A DNA stretch of 64,000 nt from Methylobacillus gramineus. GTDB taxonomy: Bacteria > Pseudomonadota > Gammaproteobacteria > Burkholderiales > Methylophilaceae. Position 1 is the first letter of the stretch. Each line of letters starts with the position of its first letter. Below the pieces are notes generated by a model. It saw only the letters and a list, made by a program, of their open reading frames with translations. It ran no database searches and was not told where the DNA came from. The DNA is taken from positions 496,001 to 560,000 of the forward strand of contig NZ_JAJAVE010000001.1 in NCBI RefSeq assembly GCF_020532675.1, in the 5' to 3' direction. This document shows, one piece after another, positions 1 through 64,000 of the stretch. Both the position numbers and the translations under genes were made by a program.

Positions 1-149
1 CTGACATCCTTTGTGGATATCATACGCAGATAAACGGCTGCAACTTTCTGGCCGGGTGCAGTGGTTCTGGCCCAAGGCTCGACAACCTTTACTTCTGCGT
101 AAGCGGTCATTGAAAATAATAGAATGAGAAAACCTATCAGTGCTTGCAT
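1..149 (-). CDS. Copper chaperone PCu(A)C family protein, partial (N-terminal part)
   Basis: Only the first 49 codons are in the window; the gene continues past position 1. The N-terminus is a short hydrophobic signal peptide (about residues 1-18, ending ...SMTAYA), followed by the sequence VVEPWARTTAPGQKVAAVYL. That is the typical opening of the periplasmic PCu(A)C/DUF461 copper chaperones that deliver Cu(I) for cytochrome oxidase assembly. The Met/His copper ligands lie beyond the window edge. The gene is downstream of, and in the same direction as, a DUF2946 gene, a pairing often seen in proteobacterial copper loci. The family call is good; function in this organism is inferred. Confidence 0.8.
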   Translation of the reverse strand, partial: MQALIGFLILLFSMTAYAEVKVVEPWARTTAPGQKVAAVYLRMISTKDV

Positions 150-167
150 TACTTGCTCCTCTGGCAG

Positions 168-185
168 TATCACTCGCGAGTGATA
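168..185. promoter_or_regulatory. 18-bp perfect palindrome before the PCuAC gene
   Basis: TATCACTCGCGAGTGATA is a perfect palindrome 19 bases upstream of the PCuAC start codon, between it and the DUF2946 stop. It has no loop, so it reads as a DNA operator for a dimeric regulator rather than a terminator. The regulator is not identified. Confidence 0.4.
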
Positions 186-192
186 GATGCCG

Positions 193-206
193 AATGATCG
201 ATCATT
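193..206. promoter_or_regulatory. 14-bp perfect palindrome overlapping the DUF2946 stop codon
   Basis: AATGATCGATCATT is a perfect palindrome that lies 7 bases from the neighbouring 18-bp palindrome and overlaps the end of the DUF2946 reading frame. The two may form a paired operator or a composite structure. Function is not known. Confidence 0.3.
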
Positions 207-624
207 GGGTGTATTGGTGTTTGATACTGCGATACGCTTGAGGTGAAAGTTCTGGCGGACCACGAGGGTGGAACAGTGGCCAGGATATGCCTAACTGCGG
301 CGATTCAATAAAGAGCGGCATCACCGTTGCAGTGCCTGAATAATGAGCCGGCGATGGTTGATTTTGTGTCAGCAAGCTGTCAGTGTGGGCCTGGCAATAT
401 GGACAATCGCCCTTATCGTGATGGTTGAATGGCTTGTCAGGGGATTCAGGTGTGTTTGCGGTATTGCCCGCAGTGGAGCAGATGTCACTCATGAACACTG
501 CATGATCTGTCTTGGCAACCAACAGATGGGATAAGGCGGGTGCTAATGCTGCCATCAGCAATGCTATACCTGCCAGGCAGGCGATCAATCTTCTGTTGCG
601 ATGGCTGGTCAACATGAGTGCCAT
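202..624 (-). CDS. DUF2946 family protein
   Basis: This is a 140-residue protein with an N-terminal hydrophobic segment (about residues 13-33) that could be a signal anchor. A Cys lies near residue 49, and the conserved HHDKGDCPYCQAH block is at residues 68-80. That His/Cys arrangement is the hallmark of DUF2946, a small family usually found beside copper chaperones and TonB receptors. The CPYC pair and the flanking His residues suggest metal binding, probably copper, but no activity is established. It sits between the MDR oxidoreductase gene (45 bases upstream) and the PCuAC gene, all on the minus strand. A second in-frame Met at residue 4 is an alternative start. Confidence 0.7.
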   Translation of the reverse strand: MALMLTSHRNRRLIACLAGIALLMAALAPALSHLLVAKTDHAVFMSDICSTAGNTANTPESPDKPFNHHDKGDCPYCQAHTDSLLTQNQPSPAHYSGTATVMPLFIESPQLGISWPLFHPRGPPELSPQAYRSIKHQYTQ

Positions 625-644
625 CTTAACATGATGGCACTCAT
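614..644. repeat. 12-bp perfect inverted repeat across the DUF2946 start codon
   Basis: Arms ATGAGTGCCATC (614-625) and GATGGCACTCAT (633-644) are separated by 7 bases. On the minus-strand transcript the hairpin would bury the DUF2946 start codon. There is no T-run, so a simple terminator is less likely. Confidence 0.5.
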
Positions 645-668
645 ACTCAGGTGGCCAGACACACTGCT

Positions 669-1688
669 TTAGAACCCCTGCAGTACGATCTTGCCGATAG
701 TGCTGCCAGCTTCCAGTGCTGCGTGCGCTTGTTTCAGGTTAGTGGCATTGATGGGGCTAAGTGTTTCATTCAAGGTGGTACGCAATATGCCTTGATCAAC
801 CAGCCGTGCAATTTCATTGAGTAAATAATGCTGCTGAATCATGTCATCAGTCTGGTACATGGCCCGCGTGAACATCATTTCCCAGCAGAAACGGGCACTC
901 TTGTTTTTCAGTGGCGCAATATCCAACAACCCGTCATTCTCCACAATGCTGCAAATGGCGCCCTGAGGTGCAACCAGCTTTACTGCGGCAGGGGTGTGCT
1001 GATCGGTGTTGTTGAGGATCAGCACATAATCAATAAAGACATATCCCAAGGCTTGAACCTGGCTGGCCAGATCCTGATGGTGATTCACGATATCATGCGC
1101 ACCCAGCTCACGGCACCATGCGGCGGATTCCGTGCGGGATGCCGTGGCAATGACGTGCAAACCTGCCACCTTGGCAGCAAGCTGGATCGCAATCGACCCC
1201 ACACCACCTGCACCGCCAATGATCAAGATCGTTTTGCGCTGCTTGATCATTGGCGGTGTTTCCACGCCCAAACGCTCAAACAGAGATTCCCAGGCTGTAA
1301 TCGCCGTCAGGGGTAGGGCGGCAGCCTCACTTACACTTAATGTCTTGGGCTTGTGTCCGACAATACGCTCGTCCACCACCTGGTATTCACTATTGCATCC
1401 CTGGCGTGTGATATCCCCAGCGTAAAACACCGCATCGCCAACCTGGAACAGGCTGACATCGGTGCCAATGCCAACGACTGTTCCCACCGCATCCCAGCCC
1501 AGTATCTTGGGTTCGTTTTCTACCTTGTCCTTGGGGGATCTTACCTTGGTATCAACAGGATTAACGGCAATGGCCTCTACCTTAACCAGCAGATCATGTG
1601 GCCCTGGTGTGGGTGTGGGGAGCTCCACATCCAGCAATGATTCAGGGTGATCAATCGGAAGATAATGCGTCAGGGCAACTGCTTTCAT
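669..1688 (-). CDS. Zinc-binding-alcohol-dehydrogenase-like MDR oxidoreductase (quinone oxidoreductase type)
   Basis: This is a 339-residue medium-chain dehydrogenase/reductase. The N-terminal GroES-like domain includes the stretch GWDAVGTVVGIG near residues 65-75. A Rossmann domain follows, with the nucleotide motif GGAGGVGS at residues 158-165. The structural zinc cysteine cluster of true alcohol dehydrogenases is missing, so it belongs with NADPH:quinone oxidoreductase-like enzymes; the substrate is unknown. The chosen start at 1688 has AAGGA 7 bases upstream; an in-frame extension of 12 codons lacks such a site. It is transcribed divergently from an HxlR-type regulator, a very common pairing in which the regulator responds to electrophiles or quinones and represses the oxidoreductase. 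Confidence 0.8.
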   Translation of the reverse strand: MKAVALTHYLPIDHPESLLDVELPTPTPGPHDLLVKVEAIAVNPVDTKVRSPKDKVENEPKILGWDAVGTVVGIGTDVSLFQVGDAVFYAGDITRQGCNSEYQVVDERIVGHKPKTLSVSEAAALPLTAITAWESLFERLGVETPPMIKQRKTILIIGGAGGVGSIAIQLAAKVAGLHVIATASRTESAAWCRELGAHDIVNHHQDLASQVQALGYVFIDYVLILNNTDQHTPAAVKLVAPQGAICSIVENDGLLDIAPLKNKSARFCWEMMFTRAMYQTDDMIQQHYLLNEIARLVDQGILRTTLNETLSPINATNLKQAHAALEAGSTIGKIVLQGF

Positions 1689-1759
1689 GAGCAAGTCCTT
1701 AGAAATGTATGATGGATGTGACATATTCTATTCATGCATGCCCATCTGGCAAGTACGCA

Positions 1760-1786
1760 CAATTTATGTTTATAGTGCATAAATTG
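1760..1786. promoter_or_regulatory. Probable HxlR operator (9-bp inverted repeat)
   Basis: CAATTTATG (1760-1768) and CATAAATTG (1778-1786) form a perfect inverted repeat with a 9-base spacer. It lies in the divergent intergenic region between the MDR oxidoreductase and the HxlR gene, where a dimeric winged-helix repressor would control both promoters. Confidence 0.5.
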
Positions 1787-1819
1787 ATACTAATGGATTA
1801 AGAAGGTTGGAATACCACC

Positions 1820-2170
1820 ATGGCAAAACATCCATCATTTGACTGCGTTGCAGGCTGTCCAGTGGAAGCTACACTTGAGCTGATTGGCGGCAAATGGAAA
1901 GGCTTACTGCTTTACCATTTGCTGGATGGCACTCAGCGCTTCAATGCCTTGAAACGCATGCTGCCGAATATCACGCAACGCATGCTTACCAACCAGTTAC
2001 GTGAGCTGGAAGCTGCAGGACTGGTGCATAGGCAGGTGTATGCCGAAGTACCACCGAGGGTGGAATACAGCCTGACAGAGCAGGGCAGGAGTTTGGCCCC
2101 GGTGCTGCATGCCTTGCGGGATTGGGGCGAGGCTTATATCAAGGCTCTTGCAAGCCGCGATGTCAGTTGA
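1820..2170 (+). CDS. HxlR family transcriptional regulator
   Basis: This is a 116-residue winged-helix protein. CPVEATLELIGGKWKGLLL near residues 13-31 and the recognition-helix region ITQRMLTNQLRELEAAGLV are diagnostic of HxlR regulators. Cys9 and Cys13 precede the domain; a conserved N-terminal Cys acts as the thiol sensor in family members such as YodB and HypR, so redox or quinone sensing is a reasonable inference. It is divergent from the MDR oxidoreductase gene with an inverted-repeat operator candidate between them. Confidence 0.85.
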   Translation: MAKHPSFDCVAGCPVEATLELIGGKWKGLLLYHLLDGTQRFNALKRMLPNITQRMLTNQLRELEAAGLVHRQVYAEVPPRVEYSLTEQGRSLAPVLHALRDWGEAYIKALASRDVS

Positions 2171-2186
2171 GCGCGGTTAGAAGAGC

Positions 2187-2232
2187 TCAGTATTTTGGAG
2201 TCTAATTTACTGTGCTAACTGCAAAATACTGA
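2187..2232. repeat. 11-bp inverted repeat upstream of the DUF5610 gene
   Basis: TCAGTATTTTG (2187-2197) and CAAAATACTGA (2222-2232) pair perfectly with a 24-base loop. The repeat is just after the HxlR stop and about 60 bases before the DUF5610 start. It could be an HxlR terminator or an operator for the next gene; there is no T-run after it. Confidence 0.4.
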
Positions 2233-2293
2233 ATATTTATGTTTATTTGTCGATATATCTCATATCAACTTTTTGTAGTTAAAGGAGAATGTG

Positions 2294-2890
2294 ATGGTGG
2301 CAACTAATAACGGCTTGACGGCAGTGACAACCACGCCAGCTGTGAATGCTCCAGCCAGTGAGGCTTTGAGTGAAGCAAAGAAAAAGGCCGAGCTTCGTCC
2401 TGAACAGCAGAAAGCTGCACTCAACGGACAGATTCTTCAGGCTTCATTGCAGGTGTCCATCCAGTCCGGTAATGATGGCCTGGCCTTGCTTTACCGTTCA
2501 GCTATTGAGCAGTTGAATACTGCGTTGGCTCCGGAATTAGGGCCAAATGCCATTCAGAATGCAATGGGGCAAGATAACAGTGCAGAAGCCACAGCATCGC
2601 GCATCCTGTCCTTGTCAACCGGCTTCTTCGATGCCTATGCTGCACGCTATCCAGATAAAGATCCCGAGGCCGTGGCTAAAGAGTTTGTAGCCCTGATTCG
2701 AGGTGGTTTTGAAAAGGGATATGGTGAAGCCAAGGATATTCTGACAGGTTTAAATGTGCTGGGAGAAAACAGCACGATTGCCTCTGGAATAGCCAAGACC
2801 TATGACCTGGTGCAAAAAGGATATGATGATTTTCTCGCAGGAAAACTTTCAGCCCTTCGTGGGGAAGTTGACACAAACTCTGCAGCGTAA
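2294..2890 (+). CDS. DUF5610 domain-containing protein
   Basis: This is a 198-residue, Ala/Gln-rich protein with no signal peptide and no membrane segment. The core, from about residue 40 (LNGQILQASLQVSIQSGND) to residue 165, resembles the DUF5610 family, whose function is not known. The conserved ENSTIASGIAKTYDLVQKGYD-type region lies near the C-terminus. The start at the ATG of 2294 is preferred over the GTG at 2291, because AGGAG at 2283-2287 is 6 bases from 2294 and too near to 2291. It is a single-gene unit with an AT-rich upstream region. The family assignment is from memory of its conserved blocks. Confidence 0.65.
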   Translation: MVATNNGLTAVTTTPAVNAPASEALSEAKKKAELRPEQQKAALNGQILQASLQVSIQSGNDGLALLYRSAIEQLNTALAPELGPNAIQNAMGQDNSAEATASRILSLSTGFFDAYAARYPDKDPEAVAKEFVALIRGGFEKGYGEAKDILTGLNVLGENSTIASGIAKTYDLVQKGYDDFLAGKLSALRGEVDTNSAA

Positions 2891-3053
2891 CTTTTCTCGA
2901 CCGGGCTGTAGATCAAATCGGCAAGTGGTATTGAGCGGTCACGGTGCGAGTATCTTGCTGTGTGCCAGCCTGTAAATACGCTGATTGCTATCCGGTACCT
3001 TGCAACCAATTTATACCTTCTTAATATCTTGAGCAATGATCAAGGAGGTGCCG

Positions 3054-3137
3054 ATGCGGATTTCTAATTTTGCCAAGTTGCTAGTCAGGTCTAGGCCAGA
3101 GAATACAAGAAATAGATGGGTGATTTTGGAATTGTGA
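3054..3137 (+). CDS. Possible 27-residue peptide
   Basis: AAGGAGG at 3042-3048 lies 5 bases before an ATG that opens a 27-codon frame (start MRISNFAKLL, basic middle, end WVILEL). The ribosome binding site is the best in its neighbourhood, but the peptide has no recognised family. It could be the remnant of a decayed gene or a chance frame. Confidence 0.25.
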   Translation: MRISNFAKLLVRSRPENTRNRWVILEL

Positions 3138-3199
3138 AGGTTTATAGTGCTAGTAAAACAGATGTTTAATTTGTAGTTAGTGAAGGTATATGACTAAAG

Positions 3200-3229
3200 A
3201 AAAGCCCTTCTCACCAGAGCAGGGCTTTT
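3200..3229. terminator. Bidirectional-looking hairpin terminator
   Basis: AAAAGCCCT (3200-3208) pairs with AGGGCTTTT (3221-3229) around a 12-base loop, with A/T-rich ends on both sides. It lies just past the stop of the minus-strand PEP-CTERM gene. Confidence 0.75.
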
Positions 3230-3245
3230 AAGAGCACATTGCTAC

Positions 3246-4379
3246 TCAGGCATTGGTAGCCCGGGCGTTACGGCTCAATATGTTAATAAGACCTAGGCCA
3301 ACAAGTAGCAAGGCATAGGTTTCAGGCTCGGGCACAGGGGCGAGTAGGTAGGCGCTGTAATTGTCGTTGGCATCTTTTCCCTGAGCAATGATCCAACCTT
3401 GGTCATTAATGTCGTAAGCTGAAACTAGGGTGATACCGGATGCACGGTCAATTAATGAGTTGAGATTAATGGCACTGCCATTTTTCCACAGGATGGCATA
3501 TTCGTCCCAGATACCCTCGTGATCGCCAATAAAACTACCTACGACATTGCCTAGATTATTGACGCCATAAGCATAGCTGGCATAGCCATTGAGCCTGCCC
3601 AAGTCAATCGCCTGTCCATTATCCCAGAGTGTTGCGTGTTGTCTGCCATCTAAGGAAGAGCTCCAGCCAACAATAATGTCGTGATTATTGATGGCGAAAG
3701 CTTCACTACCACCATTGCCTCCGATGCTACCTAGAATCAAAAGCTGATTGCTGCTATTCCAGAACACGGCGTTACTAGCGAAGCCTTGATAGAGTGTGCC
3801 CACAATATTGTCGTTATCGTTGATGGCATTAGCTTCGCTGCGGTAGCCATCCTGACTGGTCAGCGCCGTGGGCGTGTTGTTGTTCCATACCGTGGCAATG
3901 GTCTGGTTTTGTGTATCAAGGCTCCAGCCGATGACTTGACCATTATTGTTAATGTCATTGGCATGAGCATATTGCCCTGATAGCGCAGGCAATGTGGTAG
4001 CTTTGCCGTTTTGCCATAGTGTTGCATGCCCATCGTAATATGATGGAGTGGGTGCTGTTTGATAAAATCTTGATTGAGTGTAACTCGTTCCAACTACCTG
4101 TCCATGATCATTGAGAGATATTGCTGTGCTGTATTTGCCTAGGCCACCTGTAATGGCAGATGTCGTTCCATTACTCCATAAGGTGGCAAGGTTCCTGACG
4201 CTATAGTCTCCAAGATCACTATGGCCTGTCACTTGCCCATGGTTATTGATGCTGGCGGCAAAGCTTTCAGAGTATCCGTTAAGTGGCCCGAGCGTGGTGA
4301 GTGAGTATTGTGGTGCTGCTTGGAGCAAGGTGGTTGTGGAAAAAAGTCCTGTAATAACCAATAGCTGTGCAAGTTTCAT
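3246..4379 (-). CDS. PEP-CTERM sorting-domain protein with HAF repeats
   Basis: This is a 377-residue exported protein: a signal peptide at about residues 1-21 (cleavage near LLQA-APQY), then seven repeats built on INxxGQVVG-type cores (for example INNHGQVTG, LNDHGQVVG, INNNGQVIG). It ends in VPEPETYALLLVGLGLI followed by a short basic tail. The last part is a textbook PEP-CTERM signal recognised by an exosortase (EpsH-type). The repeats match the 'extracellular repeat, HAF family', probably a beta-propeller-like fold. The start at 4379 has GGGGAGA upstream; a 22-codon in-frame extension is AT-rich leader. It probably ends up on the cell surface or in the exopolysaccharide matrix. The partner exosortase is not in this window. 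Confidence 0.85.
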   Translation of the reverse strand: MKLAQLLVITGLFSTTTLLQAAPQYSLTTLGPLNGYSESFAASINNHGQVTGHSDLGDYSVRNLATLWSNGTTSAITGGLGKYSTAISLNDHGQVVGTSYTQSRFYQTAPTPSYYDGHATLWQNGKATTLPALSGQYAHANDINNNGQVIGWSLDTQNQTIATVWNNNTPTALTSQDGYRSEANAINDNDNIVGTLYQGFASNAVFWNSSNQLLILGSIGGNGGSEAFAINNHDIIVGWSSSLDGRQHATLWDNGQAIDLGRLNGYASYAYGVNNLGNVVGSFIGDHEGIWDEYAILWKNGSAINLNSLIDRASGITLVSAYDINDQGWIIAQGKDANDNYSAYLLAPVPEPETYALLLVGLGLINILSRNARATNA

Positions 4380-4561
4380 TAATATTTCTCCCCTAAATCT
4401 GATAGGTAATCGATGTTCTAAATTGTTATTGATATTTATTTGCATGTGTTAGCAAAGTATATCCATGGTTACTGAAATTGAGAGTGCGATTTCGATAGTG
4501 CTTTATGACTATTGGAATAGAGAGGAAAGCATAGTAGCCATGCTAAAATTCCCGCCAATCT

Positions 4562-7500
4562 ATGAGTACATCTAATCCTATTTCCCCGCGCCAAATGATT
4601 TCACGTTTAGAGGCGCAACTTCCTGAATGTTTGCTGGTTGATCGCTTCTTTCTCAAACGCCGGTTGCAGCAGACCTCCGCCATGCTGGGGCAAGGCAAGT
4701 CTGTAGAAAAATCCCTGGCAGAAATCGCTGGCAAGATACAGGATTCTGCGCGCAGGCTGCAGGCGCGTCGTGACCATCTTCCCAAGCCTGATTTCCCTGA
4801 CGATTTGCCGGTGAGTGGCCGTCGCGACGAGATTGCGGCTGCGATTGCCAAGCATCAGGTGGTGATCGTCTGTGGTGAAACCGGTTCTGGCAAGACCACG
4901 CAGTTGCCCAAGATATGCCTGACACTGGGGCGTGGCGTGAATGGACTGATTGGACATACCCAGCCACGGCGTATTGCAGCACGCTCAGTAGCTTCGCGCA
5001 TTGCTCAGGAGCTTGCTTCTCCTTTGGGCCAGGCGGTGGGTTACAAGGTCAGGTTCAATGACAAGCTTTCTGAAACCAGTTATATCAAGCTGATGACCGA
5101 TGGCATCCTGCTTGCTGAGACGCAGGGGGATCGGTTTCTCAATGTCTATGACACGATCATTATTGACGAAGCGCATGAGCGCAGCCTGAACATTGATTTT
5201 TTGCTTGGATATCTCAAGCAGTTATTGCCTCGGCGCCCAGACCTGAAGGTGATCGTCACCTCGGCTACGATAGATGCTGAACGCTTCTCGCGTCATTTTA
5301 ATGGTGCGCCAGTGATTGAAGTTTCCGGGCGCACTTACCCGGTAGAAGTGCGCTATCGGGCCCTGGGAGCCAAGCGTTCTTCCATGCCAGCCAAGGCTGT
5401 GCCTGCATCTGTAGCCACCAAGCCTGCAGCGGAAATGCCTGTCATGACGGCGCAGGAACAGGAGTTCCGGCGCAAGGCAGGCAATGTCGATCCCTCCATA
5501 CGTAAATGGCTGGATGATGGTGATGTGGAGCTGCTGGGCCAGGATGTGATGGGGGTACAGCGCAAGCCAAGGGAAGCGTCACGCTGGCTGGAAGAGGATG
5601 ACGTTGAAGAGGCAATGGAAGATGCCATACTTGATGTGGCAGAAGACCTGTTGCGCGAAGGTGAAGGCGATATCCTGGTTTTCCTGCCAGGTGAGCGTGA
5701 AATTCGTGACACGGCAGACCATTTGCGCAAGCACCAGGCAAGATCACCCAGATTGAGACATGTTGAGGTGTTGCCATTGTTTGCCCGCTTGTCGATTGAA
5801 GACCAGCAGAAGATATTCCGTACCAACGGCGGTCGGCGTATTGTGCTGGCGACCAATGTGGCCGAGACCTCATTAACGGTGCCAGGCATTAAATATGTGA
5901 TTGATACCGGATTGGCGCGAGTTAGCCGCTATAGCGCCCGTGCCAAGGTTGAGCAGTTACAAATCGAGAAAATATCCCAGGCCGCGGCTCGTCAGCGCGC
6001 AGGTCGTTGTGGCCGGGTTTCCAGTGGTATCTGTGTACGCCTGTATGACGAGCAGGACTTCAATCACCGTCCGGCGTTTACTGACCCTGAAATCCTGAGA
6101 TCATCGCTGGCTGCTGTCATCCTGCGCATGGCGGCGCTCAAGCTGGGTGATGTGCAGGATTTTCCTTTTATTGAAGCGCCAAGCTCTCGATACATTGCTG
6201 ATGGCTATCTGCTGTTGCAGGAACTGGGGGCGGTAGACAGTGATCGCAATATCACCGAGATCGGGCGGCAGCTGGCCCGGCTGCCATTAGATCCGCGTGT
6301 GAGCCGCATGATACTGGAGGCTAAGAAACAAGGCTGTACACGTGAAATCCTTATTATTGCCAGCGCGCTGGCAATACAGGATCCGCGTGAGCGTCCCATG
6401 GATAAGCGCGAAGCGGCTGACCAGGCACATGCCAAATTTGCGATTGAGCATTCGGACTTCATGGGCTTCCTCAAGTTATGGGAATTCTACGAGGAGGCGC
6501 TCAAGGCCAAGAAATCCAATAAAGACCTGCTCAACAAATGCCATGCCAATTATCTGTCTTTCCTCAGGCTCAAGGAGTGGCGCGAGCTGCATATGCAATT
6601 AAAGGAAATTGCGGAAGACCTTGAACTGCAATTTAATGATGAGCCTGCCAGTTATGAGCAGGTCCATCGTGCCCTGTTGTCAGGCTTGTTGGGCAATATC
6701 GGCTTCAAGGATGGCGACGCTGATAGTTATCAGGGTGCGCGCGGCATTCGCTTCCACGTTGCACCAGGATCCACCTTGAAGAAGGCCAGGCCAAAGTGGG
6801 TGATGGCAGCGGAACTGATGGAAACCACCAAGCTCTATGCCCGTTGCGTGGCACGCATAGAGCCTGACTGGATAGAGCCACTGGCGCGCGGGCTGACCCA
6901 AAGCCATTACAGTGACCCGCGCTGGGATAGAAAGCCCGCGCAGGTGGTGGCCTGGGAGCGTGTCAGTTTGTATGGGCTGACAGTCATTCCACGGCGGCGT
7001 GTGCATTACGGCCCGGTGAATGCGCAGGAGTCGCGCGAGATTTTTATCCGCGAAGCGCTGGCCAATATGGAGTTTGATACCAGGGCCGCATTCTTCGGTG
7101 CCAATCAACGCTTGATCGCGGAAATTGAGGAATTGGAACATAAAGCCAGAAGGCAGGATGTGCTGGTGGATGAACACACCCTGTTTGCTTTTTATGATGG
7201 AATTCTGCCGCAAGACACCATCAATGGAGCAGGCTTCGAAAAGTGGCGTGAAGCCGCTGAGCAAGAAAACCCACGTTTGCTCTATTTGACGCGTGAGCAC
7301 TTGATGCGGCATGGTGCAGCTGGCATTACCGAAGTACAGTTTCCCGAGAGTATTGAGGTGGATGGCGTCAAGTTGCCGCTCAAATATCGTTTTGAGCCAG
7401 GGCATCTGCTCGACGGCGTCACGGCGACAGTGCCGCTGGCGCTACTGAATCAATTAAGTCCTGAACAAGCTGAATGGCTGGTGCCAGGCATGATCCGCGA

Positions 7501-8695
7501 GAAAGTCACTGCCTTGATCAAGGCGTTGCCCAAAACACTGCGTCGGGTCTGTGTGCCGGTGCCGGATTTTGTCACGGGTTTTCTTCAGCAGGCGAGCAAT
7601 AAGTCGGATGCCTTGTTGCCTGTATTGGCGGCCTATGTCCAGCAACGCACTGGGCTCAAGCTTAGCCTCAGCGACTGGGCGGCAGATACACTGGATGCTC
7701 ATCTCTACATGAATTTCCGTATCGTCGATGAAAAAAATCGTGAGCTGGGAATGGGCCGGGATTGGCATGCTCTCAAGACACAACTTGGCCAGGCCGCGCA
7801 ACTGACGTTCCGCAGCACTTCTCCCAGCATTGAAAAAGCAGGGATCAAGCAGTGGGATTTTGGCGATCTGCCACAAACCCTGAGCTTTAGTCGCGATGGT
7901 CGCCAGCTGACCGGTTACCCGGCGCTGGAAGACAACAGTGACAGCGTTTCAATCAAGCTGTTTGATACAGAGAATACAGCCTTGGTTTCGCATAGGGCCG
8001 GGGTAAGGCGATTAATGCGTTTTGAATTGAAAGAGCAAATCAAGCAGCTGGAAAAAGGCCTGCCAGGGTTTAATCAATACGCCCTGCAATTGAGAAACAT
8101 CATGAATCCCGATGAATTGCGTGAGGATATGCTGGTCGCCATTACCGACCGTGCTTTTATTGGCGAGGATGAGCTGCCGCGCAACAACCAGGCCTTCATG
8201 GCACTGAAAACACGTGCCAGAACGCGCCTGCCTGCTGTGGTGGAGGGTGCAGGTCGCCTGGCGACAGCTATTGCGGTGGAATATACCCAGTTGATGCAAA
8301 AGTTGAACGGGGTGCCAGGCAGCCTGGCTAGGGTGAAGAAGGAAGTGGAAACCCAGCTCGGCCTGTTGTTGCCCAAGCGATTTTTCAGTGTGACGCCTTG
8401 GGAGACATTGCAGCATGTACCACGTTACCTCAAGGCCCTGCGCCTGCGCCTGGATAAATATCAGGGTAGTGCGGAACGTGATGCGCGCAGTGCACAGTCC
8501 GTGCAACAGATATGGGAGCGCTGGGAGTCACACGTGCTGGCCCTGCGCAAGGCAAGTCATGACGTACCACCTGCTTTGGCAGAGTATCGCTGGCTGATTG
8601 AGGAGTTGCGTGTCTCGCTGTTTGCCCAGGAGCTGAAAACGCCGTTTCCGGTGTCAGCCAAGCGCCTTGATAAAATCTGGCAGGATTTAAACTGA
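4562..8695 (+). CDS. hrpA: ATP-dependent RNA helicase HrpA
   Basis: This is a 1377-residue DEAH-box helicase. GETGSGKTTQLPK (Walker A) lies near residue 105, DEAH within IIDEAHERS near 201, SAT (motif III) near 237, and the second RecA domain has TNVAETSLTVPG and QRAGRCGR (motif VI) near residues 440-480. The C-terminal half carries the HA2, OB and DUF3418-type regions of HrpA. E. coli HrpA (about 1300 residues) helps rescue stalled ribosomes and processes fimbrial mRNA. An acidic, Ala-rich insert at about residues 265-350 between the RecA domains explains the extra length. A TAAAAT -10-like box lies about 15 bases before the start. It stands alone, divergent from the PEP-CTERM gene. Confidence 0.95.
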   Translation: MSTSNPISPRQMISRLEAQLPECLLVDRFFLKRRLQQTSAMLGQGKSVEKSLAEIAGKIQDSARRLQARRDHLPKPDFPDDLPVSGRRDEIAAAIAKHQVVIVCGETGSGKTTQLPKICLTLGRGVNGLIGHTQPRRIAARSVASRIAQELASPLGQAVGYKVRFNDKLSETSYIKLMTDGILLAETQGDRFLNVYDTIIIDEAHERSLNIDFLLGYLKQLLPRRPDLKVIVTSATIDAERFSRHFNGAPVIEVSGRTYPVEVRYRALGAKRSSMPAKAVPASVATKPAAEMPVMTAQEQEFRRKAGNVDPSIRKWLDDGDVELLGQDVMGVQRKPREASRWLEEDDVEEAMEDAILDVAEDLLREGEGDILVFLPGEREIRDTADHLRKHQARSPRLRHVEVLPLFARLSIEDQQKIFRTNGGRRIVLATNVAETSLTVPGIKYVIDTGLARVSRYSARAKVEQLQIEKISQAAARQRAGRCGRVSSGICVRLYDEQDFNHRPAFTDPEILRSSLAAVILRMAALKLGDVQDFPFIEAPSSRYIADGYLLLQELGAVDSDRNITEIGRQLARLPLDPRVSRMILEAKKQGCTREILIIASALAIQDPRERPMDKREAADQAHAKFAIEHSDFMGFLKLWEFYEEALKAKKSNKDLLNKCHANYLSFLRLKEWRELHMQLKEIAEDLELQFNDEPASYEQVHRALLSGLLGNIGFKDGDADSYQGARGIRFHVAPGSTLKKARPKWVMAAELMETTKLYARCVARIEPDWIEPLARGLTQSHYSDPRWDRKPAQVVAWERVSLYGLTVIPRRRVHYGPVNAQESREIFIREALANMEFDTRAAFFGANQRLIAEIEELEHKARRQDVLVDEHTLFAFYDGILPQDTINGAGFEKWREAAEQENPRLLYLTREHLMRHGAAGITEVQFPESIEVDGVKLPLKYRFEPGHLLDGVTATVPLALLNQLSPEQAEWLVPGMIREKVTALIKALPKTLRRVCVPVPDFVTGFLQQASNKSDALLPVLAAYVQQRTGLKLSLSDWAADTLDAHLYMNFRIVDEKNRELGMGRDWHALKTQLGQAAQLTFRSTSPSIEKAGIKQWDFGDLPQTLSFSRDGRQLTGYPALEDNSDSVSIKLFDTENTALVSHRAGVRRLMRFELKEQIKQLEKGLPGFNQYALQLRNIMNPDELREDMLVAITDRAFIGEDELPRNNQAFMALKTRARTRLPAVVEGAGRLATAIAVEYTQLMQKLNGVPGSLARVKKEVETQLGLLLPKRFFSVTPWETLQHVPRYLKALRLRLDKYQGSAERDARSAQSVQQIWERWESHVLALRKASHDVPPALAEYRWLIEELRVSLFAQELKTPFPVSAKRLDKIWQDLN

Positions 8696-8715
8696 AGCAG
8701 TGATCATCAAGCTAG

Positions 8716-8750
8716 TCGCTGGCATGGTATTTAAATCTTTGTACCAGCGA
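8716..8750 (+). terminator. Possible hrpA terminator hairpin
   Basis: TCGCTGG (8716-8722) pairs with CCAGCGA (8744-8750), followed by TGGATTTTCTG. The loop is long and the T-run is short, so the call is weak. Confidence 0.35.
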
Positions 8751-8821
8751 TGGATTTTCTGAGTACTGATTCATCTGAAGTGGCTCTATTAAAAATTATT
8801 TAAAGAATATTAAGGGAAATT

Positions 8822-11089
8822 ATGGGACGCGCTTCACTTCATCAGGGTTTGCCGCTCGCTGGCACGCATGCCAATCAGGTAATGCCTGCGATAACGTTTA
8901 AAAGTAAGAGGCACCGTCAATTAGGTAATCCGCCTCGCCAGATTGTGGTTGCCGTCATGGCGACATTAGGGATTTTTGGGGCAGTGACGGCTCAAGCCAG
9001 TTGCGGCACCATCAATTCAGCCACCATCATTAGTACCGCAGAAACTGGTCCCTGCACTCTAGGGGCGGGCACTTATGACCTGACAGTGACAGGCGTTGTG
9101 ACGGCAGGGGGCGATGCCATTGAAGTCAATGGAAATATGGTCGGGAGTATTATCAACAGCGGCCATATCAATGGCGCTGGAAAGGGCATTGCCGTCTTCT
9201 CTAATAGTATTGGCGATATTCACAATAGTGGCACTATAGAAGGTGGAGATTATGCAATCGCTGCCGACTTTGGTGGTGGAATTGGCCACATTACCAACAG
9301 CGACACAATCGCTGGTGGCAACTACGGCATTTATGCTTCTTCCGGCAGTACGATAGGCGACATTTCCAATAGTGGCACGATCACAGGCAACAATAATGAT
9401 GGTATTTACATCGCGTCTGACAGCCAGGTAGGCAATATCGTCAATAGTGGCATTATTTCTGGTGGTGTTAATAGCATCAACATAGACAAACCAACCCTCA
9501 CTGGTGAAATCCAGGTTGAGGGTAATGATACTGCGCGTTTTGATGGGGCTGTGTTGGCATCTGGCTATACCATGCGTGTCATGTCCGGGGCTAGCTATAG
9601 CCTGGTGGGGGATGAGCGTTTTACCGTGACTAGCTTGGTGAACAATGGCACATTAAAGCTTGCCGAGAATAGCCTGGATACCGCTATCGTCAATGGTAAC
9701 TTCGAGACGACGAATACCTTGGTGACCAGAGTGACCGATACAACGTATGGCAAGCTCAGTGTGACTGGCACAGTGACTCTGGGAGGGAGTTTGTTGGTTG
9801 ATGCTGCCAGCGTGACCAGTGCGAATAGCTATAGCAATGGTTTGCTGGCGAATGTGGTGGCGGGGCAATCTCGCACTGGCGAGTTCACCAGCGTCAGTGA
9901 CAACTCAACCTTGTTTAATTTCACCCCGCAATACACCAACATCGGGTTTGATTTGGTGATGGCGGCAGCAGGCACAAGTGGGGTTTATGATGCCGTGCAA
10001 TCATCAGGCTCTCGCGCAGGCACCAATGCGGCCCGTGTGCTTGACCGCCTGATTGCAGAAAACCCAGGCAGCACCATTGCGAGCTTGTTTGTACCAGTGA
10101 ATGGTACCCAGGCAGTGGCCGATGCAGTAAGCCAGACCTTGCCCAATATGCAGGGGAGCATGCAGCAAACCAGCTTTAGTACGCAGAATCAGATTGGTCG
10201 ACTGATCCAGGCACGCACGAGTAATTTGCGCGGTGCGGCTTCAGGTGATGACTTTCTGGGAGATCGCCATTTCTGGCTGAAAAGTTTTGGCAGCAATGCA
10301 GATCAGGATCAGCGTAAAGGTAATGCAGGCTATGACGCAGAAACTTATGGGATTGCGATTGGTGCAGATGCTGAACCCAAGGCAAATACGCGCCTGGGTG
10401 TTGCATTCGCCTATGCGCGTGCCAGTGTCGATGGCAATGGCAGTGCTGAAACCAATCAAGCTAATATCCAGGTGTATCAGCTCACAGGATATGGGAGTTA
10501 TGATGTTGCTGACGATACCTGGCTGGACTTTCAGTTAGGTATTGGACAGAACCGTAACAAAGGCAAGCGCGACATCCTGTTTGCCAACAGTGTTGCCAAA
10601 TCAAGTTATGACAGTCAGACGGCGAATGTGGGCATCGGGCTGAATCACCAGATTGGACTGACTGAACATTCCAGTTTTATTCCTTCGGTACGGGCAGACT
10701 ACCTCAGGATTTTTGACGAAGGCTATACGGAGAGAGGAGCCGATGTGCTCAATCTCAAGGTACAGCGCAATACCAGCGAAGCATTGATCCTGAGTATGGA
10801 TGGCAAGTTTATACATACCACTCAGCAAGGCTATCAATTGACGGCCAATGCAGGTGCAGGCTATGACGTGATTCATGATCATTCAGGCGTTTCAGCAGTT
10901 TATGTGGGAGCGTCTGCGACAGCATTTACCACGCCCGGCCTTAATCAGAGTCCCTGGCTTCTGCGGGGTGGGTTAGGATTATCACGCAGTCTCACTGAAA
11001 GTGTAGAACTCCAGGCGCGTTATGATGCCGAATATCGATCAGACTTCCTCATGCAGACTGCATCGCTCAAGCTGAGATGGGGGTTCTAG
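8822..11089 (+). CDS. Autotransporter outer-membrane beta-barrel protein
   Basis: This is a 755-residue type V secreted protein. It has a long N-terminal extension (about 60 residues: basic region, then a hydrophobic VVAVMATLGIFGAVTAQA signal ending near residue 59). The passenger is rich in Gly/Asn/Ser with repeats of the form 'I.NSGTI.GG' (residues about 100-225), predicted to form a beta-helix. A C-terminal autotransporter barrel runs from about residue 481 (HFWLKSFGSN) to a terminal Phe (SLKLRWGF), the classical BAM signal. The extended signal peptide is typical of large autotransporters. The passenger function (adhesion or other) cannot be read from the sequence. It stands alone and is followed by a strong terminator. 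Confidence 0.9.
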   Translation: MGRASLHQGLPLAGTHANQVMPAITFKSKRHRQLGNPPRQIVVAVMATLGIFGAVTAQASCGTINSATIISTAETGPCTLGAGTYDLTVTGVVTAGGDAIEVNGNMVGSIINSGHINGAGKGIAVFSNSIGDIHNSGTIEGGDYAIAADFGGGIGHITNSDTIAGGNYGIYASSGSTIGDISNSGTITGNNNDGIYIASDSQVGNIVNSGIISGGVNSINIDKPTLTGEIQVEGNDTARFDGAVLASGYTMRVMSGASYSLVGDERFTVTSLVNNGTLKLAENSLDTAIVNGNFETTNTLVTRVTDTTYGKLSVTGTVTLGGSLLVDAASVTSANSYSNGLLANVVAGQSRTGEFTSVSDNSTLFNFTPQYTNIGFDLVMAAAGTSGVYDAVQSSGSRAGTNAARVLDRLIAENPGSTIASLFVPVNGTQAVADAVSQTLPNMQGSMQQTSFSTQNQIGRLIQARTSNLRGAASGDDFLGDRHFWLKSFGSNADQDQRKGNAGYDAETYGIAIGADAEPKANTRLGVAFAYARASVDGNGSAETNQANIQVYQLTGYGSYDVADDTWLDFQLGIGQNRNKGKRDILFANSVAKSSYDSQTANVGIGLNHQIGLTEHSSFIPSVRADYLRIFDEGYTERGADVLNLKVQRNTSEALILSMDGKFIHTTQQGYQLTANAGAGYDVIHDHSGVSAVYVGASATAFTTPGLNQSPWLLRGGLGLSRSLTESVELQARYDAEYRSDFLMQTASLKLRWGF

Positions 11090-11212
11090 GCACGGCTACA
11101 AAACTCTCCTGGCATTGTTGCTTTGCCTTGCCGTAACTTTGATTCCCTCTGGCAAAACGTCTGGTCAGGATCGCTTCACTGAATTTTGTGAGCCTCTCTA
11201 AATATGCTTGTG

Positions 11213-11248
11213 AAAAGGGTTGTTATCCGTAATGGCACAACCCTTTTT
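11213..11248 (+). terminator. Rho-independent terminator after the autotransporter gene
   Basis: AAAAGGGTTGT (11213-11223) pairs perfectly with ACAACCCTTTT (11237-11247), with a T-run. The remainder of the 11090-11437 gap holds no gene; it presumably includes the promoter of the transglycosylase gene. Confidence 0.85.
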
Positions 11249-11437
11249 ATGTTTGTATTGGTTCATTTTCAGCCTCAGTGGCATTGACCTACAGTGACTT
11301 GGGGCAATGTTTGTTAGAATTTCCCTAGGTGTGTTGATCTGGTTTGTTGTATTTATCTGCACTGAAAAAAACATGTTGCATCATTTAATTATTGGCTCAG
11401 GCCTCGAGAAGGCCAAACCATGGAGGAGATGTTGGTG

Positions 11438-12688
11438 ATGGTTCGCCGTTCAATGGCATGGTTGTTTGTTGCCAGCCTGGTGGTCAGCCCATTTAGTCAG
11501 GCTGCCGAACAAAGTTTTACCGAATGGGTGCAGGATTTCAGCCGTGATGCCCTTACAAAAGGCATTTCTGAGGCTAGCTTGCAGGCTGCATTGGCCGGTG
11601 CTCAACTTATTGAGCGTGTCGTGGAGCTGGATCAGTCACAGCCGGAGTTTGTGCAGACGTTCGCCGCTTATATCAACCGTCGTATTACGACACGTCAGGT
11701 CAATCGCGGTCAGCAGTTGCTGCAAGAACATCGCGAATTATTGCTGGCAGTAGAGAAGCAATATGGTGTGCCTCCAGAGGTGCTGGTGTCGTTCTGGGGA
11801 CTTGAAACCAATTATGGCCAGACCCTGGGCAGTTTTGAAACACCGATTGCGCTGGCAACGCTGGCTTATGAAGGTCGCCGCCGCGAGTTCTTCCGCAGCC
11901 AGTTGCTGGATGCGTTGCGTATTCTGGATGGTGGGCATGTTGCCGCACGGGATATGCTGGGTTCGTGGGCTGGTGCTGTTGGGCATATGCAATTCATGCC
12001 TTCGACTTTCCGTGCTTATGCGGTGGACGGCGATGGCGATGGCAGGATCAATGTATGGCAGTCGATCCCGGACGCCATGTATTCTGCGGGTCATTATCTG
12101 CAGTCCATCGGGTGGAAACCGGGTGAACCGGTCATGGTGGAGGTGCAGTTGCCCCCCGGCTTTGCCTGGGAGGACGCACAGGCGGGGCATCAGTTAACGG
12201 TGACGGAGTGGATGGAGCGCGGCGTGCGCACCATGAATGCCGAAACCATGCCGCCAGGGAGTAACCATGCCTCCATCGTATTGCCGCAAGGCTGGCGTGG
12301 GCCTGCCTTTATGGTATTTGATAATTTTTATGTCGTGATGAAATGGAACCGATCCACCAACTATGCGCTGGCAGTTGGTGGCCTGGCGAATCGCCTGGTA
12401 GGCGGCAAGCCGATCGCAGGAGGGCAGGAGGCCGAGCAATCGCCTGTCAGCATCGCGCAGATCAAGCAGTTGCAAGAGCAGCTTACAGGGCTGGGTTTTG
12501 ATGCCGGTACCGCCGATGGCTTGCCTGGTCCCAAGACACAGACAGCTATTCGGGATTACCAATTGGCCCATGGTTTGCCCGCGGATGGGTTTGCATCGCC
12601 CAGTTTGTTGAGCCATGTGGTGCTGACAAAAGCGCCGCAGGTGGAGGATACCGAGCTGATTCCTGGATTCCCAGGAACCCAACCTTAG
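11438..12688 (+). CDS. Lytic murein transglycosylase with peptidoglycan-binding domain (MltB family)
   Basis: This is a 416-residue envelope enzyme that cleaves the MurNAc-GlcNAc bond to give 1,6-anhydro products. A signal peptide covers residues 1-23 (ending FSQAA). The SLT_2/MltB catalytic domain carries GLETNYGQTLGSF near residue 120, whose Glu is the catalytic acid, and the GHMQFMPSTFRAYAVDGDGDG motif. A PG_binding_1 domain occupies about residues 337-395 (LQEQLTGLGFDAGTADGLPGPKT). No lipobox Cys is visible, so it is likely soluble and periplasmic. The start at 11438 is favoured because GGAGGAG (11422-11428) lies 9 bases upstream; an ATG 18 bases earlier would begin ahead of that site. 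Confidence 0.92.
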   Translation: MVRRSMAWLFVASLVVSPFSQAAEQSFTEWVQDFSRDALTKGISEASLQAALAGAQLIERVVELDQSQPEFVQTFAAYINRRITTRQVNRGQQLLQEHRELLLAVEKQYGVPPEVLVSFWGLETNYGQTLGSFETPIALATLAYEGRRREFFRSQLLDALRILDGGHVAARDMLGSWAGAVGHMQFMPSTFRAYAVDGDGDGRINVWQSIPDAMYSAGHYLQSIGWKPGEPVMVEVQLPPGFAWEDAQAGHQLTVTEWMERGVRTMNAETMPPGSNHASIVLPQGWRGPAFMVFDNFYVVMKWNRSTNYALAVGGLANRLVGGKPIAGGQEAEQSPVSIAQIKQLQEQLTGLGFDAGTADGLPGPKTQTAIRDYQLAHGLPADGFASPSLLSHVVLTKAPQVEDTELIPGFPGTQP

Positions 12689-12749
12689 CAATAAGGCGGT
12701 TAGCATTGAATAGAGATTGTCATTTAACTTGGATAGGAGGCATAGCCAC

Positions 12750-13763
12750 ATGAGTCAGGAAAAGAAACTGCGCTGGGGCATACTGGGCGCTGCCCGTGTC
12801 AATGAACGTTTGTTACCCGCCATTGTGGATGCCGCTAATGCCGAGCTGGTGGCAATAGCCAGCCGCCGGCCAGGTGCGGCAGCGGCCACTTTGCAAAAAC
12901 ATGCGCCAGGGATCACAGGTGTTCATTGTTATGACGAGATGGACGCCCTGCTGGCTGATAGCCAGGTTGAGGCGGTCTATTTGCCCATGGCCAATCATGA
13001 GCATGCGGAATGGGCGCTCAAGGCTATCCGCCAGGGCAAGCATGTACTGATCGAGAAACCGCTGGCATTGAGGGTCGAGGATGTGGATGCCATCACTGCC
13101 GCGGCCAAGGAGCACAAGGTTACGGTGATGGAAGGCTTTATGTATACCTTCCATCCACAGTATGCCCGCGCGCAGGAATTGATACGTTCAGGGGTGATTG
13201 GGGATGTGAAGTTTGTACGCGCCAGCTACTCCTTCATCATGAAACCTGCTCGCATGTATCGCCTGGAAAAAGATGTGGACAATGGTGGTGGTGCCATGTG
13301 GGATATCGGTCCATATGCCATTCATTCCCTGCGCAGCTGTTTTGATAACGAGCCAGTCAGTGTGACAGCTCTTGCCAAATATACCGAAAGTGGCGCGGAT
13401 ATTGCCACCAGTGGCGTATTTGATTTTGGCGATGGCAAGCATGGCCATTTTGATATCAGTTTTGAATGTTCGCGCCGTTCTGAATACCAGGTAACGGGTA
13501 GCAAGGGTGGTCTCAAGTGCCATACCGTCTGGCAGCAGGCGGGGGATGTGCCGGTGATCAGCTGGTGGACCGAGGATGGCCGTTTCTGGGAAGAGCGTTT
13601 GCCAGCCAGCAATCATTTCATCCTTGAAATCGAACATTTCAGCGATTGTGTCCTCAATGGCAAAGCTCCTTTCCTCAGCCTGGAAGACGCACGTCATAAC
13701 TGCAAGGCCATTGTGGCGGCCATGCAGTCTGCGGCGGAAGGCCGGAAAATCGATTTGTCCTAA
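12750..13763 (+). CDS. Gfo/Idh/MocA family NAD(P)-dependent oxidoreductase
   Basis: This is a 337-residue protein with an N-terminal Rossmann fold (WGILGAARVNERLLPAI, residues 9-25) and the catalytic EKPLAL motif at residues 102-107. The C-terminal domain contains GGGAMWDIGPYAIHSLR, the usual Gfo/Idh/MocA active-site face. Such enzymes oxidise or reduce sugars, inositols or related polyols; the specific substrate is not evident. The start at 12750 is set by AGGAGG at 12735-12740. It follows the transglycosylase gene by about 60 bases and might share its transcript, but no functional link is obvious. Confidence 0.88.
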   Translation: MSQEKKLRWGILGAARVNERLLPAIVDAANAELVAIASRRPGAAAATLQKHAPGITGVHCYDEMDALLADSQVEAVYLPMANHEHAEWALKAIRQGKHVLIEKPLALRVEDVDAITAAAKEHKVTVMEGFMYTFHPQYARAQELIRSGVIGDVKFVRASYSFIMKPARMYRLEKDVDNGGGAMWDIGPYAIHSLRSCFDNEPVSVTALAKYTESGADIATSGVFDFGDGKHGHFDISFECSRRSEYQVTGSKGGLKCHTVWQQAGDVPVISWWTEDGRFWEERLPASNHFILEIEHFSDCVLNGKAPFLSLEDARHNCKAIVAAMQSAAEGRKIDLS

Positions 13764-13779
13764 GGCAGGTCATGCAGCC

Positions 13780-13806
13780 TAATGGGTGGGAGATTGGCGC
13801 CCATTA
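13780..13806. terminator. Hairpin between convergent genes
   Basis: TAATGGG (13780-13786) pairs with CCCATTA (13800-13806) around a 13-base loop, between the converging oxidoreductase and DsbA-like genes. There is no strong T-run on either side, so it is only a likely terminator. Confidence 0.4.
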
Positions 13807-13822
13807 CGCTGGATCAGACTAT

Positions 13823-14515
13823 CTAAGATGCCAGGTTTCCGGATAGTGTGGTTTTGTTAGTCCTATGGACAATGGCGAGCTGATCCTGCACAAAATCCCG
13901 CCATGCCTGTACTTTACCCAGATACGGACTGACATCCAGCTGTTGCCAGGGGTGTCCTGGTATTGCCAATATAAAACAGGGAAATCCACTTCCTCCTGAT
14001 TGTGCGAGCAATGCTTGGCTTTCGGCAATATGCTGGCTGGTGGTTGATAATGAGGCTTGCTCAAACAGCTGCCCAAAGTGAACCTGATCCAAACCTAGTT
14101 TGCCTGCCAACGCGAGCAGGACAAAAGGCTCGGCAATTTTCTGACCATGCTGGTAATACGCGCTTTGTATCTTGTGCAGCATTTCCAGCCCAAGACCTTG
14201 CATTGCCTGGGCGCATAGAATGGCCGTGATTGGCGGGCTGGAGTCCAGCACAATGGTGTAGTCGTTGAGTAACTGGTTAAAATAAGCATCCCCGAATATC
14301 TGACCACTGAGTGCGGCAATGCGTCGGTCGTGCGGTATGACATGGTTACGCCAGGACGGACTAACAAGGCGGCGATTGCTGCCACTCAGCATACCGCCAC
14401 CATGCAGGCTGATACTGAGTTCCGGGATAGTGCTTGCCGCTTCGATTAAAGGTGCAGCGGCATAACACCATCCGCAGAATGGATCAAAAATGTAATGCAA
14501 GGTAGCGCGGTTCAT
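13823..14515 (-). CDS. DsbA family (FrnE/thioredoxin-fold) protein
   Basis: This is a 230-residue protein with a thioredoxin-like CGWC active site at residues 14-17 right after the first strand (LHYIFDPFCGWC), then a mostly helical insertion. There is no signal peptide, so it should be cytoplasmic, like the 2-hydroxychromene isomerase/FrnE branch of the DsbA superfamily rather than periplasmic DsbA. The start at 14515 lies only 5 bases after the stop of the MBL-fold gene upstream, so the two are co-transcribed. The LysR gene on the other side of the operon promoter is the likely regulator. Role: thiol oxidoreductase; substrate unknown. Confidence 0.82.
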   Translation of the reverse strand: MNRATLHYIFDPFCGWCYAAAPLIEAASTIPELSISLHGGGMLSGSNRRLVSPSWRNHVIPHDRRIAALSGQIFGDAYFNQLLNDYTIVLDSSPPITAILCAQAMQGLGLEMLHKIQSAYYQHGQKIAEPFVLLALAGKLGLDQVHFGQLFEQASLSTTSQHIAESQALLAQSGGSGFPCFILAIPGHPWQQLDVSPYLGKVQAWRDFVQDQLAIVHRTNKTTLSGNLAS

Positions 14516-14520
14516 GTGGT

Positions 14521-15408
14521 TTATTCCGCTGGCCACTTCATTTCGCCCTTGACCACTTTCGCGCCCAGCTCCAGTGCTGAAGGTTCTTCAAGGCCAGGGT
14601 ATTGTTGTTGCATTGTCTGGATCAGTTCCGCTGAGTTTGCACTGTTACTGACCGCCAGTTCAAAGGTGTGCAGGTATTGCTGGGTGAAGTGCAAGGCGTC
14701 CAATCCTGGTGGCGCTTTGCCTAGGTAATGTCCAGGGATGATAGTGGCTGGCTTTAAGGCAGCAATCTCATCCAATGCCGCTAGCCAGTATTGGCGCGAA
14801 GTAGTGGTTTGAGTGTCTGCAATCCAGACGTGGATGCCACTGGAAATCACCACTCCACCTACAATTGCTTTCAGTGATGGAATCCACACATAGCTGCGAT
14901 CTGGCGCAGGGCCATCCAGCCCCTTGATCTGCAAGGACTGCCCCTCCAGCGTGAGGTGGTCATCATGCAGTGCCTCCGGGATCACCAGTGATTGCGGAGC
15001 ATTTTTTCCTAGTTGCGGTCCCCAGTAAGCCAGTTTTCCTGGACTGCTGGCCTTGATGGCAGCGACGGTTTGAGTGGTCGCTAGAATTTTTGCCTGGGGG
15101 AAAGCGGCATGTAACACATCCAGGCCGAAGTAATAATCCGGGTCGCTATGGCTGATGTAAATGGTGGTCAGGTGTTTGCCCGACCGGCGGATTTTCTCGA
15201 CCAGGGTTTTCGCGTCATTGCGTTGAAACTGAGCATCTATCAGCACGATGTCGCGTTTGCCACTGATCAATTCGGACGAGACAGGAAACACGCTGTGCTC
15301 ACCGGGGTTAAATACTTCCAGCTTCAATGGCGGCGCAGCTGTGGCATTTAAGCTGATCAGGCTGGTCATGAATATGCCGGCCAACAACATGGGGTATTTG
15401 AATTGCAT
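14521..15408 (-). CDS. MBL-fold metallo-hydrolase, periplasmic, divergent metal site
   Basis: This is a 295-residue protein with a signal peptide (about residues 1-24, ATA-A). The fold is metallo-beta-lactamase-like (DIVLIDAQFQ, IYISH, IIPGHYLG). The usual HxHxDH motif is replaced by HSDPDYYFG at residues 87-95, so the second His is Asp and the last His is Tyr. This matches a recognisable proteobacterial subfamily of MBL proteins, whose substrate is not known to me; metal content may differ from beta-lactamases. It is followed by the DsbA-like gene after 5 bases and is divergent from a LysR regulator. Confidence 0.8.
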   Translation of the reverse strand: MQFKYPMLLAGIFMTSLISLNATAAPPLKLEVFNPGEHSVFPVSSELISGKRDIVLIDAQFQRNDAKTLVEKIRRSGKHLTTIYISHSDPDYYFGLDVLHAAFPQAKILATTQTVAAIKASSPGKLAYWGPQLGKNAPQSLVIPEALHDDHLTLEGQSLQIKGLDGPAPDRSYVWIPSLKAIVGGVVISSGIHVWIADTQTTTSRQYWLAALDEIAALKPATIIPGHYLGKAPPGLDALHFTQQYLHTFELAVSNSANSAELIQTMQQQYPGLEEPSALELGAKVVKGEMKWPAE

Positions 15409-15473
15409 ATGAGTCTCTTGAGGGGAATGAGCTGCATCATAAAGTGTTTATTTGCATATAAAAATCACCTAAA

Positions 15474-15492
15474 ATGCAATTATTTGTTGCAT
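15474..15492. promoter_or_regulatory. Probable LysR binding site (inverted repeat)
   Basis: ATGCAA (15474-15479) and TTGCAT (15487-15492) form a perfect inverted repeat with a 7-base spacer just ahead of the LysR gene, in the divergent promoter region. A further TTGCAT half-site lies at 15452-15457. The geometry suits LysR-type control of both the regulator and the MBL/DsbA genes. Confidence 0.5.
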
Positions 15493-15506
15493 AAATCGAG
15501 CAAGTC

Positions 15507-16403
15507 ATGGATAGAGTCATTGCGGCAGAGGTGTTTGTGTGTATTGCCGAGCATGGCAGCATGACGGCTGCCGCGCATGTCATGGATATGTCGCGTGCCA
15601 TGGTGACGCGATATTTGACCCAGATGGAAACATGGGCAGGTGTGCGTTTGCTGCATCGCACTACACGCAGGCTGACATTGACTGAGGCCGGCACAGCAAC
15701 GCTAGCACGCTGCCGCGAGATGTTGGCCATTGCATCCGGCATGAATGTGCTCGAGGAGAGTGGTCATGACCCGACCGGCCTCTTACGTATCAGTTGTGCA
15801 CAATCACTCGCTCAGTATGGCCTGGCGGCTATGGTCAGCCGCTACTTGCAACAATATCCCTTCACTGCGGTCGAGTTCCACATCAGCAACCATACCGTCA
15901 ATCTGGTGGAGGAGCGTATTGATCTGGCCATCCGTATTACCAATAATCTTGCGCCGGGCCTGATTGCGCGGCCACTTGGTACATGCAGCTCAGTAGTGTG
16001 CGCAGCCCCTGCTTATATTGCCAGGCATGGCAAGCCTCAAGGGGTAGAGGACCTGGCTTTGCATAATTGCCTGACCTATTCGTATTTTGGTAAAAGCCTG
16101 TGGACGTTCACCAGGCAGACACAAGAGTACACGGTGCCGGTCAGCGGCAACCTGAGTGCCAATGACTCCACCGTGTTGCTGGCTGCTGCGGTGGCCGGCG
16201 CCGGGGTGACTTTACAACCAGTACATGCGGTATTCCCGTTGATCAGGAGTGGCGAGCTGCAGGTGCTGCTGCCCGATTACCAGCCACGCTCGCTCGGCGT
16301 ATATGGGGTCTATCAATCGCGCCAGCATATGCCATTGACCTTGCGTTCCATGCTCGATTTCATGGTGGAAAACTGGTCAGCAAGCATGCCTAACAACATT
16401 TAA
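15507..16403 (+). CDS. LysR family transcriptional regulator
   Basis: This is a 298-residue LTTR. The N-terminal winged helix (AAEVFVCIAEHGSMTAAAH, then LLHRTTRRLTLTEAG near residues 50-65) is followed by a periplasmic-binding-protein-like effector domain. The sequence style (IDLAIRITNNLAPGLIARPLG) is that of the CrgA/YafC-like branch. It is divergent from the MBL-fold/DsbA-like pair, which it probably controls. Its stop codon overlaps the stop of the convergent metR gene. The effector is unknown. Confidence 0.88.
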   Translation: MDRVIAAEVFVCIAEHGSMTAAAHVMDMSRAMVTRYLTQMETWAGVRLLHRTTRRLTLTEAGTATLARCREMLAIASGMNVLEESGHDPTGLLRISCAQSLAQYGLAAMVSRYLQQYPFTAVEFHISNHTVNLVEERIDLAIRITNNLAPGLIARPLGTCSSVVCAAPAYIARHGKPQGVEDLALHNCLTYSYFGKSLWTFTRQTQEYTVPVSGNLSANDSTVLLAAAVAGAGVTLQPVHAVFPLIRSGELQVLLPDYQPRSLGVYGVYQSRQHMPLTLRSMLDFMVENWSASMPNNI

Positions 16404-17311
16404 AGCAGCTTGATATCTGCCAGATTCTCGGCACAGGTTTCCCGGATAATTCTTGCCAGTTCACGGGTATAAGGCTTGGCCATGGTGTCTGGCATACCGA
16501 TGGCATGCAGCTCGGACCACAGGCCTTTTTTGCCTATGGGCTTGGCAATCACATAATCATGCTCGATGTAGCTTTGTATGCCCCAGTTAGGCAGGGCCGC
16601 CAGCCCACGACGGCTGGCCACCAGTTGCATAATGGCAATTGTCAGCTCGCTGGTACGGCGCGTGAACTGGATATTCTCAGGTTTCAGCACCTGCCTGATC
16701 ACGTCTATACGATCTTCCGGCACCGGGTAGGTGATCAACGTTTCACCGGAAAAGTCTTCCGCCAGCAGTCGCTGCTTGTTGCGCAAGGCATGTTCAGGCG
16801 GGAGAACCGCCATGATCTCGAACTTGAATAACGGGATATGGCTCAGATCACGCTGTTTTTCTGGCAGGCTGCCAATCACCAGGTCGGCTTTGCCCTCATG
16901 CAACAAGTGCCAGGGATCGCTATGAAAGCCTGCGACCAAATCAATCTCCACTTCTGGCCAGGCACGGCGGAAAGCATCCATTACGGGGGTGAGCCAGTCA
17001 AAACAGGTGTGGCATTCCAGCACCAGCCTTAATTCACCAGACTGGTCGCTTTTCAGGCGTATCAGGTCACGCTCGGTTTTATCCAGTGCCTCAAGCACTT
17101 CGCGCGCCAGCTGTAATAGCCGGTCACCTGCAGGGGTGAATCGTATGCCGTGGGCGGTGCGCTGGAACAGGGTGATTGCGTAATGGGTTTCCAGCACGCG
17201 GATCTGGTGCGAGAGTGCAGATTGCGTGAGAAACACACGCTCAGCCGCATGGGCGAGCTTACCAGTGTCAGCAATGGCAACCAGGGATTTCAGGTGACGG
17301 ATTTCCAGCAT
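16400..17311 (-). CDS. metR: LysR-type regulator MetR
   Basis: This is a 303-residue LTTR with HTH LEIRHLKSLVAIADTGKLAHAAERVFLTQSALSHQI-type sequence and the effector-domain phrase VLECHTCFDWLTPVMDAFR, closely like E. coli MetR. MetR uses homocysteine as co-activator and drives metE and other methionine genes. It is divergent from metE with a perfect TGAA-N5-TTCA box between them. The start at 17311 (MLEIRHLK) matches the family; an upstream in-frame TTG is less likely. The final codons overlap the end of the neighbouring LysR gene by 4 bases. Confidence 0.93.
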   Translation of the reverse strand: MLEIRHLKSLVAIADTGKLAHAAERVFLTQSALSHQIRVLETHYAITLFQRTAHGIRFTPAGDRLLQLAREVLEALDKTERDLIRLKSDQSGELRLVLECHTCFDWLTPVMDAFRRAWPEVEIDLVAGFHSDPWHLLHEGKADLVIGSLPEKQRDLSHIPLFKFEIMAVLPPEHALRNKQRLLAEDFSGETLITYPVPEDRIDVIRQVLKPENIQFTRRTSELTIAIMQLVASRRGLAALPNWGIQSYIEHDYVIAKPIGKKGLWSELHAIGMPDTMAKPYTRELARIIRETCAENLADIKLL

Positions 17312-17337
17312 GATGGCATTGCCCTGCAAGAGTGATA

Positions 17338-17350
17338 TGAATTTAATTCA
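17338..17350. promoter_or_regulatory. MetR box
   Basis: TGAATTTAATTCA is an exact match to the TGAA-N5-TTCA MetR recognition consensus and is itself an inverted repeat. It is 27 bases from the metR start and about 85 bases from the metE start, the expected divergent placement. Confidence 0.8.
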
Positions 17351-17433
17351 AGTCTATCAAAAAAACTTTCGCTTTTTTAAAGTTTTTGCATCCATGACAA
17401 TGCGTCATCGTTATTTTGATCAGGAACCATATC

Positions 17434-19701
17434 ATGGCAATTGCACACATCCTTGGCTATCCGCGCATTGGCGAAAAACGCGCACTGAAGTTTGCCCAGG
17501 AATCTTTCTGGAAAGGCTCACTGAGCGCCTCCGGCTTGCAGGAGGTGGGGCAGGACTTGCGCGAACAACACTGGAAGAAACAGCAAAAGGCGGGGCTGGG
17601 GTTGGTTACCGCAGCTGATTTTACCTTTTACGACCATGTGCTGGATCATGCCATCCTGTTTGGGGCCACGCCATCTCGCTTTGGCTTCTCAGGGATACTG
17701 AATGAGCAGGATTACTTTGCATTGGCGCGCGGCAATGCCTCCCAACCTGCCATGGAAATGACCAAGTGGTTTGATACCAATTACCACTATATTGTCCCTG
17801 AATTGAATGCCGATACTGAGTTTTCCATCAACGCGCACGACTTTCTCTCACGTCTGGATGAAGCGCAAAAGCTGAGTAAGGCAGTAAAGCCGGTGATTCT
17901 TGGTCCAGTCAGTTTTATCTACCTGAGCAAGGCCAGGGGGATTAATCGACTGGATCTACTGGACAAGCTTGCTGAGCAGTATGCGCATTTACTGAAAGAG
18001 CTGCATCATCGCAAGATTGAATGGGTGCAGATTGACGAGCCCATTTTTGCACTGGACTTGAGCGATGAATGGTTGAAAGCATTTGAGCGTGCGTATGCCT
18101 GGTTCCGCACCTCCAGGCCCAAGCTGTTGTTGACGACATATTTTGCCAATGTAGCGCGCTATCAGGGCTACATCACCAATCTGCCGGTGGATGGGGTGCA
18201 TATCGACCTGGTACGTGCGCCTGAGCAGCTTGCTCCCTGGCTCAATGCTTTGCCTGGCCACTGGGTACTCTCAGCGGGCGTGGTCGATGGCCGCAATATC
18301 TGGCGCAATGATCTGGATCAAAGTCTGCAAATTCTCAAGCCGCTGGCACAGAAACTGGGGGATCGCTTGTGGGTGGCTTCCAGTTGCTCCCTGTTGCATA
18401 CCCCGGTGACCCTGGCGCATGAAGAGAAGCTGGATGCAGAGGTGAAGTCCTGGTTGGCGTTTGCCGATGAGAAACTGGAAGAGCTTGACCTGCTGGTAAA
18501 GGCCATCAATGAGGGAGAGGGCGTGGTGGCGGAAGCGCTGGCCATATCCCGCACTGCGATTGCCGCACGCCAGGCCTCGCCACGGGTGCATTCTGCGGCT
18601 GTAAATGCAAGATTGGCCGCGTTGAGCGAGATCAATGAGGAGCGCCAGAACCCGTTTGCCGAGCGTAAACATGCCCAGCATGCAAGGCTAAAACTGCCCT
18701 TGCTGCCCACCACAACGATAGGCTCTTTCCCGCAAACAGCTGAGATTCGTGCCAGTCGTGCTGCGTTCAAGAAGGGCGAGATTCCGGCAGCGCAGTATGC
18801 AACTGATATGGAAAACCATATTAGCTATGCCATCCGGGAGCAGGAGGCATTGGATATTGATGTGCTGGTCCATGGCGAAGCAGAGCGTAACGACATGGTG
18901 GAGTATTTTGGTGAGCAATTGGCCGGATATGCCTTTAGCCAGCATGGCTGGGTACAGAGTTATGGTTCACGTTGCGTGAAGCCACCAGTGATTTATGGGG
19001 ATGTGTATCGCCCGGTCGCCATGACGGTGGAAACCGCACGTTATGCACAATCGCTGACAACACGCCCGGTCAAGGGCATGCTGACAGGCCCGGTAACTAT
19101 GCTGCAATGGTCATTTGTACGCGATGACCAGCCGCGTCAAATCACGGCATTACAACTGGCATTGGCGATTCGCGATGAAGTGGATGATTTGCAGCAGGCC
19201 GGGATTGCCGTGATCCAGATTGATGAACCTGCTTTCCGCGAGGGATTGCCCTTGCAAGGCGCTGAGTGGAAGCAGTATCTGGATTGGGCGGTGCGTGCCT
19301 TCAAACTATCGGCAAGCGTGGCAGAGGATAGTACGCAGATTCACACCCATATGTGCTATTCAGAGTTTAACGACATCCTGCCTGCCATTGCGGCCATGGA
19401 TGCTGATGTGATCACGATAGAAACTTCACGATCACACATGGAGCTGCTGGATGGTTTTGGTGAGTTCAAGTACCCGAACGAGATTGGACCGGGTGTTTAC
19501 GATATTCACTCTCCACGCGTACCTTCCGAGCAGGAAATCGAGAAGCTCATGCAGCGTGCCGTTGAGGTAGTGCCAGTTGAACAACTCTGGATCAACCCGG
19601 ATTGCGGGCTGAAAACCCGTGCATGGGAAGAAACGCGTGCCGCATTACAGAATATGGTGACTGTGGCTAAAGCCTTGCGCCAGAAATATCAGTCTATATA
19701 G
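17434..19701 (+). CDS. metE: Cobalamin-independent methionine synthase MetE
   Basis: This is a 755-residue enzyme, 5-methyltetrahydropteroyltriglutamate-homocysteine methyltransferase, the last step of methionine synthesis, needing zinc but no B12. The N-terminal half starts MAIAHILGYPRIGEKRALKFA. The catalytic C-terminal barrel carries the zinc ligands in HMCYSEF (His639, Cys641) and DCGLKT (Cys724). The start at 17434 has AGGA 8 bases upstream. It is regulated by MetR through the adjacent box; no B12 riboswitch precedes this gene itself, though one precedes nrdA 0.7 kb downstream. Length agrees with E. coli MetE (753). Confidence 0.97.
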   Translation: MAIAHILGYPRIGEKRALKFAQESFWKGSLSASGLQEVGQDLREQHWKKQQKAGLGLVTAADFTFYDHVLDHAILFGATPSRFGFSGILNEQDYFALARGNASQPAMEMTKWFDTNYHYIVPELNADTEFSINAHDFLSRLDEAQKLSKAVKPVILGPVSFIYLSKARGINRLDLLDKLAEQYAHLLKELHHRKIEWVQIDEPIFALDLSDEWLKAFERAYAWFRTSRPKLLLTTYFANVARYQGYITNLPVDGVHIDLVRAPEQLAPWLNALPGHWVLSAGVVDGRNIWRNDLDQSLQILKPLAQKLGDRLWVASSCSLLHTPVTLAHEEKLDAEVKSWLAFADEKLEELDLLVKAINEGEGVVAEALAISRTAIAARQASPRVHSAAVNARLAALSEINEERQNPFAERKHAQHARLKLPLLPTTTIGSFPQTAEIRASRAAFKKGEIPAAQYATDMENHISYAIREQEALDIDVLVHGEAERNDMVEYFGEQLAGYAFSQHGWVQSYGSRCVKPPVIYGDVYRPVAMTVETARYAQSLTTRPVKGMLTGPVTMLQWSFVRDDQPRQITALQLALAIRDEVDDLQQAGIAVIQIDEPAFREGLPLQGAEWKQYLDWAVRAFKLSASVAEDSTQIHTHMCYSEFNDILPAIAAMDADVITIETSRSHMELLDGFGEFKYPNEIGPGVYDIHSPRVPSEQEIEKLMQRAVEVVPVEQLWINPDCGLKTRAWEETRAALQNMVTVAKALRQKYQSI

Positions 19702-19753
19702 CTATTGTTCGCTTGATAGCGTCTGCAAATGCCAGGATTTGCCTGAAGGTTTG

Positions 19754-19812
19754 CTGGATTCACTGTTAATAACAAGTGAATCCAGTACTCACCAGCTAGT
19801 CCTGGTATTTTT
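19754..19812 (+). terminator. Tandem hairpins after metE
   Basis: CTGGATTCACT (19754-19764) pairs perfectly with AGTGAATCCAG (19775-19785). It is followed by ACCAG (19791-19795) / CTGGT (19802-19806) and ATTTTT. The second hairpin plus T-run looks like the actual rho-independent stop. Confidence 0.7.
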
Positions 19813-19842
19813 CTATCCGTCTTATTCATTCACTGCACGGCT

Positions 19843-20181
19843 TTATTCACTGTGCGGCAGGATGGTGGCCAGGGCCTGTTTGATCGTCAGTGCATCCGTA
19901 GGACGTACGACTCTGGAGACCTCCAGGCCATCCCGCATGAAAATCAGGGTAGGCCAGAGTTTGACGCTGAAACTGCGGCCCAGGCGTTTACCTTTGCCAT
20001 CTTCAATCCTGATATGCAGCAAGCTGGAGTTAGAGGGCAGTGCCTGCCTGATCAGAGGCTGCGCCGCCTGGCAATAACCACACCAGCCAGTACCAAATTC
20101 CAGTACGACCGCACCTTGCATTGCATCAACTTCTGCGCGGCCGGGATCAGGGGTGATGGGGGTAGGAGGATCTATGCTCAT
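19843..20181 (-). CDS. Thioredoxin family protein
   Basis: This is a 112-residue thioredoxin fold with the active site FGTGWCGYCQAAQPL (CGYC at about residues 34-37) and the cis-Pro region KLWPTLIFMRDG. There is no signal peptide, so it is cytoplasmic. CGYC instead of CGPC, and divergence from TrxA, suggest a specialised thiol-disulfide exchange role. It is transcribed away from the riboswitch-nrdAB operon. Ribonucleotide reductase needs a thioredoxin or glutaredoxin for re-reduction, so a link is possible but unproven. Confidence 0.85.
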   Translation of the reverse strand: MSIDPPTPITPDPGRAEVDAMQGAVVLEFGTGWCGYCQAAQPLIRQALPSNSSLLHIRIEDGKGKRLGRSFSVKLWPTLIFMRDGLEVSRVVRPTDALTIKQALATILPHSE

Positions 20182-20331
20182 TTGAGTACCAATTTTATCG
20201 CCTGTTCAGGTGGACGGCAAAGCGCATTTGATGGTTCCTCATCTGCCTATTCATCATGAAAAAATTTATGCTTATAAATCCGATATATATGAAATTTACC
20301 CTGCAATATATCAATATGTAGTGGTTTTAAA

Positions 20332-20362
20332 TTCACACAACCCCATTTCCTTGGGGTATAGT
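20332..20362 (+). promoter_or_regulatory. Possible promoter for the riboswitch-nrdAB transcript
   Basis: TTCACA (20332-20337) and TATAGT (20357-20362) are spaced 19 bases apart. A start point near 20369 would lie just before the riboswitch P1 stem. The spacer holds a palindrome, ACCCCA-N6-TGGGGT (20340-20357), which could be an operator. The spacing is longer than ideal. Confidence 0.4.
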
Positions 20363-20370
20363 TCAGGCCA

Positions 20371-20566
20371 CTACGGTGTTCGACTTTCATTCAAAAAGCC
20401 GACAATAAGGGAATGCGGTGCAAGGGGATAAGCTGTAATCCGCAGCTGCCCCCGCAACTGTAACCGGATAGCAGATTGCCAACTCTGATGGTCACTGAGT
20501 CTGTCTTGATTGGCTTGGGAAGGCCGACAATCTGCGATGACCCGGAAGCCAGGAAACCTGCTGTAG
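20371..20566 (+). ncRNA. Cobalamin (B12) riboswitch
   Basis: The P1 stem pairs CTACGG (20371-20376) with CTGTAG (20561-20566). Conserved internal elements are present: AAGGGAATGCGGTGCAA, then CCGCAGCTGCCCCCGCAACTGTAA, and the B12 box AAGCCAGGAAACCTGC at 20546-20561. These are the hallmark blocks of the adenosylcobalamin riboswitch. It precedes nrdA with about 190 bases of expression platform, so adenosylcobalamin should repress this class Ia ribonucleotide reductase. This is known logic in organisms that also own a B12-dependent class II enzyme; that second enzyme is not in the window. Confidence 0.95.
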
Positions 20567-20757
20567 ATAAATTTCATAACGTTTGAGGCGGGGTGTTCTC
20601 GGCAGATGCACGGTGTGTTGGCGCGTATCGCTTTCATGCTGTTTGCAATGCTGGCCTTGAGCCGGTGCATATTCGTCAGATTGATGCTTGATCCAGGCTT
20701 GGCCTGGGCTTGATGCGCTGTGTTGAGGCACCCTGCTTCCTGAACTGGGAGCCATAA
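20567..20757 (+). other. nrdA leader and riboswitch expression platform
   Basis: This is the 191-base stretch between the aptamer and nrdA. It contains a short hairpin CCAGGC-TTG-GCCTGG (20693-20707), a Shine-Dalgarno-masking hairpin (20735-20752) and a 35-codon hydrophobic reading frame (20606-20713, starting MHGVLARIAF) with no good ribosome binding site. There is no T-run terminator, so control is more likely at translation initiation. Confidence 0.5.
20735..20752 (+). promoter_or_regulatory. Hairpin that masks the nrdA ribosome binding site
   Basis: GCTTCC (20735-20740) pairs with GGGAGC (20747-20752) over a 6-base loop, including one G-U pair. GGGAG is the nrdA Shine-Dalgarno sequence, 6 bases ahead of the ATG at 20758. 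It is a ready-made sequester stem for a B12-controlled switch. Confidence 0.55.
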
Positions 20758-23037
20758 ATGACAAAGTACGAATCTATGAAAGCCACCAAGCGTGATGGTC
20801 GCTTGGAGCCTATCAATCTCGACAAAATTCACCGCGTGATTGATTGGGCAGCACAGGGCCTGAATAATGTGTCGGTTTCCCAGGTGGAGTTACGTTCCCA
20901 CATCCAGTTTTATGATGGCATTCGTACCGATGCTATCCACGAAACGATTATAAAGTCTGCCGCCGATCTGATTTCTGAAGAAACACCAGACTATCAGTAC
21001 CTGGCAGCGCGCCTGTCTATTTTTCACTTGCGCAAGATCGCTTATGGCCAGTTTGAGCCGCCGCACCTGTTTGCCCATGTGACGCATCTCACCGAGATGG
21101 GTAAATACGACCAGCATCTCCTGAAGGATTACACTCAGGAAGAGTTTGATGAGCTGAATGGCTATATTGATCACTGGCGCGATATGAATTTTTCTTACGC
21201 CGCGGTCAAGCAGCTTGAGGGTAAATACCTCGTGCAAAATCGGGTATCGAAGAAAATTTACGAGAGCCCACAGTTTTTGTACATCTTGGTTGCTATGTGC
21301 TTGTTTGCCAAGTACACAGGCAAGGCACGCCTGGATTACATCAAGCGTTTTTATGATGCGGTTTCTACCTTCAAGATTTCCCTGCCAACGCCCATCATGT
21401 CTGGCGTGCGTACACCTACTAGGCAGTTCAGCTCATGCGTACTGATTGAGTGTGATGACAGCCTGGATAGTATCAATGCGACTACCAGTGCGATTGTGAA
21501 ATATGTATCCCAACGTGCAGGGATAGGCGTGAATGCAGGACGTATCCGCGCCCTGGGTAGTGAAATTCGCAATGGTGAGGCCCAGCATACGGGTTGCCTG
21601 CCTTTCTACAAGCTGTTCCAGTCTGCAGTGAAGTCTTGCTCGCAGGGCGGTGTACGTGGCGGGGCGGCTACCTTGTTCTATCCAATCTGGCACCTGGAAG
21701 TGGAGTCATTGCTGGTGCTCAAGAACAATCGCGGCGTGGAAGAAAACCGTGTGCGTCACCTGGATTATGGTGTGCAGATCAATCGCCTGATGTATCAGCG
21801 CCTGATTAATGGCAAGAACATTACCTTGTTCTCACCGCATGATGTCCCTGGCTTGTATGACGCCTTCTTTGCTGACCAGGACGAGTTTGAGCGTCTCTAT
21901 TTGCAATATGAGCTGGATGACAGCATCCGCAAGCGCAGCCTGCCTGCTGTCGATCTGTTCTCGCTGGTGATGCAGGAACGTGCGGGTACTGGTCGTATCT
22001 ATATTCAGAACGTCGATCATTGCAATACGCACAGCCCATTTGACCCTGCGGTGGCCCCTGTACGCCAGTCCAACCTGTGTATGGAAATTGCATTGCCGAC
22101 CAAGGCATTGAATGACATCAATGATGCAGAGGGTGAAATTGCCCTGTGCACCTTGTCCGCATTCAATCTTGGTGCCCTGGAGACTCTGGATGAGCTGGAA
22201 GGCTTGTCTGACCTGGTGGTTCGCGCCCTGGATGCCTTGCTTGAGTATCAGGATTATCCAGTGAAAGCAGCGCTGAATGCCACGGATAAACGCCGCTCCC
22301 TGGGTGTTGGCGTGATCAACTATGCTTATTACCTGGCAAAAAATGGTACCAACTACACCAGTAATGATGCACTTGGGTTGACTCATCGCACCTTTGAAGC
22401 CATCCAGTATTACCTGTTGAAAGCATCAGTGCAGTTATCCCGTGAGTTTGGCCCATGCCAGGCTTTCCAGGAAACCACTTATGCCAAGGGTATATTGCCA
22501 ATCGATACCTACAAAAAGGATCTGGATGCGGTGTGCAGTGAGCCGCTACAACTTGATTGGGAAAGCCTGCGCAAGGATATCCAGGCGCATGGCCTGAGAA
22601 ACTCGACCCTGACAGCCTTAATGCCCTCAGAGACTTCCAGTCAGATTGCCAATGCGACCAATGGGATTGAACCGCCACGTGGTCTGGTCTCAGTCAAACA
22701 ATCCAAGGATGGTATTTTGCGTCAAGTGGTGCCAGAAATTGATCGCTTGCGTGACCAGTATCAACTGTTGTGGAAAATGCCTAACAATGAAGGTTATCTG
22801 AAATTGGTTGGGGTTATGCAGAAGTTTGTTGACCAGTCTATCTCGGCCAATACCAACTATGATCCAACCCGCTTTGAAGGTGGGCGTGTGCCGATGAAGC
22901 AACTGCTGAAAGACTTGTTGCAGGTGTACAAGCTGGGTATCAAGACGCTTTACTACCACAACACCCGCGATGGGGCGAGCGATGGCTCAAATGCAGAGGC
23001 AGAAGATGACTGCGCAGGTGGTGCGTGCAAGATTTAA
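20758..23037 (+). CDS. nrdA: Class Ia ribonucleoside-diphosphate reductase, alpha subunit NrdA
   Basis: This 759-residue catalytic subunit reduces ribonucleoside diphosphates to deoxy forms. The N-terminal ATP-cone starts TKRDGRLEPINLDKIHRV. Redox cysteines are Cys227 and Cys464, the thiyl-radical Cys441 is in NLCMEIALPT, radical-transfer Tyr732-Tyr733 are in TLYYHNTRDGA, and the C-terminal pair is Cys752/Cys757 (CAGGACKI end). Numbering runs two ahead of, or two behind, E. coli NrdA; over long stretches the sequence reads almost as the enterobacterial protein. It is first in an nrdA-nrdB-ferredoxin operon behind a B12 riboswitch. The start at 20758 has GGGAG 6 bases upstream. Confidence 0.98.
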   Translation: MTKYESMKATKRDGRLEPINLDKIHRVIDWAAQGLNNVSVSQVELRSHIQFYDGIRTDAIHETIIKSAADLISEETPDYQYLAARLSIFHLRKIAYGQFEPPHLFAHVTHLTEMGKYDQHLLKDYTQEEFDELNGYIDHWRDMNFSYAAVKQLEGKYLVQNRVSKKIYESPQFLYILVAMCLFAKYTGKARLDYIKRFYDAVSTFKISLPTPIMSGVRTPTRQFSSCVLIECDDSLDSINATTSAIVKYVSQRAGIGVNAGRIRALGSEIRNGEAQHTGCLPFYKLFQSAVKSCSQGGVRGGAATLFYPIWHLEVESLLVLKNNRGVEENRVRHLDYGVQINRLMYQRLINGKNITLFSPHDVPGLYDAFFADQDEFERLYLQYELDDSIRKRSLPAVDLFSLVMQERAGTGRIYIQNVDHCNTHSPFDPAVAPVRQSNLCMEIALPTKALNDINDAEGEIALCTLSAFNLGALETLDELEGLSDLVVRALDALLEYQDYPVKAALNATDKRRSLGVGVINYAYYLAKNGTNYTSNDALGLTHRTFEAIQYYLLKASVQLSREFGPCQAFQETTYAKGILPIDTYKKDLDAVCSEPLQLDWESLRKDIQAHGLRNSTLTALMPSETSSQIANATNGIEPPRGLVSVKQSKDGILRQVVPEIDRLRDQYQLLWKMPNNEGYLKLVGVMQKFVDQSISANTNYDPTRFEGGRVPMKQLLKDLLQVYKLGIKTLYYHNTRDGASDGSNAEAEDDCAGGACKI

Positions 23038-23060
23038 GCGCTACAAGACAAGGTGCACGT

Positions 23061-23088
23061 TTCCGCCAGTTGTATGAGACTGGTGGAA
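23061..23088 (+). other. Hairpin between nrdA and nrdB
   Basis: TTCCGCCAGT (23061-23070) pairs with ACTGGTGGAA (23079-23088), a 10-bp stem with one G-U pair and an 8-base loop, and no T-run. It may set differential stability or translation of nrdB within the operon. Confidence 0.5.
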
Positions 23089-23150
23089 GCCTGCCATCTG
23101 TCCTGGACGACATTGTGTAATGCATTTAATGAACGATAGAGAAAAAATCC

Positions 23151-24284
23151 ATGGCGTATAGCATTTTTTCCAAGAACGACAACGAACAGTTAAAAGAGCC
23201 GATGTTCTTCGGTCAGCCAGTCAATGTTGCGCGGTATGATCAGCAGAAATACCCCGTCTTTGAAAAACTGATTGAAAAGCAGCTTTCCTTCTTCTGGCGC
23301 CCTGAGGAAGTCGATGTGTCACAGGATAGGTCTGATTACCAGAACTTGCCTGAGCATGAGAAACACATTTTCATCAGCAACCTGAAATACCAGACGCTGC
23401 TGGACTCGATACAGGGCCGTAGCCCGAATGTCGCCTTGCTGCCGCTGGTTTCCCTGCCTGAGCTGGAAACCTGGATTGAGACCTGGGCGTTTTCCGAAAC
23501 TATACACTCGCGTTCTTATACCCATATCATCCGTAATATCGTCAATGATCCCTCGGTGATCTTTGATGACATTGTGCGCAACGAGAACATCACGGCACGC
23601 GCGCTGGATATTTCTGGCTATTATGATGACCTTATTCACCAGACCATGCTGTATTCACAGTTGGGCGAAGGTGAGCACATCATTAATGGCGAGCTCAAGT
23701 CAGTCAATCTGCGCCAGCTCAAGAAACAGCTGTATTTGTGCCTGATGAACGTCAATATCCTGGAAGCTATCCGCTTCTATGTGAGTTTTGCCTGTTCATT
23801 TGCTTTTGCCGAGCGCAAGCTGATGGAAGGTAATGCCAAGATCATTCGCCTGATCGCCCGCGACGAAGCCCTGCACCTGACCGGCACGCAGCATATGCTC
23901 AACATCATGCGCTCCGGCCAGGATGATGCCGAGTTTGCGGAGATTGCCGTTGAGCTGCAACAAGAGTGCTTTGAGATGTTCCGTGATGCTGCCAACCAGG
24001 AGAAGAAGTGGGCAGAATACCTGTTCAAGGATGGTTCTATGATAGGCCTGAACAAGGATATTCTCTGCCAATACGTCGAACACATCACCAATAACCGCAT
24101 GGCCGCTGTTGGCTTGCCACCGGCATTTGAAAATGCCAAGAGCAATCCTATCCCATGGATCAATACCTGGCTGGCCTCGGATACGGTTCAGGTAGCACCT
24201 CAGGAAGTTGAGTTGAGCTCATACCTCATTGGTCAGATCGACTCGGAGGTCTCAGCTGACGATCTCAACGACTTTGAACTGTGA
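23151..24284 (+). CDS. nrdB: Class Ia ribonucleoside-diphosphate reductase, beta subunit NrdB
   Basis: This is a 377-residue diiron-tyrosyl radical subunit. Ligands Asp85, Glu116 and His119 (in [11 protein letters not shown]), the radical Tyr123, and the second Glu/His set in [14 protein letters not shown] are all present, as is the C-terminal tail that docks on NrdA ([12 protein letters not shown]). Length and sequence track E. coli NrdB (376) very closely. Its stop codon overlaps the GTG start of the ferredoxin gene (GTGA), so the two are translationally coupled. It is 113 bases after nrdA with a hairpin in the gap. Confidence 0.98.
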
Positions 24285-24697
24285 GTGTTGTTCGCAGCCA
24301 GCACATCAGTTTTAGCCTAACCCCGCATGAGACTCTGCTGGATGGCCTTGAACGTACTGGCCACGAAGTAGAGTACCAATGCCGGGGAGGGTATTGCGGC
24401 ATATGCCGGGTGCGATTGCTTGATGGTGAAATTCGTTATCTGGAACAGCCATTGGCATTTATTGCCTCAGATGAGATTCTACCGTGTTGTTGCGTGCCTA
24501 AGGCGGATATCCGGGTGGATTGTGAGCTCAGGCCCGAGCTGCGGGATTGGCATCAGCAAGAAGATATGTTTCCTGTGCAGCAGTCACTTTTTGCCGAAGA
24601 GTTACTGCATCCAGACCAGCTTATTCCTGCAAAAAAGATGCGCCGAAGAAAATCCAGCAAGCCCAAAGTTCAGGCAAATAATCTATCCCTGTTTTAA
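24281..24697 (+). CDS. yfaE: YfaE-like 2Fe-2S ferredoxin with C-terminal extension
   Basis: This is a 138-residue plant-type [2Fe-2S] ferredoxin. Cluster ligands are Cys34, Cys39 and Cys42 (CRGGYCGIC) and a fourth Cys in PCCCVP (residues 69-71). E. coli YfaE (84 residues), encoded at the same place in nrdAB-yfaE, supplies electrons for assembly and repair of the NrdB diiron-tyrosyl cofactor; the same role is inferred. Beyond about residue 85 there is an unusual tail: QQSLF at residues 100-104, a basic [12 protein letters not shown] stretch at 118-129, and a C-terminal NLSLF (134-138). GTG start, overlapping nrdB. Confidence 0.9.
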
Positions 24698-24750
24698 ATG
24701 TGTTGTTTTTTTGCTGAATCTAGCAACATTGAATGTAAATAGAATGTAAA

Positions 24751-24787
24751 AATTCTCATTTGATAATGATGTTGAGAATTATTTTTA
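24751..24787. promoter_or_regulatory. Fur box(es) before the siderophore receptor gene
   Basis: Two overlapping Fur-like 7-1-7 motifs are visible: TGATAATGATGTTGA (24761-24775) and TGAGAATTATTTTTA (24773-24787). They are flanked by a perfect inverted repeat, AATTCTCA (24751-24758) and TGAGAATT (24773-24780). They lie 37-73 bases upstream of the receptor start, consistent with iron repression of the whole operon. Confidence 0.75.
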
Positions 24788-24823
24788 ATAAAATCCCTGC
24801 TTTTCTTCATGTCAGGGAAAGTA

Positions 24824-27085
24824 ATGAAGCAATCTTCAATATTGGCAATTCAGAAGCCAAAGCTTGTTTGCGTCTTGGTGAGTGCATTGTTTGCAATGCC
24901 TACTATTGCTGCAGAAGACAAGCAATCTTCCGTATTGCCAGAAGTCGCTGTTGTTAGCGCAAAAGATGGCAGTGAATCTAAAAGCTATGTTGCCAAAAAA
25001 ACCAGAAGTGCAACAAAGACAGATACCCCGATTGGTCAAATTGCACAATCCGTTTCAGTGGTAGACCGTAAGGAACTGGATGATCGTAATGCCCAAAATC
25101 TTAATGATGCACTCGGCTATACCGCAGGCGTGCGTATGGAAATGCTGGGCATGGATAGTCGTGCAGAGTCCTATAGTATCCGGGGGTTCGCTGGCGGCCT
25201 TAATACCACAGATGATGGGGCTTCTACCTTATTCCTGGATGGGCTGAAAGTGCAGGCTGGTGGGCAATGGAATCGTCCTTCCTTTGATGTGTTTGGCCTT
25301 GAGCGTGTTGAAGTCATGAAGGGCCCATCTGCTGCCATATATGGTCAGATTGCCCCCGGTGGCATTATCAACCTAGTCAGCAAGCGCCCAAATGCCAACC
25401 ATGTCAATGAGTTACGTGTCCAGGGTGGCAGTTTTGATCAATACAAGGCAGCATTCGACTTGGGTGGCAGCCTCGCGGATGATCAGTCTGTACTGTTCAG
25501 GCTTGTCGGTTCCTTCAGCGATGGTAATTCACAGCTAAAACATACTGAGCTTGAACGCACATTTTTTGCGCCTAGCCTGCTGTGGCAGATATCAGACAAC
25601 ACTAGCTTGACCTTGTTGGCGCAATACCAGCGTGACAAGGGCGGCTCGACTTTCCAGTTCCTACCTTACTACGGCACTTACAAGCCATCTTCCAATAGGC
25701 AACGCATGAAGGTGGACACCTTTATCGGTGAACCTGACTTTAATACTTGGGACAGGGAGCAGTCTGCGATAGGCTGGGCATTTGAACATCGTTTCAATGA
25801 CACTTGGCAGTTCCGCCAGAGTCTGCGCTACACCAGCCTGGATTATATCTATGAAGGTATGGTGAGCCGCGCCAATGGATTGAATGGTATTGCGAATCCC
25901 CGCACCGGGACGCGCGGCACTGGCAAGTCTGAAAGTGTCACTGTCGATAATCAATTACAAGCTAACTTCAAGACTGGGGATGTAGGGCATACAGTATTGC
26001 TGGGGCTGGATGCACAGAAGGCTGATTGGAACAACACTCGGGTTAACCAGAACAACCTGCCGGGCGTCAGCATGTTTAACCCGGTATATACCGGGTTTAA
26101 TGGTAACTTTGGATCAGCGGCGACCTCAACACCCTACGACTCCACTCAACGCCAGACAGGCTTCTACGCTCAAGAGCAACTGAGTTGGAACAACTGGCAC
26201 CTGAGCCTGGGTGGGCGTTATGACCGCTTTGATAATCATCTCACTAATGCTGCAGCTAGCCGCCCAGTGGCGGCACATTTTGATTTCGATGATCATTCGT
26301 TCACTTGGCGCACAGGTTTGCTCTACCAGTTCCAGAATGGTATTGCACCATATTTCAGCTACTCCACTTCTTTCGAGCCAGGCAGCATGACAGCCATCAC
26401 GCTCTCGGATAGCCGCAAACCGGTCAAGGGTGACCAGTACGAAGTTGGTGTGAAGTGGGCCCCTGAAAATGGTAATACCTTGCTGACTGCCTCTGTGTAC
26501 GAAATCACTCAGGAAAACCGTTTTGTCACCGAGCCCAATGCGGCGGGCTGTACGACCTTGACTGGTAGTGCTACTGGTTGTTCACGCCAGGTGGGTGAAG
26601 CCAAGATTCGTGGTGTGGAAATCGAGGGTAAGACCAAACTGGGGGAGCACTGGAATCTGTTGGGTAGCTATACCTACATGGATAGTGAAATCACCAAGAC
26701 CGAGCTTGCAGCGGAACGTGGCAATGCCTTGACCCAGGTACCCAAGCATATGAGCTCGCTGTGGGCAAGTTATGTATTTACCAGTGGCTATCTGGATGGA
26801 TTAAATGTAGGCGCTGGCATTCGTTACACTGGGGGCTCTTATGGCTCGGTTTCTCCAGCTGCTGGTGCACCTGCAGATAATCCATTGCTGTATACCGACG
26901 GCTATACCACGTATGACGCGGCAGTTCGCTATAACCTCAAGTCACTCGGATATTCCGGTGCTGAATTCAGTATCAACGCCAATAATCTGACTGACAGGCT
27001 ATATGTCACGTCATGTACTGGTATGACGGCCTGTTTCTATGGCATGGGCCGTAATGTTACTGCTACCCTGAAATACAACTGGTAA
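24824..27085 (+). CDS. TonB-dependent siderophore receptor
   Basis: This is a 753-residue outer-membrane receptor. A signal peptide (VLVSALFAMPTIAA) is followed by a TonB-box region, a plug domain (IGQIAQSVSVVDRKELDDRNAQNLNDALGYTAGV; FGLERVEVMKGPSAAIYGQIAPGGIINLVSKRP) and a 22-strand barrel. It ends with the FhuA-like CFYGMGRNVTATLKYNW. The class is ferrichrome/hydroxamate-type by these motifs; the actual siderophore is not determinable. The start at 24824 is preferred, as AGGGA lies 5 bases upstream; an ATG at 24809 is earlier but weaker. First gene of an iron operon with esterase, DUF3649, PepSY protein and DUF3325. Confidence 0.93.
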   Translation: MKQSSILAIQKPKLVCVLVSALFAMPTIAAEDKQSSVLPEVAVVSAKDGSESKSYVAKKTRSATKTDTPIGQIAQSVSVVDRKELDDRNAQNLNDALGYTAGVRMEMLGMDSRAESYSIRGFAGGLNTTDDGASTLFLDGLKVQAGGQWNRPSFDVFGLERVEVMKGPSAAIYGQIAPGGIINLVSKRPNANHVNELRVQGGSFDQYKAAFDLGGSLADDQSVLFRLVGSFSDGNSQLKHTELERTFFAPSLLWQISDNTSLTLLAQYQRDKGGSTFQFLPYYGTYKPSSNRQRMKVDTFIGEPDFNTWDREQSAIGWAFEHRFNDTWQFRQSLRYTSLDYIYEGMVSRANGLNGIANPRTGTRGTGKSESVTVDNQLQANFKTGDVGHTVLLGLDAQKADWNNTRVNQNNLPGVSMFNPVYTGFNGNFGSAATSTPYDSTQRQTGFYAQEQLSWNNWHLSLGGRYDRFDNHLTNAAASRPVAAHFDFDDHSFTWRTGLLYQFQNGIAPYFSYSTSFEPGSMTAITLSDSRKPVKGDQYEVGVKWAPENGNTLLTASVYEITQENRFVTEPNAAGCTTLTGSATGCSRQVGEAKIRGVEIEGKTKLGEHWNLLGSYTYMDSEITKTELAAERGNALTQVPKHMSSLWASYVFTSGYLDGLNVGAGIRYTGGSYGSVSPAAGAPADNPLLYTDGYTTYDAAVRYNLKSLGYSGAEFSINANNLTDRLYVTSCTGMTACFYGMGRNVTATLKYNW

Positions 27086-27138
27086 TTTGAAACCTGGTTA
27101 CCCACTTGGTGGTGGGTAACCATTTTTGGAGCACGATA

Positions 27139-28098
27139 TTGAAATCAAGATTATTCTTTGTGGCTGCTGTAATGGCAGCCTTAGTCATGTCCACGCCATT
27201 AACACAAGCTCAGGATAGTACCCAGCCATGGCATGAGGCAACGCTGCCCATTGCCCAGCAACGCGATATGGTGTCTGCAGTCACGGGAAAGACCTACAGA
27301 ATTTTTCTTTACCAGCCTGCGGGAACTCCGCCAGCTGAAGGCTATCCAGTCATCTATGTGCTCGACGGCAATACCATGTTTTCTCCGGTTGCCATGCTGG
27401 TGCACGGGCAGTCGCAACGACGCGATGCCACGGGTATTATCCCGGCCATTGTCATAGGCATAGGCTACCCGACGAAGGGCCTGCTGGATGAAGTGGCCAG
27501 GGCAGAGGATTACACGCCACCAGCTCCTGACCTCAGCAATACGGGTGATACGCGCGCCACACGGCAGGGCGGCGCAGATAAATTCCTTGAGTTCATCGAG
27601 ACTGAACTCAAGCCACAACTAAAGGGTGAACTGCCAATCAACCCCAGCAAGCAGGCCTTGTTCGGACATTCGTATGGCGGGCTGTTCACCTTGCATGTAC
27701 TGTTTACCAAGCCCCAGGCTTTCCAGACTTATATCGCCTCCAGCCCCTCCATTTGGTGGAACCAGCAATACATTCTGCAAGAGCGCCAGCACTTTGCACC
27801 GCAGGATGATGCAGGCAAGCGCCTGCTGTTGATGGTGGGTAGCCTGGAGCAACAGGCGCCTGCCAATGTCGAGAATACTGGGCAACGGTTGGCACATGCC
27901 CAGCGCCGCCGCATGGTGGATGCTGCGCGTGAGCTGACTGCTGACTTACAGGGCTTGAAGCCATCCATACTGGACACGCACTTTTACATACAGCCGGGCG
28001 AGAACCATGGCTCTGCCATGTTGACGGGTACAGTACGTGCAGTTGAATTTTTTGTAGGCCAGCGCAGCTTTGGCAAAGAGGATTCCAGCAAGCCATGA
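27139..28098 (+). CDS. Periplasmic alpha/beta-hydrolase, siderophore-esterase-like (IroE/Fes type)
   Basis: This is a hydrolase of about 319 residues with a signal peptide (MKSRLFFVAAVMAALVMSTPLTQAQ, from a TTG start). The nucleophile elbow GHSYGGLF and the late PGENHGSAM His place it with the IroE/Fes-like esterases that cut siderophore ester bonds. The TTG at 27139 is chosen because GGAG is 7 bases upstream; the upstream in-frame GTG codons lie without such a site and before the signal peptide. It sits directly after the siderophore receptor, so periplasmic cleavage of an imported ferric siderophore is likely. It overlaps the next gene by ATGA. Confidence 0.85.
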   Translation: MKSRLFFVAAVMAALVMSTPLTQAQDSTQPWHEATLPIAQQRDMVSAVTGKTYRIFLYQPAGTPPAEGYPVIYVLDGNTMFSPVAMLVHGQSQRRDATGIIPAIVIGIGYPTKGLLDEVARAEDYTPPAPDLSNTGDTRATRQGGADKFLEFIETELKPQLKGELPINPSKQALFGHSYGGLFTLHVLFTKPQAFQTYIASSPSIWWNQQYILQERQHFAPQDDAGKRLLLMVGSLEQQAPANVENTGQRLAHAQRRRMVDAARELTADLQGLKPSILDTHFYIQPGENHGSAMLTGTVRAVEFFVGQRSFGKEDSSKP

Positions 28099-28367
28099 AG
28101 CCGGGTGTGGATATATTGCTCAGAGTGCTGGCCGGGTTTGTCGGGGGCTACGGCCTCACTGTGCTGGTGAATCTGCTCTGGGTGCTGACCTGGCCTGGAC
28201 ACAGGGCAGACGCGGTGTATTGGGGTACTTTCTTTCCTTATGTTGTATTCGTGATTATCTTGCTGCTGGCCTTTGCTCTGCGCAGTGCCTGGCGTGCCTG
28301 GGCCTGGGTATTGGGTTTGTCTGCATTGTTATTGGTATTGCTGGCCTTGCTCAGGTTTTTTAAATGA
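28095..28367 (+). CDS. DUF3649 membrane protein
   Basis: This is a 90-residue protein with three predicted membrane helices (about residues 8-30, 45-63 and 67-87). It matches DUF3649, small inner-membrane proteins that accompany PepSY proteins in iron-uptake loci. It overlaps the genes on both sides by ATGA, showing tight coupling. Biochemical role unknown. Confidence 0.75.
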   Translation: MKPGVDILLRVLAGFVGGYGLTVLVNLLWVLTWPGHRADAVYWGTFFPYVVFVIILLLAFALRSAWRAWAWVLGLSALLLVLLALLRFFK

Positions 28368-29920
28368 AAAAGACGTTTTCTCTTTCCATGGCCTGGTTGC
28401 ATACCTGGCTTGGGCTTTATCTGGGCTGGTTGTTATTCGCGGTCTTTCTGACGGGAACCATGGCGGTGTTCGAGCACAGCATCACGCACTGGATGCAGCC
28501 AGAGGCGTTGGTCAAACCTGCGCATGCAGAGGTGATCTTGGCACGTCAACTGGATATCGCCCAAGCTTACCTTGAACAGCATGCTAACCGGGAAAAAGGC
28601 AGCAACTGGATGATCGCGCCGATCTCTGACAACCATCCCAGCTTGGAGGTGAGGTGGCGAGTCAAAGGAGAGGCGCACGAGGTGTTATTGAATCCCTTGA
28701 ACGGGGAAGTCGTGAGTACGCGCGAGACAGAAGGGGGCGCAATGCTGACGCATTTTCACTACACCTTGCTGGCCGGCCTGACGGGTACCTTGATTGTCGG
28801 CATGGCTGCCGTGGTCATGCTGGTAGGCCTGATTAGCGGGATAGTGATCCATAAGCGTTTCTTCAAGGATTTTTTTACTTTCCGCAGGCGCTCCTCTGCG
28901 CAACGATCCTGGCTGGATGCGCATAATGTTGCGGGGGTGCTGATTTTGCCATTCCTGTTCATGATTACCTACACCGGGCTCGTCATGCAACCCAATACCT
29001 TCCTGCCTTTGGGCATCAAGGCCGTGTATGAGAACCCGCGTGCGCTGCGCGGGGATGCCGTGCAGTCGTTTGAACAGCCTTATCAAGCGGAAACGGCAAA
29101 GATGATCAAGGTTTCAAGCCTGTTACCACAGGCTCAGGCTGCGATACAAAGCGTAGGCTGGCTGATGATACAGAATGGCGGGGATGCTGGTGCTGTGGTG
29201 GAATTTTTCCAGAATCTTGATCGTCGTATCTCGGCCGTGGCCGATCATGCGGCATTTAGTGCGGTTACTGGCAGGATGCTGGGTGTTCAAACTGAGTGGC
29301 GCGATTCAGCCTATGTTTACCGCGGTTTTGTTGGTATCCATATGGCCATGTTTGGCGGCTGGGTGATGTCCTGGCTTTACTTCCTTGCTGGTTTGGTGAG
29401 CTGCGGGCTGATCGCCACTGGCTTGATCCTATTTACCATCAAGCGCCGCAAGCGACCCGAGCATGAGTTTGGTGCAATGAGCACACGCATTTACAGCTTG
29501 ATTGAGGCAATCAATATTACCGCTGTGATGGGCAGCATTAACGCCATCTTGATTTATTTCTGGGCCAATCGTGTGTTGCCCATGGAGATACCTGAGCGTT
29601 CCAGCTGGGAGGTGCGCGCATTTCTTCTTACCTGGCTAGTCAGCTTGCTGCATGCGCTGTTGCGCAAGCCTCTGTATGCATGGCGTGAGCAGCTCGTGTT
29701 TGCAGTCCTTTTATGCTGGTTGCTGCCACTGTGTGCACGGCTGAATGGCCTGCCCTCGCTGCTAGAGTTCTGGCGACATGGTGATGGTATCGCTTTCGGT
29801 GTGGAAGCCACTATCTTGCTAATGGGCCTCCTGCTTGCGACAGCTATTCCCAAGGTATCCAAGGCAATTCACGGTGTGCCCTCAAAAAGGACAGCCGGTT
29901 CGCATAAAGTGGCCTATTAG
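28364..29920 (+). CDS. PepSY-associated TM-helix protein (PiuB/FoxB-like)
   Basis: This is a 518-residue inner-membrane protein with about five or six transmembrane helices and large periplasmic PepSY-type segments. The N-terminal SMAWLHTWLGLYLGWLLF and later VSGIVIHKRFFKDFFTFRRR are typical of the family. Related proteins (FoxB, PiuB) take part in reductive release of iron from siderophores at the cytoplasmic membrane; conserved His residues in the helices (HTWLG, HFHYTLLAG, HNVAG) could ligate heme. It overlaps the DUF3649 stop by ATGA. Role inferred from family and operon. Confidence 0.85.
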   Translation: MKKTFSLSMAWLHTWLGLYLGWLLFAVFLTGTMAVFEHSITHWMQPEALVKPAHAEVILARQLDIAQAYLEQHANREKGSNWMIAPISDNHPSLEVRWRVKGEAHEVLLNPLNGEVVSTRETEGGAMLTHFHYTLLAGLTGTLIVGMAAVVMLVGLISGIVIHKRFFKDFFTFRRRSSAQRSWLDAHNVAGVLILPFLFMITYTGLVMQPNTFLPLGIKAVYENPRALRGDAVQSFEQPYQAETAKMIKVSSLLPQAQAAIQSVGWLMIQNGGDAGAVVEFFQNLDRRISAVADHAAFSAVTGRMLGVQTEWRDSAYVYRGFVGIHMAMFGGWVMSWLYFLAGLVSCGLIATGLILFTIKRRKRPEHEFGAMSTRIYSLIEAINITAVMGSINAILIYFWANRVLPMEIPERSSWEVRAFLLTWLVSLLHALLRKPLYAWREQLVFAVLLCWLLPLCARLNGLPSLLEFWRHGDGIAFGVEATILLMGLLLATAIPKVSKAIHGVPSKRTAGSHKVAY

Positions 29921-29969
29921 TGACCAGGTGATATGGCTGGGGCATGATGAAAATGAGCGAGGAAATGGA

Positions 29970-30326
29970 GTGAATGATATTTCTGTAGTGCTGACTTGTC
30001 TTCTGGCCTATGGACTGGCATATGCCGGCATGGCTTCATTTAGCTTAGGTATGGAAAAGCATTATGTTCAGGCCAGGGTAAGTGATTTAACTGCAAGCAG
30101 GAAAAAACTGTTCAAGGCAACAGGCTGGAGCTTCCTGATTTTGGCAGTGTTGCCAGCCATTTATGGCTGGGGACTGACGATAGGCATTGTCTTTTGGACT
30201 GGGTTTGTCTCATTGGCAGCGATTAGCGTGGTGCTGGTGCTGTCGTATTTCCCCAAGCGACTTATCTGGCTCGGAGGGGGTGTTGCAGGCATTGCTCTTT
30301 CCGTATTGCTGCTTGCCATGCTCTAG
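29970..30326 (+). CDS. DUF3325 domain-containing membrane protein
   Basis: This is a 118-residue protein with three to four hydrophobic helices (LTCLLAYGLAYAGMASFSLGMEKH; FLILAVLPAIYGWG; VSLAAISVVLVLSYF; LGGGVAGIALSVLLLAML). It matches DUF3325, which closes many TonB/PepSY iron operons. The GTG at 29970 is preferred (AGGA 6 bases upstream); a longer in-frame reading from 29835 overlaps the PepSY gene and lacks coding character. Function unknown. Confidence 0.72.
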   Translation: MNDISVVLTCLLAYGLAYAGMASFSLGMEKHYVQARVSDLTASRKKLFKATGWSFLILAVLPAIYGWGLTIGIVFWTGFVSLAAISVVLVLSYFPKRLIWLGGGVAGIALSVLLLAML

Positions 30327-30355
30327 CTGCCGTCTTGTGCAGGGCAAGCATCCTG

Positions 30356-31414
30356 TTAGTTTCTGTCTGTTGGGCGCGAGCTGGAAAAGATATCCCATAA
30401 GGTCACGAATAAAGCGGCAATCAATGGGCCAATCACAAAGCCGTTCAAGCCAAACACTGCCATCCCACCCAGTGTTGAGATGAGTACCACATAGTCAGGC
30501 AGCTTGGTGTCCTTGCCGACCAGGATGGGGCGCAGGACATTGTCGACCAGTCCGATGACAAATACGCCAAATGCGATCAGTGTCGCACCTTGCCATACTG
30601 CCCCCGTTGCCAGAAAGTAAATTGCCACCGGCCCCCAGATCAGGCTGGCGCCCACCGCAGGCAAGAGCGAGAGAAACGCCATAATCACAGCCCAGAGCAA
30701 TGGCGCCTGGATATCCAGTATCCAGAAAATCAGGCCGCCCAACGCCCCCTGGGTGATGGCTACCAGAATGTTACCTTTAACTGTGGCCCTGATCACGGTG
30801 GTGAATTTGTTGAACAGGTGACGCTTATGCTCAGCGCTTAACGGGATGGCCTGCTTGATTTTCATGGAGAGGGCGGCACCATCTCTAAGCAGGAAAAACA
30901 TCAGGTACATCATGACACCAAAGCCGACGACAAACTCCAGGGTATTCTGGCCTATGCTCAAGGCCTTGGTGGCCAACAACTGGCTGGCCTGCATGGAAAC
31001 ATGACTGAGTTTATCCTGGAAGGATGAAATGTCGGTCAAGCCAGAGCGTGCCAGAATGTTGGTGACAAAAGTAGGCAGCGCATCAATGATCTGCTGAAAA
31101 TACAGGGCCGGATTGATCTGGCCGGATTTAAGTTTCTGGAATAAGGCTGCACCCTCGTGTACCAAGGAACTTGCAATCAAGATCACTGGGAAAATGACAA
31201 TCACAATACACGTCATCAATGTGCCAAAGGCGGCGAGATTCTTGCGCTTGTTAGTCAGCCCCAGCAGGCGGCGGTAAAGCGGTGTAAACAGCATCGCCAG
31301 TATCGCGCCCCAGAATACTGCACCATAGAATGGCAGCAGAATCACGACCAGCGCGGCTGAGACTGCAATGAGCAGGAAAATAAAGGATTTGTTATGAAAG
31401 TCGGTATTGTTCAT
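30356..31414 (-). CDS. AI-2E family transporter (PerM/YdiK-like permease)
   Basis: This is a 352-residue inner-membrane protein with clustered helices at the N-terminus (FIFLLIAVSAALVVILLPFYGAVFWGAILAML), a hydrophilic middle and four to five C-terminal helices including LPAVGASLIWGPVAIYFLATG and GNILVAITQGALGGLIFWIL. This is the AI-2E/UPF0118 layout. The transported molecule is uncertain: the family name derives from TqsA, and several members act on other substrates. It stands alone, convergent with the iron operon. Confidence 0.88.
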   Translation of the reverse strand: MNNTDFHNKSFIFLLIAVSAALVVILLPFYGAVFWGAILAMLFTPLYRRLLGLTNKRKNLAAFGTLMTCIVIVIFPVILIASSLVHEGAALFQKLKSGQINPALYFQQIIDALPTFVTNILARSGLTDISSFQDKLSHVSMQASQLLATKALSIGQNTLEFVVGFGVMMYLMFFLLRDGAALSMKIKQAIPLSAEHKRHLFNKFTTVIRATVKGNILVAITQGALGGLIFWILDIQAPLLWAVIMAFLSLLPAVGASLIWGPVAIYFLATGAVWQGATLIAFGVFVIGLVDNVLRPILVGKDTKLPDYVVLISTLGGMAVFGLNGFVIGPLIAALFVTLWDIFSSSRPTDRN

Positions 31415-31457
31415 GAGGATGCAGTGTAATCAGAAATGTGGCGAATTGCTGAGCTAT

Positions 31458-31754
31458 TTATTTCCACATGACATCGCTTTGATTACTAATCGCAGACTCA
31501 AGCAGCTTGATCAGGGGTAATGCTCTGCTAGGCAGGCCGATATTGGGCTCCTGACTTTCATTGTCGTGATTGACGGCTGAGGCTGGAATTGTGCTCAGGC
31601 CTTGTTTCAGTTGGGCCAAGGCTTGTGGTACATCTGCGGCAAGAATAGCGCCGGGCACCGTGCCACTGTGTCCCATGAGTTTGAGGAGCTGGCTGACAAC
31701 GTCGCCAAACATGGTAATGTCGCTATAACGTGCGGTGGAGAAGGTAACAAGCAT
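31458..31754 (-). CDS. DUF1840 domain-containing protein
   Basis: This is a 98-residue protein beginning MLVTFSTARYSDITMFGDVV, the DUF1840 signature, with a Leu-rich remainder (QLLKLMGHSGTVPGAILAADVPQALAQL). It is a small cytoplasmic protein of unknown function common in betaproteobacteria. The start at 31754 fits the family; an upstream extension does not. Confidence 0.75.
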   Translation of the reverse strand: MLVTFSTARYSDITMFGDVVSQLLKLMGHSGTVPGAILAADVPQALAQLKQGLSTIPASAVNHDNESQEPNIGLPSRALPLIKLLESAISNQSDVMWK

Positions 31755-31801
31755 GATGGAAGTCCTGAGGATAATGATGAGGAATGAAGGTGCTTGTTGC
31801 A

Positions 31802-31837
31802 CCATCAGCCCTGAGATGATGGTCTGCTGGCTGATGG
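31802..31837 (-). terminator. Inverted repeat between the PLDc_N and DUF1840 genes
   Basis: CCATCAGCC (31802-31810) pairs perfectly with GGCTGATGG (31829-31837) around an 18-base loop, between two minus-strand genes. A T-run is lacking, so the terminator role is tentative. Confidence 0.35.
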
Positions 31838-31853
31838 CGAGTGGCTGTCAAGC

Positions 31854-32030
31854 CTAGTTGTTCTTGCTACCTGGGCCAGCCAAATACCATACAATCAGGC
31901 CTAGTACCGGGAATATCAGCACGCCTAGTATCCATAGGATTTTCTTTATCGTATCTGCCGAACTCTGGATAATCTTGATGATGGCATAAATGTCTGCAAC
32001 GAGGATCAGTAAGGCAATAATGCTTTGCAT
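31854..32030 (-). CDS. PLD nuclease N-terminal-type small membrane protein
   Basis: This is a 58-residue peptide with two hydrophobic helices (IIALLILVADIYAIIKII; KILWILGVLIFPVLGLIVWYL), ending AGPGSKNN. It matches the PLDc_N domain, a two-helix inner-membrane module often encoded alone and stress-linked. The start at 32030 has GGAAAA upstream. No partner is clear. Confidence 0.7.
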   Translation of the reverse strand: MQSIIALLILVADIYAIIKIIQSSADTIKKILWILGVLIFPVLGLIVWYLAGPGSKNN

Positions 32031-32209
32031 GGTTTTTTCCTTTTTCTGGGTTTCTATCTTTATAAGAGTACGGCAGGCTCCCTGCTGCAACCGTGAGAAA
32101 TATACGCCGCACATGCAATCCGTAATATCAGACTACACTGAATTACATGTAGGAATCTACCGACTCCTTCCTGGCTTGGCTATCTGTTTGTTGAAGGGCA
32201 TGGCCACAT

Positions 32210-33202
32210 ATGCAGAAGGCTGATTCTCATTTTATTCCGGTGACATTGCTGACGGGATTCCTGGGTAGTGGTAAAACCACCTTGCTGAACCGATGGCTGC
32301 AACAGCCTGAGATGGCGGATACCTTGGTGATTATCAATGAGTTCGGACAAGTGGGTTTGGATCATCTGCTGGTTGCCCATCAGCCTGATAGCACGACAGT
32401 GGTGGAGTTAAATAATGGGTGTCTGTGTTGTAACTTGCGCACTGATCTCAAGCAAACACTCAAGGACATCAGCTGGCGATTTTCCCGCCATGGGCAGCGT
32501 CAATTCAAGCGCGTGGTCATCGAGACCAGCGGCCTGGCCGATCCGGCTCCTATTTTGCATACCATCATGAGCGATGCCTATGTGTCAGCTTATTACCGTC
32601 TGGACAGCATAGTGACGGTGGTGGATAGCGTACATGTCCTGGAAACGCTGGAGCAGTTTCCTCAAGCGCTAAAACAGGTGGCCGTTGCAGATGTGCTCTT
32701 GCTGACCAAGGTAGACCTGGTAAATGCAGGTGTGCAACATGCGGTGGAAAGCAGGCTGCGGGGCTTGAATCCATCAGCCCGCTTGCATCAAGTGCAAGGC
32801 AGTTCAACGAGCATGGACTGGATATTCAGCGGCCAAGATGCTGACGGGCGATTCCCGCATTGGTTACCAGCACAGGCACAAGCGCCGATGTCTGAGCATC
32901 AACAGCAGAGTATTAGCACTATTAGTGAGCAGCTGGATCTGCCTATAGATTCCGATGTGTTTGCGGCATGGCAGGATGCACTACGCGGCTTTGCTGGCCC
33001 TGGCTTGCTACGTTTCAAGGGCTTGTTTCACCTGGTGGGTCAGTCACAACCCGTGGCGCTGCATGCAGTACAACATGTCATGCATGCGCCTGTGCTACTT
33101 AACTCATGGCCTGAGTCGATGGCTCCGCAAAGTCGCCTGGTATTTATTACGCAGGATATTGCTGAGCAAGATATTTTTGCCTTGCTGCAAAAGCTCCACT
33201 AG
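32210..33202 (+). CDS. COG0523 (CobW/G3E) GTPase
   Basis: This is a 330-residue metal-trafficking GTPase. It has Walker A GFLGSGKTT at residues 16-24, the metal-binding CLCC motif at 71-74 (NNGCLCCNL), Walker B-like VIETSGLADP, TKVD for guanine recognition, and a CobW C-terminal domain (LLRFKGLFHL...HAVQHVMHAP). These proteins insert or deliver Zn or other metals. It is convergent with a second COG0523 gene; the two stop codons share a CTAG. The exact client is unknown; the neighbours favour zinc limitation. Confidence 0.88.
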   Translation: MQKADSHFIPVTLLTGFLGSGKTTLLNRWLQQPEMADTLVIINEFGQVGLDHLLVAHQPDSTTVVELNNGCLCCNLRTDLKQTLKDISWRFSRHGQRQFKRVVIETSGLADPAPILHTIMSDAYVSAYYRLDSIVTVVDSVHVLETLEQFPQALKQVAVADVLLLTKVDLVNAGVQHAVESRLRGLNPSARLHQVQGSSTSMDWIFSGQDADGRFPHWLPAQAQAPMSEHQQQSISTISEQLDLPIDSDVFAAWQDALRGFAGPGLLRFKGLFHLVGQSQPVALHAVQHVMHAPVLLNSWPESMAPQSRLVFITQDIAEQDIFALLQKLH

Positions 33203-34221
33203 ATCTGCATCAGGGCATCACGGATTTTCATCTCGTCCAGCCCTTTGCCAATCAATACCACACGCGTGATAGGTTCCTCTTCATCCCAGCCTTCAAGCAG
33301 GTTAGGTGGATATAGCGTGTGTTGTACGGCATGAATCGCCAAGGGAGCAGGTTGGTCTTCAGCGTGAACGATGCCCTTCATGCGCAGCAGATTTTCGCCA
33401 AATGTTGCACATAACCATTGCAGGGCTGGCTCCAACTGATGCCAGGTAAGCGGTTTAGGCATGGTCACGGTAAAACTGCTGATTTCATCATCATGCACGG
33501 CTTGTGGCAGCATGCCTCGCCCGGCTTTTGACCGGGCGGGAGCACGCAGCCATCGTTGGGGTTGTGCCTGCTTGCCACTGGGATCGAATAATCCAGCATC
33601 AATAATGGCTGCCGGTTCTATCTCGCCATGCTGGATGCGATATTGGGTAGCGCCCGGGTTCAGTGATTCCAGTGTTGCTGAGAGGGCTTGTAGTTGCGCT
33701 TCAGTCGCAAGGTCGGTCTTGGTCAGTAACAATACATCGGCAACGGCTGCCTGCTTGCGTGCCTCAGCATGCTGCTCAATCTGTTGGGTGCCATATATGC
33801 TGTCTATGGTCACGACCACGGCATCAAGCCGATAAGTCGATACGATGACTGGCTCATTCAGCAGATTGGCAAGGATAGGCCCCGGGTCGGCCATACCGGT
33901 AGTTTCTATAACCAGACGATTGAACTTCGGGATGGCTTCCAGCTGGCGCTTGAAAAAGAGGTCGCGCATGGTTTCAGCCAGCTCGTTGCTCAGGGTACAG
34001 CACAGACAGCCAGATTCCAGCAATACGGTATTGTCAGTGATATGCTCGCTTTCCACATTACGGGCCAGAATGTGGTCGAGTCCGGCAGCGCCGATTTCAT
34101 TGATGATGACGGCCGTATCCTTCATGCCTGGATGATTCAGCAACTTGTTAAGCAGAGTGGTTTTTCCACTACCGAGAAACCCGGTCAACAAAGTAAGCGG
34201 GATGCGGTGGTCCAGCGTCAT
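33199..34221 (-). CDS. COG0523 (CobW/G3E) GTPase
   Basis: This is a 340-residue paralogue of the neighbouring gene: Walker A GFLGSGKTT at residues 14-22, CLCC at 72-75, VIETTGMADPGP, TKTD for guanine binding, and a CobW C-terminal domain with LLRMKGIVHAEDQPAPLAIHAVQHTLYPP. It probably acts as a metal chaperone. The 203 bases upstream of its start hold no gene. Transcribed in the same direction as the ZigA-like gene but separated from it. Confidence 0.88.
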   Translation of the reverse strand: MTLDHRIPLTLLTGFLGSGKTTLLNKLLNHPGMKDTAVIINEIGAAGLDHILARNVESEHITDNTVLLESGCLCCTLSNELAETMRDLFFKRQLEAIPKFNRLVIETTGMADPGPILANLLNEPVIVSTYRLDAVVVTIDSIYGTQQIEQHAEARKQAAVADVLLLTKTDLATEAQLQALSATLESLNPGATQYRIQHGEIEPAAIIDAGLFDPSGKQAQPQRWLRAPARSKAGRGMLPQAVHDDEISSFTVTMPKPLTWHQLEPALQWLCATFGENLLRMKGIVHAEDQPAPLAIHAVQHTLYPPNLLEGWDEEEPITRVVLIGKGLDEMKIRDALMQI

Positions 34222-34424
34222 GGTGTGTAATTCCTTGAATCTTTACGAAGTGTATGCATCGCTACTGGCGCGGGCGATAACCAGGCTTATTTTAACCGAG
34301 AACAGCCTGAAGACGGTGCGCAACCGTTGCACAATCATTAAATCGGCTGATGGCTGCGCATGCCTGTTTCAATAATGGGGCATAGGGTGCTGTGATGGTA
34401 ATCAGGATGTTAGCGGTAACTGGT

Positions 34425-35660
34425 TTACCATGTGGCTTCTTCTTCAGGCAGGTTCTCACGTTCCGCCCCCCATCCCGGGAATGGATCGGGGAAAGTCTGC
34501 CAGGCGGGCATTCCTAGATCCATTTCTCTCTCAGTGAGCAGGCATTGGTCGAACGACGTCGTTAATGCTGTCTTGTCCATATTGATGCCGATGAGGACGA
34601 TTTCCTGCTGTCGGTCACCAAATTCGCCAGAAAATCGGCGATTGATCTGGGCTAAAGATTCACTATCCTGGGGCCAGTTACTTTTTGGCGTGGCCGCCCA
34701 CCAGTAACCCGCCAGCTCATGTCTGGATACGACACCAGCCTGGGACCAACTGACGCAATAGGCTGGGCGTGAAGCGATCCAGAAATGTCCTTTTGATCGC
34801 ACAACACCGGGCCACTCGCTGTTCATCCAGTCCCACAGGCGTTGAGGGTGAAATGGGCGCTGGGCACGATACACAAAGCTACGGATACCGTACTCTTCTG
34901 TTTCAGGCACATGCTCGCCACGCAACTCCTTGAGCCACCCCGGTGCCTCCTGTGCTGCTTCAAAATTGAAGAGCCCAGTATTCATGATGGTGTGCAGTGG
35001 AACCTTGCCAAAACTGCTGTGAGCGATGCGGGCACGAGGGTTGAGGCTGTTGAGGATGCCATGCAGACGACGGATTTCCTCTGCCGTTACAAGGTCTGTT
35101 TTGTTCAGTACGATAACATCGCAGAACTCAACCTGTTCAATCAACAAGTCCACAACGGTACGTTCGTCGTCTTCTCCCATGGATTCACCACGCGCAGACA
35201 ATTGGTCGCGTGAGCCATAATCCTTGAGGAAATGATAGGCATCTACCACCGTGACCATGGTATCTAGCTGGGCGATGTCTGACAGACTTACCCCATTCTC
35301 ATCGCGGAAGGTAAAGGTTTCTGCCACAGGGAGAGGTTCTGAAATGCCAGTGGATTCTATTAATAGATAATCAAATTTACCGGCTTCCGCCAGGCGTTTG
35401 ATTTCAATCAGCAGATCCTCGCGTAGCGTGCAGCAGATGCAGCCGTTGCTCATTTCCACCAGTTTTTCTTCTGATCGTGACAGATCTGCCCCGCCTTCAC
35501 GTATCAATTGGGCATCGATATTGACCTCTGACATATCGTTGACAATAACCGCCACGCGTTTTCCTTCGCGGTTATTGAGAATGTGGTTGAGCAGGGTGGT
35601 TTTGCCCGTACCGAGAAATCCAGAAAGTACGGTGACGGGCAGTTTTTTAAATTCACTCAT
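34425..35660 (-). CDS. zigA: ZigA/YciC-type zinc metallochaperone GTPase
   Basis: This is a 411-residue COG0523 protein. GFLGTGKTT lies at residues 14-22, CICC at 74-77, [13 protein letters not shown] follows, then NKTD and a long C-terminal domain ([22 protein letters not shown]). The length and C-terminal motifs place it with YciC/ZigA, Zur-repressed proteins that allocate scarce zinc. It lies 36 bases after a DksA paralogue lacking zinc ligands, so both are likely transcribed from the twin palindromes upstream of the latter. Strong context for zinc limitation. Confidence 0.9.
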
Positions 35661-35696
35661 GTGGATGGTCCTTGCGTAATGGGATATTCAGTGTGT

Positions 35697-36122
35697 TCAA
35701 GCGCGGAACTGGCGTTCGCGTTGTTCATGTCGTTCTTGTGCTTCCAGTGATAGTGTCGTGGTCGGTCTTGCGAGTAAGCGAGGCAGGCCGATGGGCTCTC
35801 CGGATTCTTCGCAAAAGCCATATTCACTGTTGGCGATTCGCCTTAGTGCCGCATCGATTTTCTTTTGCAGCTTGCGTTCACGATCACGTGTCCGCAGTTC
35901 CAGCGTATGCAGTTCTTCTTGCGTGGCACGGTCTGCAGGGTCAGAAAACTCTTCGTGTTCGCGCAGATGATTGCTGGTATCGCGTGCATTGTCGGCAATC
36001 TGCTCACGCTGTTTTTCTAACAGGGTTTTGAAAAATAGCAGTTGATCTGCATTCATGTATTGCTCCGCAGGCATGCCGAGCAGGGATTCTGGAGAAATGT
36101 TGGATGGACATTTTGGGGACAT
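35697..36122 (-). CDS. DksA2-like transcription factor, zinc-finger-less (TraR/DksA family)
   Basis: This is a 141-residue RNA polymerase secondary-channel factor. The coiled-coil tip motif DPADRA (Asp61, Asp64, Ala66) is kept, so ppGpp-type action on rRNA and amino-acid promoters is plausible. The four zinc Cys positions of DksA (104, 107, 125, 128) read Cys, Ser, Ser, Ala, so a stable zinc finger cannot form. This matches the DksA2 class that replaces DksA when zinc is scarce. It is the first gene of a unit with the ZigA-like GTPase, preceded by two TGCAAC-N3-GTTGCA palindromes. Confidence 0.88.
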   Translation of the reverse strand: MSPKCPSNISPESLLGMPAEQYMNADQLLFFKTLLEKQREQIADNARDTSNHLREHEEFSDPADRATQEELHTLELRTRDRERKLQKKIDAALRRIANSEYGFCEESGEPIGLPRLLARPTTTLSLEAQERHEQRERQFRA

Positions 36123-36134
36123 GATAAAAGACAG

Positions 36135-36155
36135 TTATGCAACAAAGTTGCATAA
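36135..36155. promoter_or_regulatory. Candidate Zur operator 1
   Basis: TTATGCAACAAAGTTGCATAA is a perfect 9-3-9 inverted repeat, 13 bases upstream of the DksA2 start codon. Its placement and its sister site point to the adjacent Fur/Zur-family regulator. Confidence 0.65.
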
Positions 36156-36175
36156 TAAGGGCTGTTGGTTTTATT

Positions 36176-36190
36176 TGCAACTTTGTTGCA
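36176..36190. promoter_or_regulatory. Candidate Zur operator 2
   Basis: TGCAACTTTGTTGCA repeats the core of operator 1 (TGCAAC-N3-GTTGCA) 41 bases further upstream, about four helical turns centre to centre. Confidence 0.6.
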
Positions 36191-36246
36191 CGTTGAGGAG
36201 GGGATGGTTTAAGCGGGATATAGCGGGGAAAATGCCGGAAGGGTTA

Positions 36247-36290
36247 GCTATAGCCTGTTTTTACAGGCTATAGCGTTGTAGCTGACAACG
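36247..36290. terminator. Two adjoining hairpins between the DksA2 promoter and the zur 3' end
   Basis: GCTATAGCCTG (36247-36257) pairs perfectly with CAGGCTATAGC (36264-36274). It is directly followed by CGTTGT (36274-36279) with ACAACG (36285-36290). They lie past the stop of the minus-strand Fur/Zur gene and probably end its transcript; their tandem form is unusual. Confidence 0.6.
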
Positions 36291-36307
36291 TTTGTTAAGG
36301 ATGCAAG

Positions 36308-36727
36308 CTAATTTTTTTCAGTATTACAGTGATCACATTGACCTTTTATGTTGAGTTCAACCGACTCAACGGTAAAATGTGAAGGGACGCTGCTGGGAAT
36401 CCTGGGTTTGACATCATCGAGGCAAAACATCTTGCCGCATGAGGTGCATTGAAAGTGCGCGTGGTGATGCTTGGCATTGCGCTGGGTCAACTGGAAACGC
36501 CTTGCGCGGTCTTCACCCATGATCGGGTGTACAAGATTGCACTCTACCAGCCAGTCCAGCACTCGATACAGCGTTACGCGGTCAAACGGGGCTTCCTGGG
36601 TAAGTGTGTGCAGGAGTTCTTGGTGAGTGAGTGGATGTTCTCCATCAAGCAGAACATTCAGCACCGCAACACGTGAGGAGGTCGGGCGTTGCCCAATCTC
36701 ATGTATCATTCGTTCGGCATTATGCAT
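36308..36727 (-). CDS. zur: Fur family regulator, probably Zur
   Basis: This is a 139-residue protein with a Fur-type winged helix (RPTSSRVAVLNVLLDGEHPLT; FDRVTLYRVLDWL). The metal domain has HHHAH at residues 87-91, CTSC at 94-97 and CDHC at 131-134; the two CxxC pairs make the structural zinc site found in Fur and Zur. Neighbouring zinc-limitation genes favour Zur, though Fur or Mur cannot be excluded by sequence alone. The start at 36727 is chosen; an in-frame extension of 8 codons is possible. It is divergent from the RNB gene. Confidence 0.82.
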   Translation of the reverse strand: MHNAERMIHEIGQRPTSSRVAVLNVLLDGEHPLTHQELLHTLTQEAPFDRVTLYRVLDWLVECNLVHPIMGEDRARRFQLTQRNAKHHHAHFQCTSCGKMFCLDDVKPRIPSSVPSHFTVESVELNIKGQCDHCNTEKN

Positions 36728-36789
36728 AGGCCGTAAATTACAGACAATCAACCCGTGCCGTCAACTGGGCACGGCAAAAAAGCAGGATT

Positions 36790-38664
36790 ATGAACGTATT
36801 TTTTGAAGAAGATGGCAGTTTCAAGGTTGCCTCCATCATGACGGAAAACCCCGGCTCCCTTCAGGTAGAAGCCATTTCCGGTAAACGCTCCAAGATCAAG
36901 ACCGCCAATGTATTGTTGCGCTTTGAGGCGCCACTGGCTAGTTTCCTTGAACATGCAAATACTGAGGCTGAGGGCCTGGACATTCCTTTCTTGTGGGAAT
37001 GCTGTGGCGAGCCCGAGTTTGGTTTTGAAGAGCTGGCACAGGAATATTATGGCAAGAAGCCAACGCCAGGCGAGGCTGCAGCGATTGCCATCCGCCTGCA
37101 TAGCGCGCCTGTGTACTTCTACCGCAAAGGCAAGGGCCGTTACAAGGCGGCTTCTGAAGAAACCTTGCAAGCCGCACTGGCCGGGCTGGAAAAGAAGCGA
37201 TTGCAGGCAGAAAAAGTGGCTCAGTATGTCGAGCAGCTGAAAGCAGGCCAGTTGCCTGAAGAGTTCAACGGCAAAATTGACGCGCTGCTATATCAGCCAG
37301 ACAAAAACGGCCTGGAGTGGAAAGCGCTGGAACAGGCTTCCATTGAGTCTAACCAGCACATCGTACGTGTACTGGCAAACAGCGGGGCGATTAATTCAGT
37401 TCATGATTATCACTTTGGTGCTTTCCTGCGCGAGTATTTTGCCGAGGGAGAAGGTTTTCCAGAGGTTGATGCGCTGACGGTACCCGATGATCTGCCGCGT
37501 GCAGCCATTGAGGCCTTTAGTATCGATGACAGCACGACAACGGAAATTGATGATGCCTTCTCGCTGCAGCCCCTAGCTGATGGCGTGATCCGTGTCGGCA
37601 TCCATATTGCTGCACCTGCGTTGGGGATTGCCAAGGATGATGTGCTGGACCAGGTAGCCATGCATAGGCTTTCCACGGTGTATATGCCAGGCCATAAAAT
37701 TACCATGCTGCCGGAACAGGCTATTACGCCTTATAGCCTGAATGAAGGGGAATGGCGCCCGTCATTGTCGCTGTATCTGGATGTGGCACCTGATTTGAGC
37801 ATACTTAAACGTGAGAGCCGGGTAGAGCTGATCCACGTAGTGGCCAACTTGCGACACGATACTCTGGAGCCATATTTCAATGAACATACGTTGGAGCAGG
37901 ATAGCGGGCATCCTTACTGGCAGAGACTGCTGTTCCTGTTCAACCTGGCAGAGTCTCTCGAAAAAGGCCGTGGCAAGTATGATCCCACGCGTCCTATCCA
38001 GATTGATTACAACTTCTACGTCAACGCTGGCAAGGTGAGTATTCTGGGCCGCCGCCGTGGTGCCCCTATAGACAAGCTGGTAGCTGAGCTCATGATAGAA
38101 GCCAATAGCCATTGGGGTGGCCTGCTGGCGGAACACCAGGTGCCTGGCATCTATCGTGCGCAAAATGGCGGCAAGGTTTATATGACAGTCAAGGCTGAGC
38201 CGCATCAGGGCCTGGGTGTGGCCCAATATAGCTGGAGCACTTCTCCCTTGCGTCGTGGGGTTGATCTGGTGAATCAGCGCCAGATTATTTCTGTCGTACA
38301 AAACACAGAGCCGGTATATCCGGTAAATAGCGATGATCTTGCCGTCATCATGCGCAACTTTGACCAGACTTATAACGCCTACAATGAGTTCCAGACACGC
38401 ATGGAGCGTTACTGGTGCTTGCAGTACCTGGTGCAGGAAGATATTCGTGAAATTGCTGCTACCGTCTGGCGTGAAAATCTGGTGCGACTGGATAACATCC
38501 CGCTTATGACCAAGGTACATGGCATGCCAGAGCTGGCAACCGGCACACGGGTGATCATCGAAATACAGAAGGTGGATACCTTGCTGATTGAGCTGGAAAG
38601 CCGCTTCAAGGCGCTTGAGCAACGGCAAGATGAAAGTGCAGCGGACGAAAGCGAGGCGGCCTGA
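36790..38664 (+). CDS. RNB-domain exoribonuclease (RNase II family)
   Basis: This is a 624-residue 3'-5' exoribonuclease with the RNB catalytic core beginning at IDDSTTTEIDDAFS (about residues 244-257), whose Asp residues bind Mg2+, then IRVGIHIAAPALGIAKDD and MPGHKITMLP. The C-terminal S1-like part is short, and the N-terminal region is not a clear cold-shock domain, so it is a divergent RNase II/R relative. First gene of a four-gene run with overlapping or adjacent frames. A GC-rich hairpin (CCGTGCC/GGCACGG at 36753-36774) precedes it. Confidence 0.88.
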   Translation: MNVFFEEDGSFKVASIMTENPGSLQVEAISGKRSKIKTANVLLRFEAPLASFLEHANTEAEGLDIPFLWECCGEPEFGFEELAQEYYGKKPTPGEAAAIAIRLHSAPVYFYRKGKGRYKAASEETLQAALAGLEKKRLQAEKVAQYVEQLKAGQLPEEFNGKIDALLYQPDKNGLEWKALEQASIESNQHIVRVLANSGAINSVHDYHFGAFLREYFAEGEGFPEVDALTVPDDLPRAAIEAFSIDDSTTTEIDDAFSLQPLADGVIRVGIHIAAPALGIAKDDVLDQVAMHRLSTVYMPGHKITMLPEQAITPYSLNEGEWRPSLSLYLDVAPDLSILKRESRVELIHVVANLRHDTLEPYFNEHTLEQDSGHPYWQRLLFLFNLAESLEKGRGKYDPTRPIQIDYNFYVNAGKVSILGRRRGAPIDKLVAELMIEANSHWGGLLAEHQVPGIYRAQNGGKVYMTVKAEPHQGLGVAQYSWSTSPLRRGVDLVNQRQIISVVQNTEPVYPVNSDDLAVIMRNFDQTYNAYNEFQTRMERYWCLQYLVQEDIREIAATVWRENLVRLDNIPLMTKVHGMPELATGTRVIIEIQKVDTLLIELESRFKALEQRQDESAADESEAA

Positions 38665-39467
38665 TGTTCAGGGTGGGCCGCAAAATCGCACGCAGCATCC
38701 ATAAAGCCATCACCAGCGAGGACAGTGTAGACGTCAGTGAGCTGGATGGCGTACGTTCATTGCATCTGGGGTCGGACACCATCCAAAGCTCCATGCGGGT
38801 GAAAGACCCCTATGCATTGGAGCTCAGGTATTCGCGCGGCATGATGGTATTCCTGCTGTTTCATAAACAGCCCACAGACCTGGTCGTGCTCGGCCTCGGC
38901 GGTGGTTCCATCCCTAAATATGTGTATCACCACCTGCCCGCCATGAAAATCCGGGTGGTGGAAATCAATGCGCGTATCATTGAGGTGGCGCGCAGTCATT
39001 TCATGGTGCCCGATAACGATGCGCGTTTCGACATCATTGAAGGTGATGCTGCTGCCTATCTGCGCGATAACCCGGCAACCACCTCCATGCTGATGATGGA
39101 TGCCTTTGGTAGCAGTGGCTTGCCGCCAGACCTGTGTTCGCAGGACTTCTTTGATTCCTGTGCGGATGCGATTACGCTGGATGGCATGTGTGCGATCAAC
39201 CTTTGGGGTAGCGACAAGAATTACGATGTTTACCTGCAGCGCATAGAAACCAGTTTCCATGGACGTATACTGGTCATGCCGACAGGGCGGCCAGGCAATG
39301 TGGTGATCTTTGGGTTTAAGCGTGCACCGAATGATTTACGCTGGAGTACCTTGCGTGTCCGCGCCAAGGCACTAGAAGCAATACACAAAGTGGAGTTCCT
39401 CGAATTTGTCGAACGCCTGCGCGAACATAACCCTAGCACCAGCAACCGCTTATTGCTTGAATCCTAG
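38664..39467 (+). CDS. Spermidine synthase-like (polyamine aminopropyltransferase-fold) protein
   Basis: This is a 267-residue SAM-type Rossmann protein. DLVVLGLGGGSIPKYVYHHLP (nucleotide loop), RVVEINARIIEVA and FDIIEGDAAAYL follow the spermidine-synthase order. Key catalytic residues of true SpeE are not clearly retained, so aminopropyl transfer is uncertain. The ATG overlaps the RNB stop (TGATG), showing coupling. Function in the nuclease operon is not known. Confidence 0.78.
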   Translation: MFRVGRKIARSIHKAITSEDSVDVSELDGVRSLHLGSDTIQSSMRVKDPYALELRYSRGMMVFLLFHKQPTDLVVLGLGGGSIPKYVYHHLPAMKIRVVEINARIIEVARSHFMVPDNDARFDIIEGDAAAYLRDNPATTSMLMMDAFGSSGLPPDLCSQDFFDSCADAITLDGMCAINLWGSDKNYDVYLQRIETSFHGRILVMPTGRPGNVVIFGFKRAPNDLRWSTLRVRAKALEAIHKVEFLEFVERLREHNPSTSNRLLLES

Positions 39468-39493
39468 CAATCAACAGCATACTGAAAGACAAC

Positions 39494-40651
39494 ATGCATT
39501 ATCAATTTTTTGCCACTTGCCCACGCGGCCTTGAAACTATGCTGGTGGAAGAACTTACCAGCATCAATGCACGGCAGATCACTCCTACTGATGGAGGGGT
39601 TGGCTTTGCTGGCGATATGCTGCTGGTGTATCGCGCCAATCTTGAGAGCCGCATTGCAACGCGTATCCTGCTGCAGGTTGGCAAGGGCCGTTACGCCAAT
39701 GAGGATGACCTGTATCAGGCTGCGTTCAATATCGACTGGAACCAGTGGTTTAATGTACGCCAGAATTTCATGGTGAAAGTCACCGGCGTCAAGTGTCCGC
39801 TGAAAAGCCTGGAGTTTGCCACCCTGCGCATCAAGGATGCCGTGTGTGATCGCTTCCGCAAGGAAGTGGGCAGTCGTCCCTCCATAGACACCCGTGAGCC
39901 AGATGTCAGGCTGCATGCCTATCTTGCTGCCGAGGATTACCTGCTGTATCTGGACACCTCCGGCGATCCGCTTTACCAGCGTGGCTTGCGCCGTGCCAGC
40001 ATTGAAGCACCATTGCGCGAGAATTTGGCAGCTGCGATTCTGCGTCTGAGCGGATGGCAACCGGGCACTCCGTTGTTGGACCCGATGTGCGGAAGTGGTA
40101 CCTTTTTGCTTGAAGCAGCCATGATGGCGCTGGACATTGCACCTGGCAGTGGCCGCAATTTCGGTTTTGAACGGTTGAAAAACTACAACGCTGGTGGCTG
40201 GCAATCGCTGTTGAAACAGGCCAAGAGCCGCGCCAAGCCAGTGAGTTTCCAGAAAATATACGGCAGTGATTCTGACCTGCGTGCTGTCCGTGTCAGCCGT
40301 CAGAACCTGCAACAGGCAGGCTTGCTGGACGCCGTGCAACTGGCGCACACCGAGTTTACAGCCGTGGTACCACCAGCGCCTGAAGGCACTCTGGTGGCTA
40401 ATCCGCCTTATGGTGTACGCATAGGTGAAGATGAAGATCTGGCAGCGCTTTATCCCAAGATCGGTGAAGCATTGAAGAAGAAATTTGCTGGCTGGAATAC
40501 TTATTTCCTTACCAACGACTTGCGCATGCCCAAGCTCATGCGGCTGGCACCGAGCAAGCGCACCCCGTTGTTCAATGGGCCGCTGGAGTGCCGCTTGTTC
40601 GAAGTGAAAATGGTAGCTGGCTCCAATCGCAAGGAAAAGCCTGATGCCTGA
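39494..40651 (+). CDS. THUMP-domain rRNA guanine-N2 methyltransferase (RlmL N-terminal type)
   Basis: This is a 385-residue class I methyltransferase. A THUMP domain covers about residues 50-150. The catalytic part has LLDPMCGSGTFLLEAAMMALDIAPG (SAM loop) and NPPYG at about residues 301-305. It resembles the first half of E. coli RlmL, which makes m2G2445 in 23S rRNA; the second, RlmK-type half is missing here, as usual in betaproteobacteria. Its end overlaps the MazG-like gene by 8 bases. Confidence 0.9.
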   Translation: MHYQFFATCPRGLETMLVEELTSINARQITPTDGGVGFAGDMLLVYRANLESRIATRILLQVGKGRYANEDDLYQAAFNIDWNQWFNVRQNFMVKVTGVKCPLKSLEFATLRIKDAVCDRFRKEVGSRPSIDTREPDVRLHAYLAAEDYLLYLDTSGDPLYQRGLRRASIEAPLRENLAAAILRLSGWQPGTPLLDPMCGSGTFLLEAAMMALDIAPGSGRNFGFERLKNYNAGGWQSLLKQAKSRAKPVSFQKIYGSDSDLRAVRVSRQNLQQAGLLDAVQLAHTEFTAVVPPAPEGTLVANPPYGVRIGEDEDLAALYPKIGEALKKKFAGWNTYFLTNDLRMPKLMRLAPSKRTPLFNGPLECRLFEVKMVAGSNRKEKPDA

Positions 40652-41018
40652 TGTGCCTCAACCGGATTCGCTAGATCAATTACGCGCGCGTATCAATCAC
40701 TTTGTACAGGAGCGTGACTGGGAGCAGTTCCACACGCCCAAAAACCTAGCAATGGCGATGATCGTGGAGGCGGCGGAAGTGGTGGAGCATTTCCAGTGGG
40801 ACAGTCCGCAGGAAAGCATTACCCTGAGTGAAGAGCGCAAGACCGAGATCGGCCACGAACTCGCGGATACCCTGGTCTATCTGCTGCGGATTGCGGAAGT
40901 CTGCGGCATCGACCTGATTGCCGCTGCCAACGCCAAAATAGTACTGAACGCCAAGAAATACCCGGTGGAAAAAGCCAAAGGCAGCAACGCAAAATATACC
41001 GCCTATCAGGATCAGTAA
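40644..41018 (+). CDS. MazG-like nucleotide pyrophosphohydrolase
   Basis: This is a 124-residue protein. MAMIVEAAEVVEHFQW and EIGHELADTLVYLLRIAEVCGID supply the Glu/Asp residues that bind Mg2+ in the all-alpha NTP pyrophosphatases (MazG/dCTPase type). It probably cleans nucleotide pools; exact substrate unknown. The frame begins inside the methyltransferase 3' end, so it is coupled to it. Last gene of the RNA-metabolism run. Confidence 0.88.
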   Translation: MPDVPQPDSLDQLRARINHFVQERDWEQFHTPKNLAMAMIVEAAEVVEHFQWDSPQESITLSEERKTEIGHELADTLVYLLRIAEVCGIDLIAAANAKIVLNAKKYPVEKAKGSNAKYTAYQDQ

Positions 41019-41131
41019 GTTTCTTCAGCGCGTCTTTATTAATATTGTAATGAAGGCATTGAGCCGGAATCTTGTCTACCCATGATGATGTATCGAAAGC
41101 CGGGTGAACTGCCTGCTGACCTTGCTGTTGC

Positions 41132-41893
41132 CTAAAGCTTGCTAAAGTCCTGCCAGGTTTGTAGGGCACCAAGCTCCAGAGTGTCCTGATGGCGCAGTGA
41201 TGAACCCTGAACGCCAAACTGCATAATGATGACGTCACGTTCCAGATGGCTACGGTTGGGTTGTCCACCATGTAGCAGGCTGGGGTGAATCGCAAGCATA
41301 CTGCCCGCGCTGACGGTTGGATAGATCACCTGGTTTTCATCAGTTGCGGTTATATGGCATACATTCACATGGCTTGAAGCTACTATGCCTGTGCCTCCAT
41401 TGATTTTCGACATCCCTTGTAACGGAATTAGTAGCCGCAAAAAACGATCATCCTCAGGACAGAAATACGTGTTTTCATTATCTCGGTGCCATGCGATGGC
41501 AGGCCCTGTGCCTGCAGGCTTGCGAGTCAGATTGGCGTAATGGAATACTATCTGGTTCAGTTCTGCCTTGAGTAATTTGGCCGCAATCGACCACAATACC
41601 TGTTCAGCCAGTAGTGATTTAAAGCGATCATCCAGACTCAGCAAATTCCCGATGATAAACGGTTCATTGTGTAAAGCGCTGGCCTCAATGCCGGGGTTCC
41701 GCTGAGGGCGGGACAGGGTTATTTCGCCTATATTTACGCTGTTCTTGATGACTGGGGGTTCAGCATGTCTGTGACGCGTGATGACACTATTGCAGGTGCT
41801 GGTTGCTAGGGCTAACCATGGTTGGCTGAGGATACCGGGGAAGGTCTGATATCCATCCTGGATATACGAAGCCTGAGACGCAGGGCTATTCAT
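41132..41893 (-). CDS. Phytanoyl-CoA dioxygenase (PhyH) family protein
   Basis: This is a 253-residue Fe(II)/2-oxoglutarate oxygenase fold. The iron ligands are in IAWHRDNENTYF (His, Asp) and SLLHGGQPNRSHLERDV (distal His, with Arg for 2-oxoglutarate). The substrate is unknown; bacterial PhyH proteins act on many small molecules. It is downstream of tpx in the same direction, with a strong hairpin between them. Confidence 0.85.
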   Translation of the reverse strand: MNSPASQASYIQDGYQTFPGILSQPWLALATSTCNSVITRHRHAEPPVIKNSVNIGEITLSRPQRNPGIEASALHNEPFIIGNLLSLDDRFKSLLAEQVLWSIAAKLLKAELNQIVFHYANLTRKPAGTGPAIAWHRDNENTYFCPEDDRFLRLLIPLQGMSKINGGTGIVASSHVNVCHITATDENQVIYPTVSAGSMLAIHPSLLHGGQPNRSHLERDVIIMQFGVQGSSLRHQDTLELGALQTWQDFSKL

Positions 41894-41948
41894 TTCCAGT
41901 GTGGTGAATGTTTGGCCGAGGGGTTAACTCTCGATATTGAATGATGAT

Positions 41949-41980
41949 GCTACAGGTGCAGTATTGCATGCACCTGTAGC
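41949..41980 (-). terminator. 12-bp hairpin downstream of tpx
   Basis: GCTACAGGTGCA (41949-41960) pairs perfectly with TGCACCTGTAGC (41969-41980) around an 8-base loop, 9 bases past the tpx stop. It probably ends tpx transcripts, although the T-run is poor. Confidence 0.6.
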
Positions 41981-41988
41981 CTTGGTAT

Positions 41989-42489
41989 TTACAGTGCTGC
42001 CAATGCCGCGTCGTAATTAGGCTCTTCAGCGATTTCACTGACCAGCTCGCTGTGAATTACTTTGTTGTTTTCATCCAGTACTACGACTGCGCGAGCAGTC
42101 AGGCCAGCCAGGCTGCTGTCGGTGATTTGCACGCCATAATCCTTGGAGAATTTGGCAGTGTCGCGGAAGGTGGATAGGGTTACCACATTTTCCAGACCTT
42201 CGGCACCGCAGAAGCGGCTTTGTGCAAAAGGCAGGTCAGCAGAGATGCAGAGTACTACCGTATTTTCCAGGCCGCTGGCTTGCTTGTTGAAAGTGCGCAC
42301 AGAGGTGGCGCAGGTAGGAGTGTCCACACTGGGAAAAATATTCAATACTTTGCGCTTACCTGCAAATTCGGCGAGTGACACCAGGTTGCGCTTGGCATCT
42401 GCTAGCTGGAAATCAGGAGCAGTTTCGCCTGTTTTTGGTAGATTGCCACCGATGTTAACTGGATTGCCTTTAAGTGTGACTGTAGCCAT
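41989..42489 (-). CDS. tpx: Thiol peroxidase Tpx
   Basis: This is a 166-residue atypical 2-Cys peroxiredoxin that reduces alkyl peroxides using thioredoxin. The peroxidatic Cys60 is in [15 protein letters not shown] and the resolving Cys94 is in [15 protein letters not shown]. Length and motifs match E. coli Tpx. Single gene with its own promoter region; cytoplasmic or periplasmic location is debated in the family, but no signal peptide is seen here. Confidence 0.96.
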
Positions 42490-42551
42490 GAATATGTCCT
42501 TTTTCTGTGATTAAACGGGTGTAATGGATTGAAACTAAAATGTATCGTGAT

Positions 42552-43706
42552 TCATAGACGTTCACTGAGATAGCCTATGGTCATGGTCTGGTTGTGCAGC
42601 ACGCTATCCGTGGTATTTGGGCGTGGACAGAACTCACCGTATGAATAGAAACCAGTCAGTGTAGTCTGGTTCCCCAGTATCTGTTGTACCGCATGGATTT
42701 CATCCGCAATCTGGTCGGCCATGACCAGTTTGCGCCCAACGCAGCTGACGCACAAGGCTAGCCCGGGTTGGGTGATACTGGCATTTTCCAGATTGCCTGT
42801 GACGAGGTGGGCTGCACCACCAGCACCATCTACCAGTCTGTCGTGTGTGGTCTGGCACAGCCGTACTGTTTCACCTTCTTCTACATTGCCGGCAAAGGTC
42901 AGGCTGTTATTGCTGGCATCAATCGCCAATAGGGTCCTAACTTTTTCAACCTCCCGCTTGCCCTCTTCAATGATGGCAAACGGGAAGCGCAAGCCTGAGC
43001 CGGGCAGGTTTTTGGCGTTTTGTTCGCCGATGTACATGCGGTAAAGCGGTAGGGCAGGTTTGCCATCCATTTCATAGACGACGTTTTTTTCTGAACGTGT
43101 AATCTTGCGTGGTGGACCATAAGGTTTCCAGCCACCCAACGCGCCGCTGGCGGTGATGAGGTGATCGCCATAAAGGCCGATAGCAATTACCAGGCCTTCT
43201 TCTATCGTGTCGTTGAGCAGTTGCAGTGTCTTGACGAACTCTGCGCTGTCACCGGCCATGCCGCCTACAATCGGGATATCGCCCAATACACTCTGGAAGC
43301 CTTGCAGCAATTCAGAGCCGTTGATATGCAGGCCGTCGGAAAATAGCAGAACCATCTTCAGGCTATCCGACTTGAGCTGGCGGGCCAGGTTGGTGGCAGT
43401 TTCAGCTGAGCTCTGCATATTATTGGCACGGACATGGGCAACGCGCTGCAGGGTTTTTTCCCAGACAATGGCCGTGATTTGCAGGCTGTCATCACTGACA
43501 CCGGCAGGGCCTATTTCACCTGATGTGGTGCAGCCGACAACTTGCGCCGATGGATAGCGCTCCTTGAGTTGTGCTGGAAGTTTGGCATCACTAAAGCGCC
43601 TGACTGAACCAAACACCAATACCAGGTTAGCATTAGATAGCGGCGAGGATGATGGCAAGTCTTTGATGCTCATCTTTGCCGTGAGGGCTTCTTGTCTGAC
43701 TAGCAT
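42552..43706 (-). CDS. FIST N/FIST C domain sensor protein
   Basis: This is a 384-residue protein with FIST_N (LVLVFGSVRRFSDAKL, VVGCTTSGEIGPAGVSDDSLQITAIVWEK; DGLHINGSELLQGF) followed by FIST_C (LPGSGLRFPFAIIEEGKREVEKVRTLL, FYSYGEFCPRPNTTDSVLHNQTMTIGYLSER). FIST domains are thought to bind small ligands such as amino acids and are often linked to chemotaxis or two-component proteins. It is divergent from the pilGHIJ-chpA cluster, so a sensory input to that system is plausible but unproven. Confidence 0.88.
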   Translation of the reverse strand: MLVRQEALTAKMSIKDLPSSSPLSNANLVLVFGSVRRFSDAKLPAQLKERYPSAQVVGCTTSGEIGPAGVSDDSLQITAIVWEKTLQRVAHVRANNMQSSAETATNLARQLKSDSLKMVLLFSDGLHINGSELLQGFQSVLGDIPIVGGMAGDSAEFVKTLQLLNDTIEEGLVIAIGLYGDHLITASGALGGWKPYGPPRKITRSEKNVVYEMDGKPALPLYRMYIGEQNAKNLPGSGLRFPFAIIEEGKREVEKVRTLLAIDASNNSLTFAGNVEEGETVRLCQTTHDRLVDGAGGAAHLVTGNLENASITQPGLALCVSCVGRKLVMADQIADEIHAVQQILGNQTTLTGFYSYGEFCPRPNTTDSVLHNQTMTIGYLSERL

Positions 43707-43858
43707 GGTCTCCGTTCCCTGTTGGCCGCCTGGGTTTGTCGGTGGCGGCGCTTCTGATTCTTGTTGTTTTGTGCGACTATAAAATCTGTAAGCGAGATAA
43801 TCGGCTTATTTAACCTTTTTGTGTGCGGATTGACAACCCGCTTTTTGTTTCACCAGTA

Positions 43859-43895
43859 TTGCACCGTTTTCAAATCTGTAGATAGAATGGTGCAA
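43859..43895 (+). promoter_or_regulatory. Possible pilG promoter within an inverted repeat
   Basis: TTGCACC (43859-43865) and GGTGCAA (43889-43895) are inverted arms. TTGCAC and TAGAAT (43883-43888) are 18 bases apart, a weak sigma-70-like pair. A TTGACA at 43830-43835 has no good -10 partner at normal spacing. Confidence 0.3.
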
Positions 43896-43959
43896 AATGC
43901 AGGCGCCTGTCGCCTGGAATTCCAATAAGGTTGCTCGCTAAGCAACTCAAAAACAGGGG

Positions 43960-44379
43960 ATGAGGGTGGGGGAATTGGATCTATCCGGTGTCAAGGTGAT
44001 GGTGATTGATGATAGCAATACCATCCGCAGGAGCGCAGAAATTTTCCTCAGGCAATCAGGCTGTGAAGTCTTTCTTGCCGAGGACGGCTTTGACGCCCTG
44101 TCCAAGATTGCCAGCCATATGCCGGATGTCATCTTTGTCGACATTATGATGCCCCGGCTTGATGGCTATCAAACCTGTTCCCTGATCAAGCGTAATACCC
44201 GTTTCAAATCTACTCCCGTCATCATGTTATCCAGCAAGGATGGCTTGTTTGACCGCGCACGTGGCCGCATGGCGGGTTCAGATCAATACCTGACCAAACC
44301 TTTCACCCAGAATTCGCTCCTGGATGCGGTGCGTCACCATCATCCGCATTTATCATCTGACTTGTCGGGAATGGAGTAA
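43960..44379 (+). CDS. pilG: Twitching motility response regulator PilG
   Basis: This is a 139-residue single-domain receiver with VMVIDDSNTIRRSAEIF and the phospho-acceptor Asp61 in DVIFVDIMMPRLDGYQ, then KPFTQNSL for the conserved Lys. It is the first gene of a PilG-PilH-PilI-PilJ-ChpA order, which fixes it as the CheY-like output regulator that promotes pilus extension. Spaced 5 bases from pilH. Confidence 0.92.
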   Translation: MRVGELDLSGVKVMVIDDSNTIRRSAEIFLRQSGCEVFLAEDGFDALSKIASHMPDVIFVDIMMPRLDGYQTCSLIKRNTRFKSTPVIMLSSKDGLFDRARGRMAGSDQYLTKPFTQNSLLDAVRHHHPHLSSDLSGME

Positions 44380-44384
44380 TCGCG

Positions 44385-44750
44385 ATGGCAATCCAACATA
44401 TTCTTGTGGTTGATGATTCAGCTACAGATCGTTTCTATTTAACAGAGATCCTGGAAAAAGCCGGATACAAAGTCAGTACCGCAGAAGACGGCAAGGACTG
44501 TCTGGATAAAGTAAAAACACTGATGCCTGACCTGGTGGTCATGGATGTCGTAATGCCTAACCTTAATGGATTCCAGGCGACACGCGCCTTGTCCAAAAAT
44601 GCGGATACTGCCCATATTCCCGTGATCATGTGTACGGGCAAGGAGCAGGCAGCTGATCGCATGTGGGCATTACGTCAAGGTGCCAAGGACTGTGTAATCA
44701 AGCCGGTAGTGGCTGAGGAGCTGTTGGCCAAGATTGCAGAGTTGGCTTGA
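44385..44750 (+). CDS. pilH: Twitching motility response regulator PilH
   Basis: This is a 121-residue CheY-like receiver. ILVVDDSATDRFYLTEIL opens it, Asp54 lies in DLVVMDVVMPNLNGFQ, and the conserved Lys in VIKPVVAEELL. In Pseudomonas PilH acts as a second output, or a phosphate sink, opposing PilG. Followed at once by pilI. Confidence 0.92.
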   Translation: MAIQHILVVDDSATDRFYLTEILEKAGYKVSTAEDGKDCLDKVKTLMPDLVVMDVVMPNLNGFQATRALSKNADTAHIPVIMCTGKEQAADRMWALRQGAKDCVIKPVVAEELLAKIAELA

Positions 44751-44751
44751 T

Positions 44752-45276
44752 ATGGCTAATCCCCGGCTCAACCTGCAGGCCTATCAGCAGAATATTCTTG
44801 ATCGCCTGAAGAGTGTTGCCACCGACCAGGAAGCGACTGTTTCCCGTCTTGGGGTCTATGCCGGAGGCGAGCGTTATCTCATTTCACTGCGCGATATCAG
44901 TGAGGTGTTGCCCGTGCCTGATATTCTCTCGGTGCCGCTGACCCAGCCGTGGTTTCTTGGGATGACCAATGTGCGCGGTAATCTCTATGCCATCAGTGAT
45001 CTGGCAAGGCTGGTCGGCATCACCCGGCATGCTGCCCAAATCACGGCAGAAAGCCGTATATTGCTGATTCATGGCGATTTTGAAATCAATGCAGGTTTTC
45101 TGGTGGATGGCCTCGCGGGTTTGCGCAATATCAGTGAATTGAAAGCGCTGGAACTGGTTGCCGACGTGCCAGGCTGGACGATTGCCAGTTATGAGGATGA
45201 TAACAACCACAAGTGGGAAGCGCTGGATATTGGCTTGCTATTAAATAAAAAGGAATTCATGCAAGTGGCAGCGTAA
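44752..45276 (+). CDS. pilI: CheW-like adaptor PilI
   Basis: This is a 174-residue CheW-domain protein ([51 protein letters not shown]) that links the PilJ receptor to the ChpA kinase. The start at 44752 comes 1 base after the pilH stop; an in-frame start inside pilH is less likely. Third gene of the cluster. Confidence 0.92.
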
Positions 45277-45314
45277 TCAAAACGCGACAGCGGCATGATC
45301 TAAGGGGAACGGAA

Positions 45315-46949
45315 ATGGCTTTCAGCTTTACAGGACTCAAGACTTTATTCAATAGAAAGACTACGGCGCGGAATGCTGGCGAGACGCCAGTGAATAAAAG
45401 TACACGAGCCACACTGGGCATTTTGTTGTTGGCATTTGTCGTGGCATTGCTCGGGTTGTTGTTTAGCCAGTTGCAAGTGGCCAAGGATAACCAGTTTATT
45501 GAGGCCACAGGCAATTTGCAGGTCTTGGTGCAACAGGCCGCACGTGATGCCGCACTGGAAGTGGCGGGGGATGCCACCGCTGCTTCGCGCTTGCAGAGCG
45601 CGCTCAATCAGTCCATTTCCCAGCTTGAAGCATTACGCAAGCTGCAGGCTGAAACCCTGTTACGTGGTAGTGAGGTCGATGCGACGCTGGAACAATTGAA
45701 TACTGAGTGGGCTGCGCTACAGGTAGTAGTGAACTCAGCTTCTGCAGATGGACTACGCACACTGGCATCCCACAGTGATGTACTGGTCACAACAGCCAAG
45801 CAAGCGACAGTGCAATATTTACAGCAGGGCAAGGCTGCTTGGTGGTTGGCCTTATCGGTGATCTCTGGTCTGCTAGCACTGGTGTTACTGGTCTGGATGG
45901 GTTATCGGCAAGTGGTTCAGGCGCGACAGCGCTTTGAGGAAATTGAGCAAACCAACCTCAATAATCAGGAAGCGATTTTGCACTTGCTGGATGAAATGGG
46001 CGATCTGGCGGACGGAGACCTGACGGTCAAGGCGGAGGTGGCGGAGAATATTACCGGGGCGATTGCCGATTCCATCAATTACACCATTGATAGCTTGCGT
46101 GACCTGGTGGCGGAAATTAACCGTGCTAGTGAACAGGTGAACCAGGCTACTGCACAGGCGCAGGATACGTCAGCCTCCCTCTTGAGTGCGGCAGAATTAC
46201 AATCCCAGCAGATTGCAGAAACCGGCGATGCGGTGAATCACATGACACGTTCGATCTTGCAGGTGTCCAGCAATGCGGAAGAGGCTTCTTCCGTTGCGCA
46301 ACGCTCACTTGAGGCGACCACACAAGGCACCAAGGCCGTGCAGAACACCATTTCAGGTATGAATGAAATCCGTACGCAGATTCAGGAAACCTCCAAGAGA
46401 ATCAAGCGTCTGGGCGAGAGTTCTCAAGAGATTAGTGAAATTGTTGAGCTGATTTCAGATATTACTGAGCAGACTAATATTCTGGCTTTGAATGCCGCCA
46501 TTCAGGCGGCGTCCGCTGGGGAGGCAGGCCGCGGGTTTACCGTGGTAGCCGAAGAGGTGCAACGTCTGGCCGAGCGCTCCTCCGAGGCGACCAAGCAGAT
46601 CAGTGCCATTGTAAAAACCATTCAATCTGATACCAATAGTGCGGTGGTAGCGATGGAGAAAAGTACCGAAGGGGTGGTGGAAGGTGCCAGATTGTCAGAC
46701 GCTGCGGGTCGTGCGCTGAGTGAAATTGAAAGTGTGACCAATAACCTGGCACGCCTGATTGAGGAAATTTCCACGGTAACTGAAGCACAAACCAAGGCGG
46801 CTGCGACCGTGAGCCTGAATATGCAGCAGATTCAGAATATTACTTCACAGACTACCGATGGTACCAAGCAGACCGCCAGCTCCATCGGGCAGTTGACCGG
46901 CTTGGCTGAAGAGCTCAGCGCTTCCGTTGCTGGCTTCAAACTGAACTAA
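45315..46949 (+). CDS. pilJ: Methyl-accepting chemotaxis-type receptor PilJ
   Basis: This is a 544-residue receptor. Two membrane helices ([42 protein letters not shown]) flank a periplasmic segment of about 120 residues. A HAMP-like region follows, then the signalling tip [45 protein letters not shown] near residue 375. Only one copy of the sensor segment is visible, shorter than the Pseudomonas PilJ tandem PilJ domains. Followed 11 bases later by chpA, with no pilK methyltransferase gene between. Confidence 0.92.
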
Positions 46950-46960
46950 GGCGACCCTCC

Positions 46961-49900
46961 GTGGTGGAAGATTTTGATATTGGCCCATTGAGCTGGGTAA
47001 AGGGTGAAATAGACCAGGCGCTGAGCCAGGTGCAAACCCATTTGGCGGCTGTGGCGACTCATCCTGCTGACTTGTCGCCATTGCGTTTTTCACAGCCACA
47101 TCTCTATCAGGTCAGTGGTGCGCTTGATATGGTGGGACTTGAAGGGTGTAAACGATATTGCAGTGAAATTGAAACCGTAGTTGGCAAGCTGGAAAAAGCA
47201 TTATTGTCGCCGGCGCCGGAAGTCATGGAAACGCTGAACCAGTCGATTCGGCATTTGCAGCAGTATCTGCAGGATCTGCTCAATGGTCAGCCTGATCATG
47301 CCCTGAGATTGTCCGGTCAGCTACAAAAGCTGGCTGCTCTGAGTGGCGAGGCTTTGGAGGAGTCAGAGCTGTTCTTCCCTGATACCAGTCTGCGCTTGCC
47401 GCGCGATATTGGGTCGGAGGTGCTGGAGCCTGCCACGCTACTTTCCGTGTTGGCTGAGCAGCGGGCCATTTTCCAGAAATCCTTGCTCGGCTGGCTGAAA
47501 GGGTCGGGCCAGCAGGGCATTGATGAGATGGTGACTGCACTGGATCGCGTACAACAAGTGCAAACCCAGTCCGCGCAAAAAACCATATGGTGGGTGGCGA
47601 CCGCATTCATCGAGACCATGGCGCAACAGCCGCATGCCAGTGACTCAGGCGTCAAGCGCCTATGTCGGCGTCTGGATCAGCAACTCCGCTCTGCTGGCGA
47701 TGGCGCTACGCGCGCTGCCAGCGCCTTGCTGCGGGATTTGCTTTACTACATTGCCATCAGCACGGTACGCAGTGAACGGTTGAGCAAGGTGCGGCAAGTG
47801 TTTGAGCTTGATGGTCTGCTTCCTGCCTCAACGATGGTGGTGACCGGTGTTGAAGAGCAGGCATATGTCAGCCAGTGCCTGATCGCCCTGGAAAATCTGA
47901 AGGAAATTTGGGCGCGAGCAGGTGCGGAGGATGATGTATTCAGTGAATTCATCACGCGTTTTACTGGTATTGCCGACACCTATCCCTTGCTGTCAATCGC
48001 ACCGCTAGTCCATTTGTGGAGTGCCGTTGAAAGTACGGCGCGCTCCTTGCAGGTGAAGCAGATTGTATCGCTGGATATTGCACTGGTTGAAGTTGCCTCG
48101 GCACTTACCTTGCTGGATAGCGCGCTACAACATTATGGCCAGCAGGATGCCGTGTCATTGCAGACCTTGCAATCACAGGCTGAACGTTTACAGCAACTGC
48201 AAGCCATCGATCATGCTCAGAACCTGGCGGCGGCCCCCACTGCGGATTTGCAGAAAACCGCACAGGTGGCCTTGGCCCGCGAGATCGGAGAATCACTCAA
48301 GGCAGCAGAGCAATATCTTGACGCCTATTTCCGCCAGCCGGATGATGCCAGCGCACTGGCTCAGGCCGCATTGCCTTTGAGGCAGGCGGTTTCAGCGCTG
48401 GATATGCTGGAATTGCCATTGTTGCAACAGCTGACGAATACCGCGGTATCCGTGCTTGAACGATTGCAAGAGGGTGAGCTGTTTGCCGGACAGTATGTCT
48501 TCGAGCTGCTGGCAGATAGCCTTAGCCTAGTGGATATGCATCTGCAGCAATATCCATACTCTCCTACTAGCTCGCTTGCCATGGACGATGCACTGAGCTC
48601 CTTGCAGGGATTGCTGCAACACACAGAGTCAGCCAACAGCTTGCCGCAGCATGGTATTGAGTATGGGTTTGAAACGCCTGTTGAACTTTCTGGCAATCCA
48701 CTATTGGCCTTAGATGCCGAGTTGTTGGATATCTACCTGGTCGAGGTTGAAGAAGTCCTGGCCCTGATGGCGCAGAACCTGCAATATTTGCGCGTCAATG
48801 CGACTGACCATCGTGCATTGACAGAGGTCCGTCGAGGCTTTCACACTCTCAAAGGCAGTGGCAGAACAGTGGGCCTGCTGGATATAGGCGAGGTTGGTGG
48901 CATTGCCGAAAAGCTGCTGAATCTCGTGATCGAGCGCAAATTAAGCCTTGATACAGCGGTGACTGGTTTTGCCGAGCAGGTGGCGGCAGCATTTGCTGAC
49001 TGGGCAGGTCGCTTGAGGGAACAGCAGCGTGTGGTGGTGGATGTGGCATTCTGGCAACAGCAGGCCGCCTTACTGGAAGATACTCTGGCGCATGTTGAAC
49101 AGAGTGAGCAAGCCGAGGAAGTGTTGATTGGCGGTACACGCAGAATCAGCCGTGGCTTGTTCGACGTTTTTCTGCAGGAAGCAAGCCAACACCTGATGCA
49201 ACTGCAGCACTGGGTTGAGCGTGTGCACAACAACACGGAGCCACTGTTATTGCCTGACACAGATGTCTGCCGTGCGGCCCACACTCTCGCCAGCAATGCC
49301 GGGGCAACCGGTTTCAAGCCATTGTCAGACCTTGCACGCGCCCTTGAACATTGGCTGGATGTACACCAGGGTAATTGGTCAGCCCAATCTGTAAAACTGT
49401 TACAAAATACAGTGACTGCGCTGGAAAACATGCGGCGTAAGGCGGCTGAGCTTAAACAGTCGCGTGCTGCCACTGCACTTTTACGTGCATTGAAGAAAGC
49501 GACAGAGGAAGCCGGTGTTCCGGTAATAGATACTGCCACCGGTAGTAATGTGGTCGATTTCGGCGCGCGGCTTGCCAAGACGGCAGATGCGGTTGCCAGC
49601 GTGCTTGAGGCGGAGGCAAAAGTCACGGCTTTGCATGACCAGCCAGTGCCGAATGCGCCAATAGTGCCAGCGGTGACTGAGAGCCCGCCTGCAGAGACGC
49701 TGCAAGCTGTGCAACCGCAGTTGGTGGACCAGGAACTGTTTGCCCTGTTTGTGGAAGAGGCGAGTGACCTGGTGCCGATGATAGGCAATCAGTTACGTGC
49801 CTGGTATGCGCATCCACAGGAGGCCGATCATCCTGATATTCTGCAGCGTGCCTTGCATACATTAAAGGGCAGCGCTCGCATGGCTGGCCAGGGCTTGCTG

Positions 49901-51889
49901 GGTGATGCCGTGCATGGCATGGAAGATCATGTCATGCGGGCACTTAAAAACCGCCCACAGGCCAATGATTTTGAGGACATGTTTGTCGATCTTGATCGCA
50001 TAGGCAGCCTGCTCGAAGATGCGATGGGTGGTAGTAGCGACTTGATGGTGGGCCGCCAGGCTGCTCCAGACAGTCGTGGCCGCGAGCGCCGAGCCCAGTA
50101 CCTGCGACTCCGTGCCGATATTCTTGATCGTCTGATCAATGAGGCAGGCGAGGTCAGTATTGCCCGTTCACGCATGGACAGGGAAATGCAGTCATTCAAA
50201 CAGTCTTCGCTGGACCTGACTGAAAGCGTGCAACGTTTGCGCGGTTATTTGAGAGAGCTGGAGATTGAAGCAGAAAGTCAGCTGCAGTCACGTATGACTT
50301 TGCTGCAGGAAACCAACGAAACGTTTGATCCGCTGGAGTTTGACCGTTTTACCCGCTTGCAGGAGCTGACCCGCATGATGGCGGAAAGCGTGAATGACGT
50401 TTCCACCATTCAGCATGGCCTGCTTCGCAACCTGGATGAAACCGAGGCGGCACTACAGCAGCAGAACCGCATGAACCGTGAGTTGCAGTATGGCTTGATG
50501 AATGCGCGGCGAGTGCCGTTTTCGTTGATTACCGAGCGTTTGCACCGGATTGTGCGGCAAACGGCACGGGAGCTGGATAAACGCGTAGAGCTGGTGATCG
50601 ATGGAGCGGATATCGAAATCGATCGAAGCGTGCTGGATAGAATTAGTGCATCCATTGAACATATCTTGCGTAACTCGGTGGCACATGGCATAGAAAGTCC
50701 TCCAGATAGACGCCGTCTCGGCAAGGCCGAACGAGGCAATATCACGTTGAAAGTGCGACAGGAGAGTGATGAAATCGTCCTGGTGGTCAGTGATGACGGC
50801 AAAGGCATTGCTTTGGACGATGTACGCAAGCGAGCACTGGATCAGCATTTACTTCCTCCAGATCAGGAAGTCAGTGAGCAAGCCCTGTTGGCACTGATTT
50901 TTGAGCCAGGCTTTACTACTGCACGTGTGCTATCCCAGATTGCTGGTCGTGGTGTGGGCCTAGATGCGGTGCGCACTGATATTACCGCGTTGGGTGGGCG
51001 TATTGATGTGAGCAGCAGTACCGGAACTGGGGCGATTTTCAGTATCTTCCTGCCTGTGACCTTGTCAGTGTCGCAAGCCGTATTGGTGCGGTACGCTACC
51101 CGCCAGTTTGCTCTGCCAGCCGTGATGGTTGAGCAGGTGCTGAAGCTTAAGCCCGAGTCACTTGAGGGCGCTTATGCCACAGGTTCTGTGCTGTGGTCTG
51201 ATCGTCATTATCCCCTTTACTTTCTTGGTCGTTTGACTGGGGATGCTGCTGTTCCTGAAAAGCAACGATATAGCCCGATTATTCTGTTACGTAGTGGTCA
51301 GTACCGGATTGCCCTGCATGTGGATGATATTGTTGGTAATCAGGAAGTGGTGATGAAAACGATAGGGCCACAACTGGCGCGTGTCCCAGGCATGATAGGT
51401 GCCACCGTGATGGGCGATGGCGGTATTGTGCTGCTGATCAACCCGGTACAGCTTGCGAATCGGGAAAGTTTGGCTGCCGGTGCCGTGAGTGCTAGCTTGG
51501 TATCGGCTCCTGAACCTGTAGCCATCAAGCCGCTGGCATTGCTGGTGGATGATTCATTAACCATGCGCAAGGTATTGAGCCGTTTGCTGGAACGTGAAGG
51601 GTATGAAGTGGCGATAGCCAAGGATGGCATGGAGGCAATCCAGGCCATGCAGGAAACCTTGCCTGACATTATTCTCACCGATATCGAGATGCCGCGCATG
51701 GATGGATTTGAGCTGGCACGCAATGTCCGTCATGATGAGCGCAGCCGCCATATCCCGCTGGTGATAGTCAGCTCGCGCACTGCGGAGAAACATCAGGCAA
51801 TGGCACGCAGCCTTGGCGTCAATGCCTTCTTTGGCAAGCCGGTGCAGGAAGATGACTTGATCTTGAAATTGCGAGAGTTACTGGCGTAA
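46961..51889 (+). CDS. chpA: Hybrid chemotaxis histidine kinase ChpA/PilL
   Basis: This is a 1642-residue CheA-type kinase. Histidine phosphotransfer modules are at about residue 626 (FHTLKGSGRTVG), about 773 (AHTLASNAGATGF, degenerate) and about 965 (LHTLKGSARMAGQ), with an N-terminal degenerate copy near residue 45. Then come P3 coils, an HATPase domain (EHILRNSVAHGIESPPDRRRLGK near 1233; VVSDDGKGI; GRGVGLDAV), a CheW domain and a C-terminal receiver (LLVDDSLTMRKVLSRLLEREGYEV, Asp in DIILTDIEMPRMDG). It phosphorylates PilG and PilH. GTG start. There are fewer Hpt copies than in Pseudomonas ChpA. Confidence 0.93.
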   Translation: MVEDFDIGPLSWVKGEIDQALSQVQTHLAAVATHPADLSPLRFSQPHLYQVSGALDMVGLEGCKRYCSEIETVVGKLEKALLSPAPEVMETLNQSIRHLQQYLQDLLNGQPDHALRLSGQLQKLAALSGEALEESELFFPDTSLRLPRDIGSEVLEPATLLSVLAEQRAIFQKSLLGWLKGSGQQGIDEMVTALDRVQQVQTQSAQKTIWWVATAFIETMAQQPHASDSGVKRLCRRLDQQLRSAGDGATRAASALLRDLLYYIAISTVRSERLSKVRQVFELDGLLPASTMVVTGVEEQAYVSQCLIALENLKEIWARAGAEDDVFSEFITRFTGIADTYPLLSIAPLVHLWSAVESTARSLQVKQIVSLDIALVEVASALTLLDSALQHYGQQDAVSLQTLQSQAERLQQLQAIDHAQNLAAAPTADLQKTAQVALAREIGESLKAAEQYLDAYFRQPDDASALAQAALPLRQAVSALDMLELPLLQQLTNTAVSVLERLQEGELFAGQYVFELLADSLSLVDMHLQQYPYSPTSSLAMDDALSSLQGLLQHTESANSLPQHGIEYGFETPVELSGNPLLALDAELLDIYLVEVEEVLALMAQNLQYLRVNATDHRALTEVRRGFHTLKGSGRTVGLLDIGEVGGIAEKLLNLVIERKLSLDTAVTGFAEQVAAAFADWAGRLREQQRVVVDVAFWQQQAALLEDTLAHVEQSEQAEEVLIGGTRRISRGLFDVFLQEASQHLMQLQHWVERVHNNTEPLLLPDTDVCRAAHTLASNAGATGFKPLSDLARALEHWLDVHQGNWSAQSVKLLQNTVTALENMRRKAAELKQSRAATALLRALKKATEEAGVPVIDTATGSNVVDFGARLAKTADAVASVLEAEAKVTALHDQPVPNAPIVPAVTESPPAETLQAVQPQLVDQELFALFVEEASDLVPMIGNQLRAWYAHPQEADHPDILQRALHTLKGSARMAGQGLLGDAVHGMEDHVMRALKNRPQANDFEDMFVDLDRIGSLLEDAMGGSSDLMVGRQAAPDSRGRERRAQYLRLRADILDRLINEAGEVSIARSRMDREMQSFKQSSLDLTESVQRLRGYLRELEIEAESQLQSRMTLLQETNETFDPLEFDRFTRLQELTRMMAESVNDVSTIQHGLLRNLDETEAALQQQNRMNRELQYGLMNARRVPFSLITERLHRIVRQTARELDKRVELVIDGADIEIDRSVLDRISASIEHILRNSVAHGIESPPDRRRLGKAERGNITLKVRQESDEIVLVVSDDGKGIALDDVRKRALDQHLLPPDQEVSEQALLALIFEPGFTTARVLSQIAGRGVGLDAVRTDITALGGRIDVSSSTGTGAIFSIFLPVTLSVSQAVLVRYATRQFALPAVMVEQVLKLKPESLEGAYATGSVLWSDRHYPLYFLGRLTGDAAVPEKQRYSPIILLRSGQYRIALHVDDIVGNQEVVMKTIGPQLARVPGMIGATVMGDGGIVLLINPVQLANRESLAAGAVSASLVSAPEPVAIKPLALLVDDSLTMRKVLSRLLEREGYEVAIAKDGMEAIQAMQETLPDIILTDIEMPRMDGFELARNVRHDERSRHIPLVIVSSRTAEKHQAMARSLGVNAFFGKPVQEDDLILKLRELLA

Positions 51890-51986
51890 TTTAGCGCAGA
51901 AAAAGTCCTTTGCTATGAAGCGGCTAGCAATTTTCGCCACAGATGATGCCATCAAGGCCATCTGAATCAGGTAAAATTCGGGCTGT

Positions 51987-55436
<3,450 letters not shown>

Positions 55437-55441
55437 TACAT

Positions 55442-56431
55442 ATGAACGTCAAAACCAACAATGTAAAAACCAGCTTTCTCGAATTTGAACAGCCAATTGC
55501 TGAGCTGGAAGCCAAAATTGAAGAGCTGCGCTATGTGCAGGATGATTCCGCGCTGGATATCTCCGAAGAGATCGAGCGTTTGCAGCAGAAGAACAAAACG
55601 CTGACTAAGGATATCTACGCCAAGCTGACCGCTTGGCAGATTTCCCAGGTGGCACGTCATCCGCAACGCCCTTATACCCTAGATTACATCCGTGGCATCT
55701 TTACGGATTTTGAAGAACTGCACGGGGATCGTGCTTTTTCTGATGATCCTGCGATTGTCGGTGGCATTGCGCGCTTTGAAGGCCAGTCCGTCATGGTGAT
55801 CGGGCATCAGAAAGGTCGCGACGTCAAGGAGCGTCAATACCGCAACTTTGGTATGCCGCGCCCTGAAGGATACCGCAAGGCTTTGCGTCTGTACCATCTG
55901 GCGGAAAAATTTGGCATGCCCATTATTACTCTCATTGATACCCCTGGTGCTTATCCCGGTATCGGCGCAGAAGAACGTGGGCAGTCAGAGGCGATTGCGC
56001 GCAATCTCTATGTGATGGCTGGACTTAAAGTGCCCATCATCGGTGTCATCATTGGTGAAGGTGGTTCTGGCGGTGCCCTGGCTTTGGGCGTAGTGGATCA
56101 CCTAATGATGCTGCAATATTCAACATATTCTGTCATTTCCCCCGAGGGCTGTGCTTCGATTTTGTGGAAGAGTGCAGACAAAGCTTCAGAAGCCGCGGAA
56201 ACGCTGGGCATTACCGCGACTCGCCTCAAGGCTTTTGGCCTGGTGGATCGCATTGTGCCTGAGCCTATGGGTGGCGCGCATCGCGCTCCTGAAGATATGA
56301 TGCAGAGCCTACGTCGTGCCTTGGCGGATGAGTTGAGCCACTTGCAGGTGAAGTCTGCCGATAACTTGCTGGCAACCCGTTATGACAGGCTCATGAGCTA
56401 TGGCAAGTTCAAGGAAGTCCCCGTTAAATAA
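55442..56431 (+). CDS. accA: Acetyl-CoA carboxylase carboxyltransferase subunit alpha AccA
   Basis: This is a 329-residue subunit that with AccD transfers CO2 from biotin to acetyl-CoA, the first step of fatty-acid synthesis. It has [19 protein letters not shown] at the start, [27 protein letters not shown] and [13 protein letters not shown], the oxyanion region. The ATG at 55442 is preferred over an in-frame TTG at 55433 that overlaps the dnaE end. Linkage to dnaE is classical in proteobacteria. Confidence 0.98.
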
Positions 56432-56441
56432 TTCACCATAT

Positions 56442-56475
56442 CAGCCGGGGCTATGAATAGTCTCGGCTGCTTAAT
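56442..56475 (+). terminator. accA terminator
   Basis: CAGCCGGGGCTA (56442-56453) pairs with TAGTCTCGGCTG (56458-56469), with two G-U pairs and a TGAA loop, followed by a short T-rich stretch. It lies 11 bases past the accA stop. Confidence 0.7.
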
Positions 56476-56499
56476 TTCCCAGGGCGTTCGCCAAATACC

Positions 56500-57813
56500 G
56501 TGTTAAAAAGTCATTTATCCAGCTTTCTCTCCTCTCATATCCAGCCCGGCCAGATACTCCTTGTCGCATTTAGCGGCGGCCTTGACTCCCGGGTGTTGCT
56601 GCAACTATTGGCAGAGGCTAGAGAGCAACATGTATTCCAGCTACAAGCCATGTATATCCATCATGGATTAAGCCCGAATGCGGATGCCTGGGGTGACTTC
56701 TGTCAGCAGGTTTGTGATGCGCTGGATGTACCTTTCAGCTGCCAGCGGGTGCAGGTGGATACGCAAAGTGGCAAGGGACTGGAAGCTGCCGCACGTGAAG
56801 TCCGTTACCAAGCATTGCTTGCAAGCCAGTCTGATCATATTTTGCTGGCGCATCATCAGGATGACCAGGCGGAAACACTGTTGCTGCAATTGCTGCGTGG
56901 AGCAGGCAGCAAAGGCCTGGCTGCCATGGCGGTACGTGATGCTGAGCGTCGATTACTCCGTCCTTTACTCGATGTATCGCGCGCTGAGCTGCTGTTATTT
57001 GCGCAAGAAGGTGGATTGCAATGGATAGATGACGAGAGCAACCTCGACATCACGTATGACCGCAACTATTGCCGTCAACAGCTGCTGCCTTACATGGAGC
57101 AGCGATTTCCCGCCGTCAGGCGTACCTTGGCGCGCTCAGCCAGTCACTTGGCCGAAGCCGCAGATTTGCTGGACGACCTTGCGCAACTGGATGCGGCCCA
57201 GGTCATGGTGGAAAATCGCCTGGATCTTAAACCATTGGCGCAGCTATCTGCAGCACGCGGCCGGAATCTGTTGCGCTGGTGGTTAAATGTCAATCAGCTT
57301 CCCTTGCCAAACTCGAGCCGATTACAGGAAATGCTGCAACAGTTATTGATTGCAAAACAAGGCTCCCAGCTCAAAGTCCTGGTCGGCGGTAATGTGTGGC
57401 TGCGTCGCTATCAGGGCTATGCTTGTATTGAGTTGGCCGGTGAAGTGACCGAGAATTTGGCACTGCAATGGCAAGGCGAAGCAGAACTGTTATTGCCCAA
57501 CAATGGCCGACTCTTGTTTTCATGGCAAGCAGGTCAAGGCTTGGCGTTTGATCGCTTGGCGAACAAGGTGCTGACGATACGTCATCGAGAAGGCCGGGAA
57601 CGGTTTAAACCTGATGCACGTCGCCCCACTAGAACCCTGCGTTATTTATATCAGGAACACAACGTTCCGCCATGGCAGCGGGAATGCCAGCCATTAATCT
57701 ACAGCAAGGATCAGTTGGTTATCGTGCCCGGCATAGGGGTCACGCATAGCCTGCACGCTGCAGCTGACGAGCTGGGCCTGGTTGTTGAGTGGGTCCCGGT
57801 TTCCCAGTCCTAG
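56500..57813 (+). CDS. tilS: tRNA(Ile)-lysidine synthase TilS
   Basis: This is a 437-residue enzyme that puts lysine on C34 of the AUA-reading tRNA-Ile. The PP-loop SGGLDS at residues 25-30, HHGLSPNAD and LLAHHQDDQAETLLLQLLRG are diagnostic. A C-terminal TilS domain (IRHREGRERFKPDARRP) is present. GTG start, chosen because the N-terminal alignment begins there. Linkage with accA is conserved. Confidence 0.95.
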   Translation: MLKSHLSSFLSSHIQPGQILLVAFSGGLDSRVLLQLLAEAREQHVFQLQAMYIHHGLSPNADAWGDFCQQVCDALDVPFSCQRVQVDTQSGKGLEAAAREVRYQALLASQSDHILLAHHQDDQAETLLLQLLRGAGSKGLAAMAVRDAERRLLRPLLDVSRAELLLFAQEGGLQWIDDESNLDITYDRNYCRQQLLPYMEQRFPAVRRTLARSASHLAEAADLLDDLAQLDAAQVMVENRLDLKPLAQLSAARGRNLLRWWLNVNQLPLPNSSRLQEMLQQLLIAKQGSQLKVLVGGNVWLRRYQGYACIELAGEVTENLALQWQGEAELLLPNNGRLLFSWQAGQGLAFDRLANKVLTIRHREGRERFKPDARRPTRTLRYLYQEHNVPPWQRECQPLIYSKDQLVIVPGIGVTHSLHAAADELGLVVEWVPVSQS

Positions 57814-57823
57814 CGGTTGGCGG

Positions 57824-58450
57824 TTAAGGTTTTTTGCTGGGCTTGAGCTCTGGTTCTAACACTTTCCACACGTTCTGCAGAATTCTAGGCTGTGCATTAG
57901 CTTTGGGGTGCAGGCCGTCATCCTGTGTCAACTCGGCTTGCCCGGCAACGCCTTCCAGCAGAAAACTGACCAGAGGCACTTTAAATTCCTTTGCCAATTC
58001 AGCATAGCTTGCAGTGAACTCCCGCGTGTATTTGGGGCCATAGTTAGGCGGAATCATCATGCCGACCAGCAACACCTTGGCATTGGCCTGCTGGCTGGCT
58101 TTGATCATGGCACTGAGGTTGTGGCGCAAGTCGTTCACGGGCAAGCCGCGTAAGCCGTCATTGGCGCCGAGCTCAATGATGACCCAGTCAGGTGTATGCT
58201 GCTTGAGCGCACCTGATATACGACTGAGGCCACCGGTCGTGGTTTCGCCGCTGATACTGGCGTTGACCACGGTGTAATCCAGTTTCTGTTCCTTTAGGCG
58301 AGTTTGCAGTAGCGTGACCCAGCCTTGTTCTCGGGGAATACCATAGGAAGCAGACAGACTGTCACCATAGACAAGAATGGTAGCCGCATGGGCCGCTGTG
58401 GCAGCACTAAAGCAGGCTACTATCAATAAAAACACGAAACGGAACATCAT
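57824..58450 (-). CDS. tesA: Arylesterase / acyl-CoA thioesterase I TesA
   Basis: This is a periplasmic SGNH hydrolase of about 208 residues. A signal peptide (FVFLLIVACFSAATAAHA) precedes ILVYGDSLSASYGIP (nucleophile Ser31), the block II Gly, GAND, and DGLHPKA (Asp and His). It hydrolyses acyl thioesters and lysophospholipids. It is divergent from ybbA, with the two start codons only 2 bases apart, a conserved tesA-ybbAP arrangement. Met-Met at the start leaves a one-codon ambiguity. Confidence 0.92.
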   Translation of the reverse strand: MMFRFVFLLIVACFSAATAAHAATILVYGDSLSASYGIPREQGWVTLLQTRLKEQKLDYTVVNASISGETTTGGLSRISGALKQHTPDWVIIELGANDGLRGLPVNDLRHNLSAMIKASQQANAKVLLVGMMIPPNYGPKYTREFTASYAELAKEFKVPLVSFLLEGVAGQAELTQDDGLHPKANAQPRILQNVWKVLEPELKPSKKP

Positions 58451-58452
58451 TG

Positions 58453-59139
58453 ATGCAAACACCTTTGGCAGTTGAAGCAGTTGATCTGGATAAATATATC
58501 GAAAATAGTGCGGGCAAGCTCGATATTCTAAATAGCTTGCAATTGAAAATCCCCTTCGGTGAGAAACTTGCCATTATTGGCAGTTCCGGCTCAGGAAAAT
58601 CCACCTTGCTAGGCCTGCTTGCAGGATTGGACAGCCCCAGTAGCGGAAAAGTGCTGATTGAAGGCACGGAAATCAGCAGTCTGGATGAAGACGGCCGTGC
58701 AGCAGTTCGTGGGCGCAGCATGGGTTTTGTCTTTCAGTCGTTTCAATTGATCCCTTCCCTGACTGCCCTGGAAAATGTGATGTTACCGCTGCAGCTGGCT
58801 GGACGGGCGGATGCCAAGGAGCAAGCCTTGAATGCGCTGGAACGAGTCGGGCTGGCGCAACGCCTCATGCATTATCCGCGGCAAATGTCAGGCGGCGAAC
58901 AGCAGCGAGTGGCCATCGCCAGGGCATTTGCGCCCAAGCCGGCCATCCTGTTTGCAGACGAGCCCACCGGCAATCTTGATGCACAAACCGGTGAACGTAT
59001 TGTTGAGTTGTTATTTGGCCTGAATGCAGAAACGGGGACGACACTGGTGCTGGTGACTCATGACCTGACGCTTGCGCGACGTTGCCAGCGCATTGTCCGC
59101 TTACAGGATGGCCGTTTGCATGATGAGTCAGCCATATGA
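58453..59139 (+). CDS. ybbA: ABC transporter ATP-binding protein YbbA
   Basis: This is a 228-residue ATPase of the MacB/LolD type: Walker A GSSGSGKST at residues 43-51, signature MSGGEQQRVAIARAF near 145, Walker B ILFADEPTG. With YbbP it forms a mechanotransmission ABC complex at the inner membrane; the TesA link suggests lipid or acyl handling, but no substrate is known. Starts at the ATG 58453; a TTG one codon earlier is possible. Confidence 0.92.
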   Translation: MQTPLAVEAVDLDKYIENSAGKLDILNSLQLKIPFGEKLAIIGSSGSGKSTLLGLLAGLDSPSSGKVLIEGTEISSLDEDGRAAVRGRSMGFVFQSFQLIPSLTALENVMLPLQLAGRADAKEQALNALERVGLAQRLMHYPRQMSGGEQQRVAIARAFAPKPAILFADEPTGNLDAQTGERIVELLFGLNAETGTTLVLVTHDLTLARRCQRIVRLQDGRLHDESAI

Positions 59140-61643
59140 TGGCGCTTACTATAGCGTGGAGACAGTTACGTAGCCAATGGGCGTCAGGCGAGGTCAGGGT
59201 ATTGCTTTTTGCGCTTATGCTCGCGGTCGCGGCAACAACCTCAGTTGGATTCTTCACTGACCGTATTGAGTCTGCGTTGATAAAGCAGGGCAGTATGCTG
59301 CTTGGTGGTGACCTGGTCATCGCCTCGGATAAAGCCATTTCGGCGCAATATATTGAAGAGGCTGAAAAGCGCCATCTACAAACCGTACTGACCATGGAAT
59401 TCCCCAGCATGGTGCTGCATGGGGATGTGAGTCACCTGGCAGAAATTAAAGCGGTTGGCGCTGATTTTCCTTTGCGTGGGAGCCTGACCATTCTTCAGCA
59501 CAAGGTCGAGACTGCACAGATGCTGACCGGTGGTACCGAGACAAGCACGGTGCCTGCGCTTGGCACGATCTGGATCGAGCCCCGATTGGCCAATCAGTTG
59601 GGCGTGAATGTTGGAGATTCGCTCGATGTCGGCGAGCGTAGCATGCGCGTGACCGCCATCCTGCAGCGTGAACCTTCACGTGGTGGTGACATGTTCAGTA
59701 TTGCCCCGCGATTGCTCATGAATATTGCAGACATTCAATCCACGGGTCTGGTGCAGTTTGGCAGCCGGGTCAAACATCAGCTCCTGCTTGCTGCGGAAGA
59801 CAATGCGGTAGAAGAGTATGCCACTTGGGCCAAGCCTCTGCTGGGGCGGGGAGAGCAAGTGCAGACCGTGGCCGATGCACGCCCTGAAATGCGCAGTGCG
59901 CTTGAAAAAGCGCAGCAGTTCCTTGGTCTTGCTGCCATGGTCAGTGTTATTTTAGCCATGGTCGCCATGTTTCTTGCCAGTCAGCCTTATGTGCAAAAGA
60001 GCCTGGATACTTATGCCCTCATGCGCTGCTTTGGTGCCTCGCGCCAGTTCATTTTCCGCATCCTGATTAGCCAGACCCTGCTGATTGCCACACTGGGTAG
60101 TGGTGCCGGTGTGCTGGCTGGTTTTGTTGCGCAGGCCGGATTGGCGACACTGGCAGGTAGTTTGCTGGTTGACACCTTGCCTGCGCCCGGCGTGATGCCC
60201 GCCCTTGGTGGTTTGGTATCAGGGTTTGCCACCATGCTGGCTGTGGTATGGCCGCATTTGTCCAGGTTACAGGATGTGCCAGCGCTGCGTATTTTGCGTC
60301 GCGACCTGGGTGAGCAGGATAAAACGCGCTGGCTTGGTTTTCTGCCAGCTTTGTTGGTATTGGCTGGGTTGATTTTCTGGCAAGCCGGTCATGTCAAACT
60401 GGCCGGGATTGTGTTGCTGGCACTGGCTGGTTTAGTGCTGGCAGTGGTTGTGCTGGCGTGGATGGGCACCAAGCTGTTGTCTGGCTTGCCACACAATACA
60501 ACCGGTTCATGGAAGCTGGGTATTGCAGCCCTCAAGCGCAGACCAGGATTGGCGATTGCCCAGGTATTGGGGTTTAGCCTGGGCTTGATGGCGTTGATCC
60601 TGCTTTCTATAGTGCGGGGAGATCTGTTGCATAGCTGGCAGCAGTCCTTGCCTGAAGATGCTCCCAATCGCTTTATCATCAATATCCAGCCGGATCAGAT
60701 TGACGGCATCAAGCAGTTTTTCAATCAGGAAGGCCTGGCGCAAGTCGATATCTTTCCTATGATCAGGGCGCGATTGCTGGAAGTGAATGCCAAGTCGATC
60801 AATTTGAATGATTACAAGGATGATAGGGCGCGCCGCCTGGCTGAGCGTGAGTTCAATCTTTCCTGGGCGCAGGATATGCAGCAGGATAATCAATTGCTTG
60901 AAGGGGCTTGGTGGCAGGCCAATGACCAGGGCAAGCCCTTGTTGTCGCTGGAGCAGGGGATTGCCGAGTCATTAAATATCAAGCTCGGAGACAAGCTTAC
61001 TTACGATGTGGCCGGGAATCGACTTGAGCTGGAAGTGAGCAGCTTACGCAAGGTGGAATGGGATACCATGCGGGCTAATTTCTTTGCGGTGACGCCCCCC
61101 GGTGTACTGAATGATTTTCCTGCCAGTTACATCACCAGCTTCCATTTGCCGCGCGGGCAGGAAAACTTGCTCAACCAGCTGGTAAGAGAATTTCCCAATC
61201 TGACTATCATTGATGTGGCGGCATTGCTCGACCAGGTGCGTGAGATCATGAATAAAATGAGCCATGCCCTGGAATATGTGTTTGTGTTCAGCTTGCTGAC
61301 AGGATTGGCCGTATTGTACGCGGCTCTGGTGGCAACCCGTGAGGAGCGGGTGCGCGAGGCGACCTTGTTGAGGGTATTGGGTGCTTCCCGAAGACAGGTG
61401 ATCATTGCACTGCTTGCCGAGTTCTTTACCATTGGTGGCCTCGCTGCCTTGGTGGCAAGTATTGCCGCCTCGGTGTTGGCCTATTACATCAGTAGCCAGG
61501 TGTTCAATATTCCTTATCAGTTTAATCTCTGGGCTACTTTACTCGTCATGGCGGGTTCAGCCATTCTGGTTCCAGCTGCTGCCTGGCTCGGCATGCACCA
61601 CTTCCTCAACCAGCCTCCCCGCGTGCTCTTGCAGAGTATTTAA
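59136..61643 (+). CDS. ybbP: ABC transporter permease YbbP (FtsX family)
   Basis: This is an 835-residue inner-membrane permease with about ten helices in two FtsX blocks (LAAMVSVILAMVAMFLA...VLAGFVAQAGLATLAG; VFVFSLLTGLAVLYAALVATREERVREATLLRVLGASRRQVI) and large periplasmic MacB-like regions. The RVLGAS/MRCFGAS coupling motifs that touch the ATPase are present. The start overlaps the ybbA stop (ATGA). Partner of YbbA. Confidence 0.92.
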   Translation: MMALTIAWRQLRSQWASGEVRVLLFALMLAVAATTSVGFFTDRIESALIKQGSMLLGGDLVIASDKAISAQYIEEAEKRHLQTVLTMEFPSMVLHGDVSHLAEIKAVGADFPLRGSLTILQHKVETAQMLTGGTETSTVPALGTIWIEPRLANQLGVNVGDSLDVGERSMRVTAILQREPSRGGDMFSIAPRLLMNIADIQSTGLVQFGSRVKHQLLLAAEDNAVEEYATWAKPLLGRGEQVQTVADARPEMRSALEKAQQFLGLAAMVSVILAMVAMFLASQPYVQKSLDTYALMRCFGASRQFIFRILISQTLLIATLGSGAGVLAGFVAQAGLATLAGSLLVDTLPAPGVMPALGGLVSGFATMLAVVWPHLSRLQDVPALRILRRDLGEQDKTRWLGFLPALLVLAGLIFWQAGHVKLAGIVLLALAGLVLAVVVLAWMGTKLLSGLPHNTTGSWKLGIAALKRRPGLAIAQVLGFSLGLMALILLSIVRGDLLHSWQQSLPEDAPNRFIINIQPDQIDGIKQFFNQEGLAQVDIFPMIRARLLEVNAKSINLNDYKDDRARRLAEREFNLSWAQDMQQDNQLLEGAWWQANDQGKPLLSLEQGIAESLNIKLGDKLTYDVAGNRLELEVSSLRKVEWDTMRANFFAVTPPGVLNDFPASYITSFHLPRGQENLLNQLVREFPNLTIIDVAALLDQVREIMNKMSHALEYVFVFSLLTGLAVLYAALVATREERVREATLLRVLGASRRQVIIALLAEFFTIGGLAALVASIAASVLAYYISSQVFNIPYQFNLWATLLVMAGSAILVPAAAWLGMHHFLNQPPRVLLQSI

Positions 61644-61647
61644 ATCC

Positions 61648-61679
61648 GGCTACATACAACCAATTGGTTGTATGTAGCC
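61648..61679. repeat. 32-bp perfect palindrome downstream of ybbP
   Basis: The palindrome is centred on AATT, with arms beginning GGCTACATACAACC and ending GGTTGTATGTAGCC. A second, imperfect copy of the inner part (ATGTGGTTATATACAACCAT) follows about 6 bases later. It could be an operator for the TonB receptor gene or a transcript-ending structure; no T-run follows. Confidence 0.6.
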
Positions 61680-61772
61680 AATATTATGTGGTTATATACA
61701 ACCATATCCTCCAGGCTCATCTTCTCAGCGTTTAAAAATGGTCATAAATACAAAGCGTTGTAATGTTGATCA

Positions 61773-61831
61773 AATCCGGCACGAAACTTGATATAGCTTA
61801 TGAGCCGGAAATAACAAATGCAAGCCGGATT
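61773..61831. promoter_or_regulatory. Repeated AATCCGGC motifs before the terminal TonB receptor gene
   Basis: AATCCGGC (61773-61780) and its reverse complement GCCGGATT (61824-61831) form an 8-bp inverted repeat. A partial copy, GCCGGA, lies at 61804-61809, and another AATCCGGC at 61643-61650. They cluster just ahead of the receptor start and may bind its regulator. Confidence 0.4.
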
Positions 61832-61857
61832 AGATAACACATTATGGAAGGGTATGT

Positions 61858-64000
61858 ATGTTAACAAGAGATCAATTCAGGCTGAGCACGATAGCAATAC
61901 TCGTTGCTCATGTCTGTGGAGGCTCATTTTCAGCACAAGCTGCCGATGAGACTATTACAACAGATAAGGTCAATGTGGTCAGTACCACTCCTTTGCCATC
62001 ATTGGGGCTGCCGCTTGAATATGTCCCAGCTTCTATCCAGCTGGTGACAGGGCCGCAATTACAGAAGCAACGCAGCGTGACGATTGCGGATTACATGAAC
62101 CAGAATCTGCAAGGTGTGAGCGTCAATGAAACGCAGAATAATCCGTTTCAGCCTGACATTTTATTTCGCGGCTATACCGCTTCACCTTTGCTAGGAACGC
62201 CTCAGGGCCTGTCAGTCTTTGTTGACGGCGTACGTGTCAATGAGCCGTTCGGTGATGCAGTGAACTGGGATCTGATTCCAGTCAATGCGATTCAAGGAAT
62301 GTCCCTGATCCCCGGATCCAATCCAGTATTTGGCTTGAATACCTTGGGTGGCGCGATTTCTGTGCAAACCAAGAGCGGCCGCACCAATCAAGGTGGCGCA
62401 CTTGAGGCCTATACTGGCTCATGGGGCCGTAAAGTTGGATCTGCTGAGTACGGTGGTGTGTCACAAGATGGTTCTGTTGATTACTTTGTATCCGCGACAT
62501 CTTTCCGTGAAGATGGATGGCGTGATCACTCTCCTACTGATGTACGCCAGATATTTGGCAAGGTAGGTTGGCAGAATGAGACCAGTAAGCTTGATTTGAG
62601 CTATACCGGTGCTGATAACGACATGATAGGTAATGGCCTTATTCAGCGTGAGCTGATGCGTAGCCTCGGCCGTGATGCAATCCACACCCGTCCGGATCAA
62701 ACTCGCAACACCATGAACTTTCTGAATCTCTCTGGTAGCCATTGGTTTAATGATGATGTATTGCTTACTGCCAATACCTATTATCGCCAGTCCAATCGCA
62801 AGACTTTGAATGGGGATATCAACGATGATTTCGAGGCAGATGATGCGGATAATAACGGGATTATTGATTCAGCAGAGTTAGATGCAGCCATTGCAGATTG
62901 CCAGGCGAATAATGATGCAGATGAATTCTGTACTGGTGCGATCAATCGTAGCAATACCAGACAGAAAGGTTACGGATTTAATGCGCAATTGGCATTTAAC
63001 CAACCCTTCTTGGAAAAGAAGAACCAGTTGATCGTCGGTGCTGGTTACGATCACTCCAAAATCAAGTTCACGCAATCTTCAGAGTATGGTTTGCTCAATG
63101 CTTCCCGTGGTATCAATGGCCTGGGCTTTATGGGTGACGAAAACGTCGTTAACCTGCACGGCAAGACAGATACATGGAGTCTTTTTGCTACTGATACCTT
63201 GTCGCTGAATGAGTTCTGGCATCTGACACTGTCCGGTCGTTATAACCGTACCACGGTAGATAACACGGATAAGATTAATGCGCCTGGTTCATTGTTGGAT
63301 CCACTCGATCCAAATTCTGATCAAACATTGACTGGCAAGCATCATTTCAACCGGTTTAATCCTGCCATCGGCCTGACGTTTACGCCAAGCAAGGATTTGA
63401 CCGTGTATGGGTCTTATAACGAAGGTACACGTGCACCAACTTCAATGGAGCTTGGCTGTGCAAATCCGCTGGTGCCATGTAAGTTGCCTAACGCGATGGC
63501 AGGTGATCCTCCTCTCAAGCAGGTGGTGGCCAAGACCTTTGAGGCCGGGGTACGGGGTAATCTGACTCAGGCAATCAAATGGTCTGCTGCCGTTTACCGT
63601 GCTGAAAACCATGATGACATCCAGTTTATTTCCAACAACGTAGCTGGCCTGGGCTATTTTGATAACGTAGGCAAGACAAGACGTGTTGGGATTGATACCA
63701 GCTTGATTGGTACGCAGGGAGATTTCAGCTGGTCTGCCGGGTATAGCTATGTGAGAGCGACTTATGAAAGCGATTTGAATTTGCTGAATGAAGTCAACTC
63801 GACTGCTAGTAATGATCAAATCCAGGTCAGGAAAGGTGATCGTTTAGCCAATATTCCTGAGCATCAATTCAAACTGCGAGTGCAATATGAGGTGACACCA
63901 CACTGGAGCATAGGCACCAATCTCACCATGTTCTCTGATGTCTATGTGCGAGGTAATGAAAACAATCGTCATCGTGCCAATGATGGCGACGACGACCATT
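61858..64000 (+). CDS. TonB-dependent receptor, partial, with EF-hand-like insert
   Basis: The frame is open to the window edge (714 codons seen). It has a signal peptide (LSTIAILVAHVCGGSFSAQAA), a plug domain with VPASIQLVTGPQLQKQ and LFRGYTASPLLGTPQGLSVFVDG, then barrel repeats. At residues 329-340 an insert holds DADNNGIIDSAE, an exact EF-hand calcium loop pattern (D-x-D-x-N-G-x-I-x-x-x-E). Cysteines follow it within about 22 residues (DCQANNDADEFC) and may lock the loop. The start at 61858 has GGAAGGG 5 bases upstream. Substrate unknown; a Ca- or lanthanide-dependent ligand is an inference. Confidence 0.9.
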   Translation, partial: MLTRDQFRLSTIAILVAHVCGGSFSAQAADETITTDKVNVVSTTPLPSLGLPLEYVPASIQLVTGPQLQKQRSVTIADYMNQNLQGVSVNETQNNPFQPDILFRGYTASPLLGTPQGLSVFVDGVRVNEPFGDAVNWDLIPVNAIQGMSLIPGSNPVFGLNTLGGAISVQTKSGRTNQGGALEAYTGSWGRKVGSAEYGGVSQDGSVDYFVSATSFREDGWRDHSPTDVRQIFGKVGWQNETSKLDLSYTGADNDMIGNGLIQRELMRSLGRDAIHTRPDQTRNTMNFLNLSGSHWFNDDVLLTANTYYRQSNRKTLNGDINDDFEADDADNNGIIDSAELDAAIADCQANNDADEFCTGAINRSNTRQKGYGFNAQLAFNQPFLEKKNQLIVGAGYDHSKIKFTQSSEYGLLNASRGINGLGFMGDENVVNLHGKTDTWSLFATDTLSLNEFWHLTLSGRYNRTTVDNTDKINAPGSLLDPLDPNSDQTLTGKHHFNRFNPAIGLTFTPSKDLTVYGSYNEGTRAPTSMELGCANPLVPCKLPNAMAGDPPLKQVVAKTFEAGVRGNLTQAIKWSAAVYRAENHDDIQFISNNVAGLGYFDNVGKTRRVGIDTSLIGTQGDFSWSAGYSYVRATYESDLNLLNEVNSTASNDQIQVRKGDRLANIPEHQFKLRVQYEVTPHWSIGTNLTMFSDVYVRGNENNRHRANDGDDDH
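62842..62877 (+). other. EF-hand-like loop coding segment in the TonB receptor
   Basis: These 12 codons give D-A-D-N-N-G-I-I-D-S-A-E. Positions 1, 3, 5, 9 and 12 are oxygen donors and Gly is at 6, as in canonical EF-hands. Position 2 is Ala, not the Pro typical of lanmodulin. Confidence 0.8.

Follow-up and report, generated by a model that had tools for sequence, protein, structure and literature searches.

The leader of the nrdAB-yfaE genes in Methylobacillus gramineus appears to be a repressing B12 riboswitch, which at high B12 would hide the ribosome-binding site (RBS) of nrdA and leave the cell to use the B12-dependent class II ribonucleotide reductase (RNR), NrdJ. We put the probability of this reading at roughly 0.9, with the ligand, the direction of control and the translational step being what we infer. 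The host probably switches in this way between a B12-free enzyme, NrdAB, and a B12-using one, NrdJ. The leader lies in a stretch of 64,000 nucleotides of the M. gramineus genome, called the window below. The features on which the argument depends are as follows, in window coordinates.

20357-20579, + strand: cobalamin riboswitch aptamer (RF00174), with the P1 stem at 20371-20376/20561-20566, the B12 box AAGCCAGGAAACCTGC at 20546-20561 (letters checked) and the L5 region at 20446-20460
20585-20600, + strand: P13 hairpin, GAGG-CGGGGTGT-TCTC, whose loop L13 (CGGGG) is complementary to L5 (CCCCG) and which is also the 5' strand of a proposed anti-sequestor
20728-20739, + strand: 3' strand of the proposed anti-sequestor, GCACCCTGCTTC (duplex z -3.8 against 200 shuffled tails)
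20735-20753, + strand: predicted RBS hairpin, GCTTCC...GGGAGC, covering the ribosome-binding site GGGAGCC at 20747-20753
20758-23037, + strand: nrdA, class Ia RNR large subunit, 759 aa, with one ATP cone (NF006578; PF02867, PF00317, PF03477)
23151-24284, + strand: nrdB, class Ia small subunit, 377 aa (NF006576, 737 bits, cut-off 346)
24281-24697, + strand: YfaE-like 2Fe-2S ferredoxin for class I RNR maintenance (NF007985, 99.8 bits, cut-off 75)

The aptamer is identified with little ambiguity. A cmscan search of the whole 64-kb window gave a match to RF00174 of 101.1 bits (E 4e-24; gathering cut-off 31.5 bits) over all 189 model positions (1-189), and this is the sole Rfam family match at gathering score in the window. 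The two strands of P1, CTACGG and CTGTAG, form five Watson-Crick pairs and one G-U pair (pairing by eye), and 178 nt separate the aptamer match from the start codon of nrdA. The original prediction, which had proposed a complete cobalamin aptamer before nrdA and named the Rfam covariance model as a check, is borne out by this search, and its positions for P1 and the B12 box are correct to the letter. The stretch it assigned to the locus, 20371..23037, ends correctly with nrdA; its first base is the start of P1, nrdA proper starting only at 20758.

The genes downstream form an enterobacterial-type class Ia NrdAB, since both subunits score over the cut-offs of the curated class Ia models (NrdA 1509.9 bits against the 'class 1a' model, cut-off 813) and the ATP cone is present; the frame of the YfaE-like ferredoxin overlaps the end of nrdB. 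The window's NrdA is 90-92% identical to those at loci of Methylobacillus arboreus, Methylophilus methylotrophus and Methylophilus sp. Leaf416. Its upstream neighbours are a MetR-like regulator (228.9 bits, under the MetR cut-off of 382), metE and, on the other strand, a thioredoxin-like gene (36 bits, under its own cut-off). Directly after nrdAB-yfaE lies a gene for an FhuA-like TonB-dependent siderophore receptor (24809-27085), with a relative in the same place in two other genomes (G053, G057), and farther on, at 33199-34221, one for a CobW/COG0523-type GTPase (PF02492, PF07683).

A class II nrdJ, which the original prediction expected elsewhere in the genome and proposed to look for by a genome search, was found by that search on another contig (TIGR02504, 572 bits, cut-off 400). 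Its catalytic part is a frame of 719 aa, and an adjoining part of 232 aa weakly matches the end of a class II model (54 bits); the two frames are taken as a split nrdJ. The host genome has four cobalamin riboswitches. The other three precede genes resembling TonB-dependent receptors, among which only the siderophore-type one exceeds its cut-off, the best match to a B12 receptor reaching 430.9 bits against a cut-off of 599.7. Near these three riboswitches, cut-offs are exceeded by genes for an adenosyltransferase, cobyrinate a,c-diamide synthase, BluB and adenosylcobinamide kinase, while the matches of CobN-like and BtuF-like genes stay under theirs. All 10 genomes examined for MetH have it, including the host and G057, a genome of the window's genus to which we return below. 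The early corrin-ring gene cobI/cbiL gave no match over cut-off in any of nine genomes examined, and by this one marker the host probably imports corrinoids rather than making the corrin ring. Outside B12 supply would then set which RNR is used.

The arrangement is found across the Methylophilaceae. A class I nrdA was detected (E 1e-20) in 56 of 187 family genomes, and these fall into 22 with an NrdA of the window's type and 34 with a distant type. The other 21 window-type proteins are 82-97% identical to the window's NrdA, the distant ones 29-33% (NF005544, 1695 bits in G108). By Rfam search the riboswitch stands before nrdA in 53 of the 56 genomes, two others ending at a contig border and one having none: it precedes 21 of 22 window-type genes and 32 of 34 distant-type ones, the remaining two (G129, G136) being those at a contig end. 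The aptamer and its platform are kept in all 12 nrdA-bearing genera. As for the partner enzyme, nrdJ is present in 55 of the 56 nrdA genomes; G184 and G136 were rechecked separately, because in these two the match to nrdJ might have come from nothing but the distant NrdA, and nrdJ is present in pieces in both. Over the whole family nrdJ was scored present in 169 of 187 genomes (E 1e-100), a tally that is approximate because one genome (G035) was miscounted as lacking it and because the distant NrdA itself reaches E 1e-114.

Several genomes have features of their own. The NrdJ of G035 (contig C261, 63236-66508) occupies a single frame of 1099 aa whose match is interrupted for about 1.1 kb, the pattern expected of an intein. 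G126 has two distant-type nrdA copies on contigs C1 and C2 (L146, L035), each with its own riboswitch. In G185, which is 99% complete, no RNR large subunit (PF02867) was found, neither nrdJ nor nrdA. In the nrdA riboswitch of M. arboreus (L043, 2431-2841; L027 is identical) the aptamer is interrupted by an insert some 190 bases long, with ends that look inverted by eye, and Rfam still matches the riboswitch with 61 bits over 411 bases.

Among 80 named NrdA homologues, the B12-box pattern occurs upstream on the nrdA strand only at three Methylophilaceae loci, all three with Rfam riboswitch matches. It was found at none of the 77 homologues from outside the family, four of which have less than 3 kb of upstream sequence; stray matches fall on the other strand in one of the 77 (L058) and inside nrdA in another (L109). 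Rfam searches on seven of the 77 gave no match. This fits the earlier remark that such control is less usual for an enterobacterial-style nrdAB.

How the aptamer might act on nrdA is suggested by the RNA that follows it. In the riboswitches of E. coli btuB and in env8, as described in PMC10653944, L5 (consensus UCCCG) pairs with L13 when a corrinoid binds, which holds P13 and favours an RBS hairpin; the same parts, a kissing loop between L5 and L13, P13 and an RBS hairpin, can be recognized here by sequence and prediction. If the likeness extends to function, plentiful adenosylcobalamin, or a related corrinoid, would bind the aptamer, L5 would pair with L13 and hold P13, and the hairpin would then hide the ribosome-binding site of nrdA. 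NrdAB would be off, and deoxynucleotides would come from the B12-dependent NrdJ. When B12 is scarce, P13 would open and its 5' strand and loop could base-pair with a C-rich stretch that lies directly 5' of the RBS, so that the RBS would be freed and B12-free NrdAB made. The target differs from that of the E. coli switch, as btuB is an uptake gene, whereas here a B12-free isozyme would be controlled.

The components of this scheme were examined in 55 leaders, including that of G057, of which 50 are distinct. L5 with CCCCCG and L13 with CGGGG occur in 53 of 53 aptamers (the insert-bearing L027 left out), an agreement that concerns complementarity only. In 49 of the 50 distinct leaders, folding the last 34 bases gave a minimum-energy structure in which at least 3 of the 4 core bases of the RBS are paired. 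Compared with dinucleotide shuffles, the RBS hairpin is more stable in distant-type leaders (mean z -1.73; p<=0.05 in 18 of 29) than in window-type ones (mean z -1.08; p<=0.05 in 3 of 21), and in the window itself z is -1.15, with 12% of shuffles equally stable. The two strands of the window's anti-sequestor are paired in the minimum-energy fold of 20580-20790. Window-type leaders show a modest signal for this duplex (mean z -1.15; p<=0.05 in 6 of 21, again with dinucleotide shuffles); in the distant type it is no better than shuffles (mean z -0.24; p<=0.05 in 1 of 29). An anti-sequestor common to all leaders was accordingly rejected: the duplex has support in part of the leaders, that of the window among them, and not in the distant type. 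RNAalifold, applied to the 50 distinct leader tails together, returned no structure. A leader-peptide frame at 20606-20713 was also considered, and was dropped because the leaders differ freely in length and, as judged by eye, do not conserve such a frame.

The long leader would also leave room for repression of nrdAB by transcription termination, Rho-dependent or other, in place of RBS hiding. The 178 nt between aptamer match and start codon in the window would be in keeping with such a step, the Streptomyces nrdABS switch is transcriptional according to PMC4991794, and early-ending nrdAB transcripts are reported for Propionibacterium in PMC3848588. A scan for terminators of the intrinsic type over 20180-20780 found none, however, and an RBS hairpin is predicted in nearly all leaders. 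We therefore consider termination unlikely, though worth keeping in mind, and favor control of translation.

A link between riboswitch and nrdJ is suggested by one genome of the window's genus, G057 (99% complete), which is the only one of the 56 nrdA genomes without nrdJ. No NrdJ match was found there at E 1e-5, and its single large-subunit barrel is that of its NrdA. When the 8-kb nrdJ region was compared with the DNA of G057, nothing matched except a 33-base repeat at two places; an assembly gap is an unlikely, though conceivable, reason for the missing gene. The nrdA of G057 is likewise the sole one that could be judged to lack the riboswitch: no RF00174 match precedes it. Its leader aligns with the others at both flanks, whereas core motifs, among them the B12 box and the L5 region, are missing, which leaves the remains of a decayed riboswitch. 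Its L13 is no longer complementary to L5, whereas the anti-sequestor strands still pair (z -4.8); relative to M. arboreus, one pair of this duplex has changed on both sides and one G-U has become A-U, as judged by eye. The loss is not one of B12 sensing in general, since G057 retains MetH and two cobalamin riboswitches elsewhere (the place is listed for one). Across the family the riboswitch seems to go with nrdJ; the link rests on one loss, which is telling if not statistically strong.

The metE gene beside nrdA in G057 (L183) is cut to about 365 residues, and the genome has another metE, of full length, on a different contig. Reliance of G057 on MetH for its methionine was considered as a cause of the loss and rejected because of this second copy. 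In another genome (G056), metE matches in two adjoining pieces.

These observations also bear on two further readings. A riboswitch that turns nrdAB on with B12, after the manner of the activating cobT switch of A. halodurans, has a precedent in that an activating corrinoid riboswitch exists (PMC10653944). It is very improbable here: it is hard to see what a B12-free isozyme would gain from being induced by B12, the one nrdA judged to lack the riboswitch is in the genome that lacks nrdJ, and P13 and the RBS hairpin have no bases in common in the window, unlike their counterparts in the activating switch described in that source. Least credible is that the aptamer is a functionless relic, as the insert in M. 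arboreus might suggest, given its retention with the platform in every nrdA-bearing genus and before two distant nrdAB types, and given how different the real relic in G057 looks.

Two nrdAB types, whose NrdA proteins share about 30% identity, are preceded by one and the same riboswitch with its platform, and AACGTTTGAGGCGGGGTGTCCTCGGCAG or a near copy of it lies 3' of the aptamer before both. The core of this post-aptamer element, with at most three mismatches, occurs in 7 of 399 genomes of the order, all from the family itself; the family accounts for 13 of the 399, and the six of these 13 that lack the element also lack an nrdA match (row count). Gene order around the riboswitch overlaps between the types as well. 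In a comparison of 11 loci, the order metR-metE-nrdAB is found with the window type in the window and four other genomes (G053, G057, G062, G050) and with the distant type in two (G066, G069); metR and metE were not found in the 18 kb covered of G065, G075, G055 and G108.

A tree of aptamers was built from 20 of 21 window-type rows (L027 left out), 33 distant-type rows and 17 others. Neither a single clade of all window-type rows (p 0.09) nor one of all nrdA rows (p 0.36) is rejected. Within genus g14, two of three distant-type riboswitches can be grouped with 15 window-type ones (p 0.54), a set that was named after the tree had been seen. The third distant-type row of this genus (B_L039, from G070) is placed among distant-type rows of other genera, which speaks against a riboswitch that simply remains at one locus. 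Exchange of the enzyme behind a standing riboswitch is therefore likely but not proved, and joint transfer of riboswitch and nrdAB may have occurred besides. On balance we lean somewhat towards viewing riboswitch and platform as a standing control cassette, behind which nrdAB would be exchanged and which would decay where the NrdJ partner is lost.

Upstream of the riboswitch there may be a further element, at two positions in the window:

20278-20293 and 20309-20324, + strand: two NrdR-box-like sites, 31 bp apart, the nearer ending 32 nt before the riboswitch match

The sites were scored against what we take to be the NrdR-box consensus and the usual pair spacing of about 31 bp. They match 9 and 11 of 16 consensus positions, counts that come without a chance level, and the 9/16 partner is weak. 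In each of the 55 upstream regions that were scanned, the best site scores 11-14 of 16, again without a chance level and with a mostly weak partner, and it mostly lies 29-42 nt 5' of the riboswitch. The presence of an NrdR-like site near the riboswitch in most leaders makes a second layer of control possible. A promoter scan of the leader gave no promoter-like site on the + strand.

B12 control of a class Ia nrdAB is itself of an already known kind, and the original statement that it is established for some actinobacterial RNR genes agrees with the accounts in PMC4991794 and PMC3848588. In Streptomyces coelicolor, the class Ia nrdABS genes are under a B12 riboswitch that acts on transcription, with nrdJ in the genome (Borovok 2006, as cited in PMC4991794). 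The window resembles this case in having a B12 riboswitch directly before class Ia nrdAB and a class II nrdJ in the genome; it differs in that Streptomyces is an actinobacterium with transcriptional control and nrdS in the operon, whereas here the leader is probably translational, yfaE follows and the host belongs to the Methylophilaceae. In Propionibacterium acnes, PMC3848588 describes a cobalamin riboswitch annotated at nrdAB and an NrdR box predicted there, together with a B12-dependent nrdJ. The riboswitch and nrdJ are shared with the host of the window, and a putative NrdR site before nrdAB may be as well; in the P. acnes account much nrdAB transcription stops before the first gene and nrdDG has a riboswitch too, whereas no intrinsic terminator was found here.

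In its logic the switch would be like the metE B12 riboswitches (PMC9600662), repressing a B12-free isozyme when the B12-dependent one works. Those serve the methionine synthase pair, whereas for the window's metE, next door to nrdA, no cobalamin riboswitch was found even when the threshold was relaxed. In P. aeruginosa, B12 is described as slightly lowering nrd expression independently of a B12 riboswitch (PMC5962746), and for an OM43 strain one cobalamin riboswitch is reported, before btuB (PMC9004378). No description of an nrdA riboswitch in the Methylophilaceae was found in the open-licence literature searched, a scope that does not take in Rodionov 2003 and Vitreschak 2003. As far as that literature goes, what is new is that the case extends across the family, that it includes a natural loss, and that the enzyme behind one and the same element changes. 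Since the family has the switch before two nrdAB types together with a single natural loss, comparison and simple reporters can be used to test why this control is selected for, and the set is suited to testing how the supply of a cofactor decides which of two forms of an essential enzyme is used.
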